Source: Candidatus Peribacteria bacterium (GTDB lineage: Bacteria; Patescibacteriota; Gracilibacteria; Peribacterales; Peribacteraceae). Taken from it: a stretch of 43,416 nt of DNA. The stretch is from contig SICS01000005.1 of assembly GCA_009691305.1 (NCBI GenBank), forward strand, positions 1-43,416, read 5' to 3'. The notes below the pieces were generated by a model, which saw nothing but the letters and a program-made list of their open reading frames with translations, was not told where the DNA came from and made no database searches. This document shows positions 1 to 43,416 of this stretch, in pieces; position 1 is the first letter of the stretch, and each line of letters opens with the position of its first letter. A program made the translations under genes and the position numbers.

Positions 1-6
1 TTGCAT

Positions 7-81
7 TGGGGAGTAGCCAAGCGGTAAGGCAACGGGCTCTGAACCCGTCACGCGGGGGTTCGAATCCCTCCTCCCCAGCCA
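7..81 (+). tRNA. tRNA-Gln (anticodon CTG), CCA encoded
   Basis: Acceptor stem TGGGGAG/CTCCCCA, anticodon stem ACGGG-CTCTGAA-CCCGT, T-arm GGGGGTTCGAATCCCTC, discriminator G then CCA. Confidence 0.93.
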
Positions 82-102
82 CGTCAGCTTAAGCTGACGT
101 GG
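79..102. repeat. 24-nt perfect palindrome starting at the tRNA CCA end
   Basis: CCACGTCAGCTTAAGCTGACGTGG read directly. Confidence 0.85.
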
Positions 103-184
103 CCAGCCACTCTTCCATTTTGGAGTGCCGTTCGATTTCGGGTGCCTGAACTCCATGCTAAAACAAATAATGCAGTTATAAGTT

Positions 185-802
185 TCAACTTACGACAACA
201 CCCCACTCTTTTAGCTGCTGAAGCAACGGTGCCAAATTATTCTTAACATCGTCATGCAAAAATGTATGGAATCCCATTTCTGCGGGAATGACTAGATTTC
301 TTTCCTGATTGTCGATGAAAACGCATTCGGTGGCACTAGACTCCGCGACTCGCAAAGCTTCCTCAAAGATGCGTGGCTCGTTTTTTCGCGTTCCTACATT
401 CGCCGAAAGAATGAGAATTGGGAAAAGTTTATCCAGTTTCATTTCTTTTGTAAGTGTCTGAAATCGTTCCTTGGAGTTATCAGTAATTATTCCTATTTTG
501 TACTTTTCCTTTAGTGCCTCGCAAAGTTGGAACATTTGCCCATTTTTTCGAGCGTTTTTTAAAGCATCAGGCAGTAAACCTATATCTATTTGCGTCCCTA
601 AACATGTACAAAAATCATCCCAAATATCGGCATGCTTTGCTTTGCCCAAAAGCAATTGAGAATGGTGCGCTCGATAGCAACGGTATAAGTCATCAAATGA
701 AAGTTTGGGGACTGCCTTTTGAAGACTTTTACATATAGTGCCAGAACCGTTTCTGTCGGTCGTCAGCACGCCATCAAAATCGAAGAATAGTGTTTTGATC
801 AA
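185..802 (-). CDS. HAD-superfamily hydrolase
   Basis: N-terminal FFDFDGVL (DxDxV/T motif), later ITDNS and FIDNQERN motifs; TTG start. Confidence 0.85.
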   Translation of the reverse strand: MIKTLFFDFDGVLTTDRNGSGTICKSLQKAVPKLSFDDLYRCYRAHHSQLLLGKAKHADIWDDFCTCLGTQIDIGLLPDALKNARKNGQMFQLCEALKEKYKIGIITDNSKERFQTLTKEMKLDKLFPILILSANVGTRKNEPRIFEEALRVAESSATECVFIDNQERNLVIPAEMGFHTFLHDDVKNNLAPLLQQLKEWGVVVS

Positions 803-909
803 AGTTAAAAGATTCTATCAGAAATAACGATCTGCCTCAGATTCAAATCTATTTTCTTCCAATACTCCCGGTCATTTATAATCGAAATAATACTGTTTGA
901 ATTGGTCAG

Positions 910-1137
910 TCATCGCAATTGGAAGCCAAAATATGATTTTATAGATTCCAGCCTTCGCTTTCGAGCTTCCCACTTCGCCTCTGGGCTACGAGGGACAGGT
1001 CGGTTGGCAGGCCAACAGCTTTCCATCATTTTGGCATACCGCTGAATGACGTTCCGAACAAAGGTCCTCGCCATCTCATCAACCGGAATAGTACTTGGTT
1101 TGTGCTCCCCCGCACGCTTCATTCCTTTTGCACACAC
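910..1137 (-). CDS. hypothetical 75-aa basic protein
   Basis: ORF overlapping the 3' end of the upstream gene by 19 nt; no family recognised. Confidence 0.35.
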   Translation of the reverse strand: MCAKGMKRAGEHKPSTIPVDEMARTFVRNVIQRYAKMMESCWPANRPVPRSPEAKWEARKRRLESIKSYFGFQLR

Positions 1138-2981
1138 GTCACCTCTGTCGTTGCTTCGTCGGGGAAGAGTGATCCTGTGAGCAGCGAATACACACCTCCT
1201 GTTTCTATTCCATCACGCGCTGCAGGACAAATGAAGCTGATGTTTTTGGAAGTCTCCACGACTCCTGATCCAAGAGAGTCATTATACGTACAGGGGATAC
1301 CGCTCTGTAACGCTCTGCTCCCTTCACAGATACGGACGACCTGAGCGACGCTTTTTGCGGGGATGTTGCACTTCAGTCGTACTTTGGTGCCCGGAACGCA
1401 TTCATGAAGTATTTTCGCATTTTTGAGACCACAGTTCCTGAGAGGCCCAAAGAGCCCTTCGCGGCATGTGTCCGTAACATAGCTCTCTCCCTTCTCAGGA
1501 ATGTGCACGTTGTAGGAGATAGTGTTGTTTTCTTTCCACGCTGAGTACTGCTCACAGACAGGTCGGTCGACCGGATCGCCATGCTTGGTCTTGAGAGATG
1601 TGCGCTCGAACTTCTGTCTGCCCTGGGCATTTTTCTTGAGTGTGCCCTCGCATAGCAGTCCCTCAGGATTCGTCGTAAAGGAAAGCGGGAGATCCCGATT
1701 CGGCTTCACGTCGGAAATATCGAGCCATTGGCATTCGAGGCCCATCTTATATTCGTCGATCCATCCGACAGCATCGCCCTGGTCGATGCAATCGACGAAA
1801 TCATGATGAAGCGGGCTGAGCTCATGGTTCCAGACCCTCCCGGACGGCTGGAGACAGAATGCATTCTTATGCGACACCGTATCCGATCCGTTGCCCACCG
1901 TGAAAGAACCGTACTCTGAGAAGTGATAGTGCCCATGACATGCGCTGAACTCGAAAACACCGTGCTGGGAAAGTACTGTACCGCTGTGCGTATTGAAGTA
2001 GTCGACTCGGCCGATCTCCAGCGGCTTCGCTCCAACATTGATGTCGCCGGTCGGGAATTGCAGCAAGTGCCGCCAACCGGTTCCACCGACGCAGGACTCT
2101 ACGATTGTGCAGGAATTCTCCGGAATGTAGCGGTAATTGAACCGGTGTTTCACGAACTCTTCCATCGATGGTACAAGGTCCGGCCCCTCCGGGTTCGTCA
2201 CTTTCCCGATTCGCACCGCATCGGCGATCGTGGCATCCCACGGCAGACGTTCAAAGCGCATGGACGTATCGATTTTCCCGATGCCCGACATGAGCGCCTG
2301 CGGACATGACAACGTCGGCAATGCAGTCTGGTGGCAACCGGTATTGGTCAGTTTTTGTTCGGTGCGGCAGCGTTGATTAAAAAAGAGATCCACTTCCTCG
2401 GCGTCAAAACTGTTCGGGGGAAATTGAGACTCATTCATGCACGCAAATCCCGTACGTTGGAACACGAATTCCGGATCGACAGGAAACTGGAACGGTTCGT
2501 CCCATATACCACCGATCTGTCCCAGCTCAGTGATGGAGATGCCGGGCGAATCCGTATCTGTCAGCAAGACACCGGAAAAGGCATACGAGACCGTCACCGT
2601 GTCGTGACCGTTGATTGTCTCTCGCTTGGGTTCTGTACGGATCGCGATACTCCACAGTTGTTCGGGCGGAAGCGGAGACTGTTTCTTCATTCCCGTGCCA
2701 CCGAAGTTCAACCGGTGTGACGTGAGGCGGATTTGCCGAATGGCTCTGTCTTTCCAGAAGGACTCGGATTTTGTTTTGAGCTTCCCCACCAAGCGTTCGC
2801 GCTGATTGAAAGACAATTCATCCAGAACCACACCGACCGTGCTCTCCATGCTCGTTCTCATGAGCGCTGCCGGGTCTGGAATCACGGGAACGGGCGATTC
2901 AGTGATTGTGGGTCCGCCGCAGGAAACCAGCGCCAGAACGAAGAGAATGCTAAAGGCCGAACTGCGTGTGGCAACGCGCAT
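1119..2981 (-). CDS. lysyl oxidase-like secreted lipoprotein
   Basis: Lipobox LVSCGG; copper motif CHGHYHFSEYGSF; SHKNAFCLQP and GWIDEYKMGLECQWLDISDV match the LOX LTQ Lys/Tyr regions. Start at internal Met (RVATRSS) preferred: TACCCT-N6-ATG. Confidence 0.8.
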   Translation of the reverse strand: MRVATRSSAFSILFVLALVSCGGPTITESPVPVIPDPAALMRTSMESTVGVVLDELSFNQRERLVGKLKTKSESFWKDRAIRQIRLTSHRLNFGGTGMKKQSPLPPEQLWSIAIRTEPKRETINGHDTVTVSYAFSGVLLTDTDSPGISITELGQIGGIWDEPFQFPVDPEFVFQRTGFACMNESQFPPNSFDAEEVDLFFNQRCRTEQKLTNTGCHQTALPTLSCPQALMSGIGKIDTSMRFERLPWDATIADAVRIGKVTNPEGPDLVPSMEEFVKHRFNYRYIPENSCTIVESCVGGTGWRHLLQFPTGDINVGAKPLEIGRVDYFNTHSGTVLSQHGVFEFSACHGHYHFSEYGSFTVGNGSDTVSHKNAFCLQPSGRVWNHELSPLHHDFVDCIDQGDAVGWIDEYKMGLECQWLDISDVKPNRDLPLSFTTNPEGLLCEGTLKKNAQGRQKFERTSLKTKHGDPVDRPVCEQYSAWKENNTISYNVHIPEKGESYVTDTCREGLFGPLRNCGLKNAKILHECVPGTKVRLKCNIPAKSVAQVVRICEGSRALQSGIPCTYNDSLGSGVVETSKNISFICPAARDGIETGGVYSLLTGSLFPDEATTEVTCVQKE

Positions 2982-2985
2982 GCGG

Positions 2986-3597
2986 TCAGGGTATCTGAGG
3001 AAAGGGGTTGGTCCAATCACTCAATTCTTCTTCCGTCTGAACATACCCACGGTACTCGATCGTCATGCCTCGATGTATGGAAAGGTGCAGATGTTTTCGT
3101 TCACCATCTGTTTCGGTACTAAAGCCTTTTCCGAGGTTTCCAATCCTTCCTCCTGTCGAAAGATCTACTCCGGAGCGAAGCGAAACGGAGTCGATAGACA
3201 AGTGTCCGTACAGGACGGTGACCGGTTCATTCTCATAGGTGCAATCCTGAATGAGAACTCCACCATATCCTTTCACCCATCCGGTAAAGCGGACTTTCCC
3301 GCTGCAAATTGAAAAAATTTCGACATCGGTATCTTGTTCGTTCAGGAATGTCTCAAAATCCGTTCCTGTGTGATATCCACTGAAACGCTCAGGTTGAACG
3401 GGTGAGGTTGTCGGTGAGATGGAGATTCGAAAAGGCTTCTTTGTGACACGTGTCTCTGCGTTGCTGATAGGGGAGACGACGTCTGCACGTGTACTCGCTG
3501 AAGAAGGCATCTCACCATTCGGAAGAACGGTGGGATGGTCTACGAGCGCACAACCCGCAAGCAAGAGAAGAAAGCCAATGAAGCTACGTGTCCGCAT
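2986..3597 (-). CDS. M23-family metallopeptidase, lipoprotein
   Basis: LLLAGC lipobox; HTGTDF and KHLHLSIH zinc-ligand motifs. Confidence 0.8.
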   Translation of the reverse strand: MRTRSFIGFLLLLAGCALVDHPTVLPNGEMPSSASTRADVVSPISNAETRVTKKPFRISISPTTSPVQPERFSGYHTGTDFETFLNEQDTDVEIFSICSGKVRFTGWVKGYGGVLIQDCTYENEPVTVLYGHLSIDSVSLRSGVDLSTGGRIGNLGKGFSTETDGERKHLHLSIHRGMTIEYRGYVQTEEELSDWTNPFPQIP

Positions 3598-3717
3598 ACC
3601 GATATCCTAGTCTAGCAAGCACAGGGCTGCTTCGATGCATGAACGGTGCGTAGACAGCGCGGAGTAACGAGATTTTAGGCTAGCCATAGCCCAGAAAACG
3701 TCCTATACTCTTCTCCC

Positions 3718-5094
3718 ATGAAGGCACTGCGTCTCTTGCCCGTCGGCCTCCTCCTCGTCACATCCGTCGCGTTTGCTGCCACGGCGCAGGACCAGAAGGC
3801 CGATCCCGCTTTGCGGCAGTTGTTTTTGACGCAATTGCAGGCCAAGACGCCCGATGAGGCACTCGACAAGCACATTGAGACCGAACGGTTGCGCGTGCGG
3901 AAGGCCGAACTGGCGGAACTTAACGCTCTCGTGGCATCGGCGAACGCCGAGGACGACGAGACCGCCCAGCCGGCGACCGTGCTCCAGAAACAATCAGCGC
4001 TTGTGGAGATTTTGTTGGCGCGGAAGCAGGAGACGACGGTCGACATCGATTTGCTCGGCGAGGATGGGGTCGCGCTGGATCAGAATATGGCCGATGCCAA
4101 AGGTGCCGCACTCGACGGTGCCCGGCGCAGGAAAGCCGAACTACTCTCACAGAATGCCGTTCTGGAGGAGAGGCTTTCGGCGACTGTCGAGGTTCTTGCC
4201 CAGCAGGAAGATCGTCTGCAACGCCTTACCGCGCAGGAGCGTTACGCGAACTTTGCGGGAGTCCTCCAGGTGGCGATGTACGTAGCTATCCTGTTCTTCA
4301 TCATCATGGTGGAGCGGCTTGTCCGCCGCCGCCTGATCGTCCGCATTCGTGACCGCAACCGCCGCTACTTCGTCGTCAAAATCTTCACTGGCACTGTGTA
4401 CGTGCTGACGATCGGCTGGATCCTCTACCGTGTCTCGGGCAATTATCCGGGCTTCGTTACCTCGTTCGCTATCGTCGGTGCGGGTATTGCCGTGGCACTG
4501 CAGTCGATCATCAAGGACATCGTCGGGTGGTTCATCATCGTGCAGAAGCGGCTGTTCCGCATCGGGCAGCGCGTCACCATCGGCGGATTCACGGGCGACG
4601 TCGCCGACATCAGTCTGCTTCGGACCACTCTTGTGGAAGTGAACAACTCCATCGCCCCCGATATCGCGCGCGTTGGACAGCCGCTCTATCTGCCCAATTC
4701 TATGGTGCTTGAGGGGCCCGTCCTCAACTACCACGCCACGTCCGATTTCATGGAGGCCGAAATTCCCGTGACTGTCACCTTTAGCAGCGATTGGAAGAAG
4801 GCCGAACAGATCCTCCAGAATATTCTCCGCGACGAGGTCGGCAAGTATGTGGAGCGCGCGCGTGAGCAGCATGCATATCGCACTGCGCATTTCTTCGCGA
4901 GCCAGGAACCGCCCGAGCCGCGCGTGTTTGTGGAACTTGCATCCGACGGTGTCTTCTTCCTGTTGCGGTTTCAGATTCCCATCGGCAGCAAGCGCAGCAT
5001 CATCTCGTCCATTGCGCGGAAGATCCTCGAACAGTTCTCCTCGTCTACGCCTAAAATCGACCTCGCGTACAAGACGATGCAGCTTGTCCAATAA
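3718..5094 (+). CDS. mechanosensitive ion channel, MscS family
   Basis: Signal peptide, coiled region, TM helices and MscS core (AIVGAGIAVALQSIIKDIVGWFIIVQKRLFRIGQRVTIGGFTGDV). Confidence 0.85.
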   Translation: MKALRLLPVGLLLVTSVAFAATAQDQKADPALRQLFLTQLQAKTPDEALDKHIETERLRVRKAELAELNALVASANAEDDETAQPATVLQKQSALVEILLARKQETTVDIDLLGEDGVALDQNMADAKGAALDGARRRKAELLSQNAVLEERLSATVEVLAQQEDRLQRLTAQERYANFAGVLQVAMYVAILFFIIMVERLVRRRLIVRIRDRNRRYFVVKIFTGTVYVLTIGWILYRVSGNYPGFVTSFAIVGAGIAVALQSIIKDIVGWFIIVQKRLFRIGQRVTIGGFTGDVADISLLRTTLVEVNNSIAPDIARVGQPLYLPNSMVLEGPVLNYHATSDFMEAEIPVTVTFSSDWKKAEQILQNILRDEVGKYVERAREQHAYRTAHFFASQEPPEPRVFVELASDGVFFLLRFQIPIGSKRSIISSIARKILEQFSSSTPKIDLAYKTMQLVQ

Positions 5095-5508
5095 TCAGGT
5101 GGCCAATTTGCCCGCGCTCTTCTCCCACTCCCGCAGGAGATCGATGGCCTTCGCGACGTTCTCGACCCGGACGTATACCATGGCCTCTTTTCCGCACGTG
5201 GTCGCGTAGATCATGCGGATGTTGATGCCTTTGGCGGCGCAGGAGCGCCCGATGTTGGCGATGACGCCCGTCGAATTGCGGACCTTGAGGGCAATCACCT
5301 CCGATGTCGTCACAGCACCCAGATCCTTGAGCAGAAGTTTTGCCGTTTCGACGTCATCCACGATCAGGTGGATGATTGAGTGTGTGGGGCCTTCACTGCA
5401 ACTGATGGCGTCGATGTTGATATCGGACGACCGCAATTTATCTCCCACCTTTGCGAGTGAGCTGGGGATATTCGGCATCGTGATGTTCACCTGTCCGACG
5501 ATCTGCAT
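5095..5508 (-). CDS. ACT-domain protein (aspartokinase regulatory-domain-like)
   Basis: Two ACT-like repeats, e.g. IPSSLAKVGDKLRSSDINIDAIS and STGVIANIGRSCAAKGINIRMIYA. Confidence 0.7.
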   Translation of the reverse strand: MQIVGQVNITMPNIPSSLAKVGDKLRSSDINIDAISCSEGPTHSIIHLIVDDVETAKLLLKDLGAVTTSEVIALKVRNSTGVIANIGRSCAAKGINIRMIYATTCGKEAMVYVRVENVAKAIDLLREWEKSAGKLAT

Positions 5509-5583
5509 GGTTTGCGGAAAAATAGTGGCGATAGTCTAAGGATCTCCGGCGCGAACGCAAGATGACACGCTCTGCCGCGGGCG

Positions 5584-6201
5584 TCATTGGATAGGTCGTT
5601 CTTCGGACTTCAGCATGCGGACAAGCGGGACGACTTGGACCCCTTTGGTCCGAATGCCGGGGACGAGGCAGATGGGCCCCCTGAGCCGATATGCACTGAA
5701 AATGGTGATCGTATTCGATTCTGCCGTTTTGGCGGCCTTGCCGATCGTGCAGACCATCTGCGACGGCACTTCGACGGTCGATTCCGTCATGAGATCTGCG
5801 ACGATCATCTGTCCTGATTTGCGGATCTTGGTCACGAAGGGCCGGATGCTGTCTCGGCCGGAGAATGTTTCGCCGTTGATCTCGACCCAGAGGTTCTCCG
5901 CATCCATAAAGAACGTCGCCCGATACCGTTCACCTGTCTCGTCATCCACGAAGACCAGTTCCTTCCCGACGATGTCCCCGTCAGGCGATGTGCTGAAGAG
6001 GTTGCCGATGTCCACCGCTTCCGTCGATTCTCCGGAGCTGCGATAGGCCAGATACCCCACAGCAGAGACGGCCATGGCCGATCCCACGAAGAGGGCTCTC
6101 AGGGTTTTCTGGAGCCAAGATGACGTTTGTTGCACTGCTGGTTTCTTCTCCGCAACCCTTTCGGGTATCGCGGGCATCGAAGAATGCTCCGGATTCGTCA
6201 T
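5584..6201 (-). CDS. hypothetical single-TM membrane-anchored protein
   Basis: 205-aa ORF with N-terminal TM (ALFVGSAMAVSAVGYLAY); TAGAGT-N9-ATG. Confidence 0.6.
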   Translation of the reverse strand: MTNPEHSSMPAIPERVAEKKPAVQQTSSWLQKTLRALFVGSAMAVSAVGYLAYRSSGESTEAVDIGNLFSTSPDGDIVGKELVFVDDETGERYRATFFMDAENLWVEINGETFSGRDSIRPFVTKIRKSGQMIVADLMTESTVEVPSQMVCTIGKAAKTAESNTITIFSAYRLRGPICLVPGIRTKGVQVVPLVRMLKSEERPIQ

Positions 6202-6312
6202 TAACCCTGCACTCTACTCCGGCATCCACCGTGCAACAGGAAATAGTAGGATGAAGTGCGGACAAGAGCCTGCAGAGCTACACAATCACCCTTCCACGGG
6301 CTCAGGGTCAGC

Positions 6313-7371
6313 TCAGGCGGACCACGTCACCGTCCCTTCGAACGTCACTTTCCCATTTCCTTTCACGATGTTCCCGATCGGATAACAGTCATGGCTCTGC
6401 TTCTTGATGTGCGACTGAATTTTCTCCGCACTTTTCGCATCGACGATGAGCGTCAGCCCGACGCCCATGTTGTACGTCCTGAGCATTTCGGCGTCGGCGA
6501 TCTCCCCCGCGTCGCGGATTGCTGTGAAGATGGGCAAGACTCGCAGTGAGCTGAGGTCGATCGTCGCGTTGACGGACTTCGGCAGAATGCGCTCCAGGTT
6601 CCCTTCGATCCCGCTGCCGGTGATGTGCGCCATGCCGTGCAGTCCACTGTCGCCCAGGATTCCCTTCACCGTTTTGTAGAAGCAGAGGTGGGGGAGGAGG
6701 ATGGCATCGAGGAACGACATTTGATCAACTTTTGTATTCAGTATTTCTGGCTTCTCCTTCATCAATCTCCGTACAAGTGAGTATCCATTTGTATGGAGGC
6801 CGTTGCTTGCGATTGCTAGAACCACGTCACCGTCTTTGACCTTGCTGCCGTCGATGACCTTCGCTTTCTCCACCACGCCGACGATGCTTGCAGTGAGGAT
6901 GTACGTCCCTTCTGGGATCACGCCCGGCTGCTCGGAGGTCTCTCCGCCGGTGAGCACGCACTCCTGCGCGGTGCATGCGGCGGCCACGCCCGCGACGATG
7001 CGCTTAACGATGTTCTTGTCCAACTTTCCGCAGATCACAGCGTCCTGCATGGCGAGCGGCTTCGCGCCCATGACGATGATGTCGTTGATGAGGTGGTTGA
7101 CCATGTCTGCGCAGATCGATTCCACGCGGTCATGCTGGAAGGCGAGCAGCTGTTTGCTGCCCGGCTCCTCGGTCTTCATCACGAGCACGGGGTGCTCGTA
7201 CTCCGGGAACTTCCCATCGTAGAGCGTCGCGAAAGCGCCGACGGAATTGAGCACGCGCTTGTCATCGGTCTTGAGTGTCCGTTCCACGTCCAAGAGCACT
7301 TCATCCTTGGCCGCGATGTCGACGCCTGAGGAAGCGTATGTGAACGAGGAAGGTTTTTTCTGCTTCTCCAT
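6313..7371 (-). CDS. purM: phosphoribosylformylglycinamidine cyclo-ligase
   Basis: Full-length AIR synthetase motifs (YASSGVDI, GGETSEQPGV, SNGLHTNGYSLVR). Confidence 0.9.
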   Translation of the reverse strand: MEKQKKPSSFTYASSGVDIAAKDEVLLDVERTLKTDDKRVLNSVGAFATLYDGKFPEYEHPVLVMKTEEPGSKQLLAFQHDRVESICADMVNHLINDIIVMGAKPLAMQDAVICGKLDKNIVKRIVAGVAAACTAQECVLTGGETSEQPGVIPEGTYILTASIVGVVEKAKVIDGSKVKDGDVVLAIASNGLHTNGYSLVRRLMKEKPEILNTKVDQMSFLDAILLPHLCFYKTVKGILGDSGLHGMAHITGSGIEGNLERILPKSVNATIDLSSLRVLPIFTAIRDAGEIADAEMLRTYNMGVGLTLIVDAKSAEKIQSHIKKQSHDCYPIGNIVKGNGKVTFEGTVTWSA

Positions 7372-7437
7372 GTGTGAAGTATAGGGCTAGGGCTAGGGAT
7401 AGAGAAGACGATGTCATGGTGAGCGGAGCGAACCATA

Positions 7438-7490
7438 GGCCGCGGTACATGCCTGAATTCCCGCGCCCGCGAAGGGGCGCTGCTATGGCC
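7438..7490. repeat. family-A GC-rich double-hairpin element (partial)
   Basis: GCGGTAC...CCGCGCCCGCGAAGGGGCGCTGCT; shares the right arm of 22641-22706. Confidence 0.7.
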
Positions 7491-8278
7491 TAGCCCTCAG
7501 AATGGATCGCCGTCACCTTCACTTTCCGGTGCGATTGGGGATGCGCGTGGGTTGGGGTCTCAACCTTTTTGGCTTTGGCTTTCGACTGCTTTTCCTCGGT
7601 GTGCGCTTTCCTGTATCCACCGACGCTGTCGCGTGCGATCTTGCCGTGCTCCAGTTGTACGACGCGCATGTGCAGGAGGTCTACAAGTGCCGCGTCATGG
7701 GTGGCGATGATGACGGTGGTGCCCTCCGCGTTGATCTCCCGGAAGCTCTGGAGCACTTCCTTCGCCTGATCGGGGTCCAGGTTCTGGGTCGGTTCATCGG
7801 CCAGGAGGATCAGCGGTTTGTGGGCGATCGCCCGCGCGATGGCGGTGCGCGCCTTTTCGCCGCCCGAAAGCTCGCGCGGCAATGCATGCGCGCGAGTGCC
7901 GAGGCCCATTTGCCCCAGCAGGTCTTTGACTCGGGAGAGAATCGTATCGTCCGATGCGCCGCAGACTTCCAATGGGAACGCGATGTTCTCGGCCACCGTG
8001 CGGTTCGCCAGCAGTTTGTAATCCTGGAACACCACACCGACCCGACGGCGGAACATCTGCAGCGCCCCGGCCGGCACGCTGCGCAAATCGACGCCATCCA
8101 CGCTGATGCTGCCGCCCGTCGCGGTTTCGGCGCCCACGAGGATCGAGAGCAGCGTGGTCTTGCCCGCGCCGCTCGGCCCCGTGATGCACACGAATTCTCC
8201 GGGCGAAATCTCCAGCGAAATGCCGTCCAAGACCCGTCCATCACCATAATCTTTCGAGACTCCTTTGAGGATGATCAT
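7490..8278 (-). CDS. ftsE: ABC transporter ATP-binding protein, FtsE/LolD-like
   Basis: Walker A GPSGAGKTT, signature LSGGEKAR, Walker B ILLADEPT; FtsE-like length; no ftsX next to it. Confidence 0.7.
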   Translation of the reverse strand: MIILKGVSKDYGDGRVLDGISLEISPGEFVCITGPSGAGKTTLLSILVGAETATGGSISVDGVDLRSVPAGALQMFRRRVGVVFQDYKLLANRTVAENIAFPLEVCGASDDTILSRVKDLLGQMGLGTRAHALPRELSGGEKARTAIARAIAHKPLILLADEPTQNLDPDQAKEVLQSFREINAEGTTVIIATHDAALVDLLHMRVVQLEHGKIARDSVGGYRKAHTEEKQSKAKAKKVETPTHAHPQSHRKVKVTAIHSEG

Positions 8279-8293
8279 GGAGGTGAGTATACC

Positions 8294-8893
8294 TCACACC
8301 ATCGATTTCCTCACAACCACATACACTTCCCGACTCCGATCCCGCGTCACCTCTACTTCAACAATTTTCGGTTCCTGCCAATCCAATTTCAGTCCGCCGA
8401 AAAATTCATCAAAGTCTGCGCCACGAAAAATCTTCACCACACACTTGCCGTTCGGCTTCAGCATATCCTTCGCGATCGCGAGTGATGCGGTCGCGAGTTC
8501 CACTGATCTCCATTGATCGAGATCTTTCACGCCGCTCGTGTTGGGCGCGATGTCGCTCAGGACGAGATCAGCGTCACGTACGCCTTCCTTCCGCAGCGTC
8601 TCCCCCACGCCGTAGGTATCGGTGATGTCCATCACGAACGTCTTCACATTGTCGGCAATTGCCTCGATCGGCGTCAGGTCAAACCCATAGAGTGCCCCCG
8701 TCGGCCCCACCTCGCTTGCGGCGAACTGCAGCCAGCTCCCCGGTGCCGCTCCCAAATCGACCACGGTCATGCCCGTTTTCAGCAGCCCGAAGCGCTCATT
8801 GAGTTCCATCAGTTTATAGACCGACCGGGCACGATAGCCTTCCTTGGCCGCACGCTGCGACCATTTGTCGTTGGGAGTGTAGGGTTTCGGCAC
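8294..8893 (-). CDS. rlmE: 23S rRNA (uridine-2'-O-)-methyltransferase RlmE/FtsJ
   Basis: WSQRAAKEGYRARSVYKLMELNERFGLLKTGMTVVDLGAAPGSW. GTG start at 8893 preferred (TATCAT-N6-GTG); the longer ORF runs into a repeat. Confidence 0.85.
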   Translation of the reverse strand: MPKPYTPNDKWSQRAAKEGYRARSVYKLMELNERFGLLKTGMTVVDLGAAPGSWLQFAASEVGPTGALYGFDLTPIEAIADNVKTFVMDITDTYGVGETLRKEGVRDADLVLSDIAPNTSGVKDLDQWRSVELATASLAIAKDMLKPNGKCVVKIFRGADFDEFFGGLKLDWQEPKIVEVEVTRDRSREVYVVVRKSMV

Positions 8894-8904
8894 GTGAATA
8901 TGAT

Positions 8905-8965
8905 AGCAGCGCCCTTCCACGGGCGCGGTAATTTTCTTGATCCGCAGCCATGGAAGGCTGCTTCT
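8905..8965. repeat. family-A element (rsmG-rlmE gap)
   Basis: Reverse complement AGCAGCCTTCCATGGCTGCGGATC...TACCGCGCCCGTGGAAGGGCGCTGCT. Confidence 0.75.
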
Positions 8966-8972
8966 CTGCAAT

Positions 8973-9653
8973 TCATTTTAACGGGTTCTTCTTCGGCACT
9001 CCCACTGCGCGTGGGTACGTTCCAGAGAGCGGGGATTTCTTTTCAAAAATGAGCAGCTGCCTCTTCCCAAAGTCCCCAGGGAGATCGTAGATGTGGCTCT
9101 CCTTGAATGGGCAACGGAGGGCGTCCTGTGCTTTTTTGGAACCGGATACTTCTTTCTCCGCGTTCATGCTCTTCCAGAGGATGATTTTCCCTCCCACTTT
9201 CACGAACGGGCTCGCGTATTCGAGCAGGACGTTGATCTCTGCGACTGCCCGTGCCGTTACCACATCAAACGTTTCGCGATACTGCTTGGCATGGCCGATC
9301 ACTTCCACTCGCCCGCAGATAAGATTCACGTTCTTGAGTCCCAGAGAATCTTTGATCCGATTCACGGCATCGATCTTCTTCTGCGTCGAGTCCATGCCAG
9401 TCAGATGGGCTTCGGGAAGGCAGATGGCGAGGGGGAGCAAAGGGAAGCCGCCGCCGGTGCCGATATCGAGAATTCGGAATTCGAAATTCGGAATTCGAAA
9501 TGATTCAAAAAGTTCTACCGCTGCCGTTGAATCTAATACATTTCCAATCCAACAGCCTTCTTGCGTACGAAATGCTGACAGATTTACCTTTGCATTCTCC
9601 TCAAGAAAAACAGTAACGAGCTTGCGCAGCTGTTGTTCCTGAACGGCATCCAT
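8973..9653 (-). CDS. rsmG: 16S rRNA (guanine527-N7)-methyltransferase RsmG
   Basis: ILDIGTGGGFPLLPLAI, DSTQKKIDAVN, VTARAVAEINVLLEYA motifs. Confidence 0.85.
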   Translation of the reverse strand: MDAVQEQQLRKLVTVFLEENAKVNLSAFRTQEGCWIGNVLDSTAAVELFESFRIPNFEFRILDIGTGGGFPLLPLAICLPEAHLTGMDSTQKKIDAVNRIKDSLGLKNVNLICGRVEVIGHAKQYRETFDVVTARAVAEINVLLEYASPFVKVGGKIILWKSMNAEKEVSGSKKAQDALRCPFKESHIYDLPGDFGKRQLLIFEKKSPLSGTYPRAVGVPKKNPLK

Positions 9654-9739
9654 ATGGTCATTATTGCATGAATGTGCCATGGAATGAACGTGTGCTCATT
9701 TTCCATTTTCCATTTACAATTTTCCACTACGATGGACGT

Positions 9740-10387
9740 ATGCCACACGGAGACCGCATCGCCGAATTTCTCCTTGCGATCGGCGCTGTGCGCCTGAGCC
9801 CGCAGGAGCCGTTTACATGGACGAGCGGCATCAAGTCGCCCATCTACTGCGACAACCGGATGATCTACAGCCACCCCGAGGCGAGGAGTTTCGTGGTCGC
9901 GGCGCTCGTGTCGCGGGTCAGGGCACTCCATGTCGCCCCCGACGTGATCGCGGGAACTGCCACCGCCGCCATCGGGTGGGCCGCGCTCGTTGCGGATCGG
10001 ATGAATCTTCCTTTCGTGTACGTCCGTGCGAAGGCGAAAGAGCACGGCGCAAAAAAGCGGGTCGAAGGCGATCTCCGCAAGAGTGGCCAGCACATCGTGG
10101 TGGTCGAAGACCTGATCAGCACCGGCGGCAGTTCGATCAGCACCGTTGAGGCGTTGCGGGAAGAGGGGAAGGCGATCGTGACCGACATCGTCTCCATCTT
10201 CAGTTACGAATTCCTCTCCGCCACCGAATCGGCGCAGGAAGCAGGGGTGCAACTACATCCGGCCACCACCATCACGAACCTTGTGAAGATTGCTCAAGAA
10301 CAGGGCAAAATCACCCAGCAGGATGCGAAAATGATCGGGATGTTTGCTGGGGATCCGCAGGGGTGGGCAATCGTGACGTCCCGCTGA
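9740..10387 (+). CDS. pyrE: orotate phosphoribosyltransferase
   Basis: FTWTSGIKSPIYCDNR and PRPP loop VVVEDLISTGGSS. Confidence 0.9.
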   Translation: MPHGDRIAEFLLAIGAVRLSPQEPFTWTSGIKSPIYCDNRMIYSHPEARSFVVAALVSRVRALHVAPDVIAGTATAAIGWAALVADRMNLPFVYVRAKAKEHGAKKRVEGDLRKSGQHIVVVEDLISTGGSSISTVEALREEGKAIVTDIVSIFSYEFLSATESAQEAGVQLHPATTITNLVKIAQEQGKITQQDAKMIGMFAGDPQGWAIVTSR

Positions 10388-11407
10388 TCAGAACTGCCGC
10401 AAGAATCGCAGATCTCCATGATAGAAACTCCGGAGATCGGGAATTTGGTGCTTGATCATGAGCGGTCGCTCCACACCGAAGCCGAAGGCAAAGCCCTGCC
10501 ACTCGTCGGGGTCGATGCCGCAGTTCTTTAGGACGTTCGGGTGCGTCATGCCGCAACCACCCATCTCCAACCATCGTCCCTCTTTACTGTCTTTCTCATC
10601 TCCTTGCCACAACATGTCCAATTCAAGACTGGGTTCTGTGAAGGGGAAAAAGCCCGTACGGAAGCGGAATTCGACATCCCGTCCGATCAGCTCACGAAGT
10701 CCGGTGACCAGGATTCCCTTGAGGTTTGCCAGTGAAATATCCTTCCCGATCATCATCCCTTCAAATTGGTGGAACATGGGGGAATGCGTCGCATCGGAGT
10801 CCTTCCGGTACACACGGCCGGGACAGATGATGCGGAACGGCGGCTTGTGCGTCGACGCGAAACGGATCTGCATGTTCGACGTGTGGGTCCGCAGGACGTA
10901 GCGTTTGTCAGGGGGCAATTTCTCGTTGGGATCCGTGATCCAGAAGGTGTCCTGCGAATCGCGGGCGGGATGTGTTTCGGGGATATTCAACTTATTGAAA
11001 TTGTTTTCCTCCGTTTCCAATTCTGGCCCTTCGGCGACATCAAACCCCATCCGTCCAAAAACTTCTTCAATCTGCCGGATGAACTCGGGGATCAAATGCT
11101 GGTGGCCGCGATCGTGGGGCGGCAGCTCCAACGTCACATCCAGCTTGTCATCGCTGCCGAGTGCACCCATCGATTTAGCAGAGAGTTCCTGGCGTCGCGC
11201 GGTGATCGCATCCGTGAGCGTTTGCTTCCACTGGTTCAGCTCCTGCCCCTTCTTCACTTTCTCCGCCGGGGGCAACGTTGCCAGTTCCTTCAGCGCCAAC
11301 GTGAGCGCGCCGTGCTTGCGGCTGAAGATTTCCAGCTCCAACGCATCCACCTCCGCGGCGGACGCGGCGGAGCGGATCTTGGCCTCCTGTGAACCCAGAT
11401 CGGACAT
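10388..11407 (-). CDS. pheS: phenylalanine-tRNA ligase alpha subunit
   Basis: Class II aaRS motifs (THTSNMQIR, GRVYRKDSDATHSPMFHQFEG, GFAFGFGVERPLMIKH). Start MSDLGSQ with TATCCT-N6-ATG. Confidence 0.92.
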   Translation of the reverse strand: MSDLGSQEAKIRSAASAAEVDALELEIFSRKHGALTLALKELATLPPAEKVKKGQELNQWKQTLTDAITARRQELSAKSMGALGSDDKLDVTLELPPHDRGHQHLIPEFIRQIEEVFGRMGFDVAEGPELETEENNFNKLNIPETHPARDSQDTFWITDPNEKLPPDKRYVLRTHTSNMQIRFASTHKPPFRIICPGRVYRKDSDATHSPMFHQFEGMMIGKDISLANLKGILVTGLRELIGRDVEFRFRTGFFPFTEPSLELDMLWQGDEKDSKEGRWLEMGGCGMTHPNVLKNCGIDPDEWQGFAFGFGVERPLMIKHQIPDLRSFYHGDLRFLRQF

Positions 11408-11521
11408 GAAGCAAGGATACTGGATGTAGGAAAAACGAGGTAGATGAGATTGAAGGATGGTGAGAGGGTTAGATGGCAAATCGGCCACCATCTCACCATC
11501 CAACCATCTCACTATCCTTTT

Positions 11522-11884
11522 TCAGGAATTCAGCGCCAGTTCTATGAGCACAAACACCCCGTAAATCATCATCGCGATCCACCACGTGAGGAGCCCCAGG
11601 AGGTGGAACAGCACCAGGACCACCGTTCCCAGCCCCAGGAAGACGCCCTGCCGGACCGAGATGCCCAGGATCTTCCCCAGGTCCCACGAGTGCAGTGGTA
11701 CCACCCGCCACAGCGCGTACCAGAGCAGCGTCCCGACGGAACTGACGGCCAGGAAGAGGCTCAGAAAGAAGGCGGGAAGCGCGTACGCGGGGGCGGTGAG
11801 GGGACTGACGCGGAAGATCACCACGAGGAGTGAGGTCGTAGAGAGGAGGGCCGAGAGGGAGATCCCGAAGAGGAGGGAAGTCAT
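11522..11884 (-). CDS. hypothetical multi-pass membrane protein
   Basis: 120-aa strongly hydrophobic ORF. Confidence 0.55.
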   Translation of the reverse strand: MTSLLFGISLSALLSTTSLLVVIFRVSPLTAPAYALPAFFLSLFLAVSSVGTLLWYALWRVVPLHSWDLGKILGISVRQGVFLGLGTVVLVLFHLLGLLTWWIAMMIYGVFVLIELALNS

Positions 11885-11893
11885 GATTTTTTA

Positions 11894-11937
11894 GGCGCAG
11901 GTCTTCGACCTGCGTTCACACGCCGAAGGCGTGCGCC
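11894..11937. repeat. family-B three-way-junction palindrome
   Basis: GGCGCAGGTCttcGACCTGCgttcacaCGCCgaaGGCGtGCGCC. Confidence 0.75.
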
Positions 11938-11941
11938 CAGA

Positions 11942-12550
11942 TTACCGGGTTTTCCTTTCTTCCAAAAATTTTCCCAGCGCTTTGAAATCATCATAGAGCG
12001 CCTGCCGCAATCCGCCGTTGTGCAACGCGGCGGCGGGATGGTAGATCGGGAAGACGGTTATTGAATCTTTGTCATCCTGAGCCCCTCGGCCTTGCTCGGG
12101 ATAAACTCCGCGAAGGATTTGAGGCTTGCCGTGCCCTTCGGTGATGCTCAGCTTCGTAAAGAAGTGCCCCAGCGCATGTCGCCCCAGCGGAACGATCACT
12201 TTCGGCTTGATGATCGCGATTTCCTGTTTCAGCCATGGCATACACTGCTCCTTTTCTTCCGGCGTGGGGTCGCGGTTTTGCGGCGGTCGGTATTTCACGA
12301 CATTGCTGATGTAGACGTCCGCGCGCTTCAGCCCGATCGTCCCGAGCAGTTCATCCAAAAACTGTCCTGCAGGCCCCACGAACGGCCTGCCCTGTTCATC
12401 TTCCTTCTGCCCGGGTGCCTCACCGATGAACATGACCTCTGCCTGGGGATTCCCTTCGCCAAGCACTGCCTGCGTTGCTGTCTTATACAACGCACATCCT
12501 TTCCACTCCCTCAATTGCGTCTGGAGTTCCGGAAGCGTCAGTGCGGGCAT
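11942..12550 (-). CDS. uracil-DNA glycosylase, family 4-like
   Basis: MFIGEAPGQKEDEQGRPFVGPAGQFLDELL, NVVKYRPPQNRDPTPEE, YHPAAALHN motifs. Confidence 0.85.
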   Translation of the reverse strand: MPALTLPELQTQLREWKGCALYKTATQAVLGEGNPQAEVMFIGEAPGQKEDEQGRPFVGPAGQFLDELLGTIGLKRADVYISNVVKYRPPQNRDPTPEEKEQCMPWLKQEIAIIKPKVIVPLGRHALGHFFTKLSITEGHGKPQILRGVYPEQGRGAQDDKDSITVFPIYHPAAALHNGGLRQALYDDFKALGKFLEERKTR

Positions 12551-12613
12551 GCTCGAATCATAGCAAATGTCACCCTGAGTAGCTCGTCGCGGAGCGGCGA
12601 GCGTATCGAAGGG

Positions 12614-13063
12614 TCAGTACTCAGACTTCACTTTCTCAATCCGTTTCATCACCTTCGCTTTCAATCCCGGGTCGCTCTCACCGAGGATCCTAAGCGCGCA
12701 GAGCGCGGCGTTCTTCTGGTTCAGCACCGTCATCACTGGTACGTCGCTGGGCATGCGGAGGTTACTGTGAATGTCCGTCAAGTATTCCTGCAGATCCTTG
12801 TACGGTGGACAGTTAATCACAGGATGCACGCAGCTGCCTGCGACCACTCCTCCCAGTCCATTGCTCATACCGACAACGGTGATCACGACGGTCGGGTCTG
12901 TCCTCGCGTTCAACTTCTTGATCTCTTCGACGACTTTCTCCGGCACTTTATGTGCCGAGGCTACGATGATCTCCGAGGGGACATCGAACTCCTTCAGAAG
13001 GTCAGCGATCTTCTGGGTAAATTCAACATCTGCCTTTGAGCCTAAGAGAAAAGCTACATGCAT
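12614..13063 (-). CDS. purE: N5-carboxyaminoimidazole ribonucleotide mutase
   Basis: LLGSKADVEF, SAHKVPEKV, GMSNGLGGVVAG, KNAALCALRIL motifs. Confidence 0.9.
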   Translation of the reverse strand: MHVAFLLGSKADVEFTQKIADLLKEFDVPSEIIVASAHKVPEKVVEEIKKLNARTDPTVVITVVGMSNGLGGVVAGSCVHPVINCPPYKDLQEYLTDIHSNLRMPSDVPVMTVLNQKNAALCALRILGESDPGLKAKVMKRIEKVKSEY

Positions 13064-13143
13064 GGGGGCAGTATAGGGCTAGGGCTAGGGCAAGGGCTAG
13101 GTGATTCGTTATGGGTATGATAAGGTGCCGCGGCCGTTCTTTT

Positions 13144-13158
13144 GTGCGCCCGTAGTTC
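13144..13158 (+). repeat. 15-bp copy of the tRNA-Arg 5' end (GTGCGCCCGTAGTTC)
   Basis: Identical to 13246-13260, which runs into the intact tRNA. Confidence 0.85.
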
Positions 13159-13247
13159 CCGCCTTCGCTCCTTCGGAGCTTCGGCGGGCAGGCAGCCTTC
13201 CAGGCTTCTCCTCGTTACGGGCTCTCTCGATCTTTCTTCGTTATCGT

Positions 13248-13325
13248 GCGCCCGTAGTTCAGCCTGGATAGAACGCCAGATTGCGGATCTGGAAGTCGTA
13301 GGTTCAAATCCTGCCGGGCGCACCA
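13248..13325 (+). tRNA. tRNA-Arg (anticodon GCG), CCA encoded
   Basis: GCGCCCG/CGGGCGC acceptor, D-stem GTTC/GAAC, anticodon arm CCAGA-TTGCGGA-TCTGG, T-arm GTAGG-TTCAAAT-CCTGC. Confidence 0.92.
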
Positions 13326-13349
13326 CGTAAAATCGCTGCGCGATCACGT

Positions 13350-13426
13350 GGGGATGTAGCTCAGCTGGCTAGAGCGTCTGCATGGCATGCAGAAGGTCAG
13401 GGGTTCAAGTCCCCTCATCTCCACCA
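13350..13426 (+). tRNA. tRNA-Ala (anticodon GGC), CCA encoded
   Basis: GGGGATG/CATCTCC acceptor, anticodon arm TCTGC-ATGGCAT-GCAGA, T-arm AGGGGTTCAAGTCCCCT. Confidence 0.93.
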
Positions 13427-13429
13427 TAT

Positions 13430-14008
13430 TCATTTCATTGCAATAAACCTCTCGACGTCCTTCAAAGTTTCCTCCAGTTTCCCTTCAATATTCTTCACCG
13501 AGGTCGTGCAGAGCTTCTCATAGGTCAATTCGCGTTCGATGCTTGCGATCCGGCGCTTGAGCTCATCTGGGATGATCGGGGCACGATTGGTGATGTGTGC
13601 GATCAGTTGATCGGTGCTCTCGGGGAGGATGAAGATCGATTGCAGCACGTGCGTCCCGTCTGCGAAGAGGGGATGGGCACGGATCGAATCGAAGCCCTGC
13701 ACGTCGACTTCACGGATCACGATTTTCCCTTCTTGGATTGGCGGAATGATCTCATCAACGAGCGTCCCGTACCGCGCACCTTCGTGGACCGTCGCCCATT
13801 CGAGGAGCTTCTTTCCTGCCAACAGTTCATCGAACTCCGCATCGCCCACAAATTTGTACAGTTCATTGCCTTCACCGGTGCGTCGATCACGAGTTGTTGC
13901 GGAGCGAGGGAAATGAAACTCCGGATGTCGGGTCCGAAGCTTTTTTAAGATCACGCTTTTCCCAACGCCGCTGGGGCCGATGATGAGGACGAGTTTGCCG
14001 GGGGACAT
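13430..14008 (-). CDS. gmk: guanylate kinase-like protein
   Basis: P-loop GPSGVGKS, SATTRDRRTGEGNELYKFV. Start MSPGK with TACGAT-N6-ATG. Confidence 0.85.
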   Translation of the reverse strand: MSPGKLVLIIGPSGVGKSVILKKLRTRHPEFHFPRSATTRDRRTGEGNELYKFVGDAEFDELLAGKKLLEWATVHEGARYGTLVDEIIPPIQEGKIVIREVDVQGFDSIRAHPLFADGTHVLQSIFILPESTDQLIAHITNRAPIIPDELKRRIASIERELTYEKLCTTSVKNIEGKLEETLKDVERFIAMK

Positions 14009-14100
14009 GGGGCAATCGTAGCTGATGAAAACCCAATCAGCATCTCTCGCGCCCTCACCCCGACCCTCTCCCGCTGCGGCTGGAGAGGGAGCCACTTTAC

Positions 14101-14141
14101 AAAAACCCCGCTACGTCAGCCGAAGCTGATGAGCAGCGGGG
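14101..14141 (-). terminator. intrinsic terminator (minus strand)
   Basis: Minus strand: CCCCGCTGCTCATCAGCTTCGGCTGACGTAGCGGGG then TTTTTG. Confidence 0.75.
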
Positions 14142-14568
14142 GTGTGCAGAGTGACTCACCTCTGCATACTCCCTACCCTTTGACGCGATTGAGAGCGCGC
14201 CGGCTCGTGTGTGTGTTTGTGTAGAAACGAAAGAGCAGGTGTTTATGTTTGTGGAGTCGAGATCCCTCCAGTGGAGGGAACCTCAGGTGTAGTAAGTCGT
14301 CTCCGCCAAGGCGGAGTACTACGAGTGAGGCAGGGAGGGGTGAGGGTGACAATCGCAGATGCAGGCTCCATATATGGAGTGTCTGGAGTCATCCCTCGCC
14401 TCTCCCTGCCTGCCGGCAGGCAGGACTGCCTCGTTTTTGGGTAAGGAGTTTTGAATGAGCAAATCCAGATATTATAGCCGAAAACGAGGGATGGGGCTAG
14501 GGGGGGTAATTGGGCTATGACAAAATCCTTCCTATCCCAAGCCCTAGGCCTATCCCTATAATCCATTC

Positions 14569-15561
14569 ATGCCTCGTACAAAGATTGCAATTCTCTATGT
14601 TGGAGGTTCGATTGGAATGGTGATGAATCAGAAGACGGGCCGGATCGAGCCAATGGAATCGCTCAGCATGATCCACCGCGTGATCCCGGAAATGCAGCGC
14701 GAGGTCAGCCTGGAATTCTTTGCAATTTCCAACGTCGGCTCGTCCGAGGTGACGCCGGACCACTGGGTAGAGATTGCGCGGAAGATTGAGCAGATCTACG
14801 AGCACTTCGAGGGCTTCGTGGTCATCCACGGCACGAACACCATGAGTTTCACCGCATGCGCGCTCAGTTTCGCGTTGCAAAATCTCAGAAAACCTGTCGT
14901 GATGACGGGGGCGCTGATGCCGATCAACGACATCGCCGGCGACGGACGCATGAATTTGATCTTTGCCATTCGCGCCGCGCAACTCGACATTGCCGAGGTG
15001 TGCGTCTGTCTGGGGCCCAAAGTCATCCGGGGTACGCGCGCCAAGAAGGTCGATGAATCCCTCCTGCAGACATTCGACAGTCCCCGATTCCCCGCGCTCG
15101 CCGACTTCAGTACCGATGTCCACCTTCATCCATGGCGCATGGTGCGCCGCAAGCGGTCGCTGCTCTGTCGACCGACATTCGACCCCAACATCATCGTGGT
15201 CACGCTCACGCCGGGCATGCCCCAGGCGTACTTGGACAGCGTTCTCCAGAGCAAACCGCACGGCATCCTCCTGCGCGCTTTTGGCCCCGGCATGGTCAGC
15301 GAGCACCTCTTCCCGTGGCTCCGCCAGCTCAAGAGCGACAACATTCCGACGCTCATGATCTCCCAAACGCTCCGTGGCGCGGTCGACCTCCACCGATACC
15401 GCAAGCAGGTGACGATGGAAGGACTCGGCATCATTTCCGGCAAGAATATGGGTCTTGAGTGTGCGACGGTAAAGTTGATGTGGGCGCTGACGCAGGCGAA
15501 GACGCCCTTACGGTTGAGGGAGCTGATGGAGAAGAGTCTGGTTGGAGAACTCGATGAATAG
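14569..15561 (+). CDS. type I L-asparaginase-like protein
   Basis: VGGSIGM, VIHGTNTMSFTACALSF, TGALMPINDIAGDGRMNL; TATAAT-N6-ATG. Confidence 0.8.
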   Translation: MPRTKIAILYVGGSIGMVMNQKTGRIEPMESLSMIHRVIPEMQREVSLEFFAISNVGSSEVTPDHWVEIARKIEQIYEHFEGFVVIHGTNTMSFTACALSFALQNLRKPVVMTGALMPINDIAGDGRMNLIFAIRAAQLDIAEVCVCLGPKVIRGTRAKKVDESLLQTFDSPRFPALADFSTDVHLHPWRMVRRKRSLLCRPTFDPNIIVVTLTPGMPQAYLDSVLQSKPHGILLRAFGPGMVSEHLFPWLRQLKSDNIPTLMISQTLRGAVDLHRYRKQVTMEGLGIISGKNMGLECATVKLMWALTQAKTPLRLRELMEKSLVGELDE

Positions 15562-15631
15562 TAGATGTCATGGTGAGCTCGTCGAACCATGACAGGAGTT
15601 GTATCCTTCGACGAGCTCAGGATGACAACGC

Positions 15632-15778
15632 TTACTCGTCTTTCTCATCTTCATGCTTTTCCATCATCTTCTTCCCGATGATCGATCCAATCGCACCGCC
15701 GATGATGAGGCCGACGACGACTTTCTCCATCAACCGCTTTTTCGGTTTCTCCCGGCGACGACGAAATGGCCACCACAT
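15632..15778 (-). CDS. small YtxH-like membrane protein
   Basis: MWWPFRRRREKPKKRLMEKVVVGLIIGGAIGSIIGKKMMEKHEDEKDE; TACAGT-N6-ATG. Confidence 0.5.
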   Translation of the reverse strand: MWWPFRRRREKPKKRLMEKVVVGLIIGGAIGSIIGKKMMEKHEDEKDE

Positions 15779-15872
15779 GAGGCTACTGTAGCAGGAATGT
15801 AGACTTTTGTACTGACTTTGCGGGGACTTTGAGTGAAAAATTAATAATGAAAAATGACCAGGGATGTATTTT

Positions 15873-17318
15873 TCACTTTTCACTATTCATTTTTAATTCC
15901 GTGTATTTCCCAAGGTGCTCCAAAACAATTGCTTCGATTGCTTCTAGTTTCTCTTTCGTTCTGGCTTCCATGCATACGGAAATACACGGGCTCGTGTTGC
16001 TCTGCCGGATGCCCGCCCATGCGCCGTCGCCGAAGTCGATCCGGACCCCGTCGAGCGTGTTCACGGGGTGCGTCTTTTTGAAGTGTGCCGTGATTGCGGT
16101 AATGACTTTGCCCTTGGATGCATCGGGACAATGCGGACGGAGTTCTGGTGCCTGGTGGACTTTCGGGAAGCCGTTCATTAACTCCGAGAGCAGCCTTCCA
16201 CGGCTGCGGTCTTGCGATCCCGCACCCGTAGAATTCGCACCCTTGGAAGGGTGCCCTGAATTGCACAAAATTGAGAGCACGCGCAATGCCGCAACGAGCG
16301 CATCATCGAACCCGAAGTAGTCCTCTGCGCAGAAGAAGTGCCCCGACTGCTCGCCGCCCAGTTGTGCCTTCTCTTCACGCATCGCGTGTTCCACGTACGA
16401 ATGCCCGACCTTGCACATCACCGGTCGGCCGCCCCATCGTTCAACTTCTGTGTTCAAGATTTCTGAGTTACTGATCGTGAAAATGACTGGTGAGCCCGGG
16501 AATCGCTTCAGATGGTCTTCTGCCAGAAGCAGGAGGAGATAATCCGACGACCAGATCTTGCCCTGTTCATCCACAAGACCCAACCGGTCGCCGTCACCAT
16601 CGAACGCGAAGCCGATGTCGGCGCTCACCTCCTTCACCTTCGCCTGCAGGTCCTTGAGGGTCGAGTGCTTGCTCGGGTCGGCCGGGTGGTTGGGGAATTC
16701 TCCGTCGGGGTCGGTGAAGAGTTCGATCACTTCGGCACCGACGCTCCGGAGCACGTCGCAGTTTACGGGGCCGGTCACTCCATTCCCGGAGTCGACGACG
16801 ACGGTCAATCCCTTGCCGACACCGTTAAACTTCTTCGATAGGAATTCTTTATACGCGGTGATGCCGTCGATTGTTTCCTGCGTGCCTTTGCCGGGCAGGA
16901 AATCATCCTTCTCAATCTGTTTCCGCAAGTCCTGCAGGCTTTCGCCGCTGTAGGCCTCGGCATCGCGGACCTGCAACTTCAAGCCGTTATCTTCCTTTGG
17001 GTTGTGGCTGGCGGTCACCTGCACGCCGCCGTCGAGCTTCCGGTCACAAATCGTAAAGTAGTTCAGGGGGCTCGGCGTCTCGCCGATCGTCAGGACTTTG
17101 CACCCCGCTTTCATCAACCCATTGATCATGGCCGCGACCAGCTCGGGGCTATGTGTTCGTGCGTCGCAACCCACGACGACGTTGGGATGGTCCTTCTTGT
17201 ACATGCGCCGGAGCACTGTTCCGAATCCTTTGCCGATCAATTCGCAGGCATCGGCACTCAGCTGAGAATGGGCTTTACCCCGTATGTCGTAGGCACGGAA
17301 AATGTGGGGATCGATCAT
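15873..17318 (-). CDS. phosphomannomutase/phosphoglucomutase
   Basis: AYDIRGK, TASHNPKEDNGLK, GFAFDGDGDRLGLVD, GEQSGHFF motifs; contains an in-frame repeat insertion. Confidence 0.88.
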   Translation of the reverse strand: MIDPHIFRAYDIRGKAHSQLSADACELIGKGFGTVLRRMYKKDHPNVVVGCDARTHSPELVAAMINGLMKAGCKVLTIGETPSPLNYFTICDRKLDGGVQVTASHNPKEDNGLKLQVRDAEAYSGESLQDLRKQIEKDDFLPGKGTQETIDGITAYKEFLSKKFNGVGKGLTVVVDSGNGVTGPVNCDVLRSVGAEVIELFTDPDGEFPNHPADPSKHSTLKDLQAKVKEVSADIGFAFDGDGDRLGLVDEQGKIWSSDYLLLLLAEDHLKRFPGSPVIFTISNSEILNTEVERWGGRPVMCKVGHSYVEHAMREEKAQLGGEQSGHFFCAEDYFGFDDALVAALRVLSILCNSGHPSKGANSTGAGSQDRSRGRLLSELMNGFPKVHQAPELRPHCPDASKGKVITAITAHFKKTHPVNTLDGVRIDFGDGAWAGIRQSNTSPCISVCMEARTKEKLEAIEAIVLEHLGKYTELKMNSEK

Positions 17319-17513
17319 GCTGTGAGAATATCAGACGATGTCATGGTGAGCTTGCGAACCATAGACATCGGCGTGTCGTCCTTCGCAGGCTCAGGATGAC
17401 ACGCCTTTGGCACCAAAATACGTGTTCAGACAGGCACTTTTCTGCTATAATAAGACTAAATACCCACTTCAACCCTGCCGGACAAAAAGAACCTCCACGT
17501 CGCCTACTTCACG

Positions 17514-19181
17514 ATGGAAATCGGCCTCAAGGGGTCGATCCCGACGTTTGCCGGAGGCCTTGGTGTGCTTGCGGCGGATTTGATGCGGTCAGCCGCTGAC
17601 CTCTCATTACCTGCAGCGTGCGTCACGGTCTGTTGGAAGCACGGCTACCTTCACCAGCATATCCGTCCCGACGGTTCACAGGATTACGAGGACATGGAAT
17701 GGAATCGCGAGAAGGAACTCGAACGTTTGCCCGAGCGCGTGACGGTGAAGATCGAAGGCCGCGACGTGGTAGTCGGAGTCTGGGTTTTGAAATTACAATC
17801 ACATGTTGAGGGGAGCGCCCTTTCTGGGCGCGGGCAGAAAGCCCGCTCCTCTGCCGGTGTCCCGGTCTACTTCCTCGATACCGACGTCCCCGAAAATTCC
17901 CCCCAAGACCGTGCGATCTGTGACCGCCTGTACGGCGGCGACCAGGCCATGCGCATTACGCAGGAGGTCGTTCTGGGCTTCGGCGGTGTCAAAATGCTGC
18001 GTGCGCTAGGGCACAAGGACATCACGTACTTCCACATGAACGAGGGCCACTGTTCGTTCCTCACGCTCGAACTCCTCCGCGAAAGGGGATTCAAGGACGA
18101 TGAGGTCCGGAAGTCCTGCGCCTTCACTACCCACACGCCGATCAAAGCGGGGCACGACGAGTTCGGCTACGACCTTGCCTACCGCATCGTCGGTGACGGG
18201 TTGCCGTGGCACATCAAGAAACTTGCGGGCGAGAACGCACTCTCCATGACGGAACTTGCGATGTCGCTGAGCCATTACACGTGCGGCGTTTCCAAAGTGC
18301 ACGGGCAGGTCTCGAGCAAGATGTTCAACCGCCCCATCGACTCGATCACCAACGGCGTGAACCACATCGAGTGGGCGTCCCCCGAGATGCAGGAGCTCTT
18401 CGATGAGCTGATCCCCAACTGGCGAAAGGACCCCTTGCAGCTCCTGAAAATGAGCCGGGACATCCCCGACGACAAGCTCTGGAAAGCCCATCAGAAAGCC
18501 AAAAAGAAGCTACTTACGCTCGTGAATGCCTCCCAGGGTGAACACCCGTTCTCCGAAGACGTGCTCACGATCGCGAGCGCCCGCCGCGTCGTCCCGTACA
18601 AACGCCCCGAACTCCTCTACACGAACCTGGATCGCCTTCGGCAGGTCGGGGATGGGAAGATCCAGATCATCCACGCCGGCAACGCCCACCCCCATGACCA
18701 ATTCTCCATGGACGTGATCCGCCACATGATCGAGCAGTCGTGGGAACTGCGCGGGTGCATCAAGATCGCGTACCTCCCCAACTACAACCCGGACCTCGCC
18801 AAGCTCCTCGTCTCCGGCGCCGACGTGTGGCTCAACACGCCCACGCGGCTGCACGAGGCGTCGGGCACCTCGGGCATGAAGGCGTGCCTCAATGGCGTGC
18901 TCAACCTTTCGACGCTCGACGGCTGGTGGATCGAAGGCTATGCGATGGATCCCGAAGCGGGGTGGAGGATCGGGCCACTGGCGTCCTCTCTCAGCCCTGA
19001 TGACACGCGCCAGATCGATGCCGAAGACCTCTACACGCAGCTGCAGTACCAGGTGATCCCTGAGTACAACTACGAGGGCCGCGCGCGGTGGCTGCGCCGT
19101 ATGAAGCGCGCGATTGGGCTCATGGGGTACTTCAACGCCAACCGGTGTGTGCTCGAGTATTGGGAGAAGGCCTGGAAATAA
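17514..19181 (+). CDS. glgP: alpha-glucan (glycogen) phosphorylase
   Basis: MEIGLKGSIPTFAGGLGVLAADLMRSAADL, TTHTPIKAGHDEF, ARRVVPYKRPEL, TPTRLHEASGTSGMKACLNGVLNLS. The conserved reading frame extends upstream of this ATG to about 17460. Confidence 0.88.
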   Translation: MEIGLKGSIPTFAGGLGVLAADLMRSAADLSLPAACVTVCWKHGYLHQHIRPDGSQDYEDMEWNREKELERLPERVTVKIEGRDVVVGVWVLKLQSHVEGSALSGRGQKARSSAGVPVYFLDTDVPENSPQDRAICDRLYGGDQAMRITQEVVLGFGGVKMLRALGHKDITYFHMNEGHCSFLTLELLRERGFKDDEVRKSCAFTTHTPIKAGHDEFGYDLAYRIVGDGLPWHIKKLAGENALSMTELAMSLSHYTCGVSKVHGQVSSKMFNRPIDSITNGVNHIEWASPEMQELFDELIPNWRKDPLQLLKMSRDIPDDKLWKAHQKAKKKLLTLVNASQGEHPFSEDVLTIASARRVVPYKRPELLYTNLDRLRQVGDGKIQIIHAGNAHPHDQFSMDVIRHMIEQSWELRGCIKIAYLPNYNPDLAKLLVSGADVWLNTPTRLHEASGTSGMKACLNGVLNLSTLDGWWIEGYAMDPEAGWRIGPLASSLSPDDTRQIDAEDLYTQLQYQVIPEYNYEGRARWLRRMKRAIGLMGYFNANRCVLEYWEKAWK

Positions 19182-19290
19182 GAACGAGGTTTGTCGAGTG
19201 TGCCGAATATCCCTGCACGAAGCCATTTTACGCATCGTTGCACAACGCGAAGGGACGGGCGTACGATTCACGAATCTCCCCCCTTTCTCT

Positions 19291-19752
19291 ATGGTCAAGA
19301 CCCTCACACGCAAGAAGAAGCTCACCCTTCGACCCCGCTCAGGGCAAGCGGCAAAGAAGCCCGTGATGAAGAAGGGGAAGGCAAAAGTGATGAAGATGAA
19401 GTCGAAATCCAAAGTGAAGTCCAAGGCCAAGAAGGCGATGGTGAAGAAGGTGGCGAAGAAGGTCACCAAGAAACTCATGAAGAAGACCGTCGCCAGGAAG
19501 GCGGCGATGGCCGGCACGCTCGGTAAGGTTGTCCATTACTACGATAAAATCGGCGTCGCCATTGTCAAACTCACCGGCACCATTACTGTCGGCGAGCTTC
19601 TCACGTTCCGCCGCGGTGAGCGCGAATTCACTCAGCCTGTCAGCTCCATCCAGATCGACCACAAGCCCGTGAACAAAGCCGGCAAAGGCAAGGTGGTCGG
19701 CATTAAAGTCGTCCAGGTCGCCGACCCCGGAACCCTCGTCTTCAATGGCTGA
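19291..19752 (+). CDS. Lys-rich tail fused to an EF-Tu domain-2-like beta-barrel
   Basis: Start MVKTLTRKKK; about 70 residues of K-rich repeats, then GKVVHYYDKIGVAIVKLTGTITVGELLTF...FTQPVSSIQIDHKPV. Confidence 0.65.
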   Translation: MVKTLTRKKKLTLRPRSGQAAKKPVMKKGKAKVMKMKSKSKVKSKAKKAMVKKVAKKVTKKLMKKTVARKAAMAGTLGKVVHYYDKIGVAIVKLTGTITVGELLTFRRGEREFTQPVSSIQIDHKPVNKAGKGKVVGIKVVQVADPGTLVFNG

Positions 19753-19799
19753 TTCCAGACCCTAATCCCTAATCTTCTAATCCCTAATCCCTATCTCCC

Positions 19800-19967
19800 A
19801 TGCCCGTCTGCGGTTCCTGCCACAAAGAGATCAGCGTCTGCACTATCTGCGAAGGGTTGCTCTGCAGCTCTGGCTGTGAGCACCGTGTGGAGGATGGCTG
19901 TGCGTGCGAGGAAGAGGATCTGGTTGAGGATGAGCCCGAAGCGGAGAAAGATGAAGATGAGGAATAA
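19800..19967 (+). CDS. 55-aa Cys-rich putative zinc-binding protein with acidic tail
   Basis: Translated by hand: MPVCGSCHKEISVCTICEGLLCSSGCEHRVEDGCACEEEDLVEDEPEAEKDEDEE; eight Cys. Absent from the ORF track. Confidence 0.55.
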   Translation: MPVCGSCHKEISVCTICEGLLCSSGCEHRVEDGCACEEEDLVEDEPEAEKDEDEE

Positions 19968-20051
19968 AGGCGGAGGGGCACGGCATGCCGTGCCCGTATA
20001 TGGATGGTTTGATGGTGGATTGTTGAATGGCTCAATGGTTAAATTGTTGGC

Positions 20052-20852
20052 ATGCAGAAGCTCCAGATTGTCGGTGCGTTGAACGTGACGCCGGATTCCT
20101 TCTATGACGGCGGGAAGTATCTCGACGTTGCCGCTGCAGTTGAGCGTGGTGCTGTGATGATCGCGGATGGCGCAGACGTGATCGAGATCGGGGGACAGTC
20201 GAGCGTGAGTGCTCCACTGGTTCCTGCTCATGAAGAACTGCAGCGCGTCATTCCCGTCCTCACGGCACTCCATCAGAAATTTCCGAGGCAGCAGTTCAGT
20301 GTCGATACGATGTCTGCTGTGGTTGCGGAAGAATCCATCAAGAACGGAGCGACGATCATCAACGACGTCTCCGCAGGTCGCCGCGATCCGCGTCTGCTCT
20401 CGGTGGCCGCGGATGCCGGATGTTCTCTGGTGCTCATGTACAGCAAAGACCTCCCGCCGACGGACAAGGCTGACCGGCAGTACGACGATGTCATTGCCCA
20501 CATCAAGGACTTCCTCTCCGAGCGTGTGGCCGCAGCGGTCGCATCCGGGATCTCCAAGGACAAGATTATCCTCGATCCGGGGCTCGGATACTTCGTCTCC
20601 GCGGATCCCCAGTATTCCTTCCAGATCCTCGCGCGGCTCCGGGAATTTGTTTCCCTTGAGTTCCCGATATTTCTTAGCCCATCGCGAAAATCGTTCCTGG
20701 CCGGTCCGCAGAAACTTCCGCCAGAAGATCGCCTTCCGGCTACCATCGCGGCATCAGTAATTGCCATTCTCAATGGAGCCTCCTACATCCGGACACACGA
20801 TGTGAAGGAGGTCCGACGCGGGTGCGAGGTCGTTATTGAACTCCCGGAATGA
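20052..20852 (+). CDS. folP: dihydropteroate synthase
   Basis: NVTPDSFYDGGKYLD, NDVSAGRRD, SPSRKSFLAG, YIRTHDVKEV. Confidence 0.85.
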   Translation: MQKLQIVGALNVTPDSFYDGGKYLDVAAAVERGAVMIADGADVIEIGGQSSVSAPLVPAHEELQRVIPVLTALHQKFPRQQFSVDTMSAVVAEESIKNGATIINDVSAGRRDPRLLSVAADAGCSLVLMYSKDLPPTDKADRQYDDVIAHIKDFLSERVAAAVASGISKDKIILDPGLGYFVSADPQYSFQILARLREFVSLEFPIFLSPSRKSFLAGPQKLPPEDRLPATIAASVIAILNGASYIRTHDVKEVRRGCEVVIELPE

Positions 20853-21702
20853 TCACGAAGTTCACGATCGCCAAACTCATCATGATAATGATCGAGCCGA
20901 TCGCGGCACGGACCAGGAGGCTTTTCGACTTGGTGTAGGCTTCCTCGCTGCCCATGCTGAGAACCAGGGAGAAGCCCGCGTAGACCACGACAATGAGGGC
21001 CGCGAGCCCTAGGAACCCCATTATGTAACTCACCGGCCGCATGATGGCCGCCAGAATCGGGGCGGGATTGCCTGTCGATTCCACAAACCCCCCGCTCAGG
21101 ACGAAGCGCATCACAAGCAGGATGAGGCCGGCCGCGACGCTGAAGATCGTTTTCCGGATGTTGCCGATGGCTTCCTCGCCCGTCGATTGCCCGATGGCCT
21201 TCAGTGCCGTGAGGATCAGGATCAGCACCGCGAGTGATGCGACGATCATGAGCACCCAGTTCACGACGCCGTTCACCTCGGTCGTGAGGATGCCGACGCC
21301 GACGTCGATGTTCCCCTGCTGGACCTCGCCCGTGGTGCCGTAGAACGCGGCGATGAACGGGTCGATCAGCCAGACCATGATCAAGCCTGCAATGGTGCTG
21401 CTCATGACCGTGCGTGCCTTGGTGAGGATGTCGTCTTCCTGCCCGATGATCATGCGGTAACCGTAGATCACCATCACAACCACAGCGATCACGGTCAGGA
21501 GCGGGCGGAACTTGCCCACGACCATCTGGACCAGTTGGATGAACCCGCAGGCCGTGCTGCCCGAACACATGCCGTTGTCGTACATGAACGGCAGGAAGCC
21601 ACTGATGTTATTTACCGTTTCGCCGATGATCCCGTATTGCGCGTAGGCCGTTGCGGGGACCAGGAGGGCGATTGCCGGCAGGAGGAGGCGAAGAAGGCGC
21701 AT
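20833..21702 (-). CDS. signal-peptide multi-pass membrane protein with TrbC/VirB2-like repeats
   Basis: VIYGYRMIIGQEDDILTKARTVMSSTIAGLIMVWL and VVYAGFSLVLSMGSEEAYTKSKSLLVRAAIGSIIIMM blocks. Confidence 0.55.
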   Translation of the reverse strand: MRLLRLLLPAIALLVPATAYAQYGIIGETVNNISGFLPFMYDNGMCSGSTACGFIQLVQMVVGKFRPLLTVIAVVVMVIYGYRMIIGQEDDILTKARTVMSSTIAGLIMVWLIDPFIAAFYGTTGEVQQGNIDVGVGILTTEVNGVVNWVLMIVASLAVLILILTALKAIGQSTGEEAIGNIRKTIFSVAAGLILLVMRFVLSGGFVESTGNPAPILAAIMRPVSYIMGFLGLAALIVVVYAGFSLVLSMGSEEAYTKSKSLLVRAAIGSIIIMMSLAIVNFVIIPGVQ

Positions 21703-22538
21703 TAGATGGCGATAAATGCGGTGACGAGCGAGTAGGAGACGAGCACGAGGATCAGGGCGACGATGGCCGTCTTGATGACGTTCTTGGCCTTGTCCTTGAG
21801 GCCTTCGTCCACCGACACGATCAGCATGACGCCGCCCACGATGATCGCGAGCAGCGCGAGGAACCCCAGGATCATAAGCAGGTAGTTGGAGATGCCGACG
21901 ATCTCGACCGCAATCGCTCTGGAACTGCCGAAGCCCGGCATAACCGCGACCGCGATGGCGTTGGCAAGCATGATGATGCCCGTACCGATGAAGCCGGCGA
22001 TCAGGCGAGACCTTGCCTTCGTCACTTGTTCCTCCTGCCCCTGCGAACTGATGAGGCGGATCGCCTGGATCACGATGTTCACCATCAGCGTGATACCAGT
22101 GATCATCTTGAAGTACGTCACCACGTTCCCCGCGCCCTGTTCCACCACGCCCTGGTTCACGATCGCGATGCCCGCGTAACTCGGGGCGATCGCCATCACG
22201 AGGAATTGCGAGAGGCCCACGGTCGTGAGGCCAGCGATGATGTAGATGAACGACGTGCGTGCGTCTTTTGTGACAGCCTCATCGGAACTGTATTGCACAA
22301 GCCATCGTGAGGCGGTGAACAGCATGAAGATCGCAACCGCGACGATGGCCACCTGCATGGCGGTAATGATTTTGACGAAGATATACACGCCCAATCCTTC
22401 TGCCCCGCCTCCTCCGCCGTTGCAGGGGAGGATGTTGCAAAGTCCCATAATCGACCCGGGGTCGATCGTGAAGGCATGCGCAGCGGTCGGAATGAGGATT
22501 CCGAGGGTTACAGCCATTAATGCGCGGAGCAGTGTCAT
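21702..22538 (-). CDS. second signal-peptide membrane protein with TrbC/VirB2-like repeats
   Basis: IRLISSQGQEEQVTKARSRLIAGFIGTGIIMLANAIA and VSVDEGLKDKAKNVIKTAIVALILVLVSYSLV; stop overlaps the next start (TAATG). Confidence 0.55.
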   Translation of the reverse strand: MTLLRALMAVTLGILIPTAAHAFTIDPGSIMGLCNILPCNGGGGGAEGLGVYIFVKIITAMQVAIVAVAIFMLFTASRWLVQYSSDEAVTKDARTSFIYIIAGLTTVGLSQFLVMAIAPSYAGIAIVNQGVVEQGAGNVVTYFKMITGITLMVNIVIQAIRLISSQGQEEQVTKARSRLIAGFIGTGIIMLANAIAVAVMPGFGSSRAIAVEIVGISNYLLMILGFLALLAIIVGGVMLIVSVDEGLKDKAKNVIKTAIVALILVLVSYSLVTAFIAI

Positions 22539-22545
22539 ATTTCGG

Positions 22546-22590
22546 TTCCCGCCTTCGCTCCTTCGGAGCTTCGGCGGGCAGGCAGCGAAA
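22546..22590. repeat. 42-nt repeat identical to one at about 13157-13198
   Basis: GTTCCCGCCTTCGCTCCTTCGGAGCTTCGGCGGGCAGGCAGC at both sites. Confidence 0.85.
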
Positions 22591-22640
22591 TCCAATAATT
22601 ATACCAGAAAATGATGTTTTCTGGAACGCCTTCTAAAGCC

Positions 22641-22706
22641 TAGCAGCAGCCCTTCGTGGCTGCGGTAATCGCGGAAAATACCGCGCCCGCGAAGGGGCGC
22701 TGCTGG
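22641..22706. repeat. family-A double-hairpin element
   Basis: AGCAGCCCTTCGTGGCTGCGGTAATCGCGGAAAATACCGCGCCCGCGAAGGGGCGCTGCT. Confidence 0.75.
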
Positions 22707-22739
22707 TATAAATCCCAGCCCTAGCCCTATACTTCCCGT

Positions 22740-23438
22740 ATGCAATACTCCATTAACCCGAGCCAACCCCTCACGATCTCGTCTTCCACGGAATCAACAG
22801 TCTATGGCCTTTTCGCTCTCGCGATGGGGCTGACGCTCGTGGGCGTCTTTATCGGCATCGAGTTCGCCGTGCAGCTTTTTAGCAGCGGTATGGGCATCGT
22901 CCTCATCGTCGTCGAACTCGGCATCATTCTCACCTCACGTTTGTGGATGAACAAATCTCCACTGAATATCATCCTCTTCGGCCTCTTTCCCCTCATCTCG
23001 GGCATCACGATTACGCCGTACATCCTCTACGTGCTACTGGAGTACGCCAACGGCGCCTCCATCCTCATCAACGCGTTCGCCGCGACCACGTGCATGGGTC
23101 TGGCCGCCGCGGTCTTCGCGCGCACCACGCAGTGGAACCTCGCCGTGATGGGACGCGGATTACTCTTCGCCCTGCTCGGCCTGGTGGCCATGGGTTTGCT
23201 TCAGCTCTTCATCCCGTCGTTCCGCACGAGCGGCATGGAGCTCCTGATCTCCGGCGCCGGCGTCGTGATCTTCGCCCTCTTCACGGCCTACGATATCCAG
23301 CGCGTCCAACAAATGGCCAATGTCGGCGCGAATCCGTTCATGCTCGCGTTGACCCTGTATCTCGACCTGTTCAACCTCTTCCTCTACGTGCTTCGGTTCA
23401 TGCTGGCGGTGTCGGGGAATAGGAGGCGGACCTGGTGA
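22740..23438 (+). CDS. Bax inhibitor-1/YccA family membrane protein
   Basis: TM pattern and FALFTAYDIQRVQQMA...ALTLYLDLFNLFLYVLRFM signature; TATACT-N6-ATG. Confidence 0.85.
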   Translation: MQYSINPSQPLTISSSTESTVYGLFALAMGLTLVGVFIGIEFAVQLFSSGMGIVLIVVELGIILTSRLWMNKSPLNIILFGLFPLISGITITPYILYVLLEYANGASILINAFAATTCMGLAAAVFARTTQWNLAVMGRGLLFALLGLVAMGLLQLFIPSFRTSGMELLISGAGVVIFALFTAYDIQRVQQMANVGANPFMLALTLYLDLFNLFLYVLRFMLAVSGNRRRTW

Positions 23439-23496
23439 AAAATGCCCTTCCAGAGGCCTTTACTTCCTCTAATCCAAGCCCTAAACTCTCCGCACT

Positions 23497-23682
23497 ATGG
23501 GCAAGAGACCTACCCCTAAAAAGCGAAAGGCCAAGTCCAACGGGCGGACCCAGCACAGCATTTACCTGTTGAAGGAAGTGCGTCGCCTGCGTAACCGCCA
23601 GAATTCGCCGTACGGTGGTCCGGTCCCTCCGAGGGATAGGGCGGAGAAGGCATTGGAGAAGATCACACGGGTGAAGGCCTGA
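23497..23682 (+). CDS. small basic protein, possibly divergent ribosomal protein L32
   Basis: MGKRPTPKKRKAKSNGRTQHSIYLLKEVRRLRN; next to nusB-rnc. Confidence 0.4.
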   Translation: MGKRPTPKKRKAKSNGRTQHSIYLLKEVRRLRNRQNSPYGGPVPPRDRAEKALEKITRVKA

Positions 23683-23761
23683 CGCCATTCCTCGTTACGT
23701 TCGCGTCTCCAACGCGAACTACTCGGAATGACAGCCGATGGTTTTCCGCTATGATTAGAGC

Positions 23762-23878
23762 ATGGCTCGTCGTCGTCACCTCTCCCGCATCGCTGTCATG
23801 CATCCCTCGATACGCTCGCCGCTCCGCAGCGAGCTACTCGGGATGACAGTGATGTCCCCCCCATTGTGTTATGGCTAG
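23762..23878 (+). CDS. 38-aa upstream ORF whose first 13 residues equal the NusB N-terminus
   Basis: TATGAT-N6-ATG; MARRRHLSRIAVM then repeat-encoded HPSIRSPLRSELLGMTVMSPPLCYG*; its stop overlaps the nusB start (ATGGCTAG). Confidence 0.6.
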   Translation: MARRRHLSRIAVMHPSIRSPLRSELLGMTVMSPPLCYG

Positions 23879-24275
23879 AAGGAGACATCTTTCTCGGATT
23901 GCGGTGATGCAGGTTTTATTTGAGCGCGAGAGGCATCCCTCGATGCTCCCGCCGGAGAAGGCTCTTGAAGCGAATGCGCATGAGCTGGGCGAGTACGATG
24001 GCGATTTTGCCCTGATGCTCTTGGCCGGCGTCTTGGAGAAGGAGCAGGAGGTCAAAGATGCGGTGCAGCTGAATGCCCCACAATGGCCGCTGGAGCGAAT
24101 GGACCCTATCTCCCGCTGCATCCTGATCGTCGGGGCATATGAGCTCCTCTTCAACAAGGACGCCCCGCCTGCGGTCGTCATGAACGAGGCCATCGAAATC
24201 GCTAAGGAATACGGTACGGAGGAGGGTGGGAAATTCGTGAACGGAGTGCTGAATGCCATTGCTCACGCTGGCTGA
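23871..24275 (+). CDS. nusB: transcription antitermination factor NusB
   Basis: MARRRHLSRIAVMQVLFE...RCILIVGAYELLFNKDAPPAVVMNEAIEIAKEYGTEEGGKFVNGVLNAIA. Confidence 0.9.
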   Translation: MARRRHLSRIAVMQVLFERERHPSMLPPEKALEANAHELGEYDGDFALMLLAGVLEKEQEVKDAVQLNAPQWPLERMDPISRCILIVGAYELLFNKDAPPAVVMNEAIEIAKEYGTEEGGKFVNGVLNAIAHAG

Positions 24276-24298
24276 TCTCGGATGGTACACTGTCGCCA

Positions 24299-24991
24299 AT
24301 GGCTCATCCTGTTTCACTGACGGATCTGGAAAAGGTAATCGGCATCAACTTCAAGAAGAAGGACTTCCTTCGACAGGCGCTCATCCATCGCTCTGCGGTC
24401 CGCGAGAGCCAGGCGTATGGCAACAATGAACGGCTCGAATTCCTGGGTGATGCGGTTCTTGAGCTCGCCGCCACGGAGTACCTCTTCCAGCTGTCCGATA
24501 AGGCCGAAGGCGAGCTGACCAACTGGCGCTCGGCACTGGTGCAGGGCGAACATTTGGCGGAGGTCGCCAGTGAACTCGACCTGGGTAAATACCTCTCCAT
24601 GAGCCGTGGCGAGGAAGCGAGCGGCGGCCGCACCAAGGTCAGCACGATGGCGAACGCCCTTGAGGCTCTCATCGGCGCGATCTATCTGGATAAGGGCTAC
24701 GACGTCAGCAAGAAGTTCTGCGAGGACTTCATCCTGCGCGACTTAGACCGCCTGCTGGCAGCCGGCAAGCACCGTGACGAGAAGAGCGTCTTCCAGGAAA
24801 TGGTGCAGGAGAAATCGGGCGTGACGCCGCACTACGAAGTCGTCGAAGAAGAAGGCCCTGACCATGATAAGCAGTTCACGACGGCCGTGTTCATCGCCGA
24901 TGAGAAGGTCGCCGAGGGGAAGGGGAACAGTAAACAGCGCGCGGAACAGGCCGCGGCGAAGGCGGCGTTGAAGGTGAAGGGGTGGAAGTAA
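24299..24991 (+). CDS. rnc: ribonuclease III
   Basis: NERLEFLGDAVLEL, ALEALIGAIYLDKGY, C-terminal dsRBD; TACACT-N7-ATG. Confidence 0.92.
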   Translation: MAHPVSLTDLEKVIGINFKKKDFLRQALIHRSAVRESQAYGNNERLEFLGDAVLELAATEYLFQLSDKAEGELTNWRSALVQGEHLAEVASELDLGKYLSMSRGEEASGGRTKVSTMANALEALIGAIYLDKGYDVSKKFCEDFILRDLDRLLAAGKHRDEKSVFQEMVQEKSGVTPHYEVVEEEGPDHDKQFTTAVFIADEKVAEGKGNSKQRAEQAAAKAALKVKGWK

Positions 24992-25049
24992 TCGTGGGAG
25001 CAGCGCGGGTATACTTGCCCGCGATTGTAGCCGAAATAGCCCTATTTTT

Positions 25050-25382
25050 TCAGTGCGCCGGTCCAGCGAGCGTCGAAAGCTTTTGTTCCAGACTTTCAAG
25101 AGAAGGGTAGCGCGGGTCTTCTTTGAATGTTGACTTCACGCCTCCCAACACCTGCAGGTAGCCCTTTGCGTTTGGATTGTGCCTGTCCTGTTCATTTGGA
25201 TACTTCGAGAGTAGTTCCATCCACTTCAGCTCGTCGGGAGTTAACGACAATATTTCCCCAACTCTTTGCGTATAGGCAATCGCAAGCGTGGCCGGATTGG
25301 CCGGATCAGCATTTTTCGAATTGACGACGTTTTCTATGGCACTTCTATGAGTGGTGCCAGAATTTGTGCGTTCGGTAGTCAT
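25050..25382 (-). CDS. hypothetical protein
   Basis: 110-aa ORF with TATAAT-N6-ATG. Confidence 0.55.
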   Translation of the reverse strand: MTTERTNSGTTHRSAIENVVNSKNADPANPATLAIAYTQRVGEILSLTPDELKWMELLSKYPNEQDRHNPNAKGYLQVLGGVKSTFKEDPRYPSLESLEQKLSTLAGPAH

Positions 25383-25445
25383 ATAGATATTATACCAAAA
25401 AAATCACTAAATGTAAATGTTCTCCAATTGACTCTTACTAAGCCC

Positions 25446-25877
25446 TCACCCCATCTTAATCTCGATATCCACGCCGCTCGGCAAACTTAATGACTGCAAG
25501 CTCTCGACCGTCTTAAACGTGGTCTCTGTCAGGTCGATCAACCGGCGGTGCGTGCGCATTTCGAACTGGTCGCGGGCGTCCTTTTTGACGAACGTCGAAC
25601 GGTTCACGGTGAACTTGCGGATGTGCGTGGGGAGGGGGATCGGGCCGTGGACCACCGCGCCGCTGCGCTCTGCCGTCTCGATGATCTTCAACGCGGCCTC
25701 ATCGAGGACCGTGTGGTCGAACGCGCTCAGGCGGATGCGGATCTTGGGTTCGGTGGGTTTCTTCTTTGTTGCGGGTTTTACGTCGATGGTGGCCGACGCG
25801 GAAGCAACCTTTTTCTTCGGCGCAGCCTTAGCCCCAGCCGGCTTCTTTATCGATGGTTTCTTGGCGGGGGGGAGCAT
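25446..25877 (-). CDS. rpsJ: ribosomal protein S10 with Lys/Ala-rich N-terminal extension
   Basis: [50 protein letters not shown]; downstream of tuf. Confidence 0.9.
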
Positions 25878-25912
25878 AGGAGGGAAAGAACAGGGGGCAA
25901 TGATGGATGCGG

Positions 25913-25940
25913 TAGGGGCGTAGCATGCTACACCCCTACA
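25913..25940. repeat. palindrome between tuf and rpsJ
   Basis: GTAGGGGCGTAGCATGCTACACCCCTAC. Confidence 0.7.
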
Positions 25941-25952
25941 ACGTGAAATTGC

Positions 25953-27134
<1,182 letters not shown>

Positions 27135-27199
27135 AACGAGGTTGGGAAAAGAGAGAAAAGGCTCCTACTAAAGCCAGAGTAGCCTTTTTTAGCCGGGGC

Positions 27200-27229
27200 A
27201 GTCTAGGGAAAGTGGCTATGGGACGTCAA
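27200..27229 (-). promoter_or_regulatory. candidate tuf promoter
   Basis: Minus strand TTGACG-18 nt-TAGACT, about 65 nt upstream of tuf ATG. Confidence 0.5.
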
Positions 27230-27297
27230 TAGTCGATCGGGCTCGGGTGCGGGCTCGGGCTCGGACTTCCAATCGCGGGGGCTGCTAGAATGCGTGT

Positions 27298-28389
27298 ATG
27301 CAGAAGAAAGAGCGCGTTCGGCTGTTTGTGCAAGAAATTTGGTCCTGGTACGAAAATCATAAACGCATCCTCCCCTGGCGCGACCTGCCCGATACCGATC
27401 CCACGACGCGCGCCTATTCGGTGATGGTGTCCGAGATCATGCTCCAACAAACACAAGTGCCGCGCGTGGTCATCACATACCGGAATTTCCTCGAACGTTT
27501 CCCGTCGATCGCTGACCTCGCCGACGCTTCTAATAAGGAGGTGCTGATGGCATGGAGGGGGATGGGGTATAACTCGAGGGCGTTGCGGTTGCGGGATGCT
27601 GCTAAAACGATTCTCGGAAATTACGAATTACGAATTACGAATTACGGAAATTCCGCAATCCGCAATCCGCAACCGGGTTTCCCGTGCGACTTGGAAGATC
27701 TCATGAACATTCCCGGTATCGGGCACTACACCGCAGCGGCCATCCGCAATTTTGCCTTCAATATCCCGACGCCGTGCATTGATACCAATATCCGGAGAAT
27801 TCTTCATCGGACGTTTGTCGGGGCGGAGAATGTCGATGGCAGCTGGGAGAAGGATGATCGGTATTTGCTCGAGATTGCCGAAGAGGTTCTGGATGAAGCT
27901 CTCAAACCCCCTCCCCCCGGCCCCCTCCCCCAGCCCTTCGCTGCAGCTACGGGCAGGGAGAGGGGGAGTGCTGATTGGCATGCGGCGCTGATGGATTATG
28001 GGTCGCTTGTGCAGACGAAGAGGAATCCGAAGTGGGGGATTTGTCCTCTGACGCGGGCGGGGATAATGAGAACAACGAAGAAGAATTTCGAATTGCGAAT
28101 TGCGGATTACGGAAAGCTCCGAAATCCGAAATCCGAAATCCGTAATCAACGACGTGAACCAGGACGAACCGTCGGCTCGACATTCATCCCAAATAGAATC
28201 TTCAGAGGTCGTGTGGTCGAAGCTCTTAGAGATGCCCCGCGTGGGCTCACGTTGCACGAAATCGGCAAGCAGATTGCCATCGATTGGGACCCCGAGGAAC
28301 ATCAGAGATGGCTCAAAACGATCCTCGATCAACTCACATGTGAGACGATGCTTGGAACCAAAAAAGGAAAGTATGTGCTTCCATCGTGA
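27298..28389 (+). CDS. mutY: A/G-specific adenine glycosylase (MutY-like)
   Basis: ILPWRDLPDTDPTTRAYSVMVSEIMLQQTQVPRV, IPGIGHYTAAAI; winged-helix-like C-terminus; TAGAAT-N6-ATG. Confidence 0.87.
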   Translation: MQKKERVRLFVQEIWSWYENHKRILPWRDLPDTDPTTRAYSVMVSEIMLQQTQVPRVVITYRNFLERFPSIADLADASNKEVLMAWRGMGYNSRALRLRDAAKTILGNYELRITNYGNSAIRNPQPGFPCDLEDLMNIPGIGHYTAAAIRNFAFNIPTPCIDTNIRRILHRTFVGAENVDGSWEKDDRYLLEIAEEVLDEALKPPPPGPLPQPFAAATGRERGSADWHAALMDYGSLVQTKRNPKWGICPLTRAGIMRTTKKNFELRIADYGKLRNPKSEIRNQRREPGRTVGSTFIPNRIFRGRVVEALRDAPRGLTLHEIGKQIAIDWDPEEHQRWLKTILDQLTCETMLGTKKGKYVLPS

Positions 28390-28414
28390 CATGGACATCC
28401 GGTACCGGAAAGAA

Positions 28415-28436
28415 GGGGTCGTTCGCTAACGACCCC
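28415..28436. terminator. bidirectional hairpin between convergent mutY and rny
   Basis: GGGGTCGTT-cgct-AACGACCCC. Confidence 0.6.
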
Positions 28437-28443
28437 TCCGCAT

Positions 28444-29997
28444 TTATTTCGCCAATTCCTCGATGCGCCTCTCGCGGATCACGTTCACCTTGATGACGCC
28501 CGGGTAGGTGAGTTCGGCTTCGATCTTCTTGGCGATGTCCTTGGCGAGTTTCTCCTGGCTGAGGTCGTCGATCTTCTTGGTGTCGACGAACACGCGCACT
28601 TCGCGGCCCGCGCTGATGGCGAAGGCGCGGTTCACTCCTTCGAATGCCTTGGCGACTTCTTCCAGGTTCCGCAGACGCTTGAAGTACTCCTCGATCGATT
28701 CGCGACGTGCACCCGGGCGCGCGCCGGAGATGGCGTCCGCTGCGGCGACCACGAACGCTTCGGGCGTGGCCATCGGAATATCTTCGTGGTGCGCGGCGAC
28801 GGTGTGGATCACTTCGGGGCGGATCTTGAAGCGCTTGCAGATCTCGACGCCGATCTCCACGTGCGTGCCGGTCACTTCGTGGTCGAGCGCCTTGCCGATG
28901 TCGTGGAGCAGGCATCCCTCCGTCACGATGGAGACGTCCGCGCCCATCTCTTCTGCGAGCATGCGGCCCAGGTGCGCCATCTCGACGGAATGCTTCAGCA
29001 CGTTCTGGCCGTAGCTGGTGCGGAAGCGCAGGCGTCCAATGATCTTGAGCAAGTCCTGCGGGAAGCCCTGGATGCCCAGCTCTTCTGTCGCGCGCTTGCC
29101 GAACTCGAGCATCATCTTGCCGACCTGCTCCTTCATCTTCGCGACGATTTCCTCGATGCGCGCAGGCTGGATGCGGCCGTCCTGGAGCAATTTCTCCATC
29201 GCGAGTTTGGCGACGTAGCGGCGCGCCAGGTCGAAGCCCGAGAGGATGATCGCGCCCGGTGTGTCATCAATAATGACGTCAACGCCCGTGGCCTGTTCAA
29301 ACGCGATGATGTTACGGCCTTCCTTACCGATGATCTTGCCCTTCATGTCCTCGCTCGGCAGCTGCACCACGGTCGCGGTCGACTCGCTGCTCACCTCGGA
29401 CGCGTACCGCTGCATGGCCTCGGCCATCAGGTTCTTCGCCTTCTCCTCGATCCCTTCCTCCATCTCTTCCTTTTTCAGGCGGATCTGAGCGGCGAAGTGC
29501 TCGGAGAATTCCTTCTCGAGTTCATTCCAGAGCTGCTTTTGCGCCTCATCCTGGCTCAATTTGGCGACTTTCTCCAGTGCCTCGCGGTGCTTAGCCGCGG
29601 CGACGGCAACTTCTTGTTTGTCGGTATCCAGTTCGCGCTGCGTTTGTTCCAGGCTGCCGCGCTGCCGCTCGACTTCCTTCACTTTGCCGTCCAATGCGCG
29701 CTCTTTCTCCTCCAAACGACCCTGCTCCTTCTCGAGCTTCGATTCCAGTTCGGTCGCGTGAAGCTTGGCCTCGCTCAAAATTTCCCGTGCGTTGGCCTTC
29801 GCCTCGGTCTCAGCCGCCTTGATCTGATTCCGCGCCTCGTTCGCCTTCGCTTCGATCTTCGTCAGCTGTCGTTCCTGTTCATTGATCTGCGACTGGAGTG
29901 CCATCGAAATCTTCTTCCCTTTCGAGAAGAGGAACCAGCCGGCTGTCAGCCCGGCGATCACGCCGCCGAGCAGCGCAAGGATAATGAGGGGGTTCAT
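28444..29997 (-). CDS. rny: ribonuclease Y
   Basis: N-terminal TM, long coiled coil, KH region (GKIIGKEGRNIIAFEQATGVDVIIDDTP), HD domain (LLHDIGKALDHE). Confidence 0.95.
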   Translation of the reverse strand: MNPLIILALLGGVIAGLTAGWFLFSKGKKISMALQSQINEQERQLTKIEAKANEARNQIKAAETEAKANAREILSEAKLHATELESKLEKEQGRLEEKERALDGKVKEVERQRGSLEQTQRELDTDKQEVAVAAAKHREALEKVAKLSQDEAQKQLWNELEKEFSEHFAAQIRLKKEEMEEGIEEKAKNLMAEAMQRYASEVSSESTATVVQLPSEDMKGKIIGKEGRNIIAFEQATGVDVIIDDTPGAIILSGFDLARRYVAKLAMEKLLQDGRIQPARIEEIVAKMKEQVGKMMLEFGKRATEELGIQGFPQDLLKIIGRLRFRTSYGQNVLKHSVEMAHLGRMLAEEMGADVSIVTEGCLLHDIGKALDHEVTGTHVEIGVEICKRFKIRPEVIHTVAAHHEDIPMATPEAFVVAAADAISGARPGARRESIEEYFKRLRNLEEVAKAFEGVNRAFAISAGREVRVFVDTKKIDDLSQEKLAKDIAKKIEAELTYPGVIKVNVIRERRIEELAK

Positions 29998-30058
29998 GGG
30001 TCAGGGGGGAAGGATCCGCCCTGCGCCTCAGTCGATGATCATGTCTCTAGCCCTAAAA

Positions 30059-30102
30059 GGAGCGGGCTTTCTGCCCGCGAACGCAGGCCGAAGGCCTGCT
30101 CC
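30059..30102. repeat. family-B three-way-junction palindrome
   Basis: GGAGCGGGCtttctGCCCgcgaacGCAGGCCgaaGGCCTGCTCC. Confidence 0.75.
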
Positions 30103-30337
30103 CAAAGAAATTTGATGATCAATGCGAATGAAGTGCATGGAAGGATGTACGAGTCGAGTCTACCCTTCACTCTGCTCGGGGCAAGGCCTCCTTATACAGC
30201 TACAGAGAAGGGGGGATGTTCCATAGGGGTGTGGAACATCCGCGATTGGCTACAGGAAGAGGAAATCGCCGCGTGCCGTCCATTGATCTTTTCCTCACCC
30301 TCCTTACAAGCCGACGCAGGTGGGAAATGATGTCCGC

Positions 30338-32620
30338 ATGGTCCGTTTTTGCCCTTTTCCGTTCATCTGTGTCGCAATTGCCGCTTCGGCAGCGTTTGTC
30401 GGCCATGCCTCGGCGAGTCCGGTGATCAGCGAAGCCCACTGGGCAGGCTCCGACCTCAGTACGTCCGATGAGTGGGTGGAGATTGCGGGCTCGGGTGCGG
30501 GCTCGGGCTCGGAAGGGGGTATTACAACAATGTCCGGGTGGACGCTGACGTCGGTCAATTCGAGCGGGGTCGAGAACGTGATCTTTCGGTTTCCGTCCAC
30601 GGCCGAGATCCGTCCCGGCCAATTCCTCGTCGTCAGCCATTTCCCCGCCGCGCAGTCGCGACTCCTCGCCGAGCCCGCGTTTGTCGCAGCTTCCCTCTCG
30701 CTCCCCAACAGCAAACTGCTCCTCCGGCTCCGCGATTCGGCCGGTCAACTTCTCGACCAGGTGGACGACGGGGTGGGGGAGCCGTTTGCGGGAGAAAACA
30801 CGTCGAGCCCTCTGCTCAAAGCGAGCATGGAGAGGATTGATCTCACGAGGACGGGAACTGATGCAGGGAATTGGGTGACGTCGACGGAGATGGTTGGATG
30901 GAAAGATGGTGCTACGGGGATGCGGGGGACACCGGGATTTGCGCGGTCAACGCCCCCTCCCCTGACCTCATCCTCGCAGGCAAGTATGCCTGCGCTTAGC
31001 TCATCCTCGCAGGCAAGTATGCCTGCGCTTAGCTCATCCACATCATCCTGCATCTCACTCGATCCGTATTTCATCATCCAATCTGGCAACGCGATCGGCG
31101 TCGACAAAGTCACGCTCAACGTCCAAATCGGCACGCATGCGGGGTCGATCACGGGTGCCACCTGCACGGTCGACTTTGATGATGGCACGTCATCCACAAG
31201 TTGTAACCCTCCATCGCACACGTACGACGAGCCAGGGTCGTACACGATTTCCGCCGAGGTGAAAAATTCCTGCGGCACCATGGTGCGCACGATGCCGGTG
31301 GAGGTGAGGGCGAAGAGTGGGGCAGCATCATCACGGTCCTTGGCTTCCGGTGCGTCTGATGATGGCGAGATCTGGTCATTACAGGAGACACCGGGCTCTA
31401 CGGGAAATTTTCCGTTTGTCCTCTCCGCAGTTCTACCAAATCCTGCTGGGAAAGATTCGGGGAAGGAGTGGGTCGAAATCTCAAATATTTCGCCACAGAC
31501 GGCCAGTCTTGAGGGATGGGTTTTGCGGCTTCCCCATGCCAAAAAAGGAAAGTACACGTTCGGCGTGGTCGGGTTCAGCGTGCGTGAGAGCAAGCGGTTC
31601 CTGGCGAGCGAACTTGGCATGACGTTCGGAAATGATTCTGGGGAGCTCTCACTCATCAACCCCTCCGGCCAGACGGCGTCCGTTCTGTCGTGGACGAACG
31701 CGCGCGACGGCGTCATCGTTCGTCCCCAACGCAATTTTACAGGCAACATCCGTGCTCGCGTCACACATGTGATCGACGGCGACACGATCGACGTCTCCAT
31801 CGTCACGAGCGGCGGCAGCGACATCGGCGGCACCGAGCGCGTGCGCATGATCGGCATCGATGCGCCCGAAATCCACGCGTCCGACGAGCGCCAGCGAATG
31901 CTCGCAAAACGCGCGGGGGAATTTATCCGGAGTCTTCTGGAAGGCGCGGTCGTCACGCTTACTGGCGGCACCGATGCGCGTGATGCGTACGGCCGGTTGC
32001 TTGCGTACGTTGCGACGGAGGATGGCGATTCCGTCCAAGAAATGATCCTGCGCGAAGGTTTGGCTTCAGTCTATCTCCGGTACACATTTGCCAAGGAGAC
32101 AGAGTTTATTGGCTACCAGCGCGAAGCGCAGGAGGCGGGTGCGGGGGTGTGGGGGGTGACGGATAAAATTGAAAATGAAAAATTGAAAATTGAAAATATT
32201 CATATTTCGCAACTGGTGGTTGCTGATCATCCCAAGGAAGCGTCTTCAAGCTCACAAATTGTGGAGATTGTTCATCTGGAAAAATCTTCGTCGAGCAGCA
32301 AATCTTCCTCCTCCAAAAAGAAATCACCTACTCCCAAGCGCGCGGTCACTGTGAAAAAATCAGTAGCGGTTGCTATCGTCCGTGAAAACTCTTCATCTGC
32401 TGCGAATTTTTCTCCGCTCTCCGCAGACCTGCTCTCGATCCAGGATTTGATTGAGCAGCCGGAGGTTGGCGTCTCTTCATCATCTGCGATGTCCAATGAT
32501 AGTTCGGAGGTTTTGTCGGCACCTTCCACGCTGCCACTCATTTCGTTGGGTGTGATGATCACGGGGGTAGGCTCAATAAGTGGCCTCCTTGGATGGCTCA
32601 TTGCACGGAGAAAAACATAA
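30338..32620 (+). CDS. surface protein: signal peptide, lamin-tail-like domains, PKD-like domain, SNase nuclease, Ser-rich linker, C-terminal TM
   Basis: VISEAHWAGSDLSTSDEWVEIAG; PDPAGKDSGKEWVEISN-type second LTD; VDFDDGTSSTSCNPPSHTYDEPGSYTISAEV; VTHVIDGDTIDVS...RMIGIDAPEI...GRLLAYV; SLGVMITGVGSISGLLGWLIARRKT. Confidence 0.8.
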   Translation: MVRFCPFPFICVAIAASAAFVGHASASPVISEAHWAGSDLSTSDEWVEIAGSGAGSGSEGGITTMSGWTLTSVNSSGVENVIFRFPSTAEIRPGQFLVVSHFPAAQSRLLAEPAFVAASLSLPNSKLLLRLRDSAGQLLDQVDDGVGEPFAGENTSSPLLKASMERIDLTRTGTDAGNWVTSTEMVGWKDGATGMRGTPGFARSTPPPLTSSSQASMPALSSSSQASMPALSSSTSSCISLDPYFIIQSGNAIGVDKVTLNVQIGTHAGSITGATCTVDFDDGTSSTSCNPPSHTYDEPGSYTISAEVKNSCGTMVRTMPVEVRAKSGAASSRSLASGASDDGEIWSLQETPGSTGNFPFVLSAVLPNPAGKDSGKEWVEISNISPQTASLEGWVLRLPHAKKGKYTFGVVGFSVRESKRFLASELGMTFGNDSGELSLINPSGQTASVLSWTNARDGVIVRPQRNFTGNIRARVTHVIDGDTIDVSIVTSGGSDIGGTERVRMIGIDAPEIHASDERQRMLAKRAGEFIRSLLEGAVVTLTGGTDARDAYGRLLAYVATEDGDSVQEMILREGLASVYLRYTFAKETEFIGYQREAQEAGAGVWGVTDKIENEKLKIENIHISQLVVADHPKEASSSSQIVEIVHLEKSSSSSKSSSSKKKSPTPKRAVTVKKSVAVAIVRENSSSAANFSPLSADLLSIQDLIEQPEVGVSSSSAMSNDSSEVLSAPSTLPLISLGVMITGVGSISGLLGWLIARRKT
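30967..31032 (+). repeat. two perfect tandem 33-bp units inside the SNase CDS
   Basis: CTCATCCTCGCAGGCAAGTATGCCTGCGCTTAG x2; encodes SSSQASMPAL twice. Confidence 0.95.
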
Positions 32621-32916
32621 CTGATGTGAGTTCTTTCACTCGGCGTGAAAATAACTTTGCTTTCATCGATGCCAATAACCTGCATCTCGGGATTCGCAAT
32701 CAGGGATGGATTCTCGATTACCAAAAATTCCGAGTGTACCTTCGAGAAAATAACAAGTTACGTTGCTTGCTTGTCCCAGATGCAGGTCGCTACTCCGGTC
32801 TGCTAAAGGAAGCAGCACGTTCATGTATTACGGACATGAATCGATTGCGCGGCGGTTTATTCTATAAGAAAAGAACCCCAGTCGGACGGAACCGCGAGGG
32901 GGGCTTTTCGTCGTGA
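32593..32916 (+). pseudogene. NYN/LabA-like PIN nuclease remnant with internal deletion
   Basis: FAFIDANNLHLGIRNQGWILDYQKFRVYLRENN joined directly to KLRCLLVPDAGRYSGLLKEAA; central acidic-residue region absent. Confidence 0.5.
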
Positions 32917-32994
32917 TACAAGAGTAATTATACTGCCATTTTTTTTGATTGCAAGTGGCCACCTAATAATTTACACACCGAACCCACGGCGCAT

Positions 32995-33177
32995 ATGGTT
33001 TCACCTTCTCCCCAGCGGATGACAGAAAAACAGAAAAGGGCGGTGATAGAGCGCGAAATCGACATTGCGAACGAACAGTTCGCAAGAGGGGAGTTTTACA
33101 CGTCAGCGGAAGTCCGGAAAATGCTCGGCCTCACCCCTGGTCGGTCTTCTGGCCGCCGCAAGTCATCGAAAGCCTGA
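32995..33177 (+). CDS. putative antitoxin
   Basis: Small charged ORF overlapping a downstream RelE/ParE-like reading frame. Confidence 0.5.
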   Translation: MVSPSPQRMTEKQKRAVIEREIDIANEQFARGEFYTSAEVRKMLGLTPGRSSGRRKSSKA

Positions 33178-33407
33178 GAAAATTCCCTGCGCGCGCTCGA
33201 GACCGCATCATCGCGAAAATGGATTGGTTCATTGGGCAAGAACAGCCCCTTCACTTTGCAAAAAAATTATCGGGGAGGGACGAAGGCCGTTGGCGTTTTC
33301 GAGTTGGTAACTATCGCATTATCTGCGAGCGTATGGATGGCCAGCCTCGCGTGCTGAAGGTTGTCTTTGTGGGTGATCGAAAAAATGTGTATAGAGGAGC
33401 ATTGTAA
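33132..33407 (+). CDS. RelE/ParE-like toxin reading frame (no canonical start at expected N-terminus)
   Basis: HPWSVFWPPQVIESLRKFPARARDRIIAKMDWF...GRWRFRVGNYRIICERMDGQPRVLKVVFVGDRKNVYR; first in-frame ATG only at 33219. Confidence 0.55.
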   Translation, partial: HPWSVFWPPQVIESLRKFPARARDRIIAKMDWFIGQEQPLHFAKKLSGRDEGRWRFRVGNYRIICERMDGQPRVLKVVFVGDRKNVYRGAL

Positions 33408-33482
33408 GATGCATTTTGGCGCAGAAATGATCCACTTTACACATATTTGTTAAAATATCAAAAAAGTGTTATAATTATCGAT

Positions 33483-35468
33483 ATGGTGAACTCCCCAACG
33501 AAAGGCATAAGTAGGAGGGAGGCGAATACAGATTTTTCTCCCGATCAGTTTCCCGCTCTTGAGAAGGAAATCATCCAGCATTTTTCTTCTGGGAAGAAGG
33601 GTGGGTTTTCCCCCACTCACGGAAAAGTTCATGATCTCATAATCTGGGCAGGGAAAAACAAGGAGGGCAAAGAGGTCATCTTCAATGAAGTCAACAGGCA
33701 TGCTGCCATCCTCATGGACGATCTCTTAGCAATCTCGGTCCCCGTGGAAAAGTGGAAACAAGGCCTCGAGAATTTGAGGACGGCGTTGAGGAATTTTGGA
33801 GTGGCAGTTCCGGAGGAGCCGCTGGTGATTCCTCCAACTGCGCCGGCAGTTGAAGCAATCCCTTTGCGTGAGGAAATGGAGAAAAGCGTCTTAGGACGAC
33901 TGGCATACAAAATTGGAGATACAACGAAGGCGTTGTGGACATGGGCCAGGACAAAGAAGCCGAAGGCACCCGATGCAGATGGGGCAGAAGTCGCCCACGA
34001 GAACGTGCCGACAATCCGGGAAATTGGAAGAGATATCCATTTTTACCTGACGAACAGCCGATTAGAGCCTGGAGAAAAGGAAGAGATCCGTTTGAAGCTT
34101 GATGCAATTTATGTCTGGGCAGGAGCTCAAAAGGGCAATGATTGGCTGGCAGTACAGCAGCGGGTCTCTCAATTGTGGGAATTATTGAAGTCGAAAAACG
34201 ATCAAGTTTCTTTCTCCTATCGCGCAAAAATCAGTACCGCAGTCCGCCGACTGTGGGAAAGCGTATGTCGTGCAAACGTCGTTCTCGTCTCTGAAGCGGA
34301 TGAATTTGAGATGGGAACAATATTTCGTGGAATCGAATACGGCCAGGCGGGCTCGCGAGACATGCTCGAGTCCCCTGATCCATTTTCCGAAACCGATGCT
34401 GCACTAACTCCGGAACAAGTCGATGCGATGGACAATCATGACGTGCTTTCACTGTCGAAGAGGTTATGCACAGCCACCGACTCCAATAGCGCTGATGGCA
34501 TATCACTTTCGTCGTTGATTGATGAATATGAAATGTTGTTATCAAAAGAAGACTTGGCCCAGAAGGCGAGGCCGCTCGTCGATAGTGACGACGGATCATT
34601 GATAGCTAATCACCTCGCCGCGAAAACAAACGTGGGGAAGAAGAAACGTGAATTGCAGAAGGTGGTTAATGATTTACTTCAGAAGAGGAAAGCTGCAGTT
34701 CCCGATACACCTCCGGAAGTAGCCCCGCCCCTCAATAACGACTACATCCCGCTCCCCGAAGAAGTCGGACCCTATGCCCCTCCTAAAACGTTATTCGAAG
34801 CTTCCCGCTGCATCACCACCACTATCCGCATCCTGCGCCACCGCCGCGATGGGGGAGTGTCTGTCCTCCCCGAATCCATCGACGACGTCCTCCCCCACGT
34901 TTTCGGGAATTGGCCTCTGCTCACTCCCGCAATCCTCGCACAGCTCCGTGTCCCTGTGCAGACAATCTTTCTCGGCACAGATCCTGAGACACAGGTTGCC
35001 GCCACCCAGCAGATCAGAAACATTCTCACACCGCTCTTCGCTACGCCTACTCCGCCTGCGCCAACACCTCCTGCAACTCAAGCGCCTGTGTCTGCGACTG
35101 TTGTAACCAACGCACCCACTGCCTCCAAGCCGAATACCGAAAGCAATAAACTCGTCTTCGGCTCTCCGAAACTCAAACGGATATCGCCAGAAGACATGCG
35201 TGTGAGCCTTGGTCAGAAGAGTTTTCAATACAAAATGCTTCACCTTATTGCACCGGACGAGTTTCCTATGCAAGCAGTTGCCGCCGCCGCTCCCGTAGAT
35301 CAGGGTCCTAAAAATTCTGAAGAGAAAAAAGGGGATGCGCATGACGAGAAAAATCCTGATGACAAAAAACCGGTGGAAGAGAAAGCCGGCCATGAAAAAA
35401 ACCCCGATAAGAAGCAAGAAAAAAATCCAGAGAAGAAGGCTGACAAACCGGCACATGGCCACCATTAA
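33483..35468 (+). CDS. large hypothetical protein with charged KDE/His-rich C-terminus
   Basis: TATAAT-N7-ATG; MVNSPTKG start; no recognised family. Confidence 0.75.
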   Translation: MVNSPTKGISRREANTDFSPDQFPALEKEIIQHFSSGKKGGFSPTHGKVHDLIIWAGKNKEGKEVIFNEVNRHAAILMDDLLAISVPVEKWKQGLENLRTALRNFGVAVPEEPLVIPPTAPAVEAIPLREEMEKSVLGRLAYKIGDTTKALWTWARTKKPKAPDADGAEVAHENVPTIREIGRDIHFYLTNSRLEPGEKEEIRLKLDAIYVWAGAQKGNDWLAVQQRVSQLWELLKSKNDQVSFSYRAKISTAVRRLWESVCRANVVLVSEADEFEMGTIFRGIEYGQAGSRDMLESPDPFSETDAALTPEQVDAMDNHDVLSLSKRLCTATDSNSADGISLSSLIDEYEMLLSKEDLAQKARPLVDSDDGSLIANHLAAKTNVGKKKRELQKVVNDLLQKRKAAVPDTPPEVAPPLNNDYIPLPEEVGPYAPPKTLFEASRCITTTIRILRHRRDGGVSVLPESIDDVLPHVFGNWPLLTPAILAQLRVPVQTIFLGTDPETQVAATQQIRNILTPLFATPTPPAPTPPATQAPVSATVVTNAPTASKPNTESNKLVFGSPKLKRISPEDMRVSLGQKSFQYKMLHLIAPDEFPMQAVAAAAPVDQGPKNSEEKKGDAHDEKNPDDKKPVEEKAGHEKNPDKKQEKNPEKKADKPAHGHH

Positions 35469-35578
35469 CACCTGAAAACGAGTCAGGAAACTCCGAGAAT
35501 TTGGCTTAGGCATAACTCTTTATGAACGGGCTCATTCTGTAGCTCTATAGAGGTTTTTGTGCTATACTAATGAGATTT

Positions 35579-37834
35579 ATGCCAACGCCTTCCCTCAATG
35601 AAAATCGGGGTGACCAAGAGCAACTGTCGCACGCAGTAGATGCGCGGCAGGAGGGATTGACCAAAATTCAGGAAAATATCGAATCGAAGCGCGGCTGGGT
35701 GAGGAATGCATTTGGAAAAGTCCTCGGGGCGTCGAAAACTGTTCTGAACTATGCGGGAATCACCAATTCCGAAGCCGAGTACCACAATTATTACGACCTG
35801 CCCTCGGAGAAGCGGACATCGTGGTCGTGGAAAGAAGCGAAAAACCATGCCGTCAGCGGAAAATTTTCCGCCGATGATCTGGCAAAAATTGATAATCCGG
35901 GAAATTTTGACCTCAAGGCAGAAGTGACGCTTCACTACACGGGTCCTCCGCCCTATACGAGGTACATGATGCTGAACATCCCGATTGATTTTTCGAAAAT
36001 GAAGTGGGACCAATCGGAAGACGAATTGAAAAAATATATCAACAGCAATAGGAATGATGTGGATAAACTTGCCGCTATTGGCATAGGCATCCAAGAGGGC
36101 CAATCACTAACTGCTGCCCAAGGGGAAGCTATTGCCGTGAATCTTGCAAAGCACGTGGCACCGTACCGCGCGAACTTTCGAAACATGCTGCTTGGCGAAG
36201 GCGTTGACCTGCTCAATGCCCGTATGGCACAACAGTTCGCCGTGGGAATGGACCAGGGCAAACTTTCAGACCTTTTGAGCGGAGGCGATGAGAAGACGAA
36301 AAAGGAAATCGATTCTCTCAACACAAAAGATAAGTTGAACAAAGCGCTTTCGGCACTGGCTGCACTTCGACCAGGTGAAGCGGGTTATGTATCTGCAAAG
36401 GCTATCGATACAGAATTGGCCGCAATCAGTGCAGACTTGGACAATTTGGACAGGGGCATCGGACGTTCTGGCTCACGGGCGCTCACTCCACCGATCACAT
36501 TCAAAAAAGTTCCCCCCGACCGGCACGAGAAGATCCAAAACTTGCTTCTGCGGAAGCAGGAAGAGGCGGTGCAGGCCAGGAAACCATACGACGCAATTGA
36601 GTCAGCCCTCAAAGCTTTCAGCAAACTGACGGATCCCACCAAGGTGATTACCACTCTCGACAATCTTATCGATCGCAACGCTGCACCTCCAAAGGTAAAG
36701 ACAGACCAACTGAAGCCTGACATGGATCTGGAAGCCCTCGTCAAAGACTGGAGGACGGTCTTGGATATTCCCGAGAAGGATTATGCTGCCGAAAAAGGCA
36801 TCCTTCAGGCCAAAATGAAGCTTTCAGGGTCTGAAGCAAAGTCCGGCGTCGATGCCGTGATGGCCATCTATCAGGCACACCTGAAGGCGCAGGGGCGCAG
36901 TGATCGGCAGGCGGAGCTTGAAGCGTTGCAAATGTTTAACGATAACAAACTTAGCGACCCCAACGTCAAACATGACGTCCGCAGCATCGTTGAGCGTGAC
37001 ATCTTGCGTGTTGGAATGAAGAAAGAAAAATTGGGCATGTTCGGGTGGTTTGCCCAGCAAGGAAAGGAGATGTGGTACGGCACCGAGGAGAGTTTCATCT
37101 CCAATCTTGCCAATGCCGCAGGCGTCGATTCCTCGTATGGAAAGGTCTTTGATTCGACACGCCGTTTGGGCTTCCTGTGGCACAAAGGCAATGCTCGCCC
37201 ATCGTGGGGAAACTTGAAGAATGAAGAACTGTTGACGACATTCCTTGCCCTCCGTGAAGCCGTGCAACAGAAGCATCTTTCACGGGAGAGCACGACGACT
37301 TCGTACGTCCGTGAGCAATTGGTGGAGGTTGCGGGGCTTCTCGCAACCCGGTCTATGGACCAGGCATGGCGCAATTATTTCAAGACGAAAGGCTCCAAGC
37401 CCGCGACGCCGGAAGGTGGCCATGCGCCAGCGGAAGAGAGTAAGGCGGCGCAATTTGCCGCCAAAGTGGCAAACCTGAACGGTGATATCGAGAAGCTGTT
37501 GAAAATGGAAATTCCCGAAGACGAGAAAGTCAAAGTCCAACATCTTATTGATACGGCTGCCGCAAATACCGGTTGGAAGCGCCGTGCTCTGGGTGGGGCA
37601 GTCGGCACTGTTGTTGCGACTCCCGCCTCGTTCGCCTACGAATCGGCCAAAGGCACCGCCTCCCTCGCAAACGACGTCCTCCTCCAGACACCCAAGAATG
37701 CCATTGGCGGCATCATGTCTGGAGTTCGGGCCTCGCTTGGCTTTGTTTGGGATAAAGCGACCGAGCGCAGGAACTTCCTGACCGGCGAAAAGGCCGCTGG
37801 TTCATCTGCATCTGCACCTCATGGAGCACACTAA
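35579..37834 (+). CDS. large hypothetical alpha-helical protein
   Basis: 751-aa ORF; TATACT-N10-ATG (MPTPSLNENRG); no recognised family. Confidence 0.75.
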   Translation: MPTPSLNENRGDQEQLSHAVDARQEGLTKIQENIESKRGWVRNAFGKVLGASKTVLNYAGITNSEAEYHNYYDLPSEKRTSWSWKEAKNHAVSGKFSADDLAKIDNPGNFDLKAEVTLHYTGPPPYTRYMMLNIPIDFSKMKWDQSEDELKKYINSNRNDVDKLAAIGIGIQEGQSLTAAQGEAIAVNLAKHVAPYRANFRNMLLGEGVDLLNARMAQQFAVGMDQGKLSDLLSGGDEKTKKEIDSLNTKDKLNKALSALAALRPGEAGYVSAKAIDTELAAISADLDNLDRGIGRSGSRALTPPITFKKVPPDRHEKIQNLLLRKQEEAVQARKPYDAIESALKAFSKLTDPTKVITTLDNLIDRNAAPPKVKTDQLKPDMDLEALVKDWRTVLDIPEKDYAAEKGILQAKMKLSGSEAKSGVDAVMAIYQAHLKAQGRSDRQAELEALQMFNDNKLSDPNVKHDVRSIVERDILRVGMKKEKLGMFGWFAQQGKEMWYGTEESFISNLANAAGVDSSYGKVFDSTRRLGFLWHKGNARPSWGNLKNEELLTTFLALREAVQQKHLSRESTTTSYVREQLVEVAGLLATRSMDQAWRNYFKTKGSKPATPEGGHAPAEESKAAQFAAKVANLNGDIEKLLKMEIPEDEKVKVQHLIDTAAANTGWKRRALGGAVGTVVATPASFAYESAKGTASLANDVLLQTPKNAIGGIMSGVRASLGFVWDKATERRNFLTGEKAAGSSASAPHGAH

Positions 37835-40800
37835 TTCCTTCTTCGGCTTCCGCTCTTGCTCCTTCCGGGAGGCGCGTTTGTGCCACGAGCTGGAACAGCT
37901 GGTGGAAGTGCTTACCGCGTCCAAGCGGATGCAGGAAAACGTACCGATGAGCGAGGCGCGGGCGCTGTACGACAACGCGTTCCTCCTCCGCGCGAACACG
38001 GAACTTACACAGAGTACCGACCGCGCGTACTTTCAGGCGCTCGTCCTCTCGGGCATGCGCCGTAACCAGAAAGTCAGCATCGAGACGACGATCGGCAACC
38101 GCAACCGTAGCGCCATCCAAGCGTTTGACGTCGCGCAGCTTCTGCCGCAGGGGACGGGGATGCCGCCCGAGGCAGACCTTCGCAAGGCCGGTGAACGTCT
38201 CCGCGAGGTCCTTACCCCCGCGCAGCGTCTGCAGCTTCACACCAATGAGAGCGCGTCGGATATCGAACTCGGCCTGGCGTACTTTAACGTCCGCAACCGA
38301 TGGATGCAGGAGTGGGACGGCAACCACAACGTCCATGACCGTCCGCGTCAGCTGGAGGATCCCCGCTTCGATGTGCTGATCCAATCGCAGGTCCAGCTGT
38401 ACCTCCACTCGCGCACCACGCTCGATGCCCACCTGAATACGGGGGGTATCACGCTTCCGGGCATCGAATCGTCCAACAGCCCCGGGCAGCGCCTGACTCG
38501 CAGTCAATACGTCGCGCTCTTGGCGCTCGTTTGGAAAGGCCAGGGCCAGGAAGTGCTCAAGGTGGCGACAGGTGGGGCGGATACTGCGACACGCATCACA
38601 GACCTGCAGGGCCTCATTAATAGGAACGGCGGCATCTGCGTGCCCGTGCAGCACGCGTACGACCGGCTCGTCCCGGGGGAATTGGGCTCCACCGAAGCAC
38701 TCTTGGCGATGAACATCCGGCCGGGCCCGAACCTCTCCATTCAATACATCGCAGGCCGCCGCGGCCGCCAGCCGCAACTCGGCACGCCCGAAGCGCCGGT
38801 TGGCCCCGACCGTTTCCGTTCGCCTCCCCTGCGCACCGGTGTCACAGAGGCGCAGGTCTTCCGCCGAATCGACCCGGCCGCAACGTGGCGCAACAACCCA
38901 CCGCCAGCAGCAATCGAATTCCTAGAGCAGCACATGCCTAATGAAGGAGGCAATACGAACTTCATCAAGGCACTCAAGTTCCACTTCGGCACGCCGGCCA
39001 TGCGCGCGACCGTCCCCGCCGCGCCCATGACGCGCGATGCGACGCTTGCCATCCTCGCGCACATCGTCGACATGCTCACGGAGCACGAGCGCGTGACGAC
39101 CCAGTCGACCCTGCAGGCGGAGCAACTCAAGAAGAACATCAACGTGACCCAGACGATCAATGATTTTGCTGGAAATATGTCAGAAATCGTGCGTGACTAC
39201 CAAAACAACCCCGTGCTCGCCGCGGCTGTGGTCGCGGGTGGTTTCTTCGCGATCCGCGCTGCATACAAGCTCATCAAAGGAGACTATCCGGCTATCGTGA
39301 ACTGGGCGGGGTATATCGGCCTCGGCGGACTTGCCTTGGGCCTTTACCAGGAGCGCCAGACGGGAACTGCCTGGTGGAACGGCCTTGGCGACCTGGTTAG
39401 CGACTTCTATAGAGGAGAGGCGGGACTCCCGCCCGAGCGCCAGACGCTGCCCAACTACTGGGCGCGCGAACTCCAGCTGAATAATGCCCAGACAGTCGCC
39501 TGTCTGAGTATTCTCCAACAGGACAATGTGAGTACGCGCACCGTGTGCGGATACTACGCAGATATGGAAGCGTGGAACGGCACTCCGGCAACCCAGCCGG
39601 CGCTGCCCCCGAGCTTCAACATTGCGGCGTTCCGCAATAGGTTCGGTGCGATGGATGACAAAGCGATCGGCCGCGCGATCCACCAGACGCTCAAAGCGTT
39701 CTTCCGCAACCGTGGCGAAGGTCTTGCGAAACAGGGCTTCGAGTACCGCGGCCGTGAGGGCGGTGCGGAAGCGTTGGGATTCGTCTCCATCCGTAACCGC
39801 TACAACGGCTCGCGTGTCTTCTCCCTCTTTGTGGATGGCGAAATCCGCATCCCGGGCATCAACCTCAACCCGCGGTTGATCACCGATTGGAATGGTCGGG
39901 AAAATCAGGTCTACCTGACAGGACTTCACCGCGATAATCCGACTGCACATGGCGCACTTCTCGCGCTCCGTGCCATATACGTCGAAGAGCTGCGCACGGC
40001 AGGCACGCCTCGTCCGGCACACGACTTCAAATACGTCCTCCTCTTTGAAGGAGGCCCAGGCCTCGAGACCATGGGCCGCAATGGCGTCCGCGCCGCCGGT
40101 TTCTTGGATGTCGGCCAGCGCTTCGTCACCGATACTCTGCACCAATACTCGCCGACCGAACCCGGTCCGCCGGAACGCTCGCCCCCCAACGTCCGCTTGC
40201 TTCGGCCCGGCAGTGCGGAGACGACGCTCATCACAGACAATAGCTACCTCCGTGGCGGACGCTTTGGCCAGTTGGCTGCCCCGTCTGTTGCCCCTCTCAT
40301 CCCCCCGGGAGTCCTTGATCCAATACTGGCTCTCGCAGGGCTGGAGCGTGCACGATTCAAAGACACCCTCCAACGTGACTGGGCAGAGTTCCTACCGCGC
40401 CTCAATCTGACGCCACGGGCAGCGCAGGCGCTCACCAAGTATATGAATGGCCGCATCACGTCGTGGACAGGATCGATCCAGGAACTCCTCACGTACGTTG
40501 CTGACCAGAAGTACCAACTCCTTATTGCGGCTGCAAGTAGCAACGAAAGCCTCAGCCAGGAAGTGGTCACCAGGCTCTCGGGCTCGGTATTGCCGGACGT
40601 CATCCGGTGGATCAATCCGCTCCCTGGCGAAACGTTCCCCAATATCAACACACTCGCAGACGTGGAGAGTCTGTTCGATATCACCATAAACGGTGGGGGA
40701 ACGCCGAGTGCCACCCTCTGGCGGCGGATTTTCCCGCTGTGGCAGGGCTCCGACTTCGCCGAGATCCGCAAGCAGATCACCGAGATGCGAGCGGAACTGG

Positions 40801-41549
40801 TGCAGTTGCGCCAGCTCCCGGACCTCGCATTACCCGGCGCCAGCGGTGCGGCGGGGACGACGTCCATGGAGAACCTGGAGAAGTTCATGGCGCTCAGCAT
40901 CAGCAACCATCTTGTCGGGCTCTCGCTCTACGCGTTGAACGGGGCGAACACGTTCGTGCCTGATGTCGGTCGGCAGCGCATTGTGTCGGCGAACGAACGC
41001 GCGAGCCTCAGCACGTACATCAGTGAATTGAAACAGAACCTGATCGCACCCGATGCGCTCAAGCGTCTCGCGGAATTCAATGACCGGGCGAATGCCGTTG
41101 AAGCATATTGGTCTGGGGCGAACCTGAAAGTGACGGTGACACAGGGTGTCGTGTCTCTTTCGATGAATGTCGGTGCTGCATTGCCTGGTCGATTCCTGAC
41201 TCCTGAACAGCGTGCGAACACGAGAGACCAGAGGAGATTTGAGAGGGATATCACCACGAATGATCTTGCGACGATGACGCCGCAGCAGATTGTTGAGCGG
41301 TGGAGAAAGCAGGCGTTCGATACAAAGATGCAACAGGTCACCAAAGAAATGCCTGTCCCCGTGCTCAATGCATCCATTGATGGATCGGATGTGCTGTGGC
41401 AACTTGCCGCGAACGTTGCGGGAAATGGCCGGACGCCAATGCAGGATTTTCTCACGACCCCCACAGGGACCCTCCACTCAAAGTATACCCAGTGGTCTGT
41501 GCCGGGTGTTGACCGCGTTGCACGTCCGAATCCCTTGAGCATGCCGTAA
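37821..41549 (+). CDS. very large hypothetical protein with a central hydrophobic segment
   Basis: 1242-aa ORF overlapping the upstream gene by 14 nt; VLAAAVVAGGFFAIRAAYKL...GYIGLGGLALGLY. Confidence 0.8.
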   Translation: MEHTNSFFGFRSCSFREARLCHELEQLVEVLTASKRMQENVPMSEARALYDNAFLLRANTELTQSTDRAYFQALVLSGMRRNQKVSIETTIGNRNRSAIQAFDVAQLLPQGTGMPPEADLRKAGERLREVLTPAQRLQLHTNESASDIELGLAYFNVRNRWMQEWDGNHNVHDRPRQLEDPRFDVLIQSQVQLYLHSRTTLDAHLNTGGITLPGIESSNSPGQRLTRSQYVALLALVWKGQGQEVLKVATGGADTATRITDLQGLINRNGGICVPVQHAYDRLVPGELGSTEALLAMNIRPGPNLSIQYIAGRRGRQPQLGTPEAPVGPDRFRSPPLRTGVTEAQVFRRIDPAATWRNNPPPAAIEFLEQHMPNEGGNTNFIKALKFHFGTPAMRATVPAAPMTRDATLAILAHIVDMLTEHERVTTQSTLQAEQLKKNINVTQTINDFAGNMSEIVRDYQNNPVLAAAVVAGGFFAIRAAYKLIKGDYPAIVNWAGYIGLGGLALGLYQERQTGTAWWNGLGDLVSDFYRGEAGLPPERQTLPNYWARELQLNNAQTVACLSILQQDNVSTRTVCGYYADMEAWNGTPATQPALPPSFNIAAFRNRFGAMDDKAIGRAIHQTLKAFFRNRGEGLAKQGFEYRGREGGAEALGFVSIRNRYNGSRVFSLFVDGEIRIPGINLNPRLITDWNGRENQVYLTGLHRDNPTAHGALLALRAIYVEELRTAGTPRPAHDFKYVLLFEGGPGLETMGRNGVRAAGFLDVGQRFVTDTLHQYSPTEPGPPERSPPNVRLLRPGSAETTLITDNSYLRGGRFGQLAAPSVAPLIPPGVLDPILALAGLERARFKDTLQRDWAEFLPRLNLTPRAAQALTKYMNGRITSWTGSIQELLTYVADQKYQLLIAAASSNESLSQEVVTRLSGSVLPDVIRWINPLPGETFPNINTLADVESLFDITINGGGTPSATLWRRIFPLWQGSDFAEIRKQITEMRAELVQLRQLPDLALPGASGAAGTTSMENLEKFMALSISNHLVGLSLYALNGANTFVPDVGRQRIVSANERASLSTYISELKQNLIAPDALKRLAEFNDRANAVEAYWSGANLKVTVTQGVVSLSMNVGAALPGRFLTPEQRANTRDQRRFERDITTNDLATMTPQQIVERWRKQAFDTKMQQVTKEMPVPVLNASIDGSDVLWQLAANVAGNGRTPMQDFLTTPTGTLHSKYTQWSVPGVDRVARPNPLSMP

Positions 41550-41564
41550 AATATTCGTGCATAT

Positions 41565-41600
41565 AAAAACTCACCCAGGCCGTGTTAACGGTCTGGGTGA
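41565..41600 (-). terminator. intrinsic terminator for the minus-strand gene
   Basis: Minus strand TCACCCAGACCGT-taac-ACGGCCTGGGTGA then GTTTTTAT. Confidence 0.75.
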
Positions 41601-41624
41601 TAAAAAGTACTCCTTCTTTAGCGC

Positions 41625-42587
41625 TCAGTTGGCCTTCAATTTCGCTCCACCACCGAGGGGGAGCTTAATGGAAGCCTTCGGAATGCCTGAGCTACCGGAA
41701 CTGGGATAACCCCCGAACGCCAGCTGCGGCGAGCGGGGGACTTCGTCGAGGACAATGGTCGCCAACCTGGCGATACTGTCCTCGTCGTCAGGGAAAACGT
41801 CGCGGAATACGGTGACTTCGTATTCCTTGGCCGGCTCGCCTTGGAATTTCCCCTTTACACCGATGGATGCATACTCCAGCTTCTGCTTATCCACCGCGTG
41901 AAACCGGATGTAGAGCATCTCTTCGGCCACGTTGTCGCCTTCCGCCTTGGCTGCTTCGCTTGCGAGCGCAGCCCACTCATCCTTCGAGATTTTCATGATG
42001 AGTCGCGGCGGGAGGGTAAAAAATAGAGGGTCCGCCTGCGCGTGGAATTCCCGCTTCTCGGGCTTCTTCGGCGTGTCCACCCTCTGCATGTTGTGCACGA
42101 GGTCCCGCAGGGTGTACTTCGCTGCGGTCGGACTGCTTCTCGTGAAGTAGTCCTTCACGCTCACTACTCCCCACCTTCCGCCTGCGATGACGAGGCAGAG
42201 AATGACGCCGGCAGCAAGCGGAAGCCAGAGCCACTTGCTGCAAAGCACTGCCCACACCCCTGCCCACACGGCTGATGCTAGCCGTTTCCACCAGGCGGGC
42301 TGCGGTGGAGGGGCCGGGGCCGGTGGCACTGGGTCGTAGGTGAAGCCACCAGCGAGTGCAACCGAAGTTGCAAAGCCGGGGTTTACCACCGTGACTGTCA
42401 CCATTGCAGCGGCATGCGGCGGCATGTCGACCAACAGGGTCGTTGGGTTGAGGATGGTCGTCGGGATGGGGGCGCCATCCGCAAACGCCCGGGCGCCGGT
42501 TTCGAAAGTGCCGGTGAGCGCGGAAGCCGTTGTGGCGGTCTCCAAACCGTGCGTCGGAACCATTGACGTGATCGTTGCGACTGCCAT
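41625..42587 (-). CDS. IPT/TIG-like N-terminal domain, proline linker, TM and C-terminal domain
   Basis: ITSMVPTHGLETATTASALTGTFETGARAF...VTVVNPGFATSVALAGGFTYD; PAPAPPPQ linker; WLWLPLAAGVILCLVIAGG TM. SD-like AGGGAG 7 nt before ATG. Confidence 0.6.
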   Translation of the reverse strand: MAVATITSMVPTHGLETATTASALTGTFETGARAFADGAPIPTTILNPTTLLVDMPPHAAAMVTVTVVNPGFATSVALAGGFTYDPVPPAPAPPPQPAWWKRLASAVWAGVWAVLCSKWLWLPLAAGVILCLVIAGGRWGVVSVKDYFTRSSPTAAKYTLRDLVHNMQRVDTPKKPEKREFHAQADPLFFTLPPRLIMKISKDEWAALASEAAKAEGDNVAEEMLYIRFHAVDKQKLEYASIGVKGKFQGEPAKEYEVTVFRDVFPDDEDSIARLATIVLDEVPRSPQLAFGGYPSSGSSGIPKASIKLPLGGGAKLKAN

Positions 42588-42672
42588 GAGAATTCTCCCT
42601 AAAAAGTGTCCAGAACCAATAGCCGTTTCAACGCGGAACGACCGCGATGATATGTGAAGGAGCAAAGGATAT

Positions 42673-42699
42673 ATTATAACAATTTACTAATAATGTCAA
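42673..42699 (-). promoter_or_regulatory. candidate sigma70-type promoter for the TIG-like gene
   Basis: Minus strand TTGACA-15-TATAAT (or 17 nt to TAATAT). Confidence 0.5.
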
Positions 42700-42810
42700 T
42701 TCTCGAAACCCCGTTTCAAGCTTGAATTCCAACCAGAATCGGCAATCGGTCAGACAGGCAAAGGGAGGCATTCTATGGCCAAAAAGGCCAAAATCGGGTA
42801 TACTTTCTTG

Positions 42811-43188
42811 ATGTCTCCGAACCCAAAATCCACCGTCGGACCGCCCGAAAACCCCTCCACGCCGGATACGCCGGAATGGAGCTACAACGAGCTGATGCGC
42901 CACATCGAACCCGATTTGATGACCGATTTTTTGCCGAAACATGAGGAGGTCTTCGCGAGCGAAACAAAGGAGCAGACCCAGGCCCGGATGAAGGCGTATG
43001 ACGAGGCGTTTGCCGTGTTCGACAAAGCGGTTCTCGACTGTGAGGACGTGTTCGCGAAGGAAGTCCACGAACTCAAGACCAAGGCGCATGAGAAGGCGAT
43101 CAAGGCTGAGAAGAAGGAGCAAAAAAAGGAACTAAAGAAAATTGAGGATGAGATTGATTCCGCGGGCGAAATGAAAAGCGAAAAATGA
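42811..43188 (+). CDS. hypothetical coiled-coil Lys/Glu-rich protein
   Basis: TATACT-N6-ATG; MSPNPKSTVGPPENP start. Confidence 0.65.
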   Translation: MSPNPKSTVGPPENPSTPDTPEWSYNELMRHIEPDLMTDFLPKHEEVFASETKEQTQARMKAYDEAFAVFDKAVLDCEDVFAKEVHELKTKAHEKAIKAEKKEQKKELKKIEDEIDSAGEMKSEK

Positions 43189-43221
43189 AAAGTGAAAAAT
43201 GCGAAATTTCTCATATCACTC

Positions 43222-43416
43222 ATGTTCACCCCTTCACACCGCCGGCTGTACAGGATGGAGCGCGAGGCGCGGGAAGTCCTGAACAACATGCACTTCCAGG
43301 CGCCCAACCCTGACGCGTACAACGCGTCCCTCCAAATGCAAAGCAAGGCGCAGGCGCAGTACATCAACCGCCTCGAGACCGCATTCATGACGGCGCAGGC
43401 CCCCAATTACCGGACC
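43222..43416 (+). CDS. hypothetical protein, open at window end
   Basis: Hand translation MFTPSHRRLYRMEREAREVLNNMHFQAPNPDAYNASLQMQSKAQAQYINRLETAFMTAQAPNYRT with no stop. Confidence 0.5.
   Translation, partial: MFTPSHRRLYRMEREAREVLNNMHFQAPNPDAYNASLQMQSKAQAQYINRLETAFMTAQAPNYRT

Follow-up and report, generated by a model that had tools for sequence, protein, structure and literature searches.

Recoded duplicate gene ends beside REP-type palindromes at nusB and other genes of Candidatus Peribacteraceae

RESULTS

The nusB gene begins twice

In a genome of Candidatus Peribacteraceae the start of nusB is present twice, the two copies encoding one peptide in different codons with a REP-type palindrome between them, and truncated copies of other genes lie beside palindromes in the same manner. 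As judged from sequence comparison, we put at about even chances the reading that palindrome, spacer and replacement gene end form a unit that both interrupts a gene and restores it. The locus lies within a stretch of 43,416 nt (the window, meaning the whole of the DNA analysed) from a genome designated G000, placed in a family in which the named genomes are Ca. Peribacteraceae. G001 is of the same genus, and the other G numbers denote relatives.

All the features of the locus are on the plus strand. Starting upstream, a 61-amino-acid basic ORF (small61; MGKRPTPKKRKAKS..., 23497–23682) forms the conserved context of nusB. It is found upstream of the gene in many family genomes, and in each of the five relatives compared it aligns from end to end (identity 67–90%). 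Next comes a palindrome, REP1 (23686–23734), with a REP at the equivalent place in G001, and then a −10-like box (TATGATTAGAGC, 23750–23761) immediately 5′ to copy 1, giving a possible leaderless start. Copy 1 is a stub comprising nusB codons 1–13 (23762–23800), and is directly abutted by a second palindrome, REP2 (23801–23849), which has a foot of the CTAC/GATAC type and belongs to a dispersed family with >30 matches in the genome. The promoter-like box before the first copy and the palindrome directly after it are thus as the original prediction had described them. A spacer (23850–23870), dissimilar to the copy 1 promoter, leads into copy 2 (23871–23909), the recoded codons 1–13 with which the complete nusB gene of 134 amino acids (23871–24275) begins. 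Its NusB domain (PF01029) was matched by Pfam over residues 8–131 of 134 with E = 8.8e-30, and the gene is 89–91% identical to nusB of G001 and G002. The frame of copy 1 passes through REP2 as a 38-codon ORF (23762–23878), matched to no family in a Pfam search, and its TAG stop codon (23876–23878) falls within ATGGCTAG of the nusB start. Elsewhere in the window a 42-nt palindromic repeat of a family different from REP2 is present in two copies (13155–13196 and 22545–22586) that are 100% identical, and a 33-nt unit is repeated head to tail in two copies that are 88% alike (30956–31021).

Both copies translate to MARRRHLSRIAVM, and all of codons 3–12 are synonymously different (10 of 10), as had been pointed out when the duplication was proposed. 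The 13 nucleotide changes (10 at third and three at first positions) alter no amino acid; codon 2 (GCT) and both ATG codons are common to the copies. Chance resemblance of the nusB copies is excluded, because no other peptide of at least nine amino acids is present twice in the window with different codons. The peptide is near-invariant as the N-terminus of NusB in the family and its codons are saturated, so that the lack of any shared codon is in itself not remarkable. On average, a pair of nusB starts from the family has 3.8 of 10 codons in common; 1.2% of pairs share none, and none would be expected in 0.6% on independent draws with local codon usage. The nusB pair has the appearance expected of two copies that diverged separately under purifying selection; it is their adjacency that needs explaining.

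The original prediction proposed a comparison of the locus in relatives. Among 74 genomes of the family, 47 of which were matched by the search pattern, two copies of the nusB start are found in G000 only. The single start of G001 is preceded by a REP and TATGATTTGAGC, and in G000 it is copy 1, not copy 2, that is preceded by REP1 and TATGATTAGAGC. A −10-like box directly before the start is absent from the other family nusB starts among those listed, G001 excepted. Because it has this G001-like context, copy 1 is probably at the ancestral start position, with REP2, the spacer and copy 2 lying inside the ancestral gene. Some caution is called for, as the codons of copy 2 are slightly more like those of G001 (31 of 39 nt) than are the codons of copy 1 (27 of 39). 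The upstream regions of family nusB and hisS genes (those listed) are mostly pyrimidine-rich without a clear Shine–Dalgarno site, and some have a −10-like box 5–8 nt before the ATG; leaderless starts may be common in these genes.

The same anatomy at other genes of the genome

G000 was scanned in stretches amounting to 1.06 Mb, nearly the whole genome. A scan of REP loci first gave two more pairs with identical peptides and different codons. In total at least 11 genes have one anatomy, consisting of an intact gene end, a short spacer, a REP-type palindrome and a truncated copy. The palindrome abuts the truncated copy in each case, with the spacer between palindrome and intact gene, and the peptides of the two copies are identical or nearly so in different codons. 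The duplicated end is N-terminal in nusB, msrA, hisS and ileS. It is C-terminal in RNase J, a glycosyltransferase/GtrA gene, an NrdJ-like gene (GATSGCS*), a SpoIID-like gene, sodB, an FAD oxidoreductase (C27 13488) and the C11 gene, which has no family assignment. Pfam supports the identities of msrA, RNase J, GtrA and the oxidoreductase, and gave no match for the C11 gene or the SpoIID-like piece; hisS, ileS, sodB and the NrdJ-like and SpoIID-like genes are what we take them to be from recognised motifs.

A palindrome-first search was too strict, and high-identity pairs in G000 are mostly tandem repeats. Some foreground pairs of the genome scan proved to be repeats within a protein and were left out. 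At a control distance of 1000–1260 nt there is one peptide pair of at least eight residues. The scan, with the peptide control in the window, rejects chance resemblance as the source of the copy pairs, and the scan also rejects the view that the duplication is a curiosity of nusB. Some readings in the original prediction are supported, while a recurrent, palindrome-linked event at many genes lay outside its view.

At C20 36205 (L187) of the same genome a gene end (FVNGVLMRITP*) is found twice, 103 nt apart, with three changes that are all synonymous and in adjacent codons; this is perhaps a young case of the same event. Tandem arrays with units of ~22–25 nt are found at C23 20908, at C41 2013 and at the end of C43, one being at a contig end, and are perhaps assembly breakpoints.

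There are 64 TGTCATCCCGAG-like ends in the 1.06 Mb. GTAG is present at the foot of the stem at gtrA, the SpoIID-like gene, hisS (on the reverse strand) and C27 13488, and absent from the palindromes at sodB, the nrdJ-like gene, ileS and C11. Five above-cut-off matches to the Y1 transposase family (PF01797, Y1_Tnp) were found in G000. No such duplications were found in 0.79 Mb of G032, where no GTAG double-stem palindromes were found. The inserts, at ~60–110 nt, contain no recombinase gene and have no room for one. The intact ORF uses the copy lying across the palindrome from the stub, i.e. a working gene end is supplied, presumably as part of a unit. In published work, members of the GTAG REP superfamily are found at the ends of ORFs (PMC3733652) and are cut by Y1 transposases, GTAG playing a part in the choice of site (PMC8266576).

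Junctions in other genomes of the family

Orthologues were sought in five relatives, then in the 74 genomes, and in further stretches. Ten genomes, from nine genera, have the same structure after codon 9 of hisS; 10 have it at the final nine codons of RNase J, a count that leaves out 15 loci of the least similar genomes. The empty site is often present in same-genus relatives of the carriers. At the 3′ end of RNase J in G068 (L364) the unit of gene end, spacer and palindrome is found twice in tandem before the final stub. The length of the hisS spacer is near-constant across genera.

In the genus g28 the replacement end of hisS is unlike the genus's own. The stubs of G083 and G080 match the native starts of their siblings at 0.81–0.93, that of G083 also carrying the siblings' promoter, and their intact ends match at 0.67–0.74, being unlike those of any insert-free sibling. 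Between carriers from different genera the intact hisS ends are 0.769 alike, compared with 0.673 for non-carriers (p = 0.0003). The import of a diverged gene end, one of the origins first considered, is thereby supported at hisS in g28; at nusB it is only inferred.

The polA start of G016 (L262, minus strand) is duplicated 79 nt apart (MKQLVLIDGH and MKHLVLIDGH), with the upstream ORF stopping inside the second start.

Divergence of the two copies

Both copies show the signature of purifying selection. Over 29 copy pairs pS is 0.87 (saturated) and pN is 0.10, a value that is lowered because the pairs were partly found by peptide likeness; for the hisS and RNase J pairs, which were found by position, pN is 0.11. 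For the G000 pairs alone pS comes out at 1.10, beyond 0.75, since residues with six codons are treated only crudely in the counting of sites. Even where a pair has few changes, nearly all of them are synonymous. Had the stub been neutral, its peptide would have altered, and therefore either the copies diverged as two functional ends or the stub is still selected. Synonymous saturation with low pN rejects the idea that the gene end was duplicated recently, as an identical copy, and that the stub then decayed. The same values reject an old duplication, one of the origins first suggested, if its stub is taken to be decaying.

Stub and intact end from one genome are more alike than pairs taken across genomes, and lineage-specific residues are present in both copies (S8 in hisS, V3/I6 in RNase J, and also in C11). 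Any donor is thus usually close, and a distant donor for all cases is rejected. Selection against homology, also suggested at the start, is at most weak: the G000 pairs share 24 of 95 codons and the pairs in other genomes 47 of 113 (42%), against an expected ~40%, and strong selection against shared codons is rejected. A consistent use of rarer codons in the intact copy was considered and dropped, since it applies to nusB, msrA, SpoIID-like and C11, and is reversed or mixed in RNase J and gtrA.

In inserts shared within a genus the stub peptide is kept while the spacers drift, although the counts are small. The RNase J insert common to G030 and G082, for example, has 22 differences in 104 noncoding positions with the stub peptide nearly unchanged. 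This hints at continuing use of the stub. Decayed stubs are found in G077, G079 and G062.

The reading frame of the N-terminal stubs

At the N-terminal loci the frame of the stub is open through the palindrome, and in 10 of 13 it stops between −25 and +20 nt of the restored start; polA of G016 also fits this pattern. The corresponding figures are 3 of 26 for control frames and 4.3 for shuffles. The p value of 0.00014 is optimistic, because the interval was set after looking and 10 of the 13 loci are the same gene. The relation of stop to start fits what termination–reinitiation would require, and coupling of this kind, suggested originally for nusB, thus gains statistical support in the N-terminal cases. 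In a published account of such coupling, the stop codon of the first ORF overlaps the start of the second or is close to it; here the upstream ORF differs in beginning with the first codons of the same gene (PMC6728339).

DISCUSSION

Origin of the duplicated ends

If the palindrome and the gene end do form a unit, a REP-type palindrome with a spacer and a replacement nusB start would have entered nusB at the boundary of codons 13 and 14. Codons 1–13 brought in by the cassette would restore the gene, and the original promoter, start codon and 13 codons would be left upstream as the stub. This would form a small ORF reading across the palindrome and terminating at the new start, where ribosomes may reinitiate. 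Events of the same kind would have affected many starts and ends of genes across Ca. Peribacteraceae, with hisS split repeatedly after codon 9 and RNase J repeatedly ahead of its last nine codons. We infer that related bacteria are the source of both palindrome and replacement end, and that the two arrive together as a single unit, either through transformation or through the activity of a REP/Y1 transposase.

The insertion of such a unit is suggested by the common anatomy of the G000 loci, the fixed junctions in hisS and RNase J, the tandem unit in G068, the promoter context that nusB copy 1 shares with the only start of G001, the Y1 matches in G000 together with the lack of both palindromes and duplications in the 0.79 Mb of G032, and the stub frames that stop near the new start. 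That the inserted part is the replacement end is favoured by the sibling-like stubs of g28 and by the hisS signature of carriers across genera. Against it, neither donor nor moving unit has been seen. Copies within a genome are the most alike and have lineage-specific residues in common, so that the replacement end is often not foreign, and nusB copy 2 is nearer to G001 than is copy 1. In addition some of the palindromes lack GTAG, and the within-genus inserts keep a stub peptide that a dead stub would not.

A serious rival, the one ranked nearest though we consider it unlikely, dispenses with a dedicated mobile cassette and invokes unequal, illegitimate recombination with related strains or species. 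Homology on one side would let an incoming gene end, with its own intergenic spacer and REP, take the place of the resident gene, and microhomology would join it on the other side at the edge of the REP, the resident end becoming the stub. The copies differ by as little as 1 nt (hisS of G088) and by as much as about one third of residues (sodB), like alleles of varied relatedness; a few bases at the stub–palindrome junctions are shared with the edge of the palindrome, and the two spacers have no similarity outside coding sequence. Random joins would, however, be scattered, whereas one junction codon recurs in many genera, as do the signature of the hisS end and its near-constant spacer length.

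Constrained old duplications are ranked next, and appear improbable. Tandem duplication of palindrome, spacer and gene end would have been followed by selection on both copies, the absences in relatives being losses; an upstream stub would act as a translated leader and a downstream stub would serve when the unit is deleted. The low pN in all pairs, young ones included, the closeness of own-genome pairs, the insert shared by G030 and G082 and the order of REP, spacer and start twice in tandem at nusB are all consistent with this. There is, however, no known reason to keep a stub past a stop codon (RNase J and sodB), some stubs have decayed, and the intact hisS end of g28 is unlike that of every insert-free sibling.

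Two other explanations have very little probability. Most genomes compared are metagenome assemblies and the palindromes are repeats, at which co-occurring strains might have been joined as chimeras, but independent assemblies from many genera have the same junction codon, including G030 (L418; a single contig of 1,248,026 bases) and G031 (L374; a contig of 1.07 Mb), and the few bases shared at the stub–palindrome junctions are too few for a graph misjoin. Equally hard to credit is a nusB-specific regulatory leader peptide that mimics the N-terminus of NusB, for example in autoregulation: the 38-codon ORF does overlap the nusB start by 8 nt, but in none of the other family genomes searched does nusB have it, and the same structure is found at unrelated genes and at gene 3′ ends.

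Implications and relation to known systems

REPs are common in bacteria, yet little is understood of how a gene-dense genome can take them up with its genes unbroken. A partial answer may adjoin each copy, in the form of the end of the split gene restored in other codons. The occupied and empty sites in relatives make palindrome movement testable from sequence, and the arrangement suggests a route by which genes could swap their terminal codons wholesale. For annotation it calls for caution, as a stub may be picked as the start of nusB, hisS, ileS, polA or other essential genes.

More tentatively, and with somewhat less than even confidence, the loci may represent a new class of minimal, gene-specific mobile DNA. 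These would be palindromic cassettes of ~100 nt at fixed codons near gene ends, whose recoded end leaves the host protein unchanged and which move from genus to genus by putting their own version in place of the resident gene end.

One likeness is to GTAG REPs and REPtrons, in which a REP is associated with a TnpA-REP/RAYT Y1 transposase. As far as the accessible parts of these sources describe them, such REPs are likewise dispersed short palindromes located between genes or at ORF ends, and are not reported to carry or duplicate a recoded gene end (PMC3733652, PMC8266576). Several palindromes of G000 have GTAG at the foot of the inner stem, and the genome has Y1 transposase genes; several others differ in lacking GTAG. 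In the open-access literature we came across no account of REPs flanked by duplicated gene ends; novelty is provisional because the search covered open papers only.

Gene-restoring integrative elements, such as e14 in icd and SCC in rlmH, also carry a copy of the gene end that restores the protein in different codons, with the original host end on the far side. Those elements are kilobases long and have recombinases, whereas the inserts here are ~60–110 nt and contain no gene. The palindromic elements of Rickettsia, in a reduced genome, are likewise located within or at the ends of protein genes. They add codons in frame, whereas the duplication of a gene end seen here leaves the main protein as it was.
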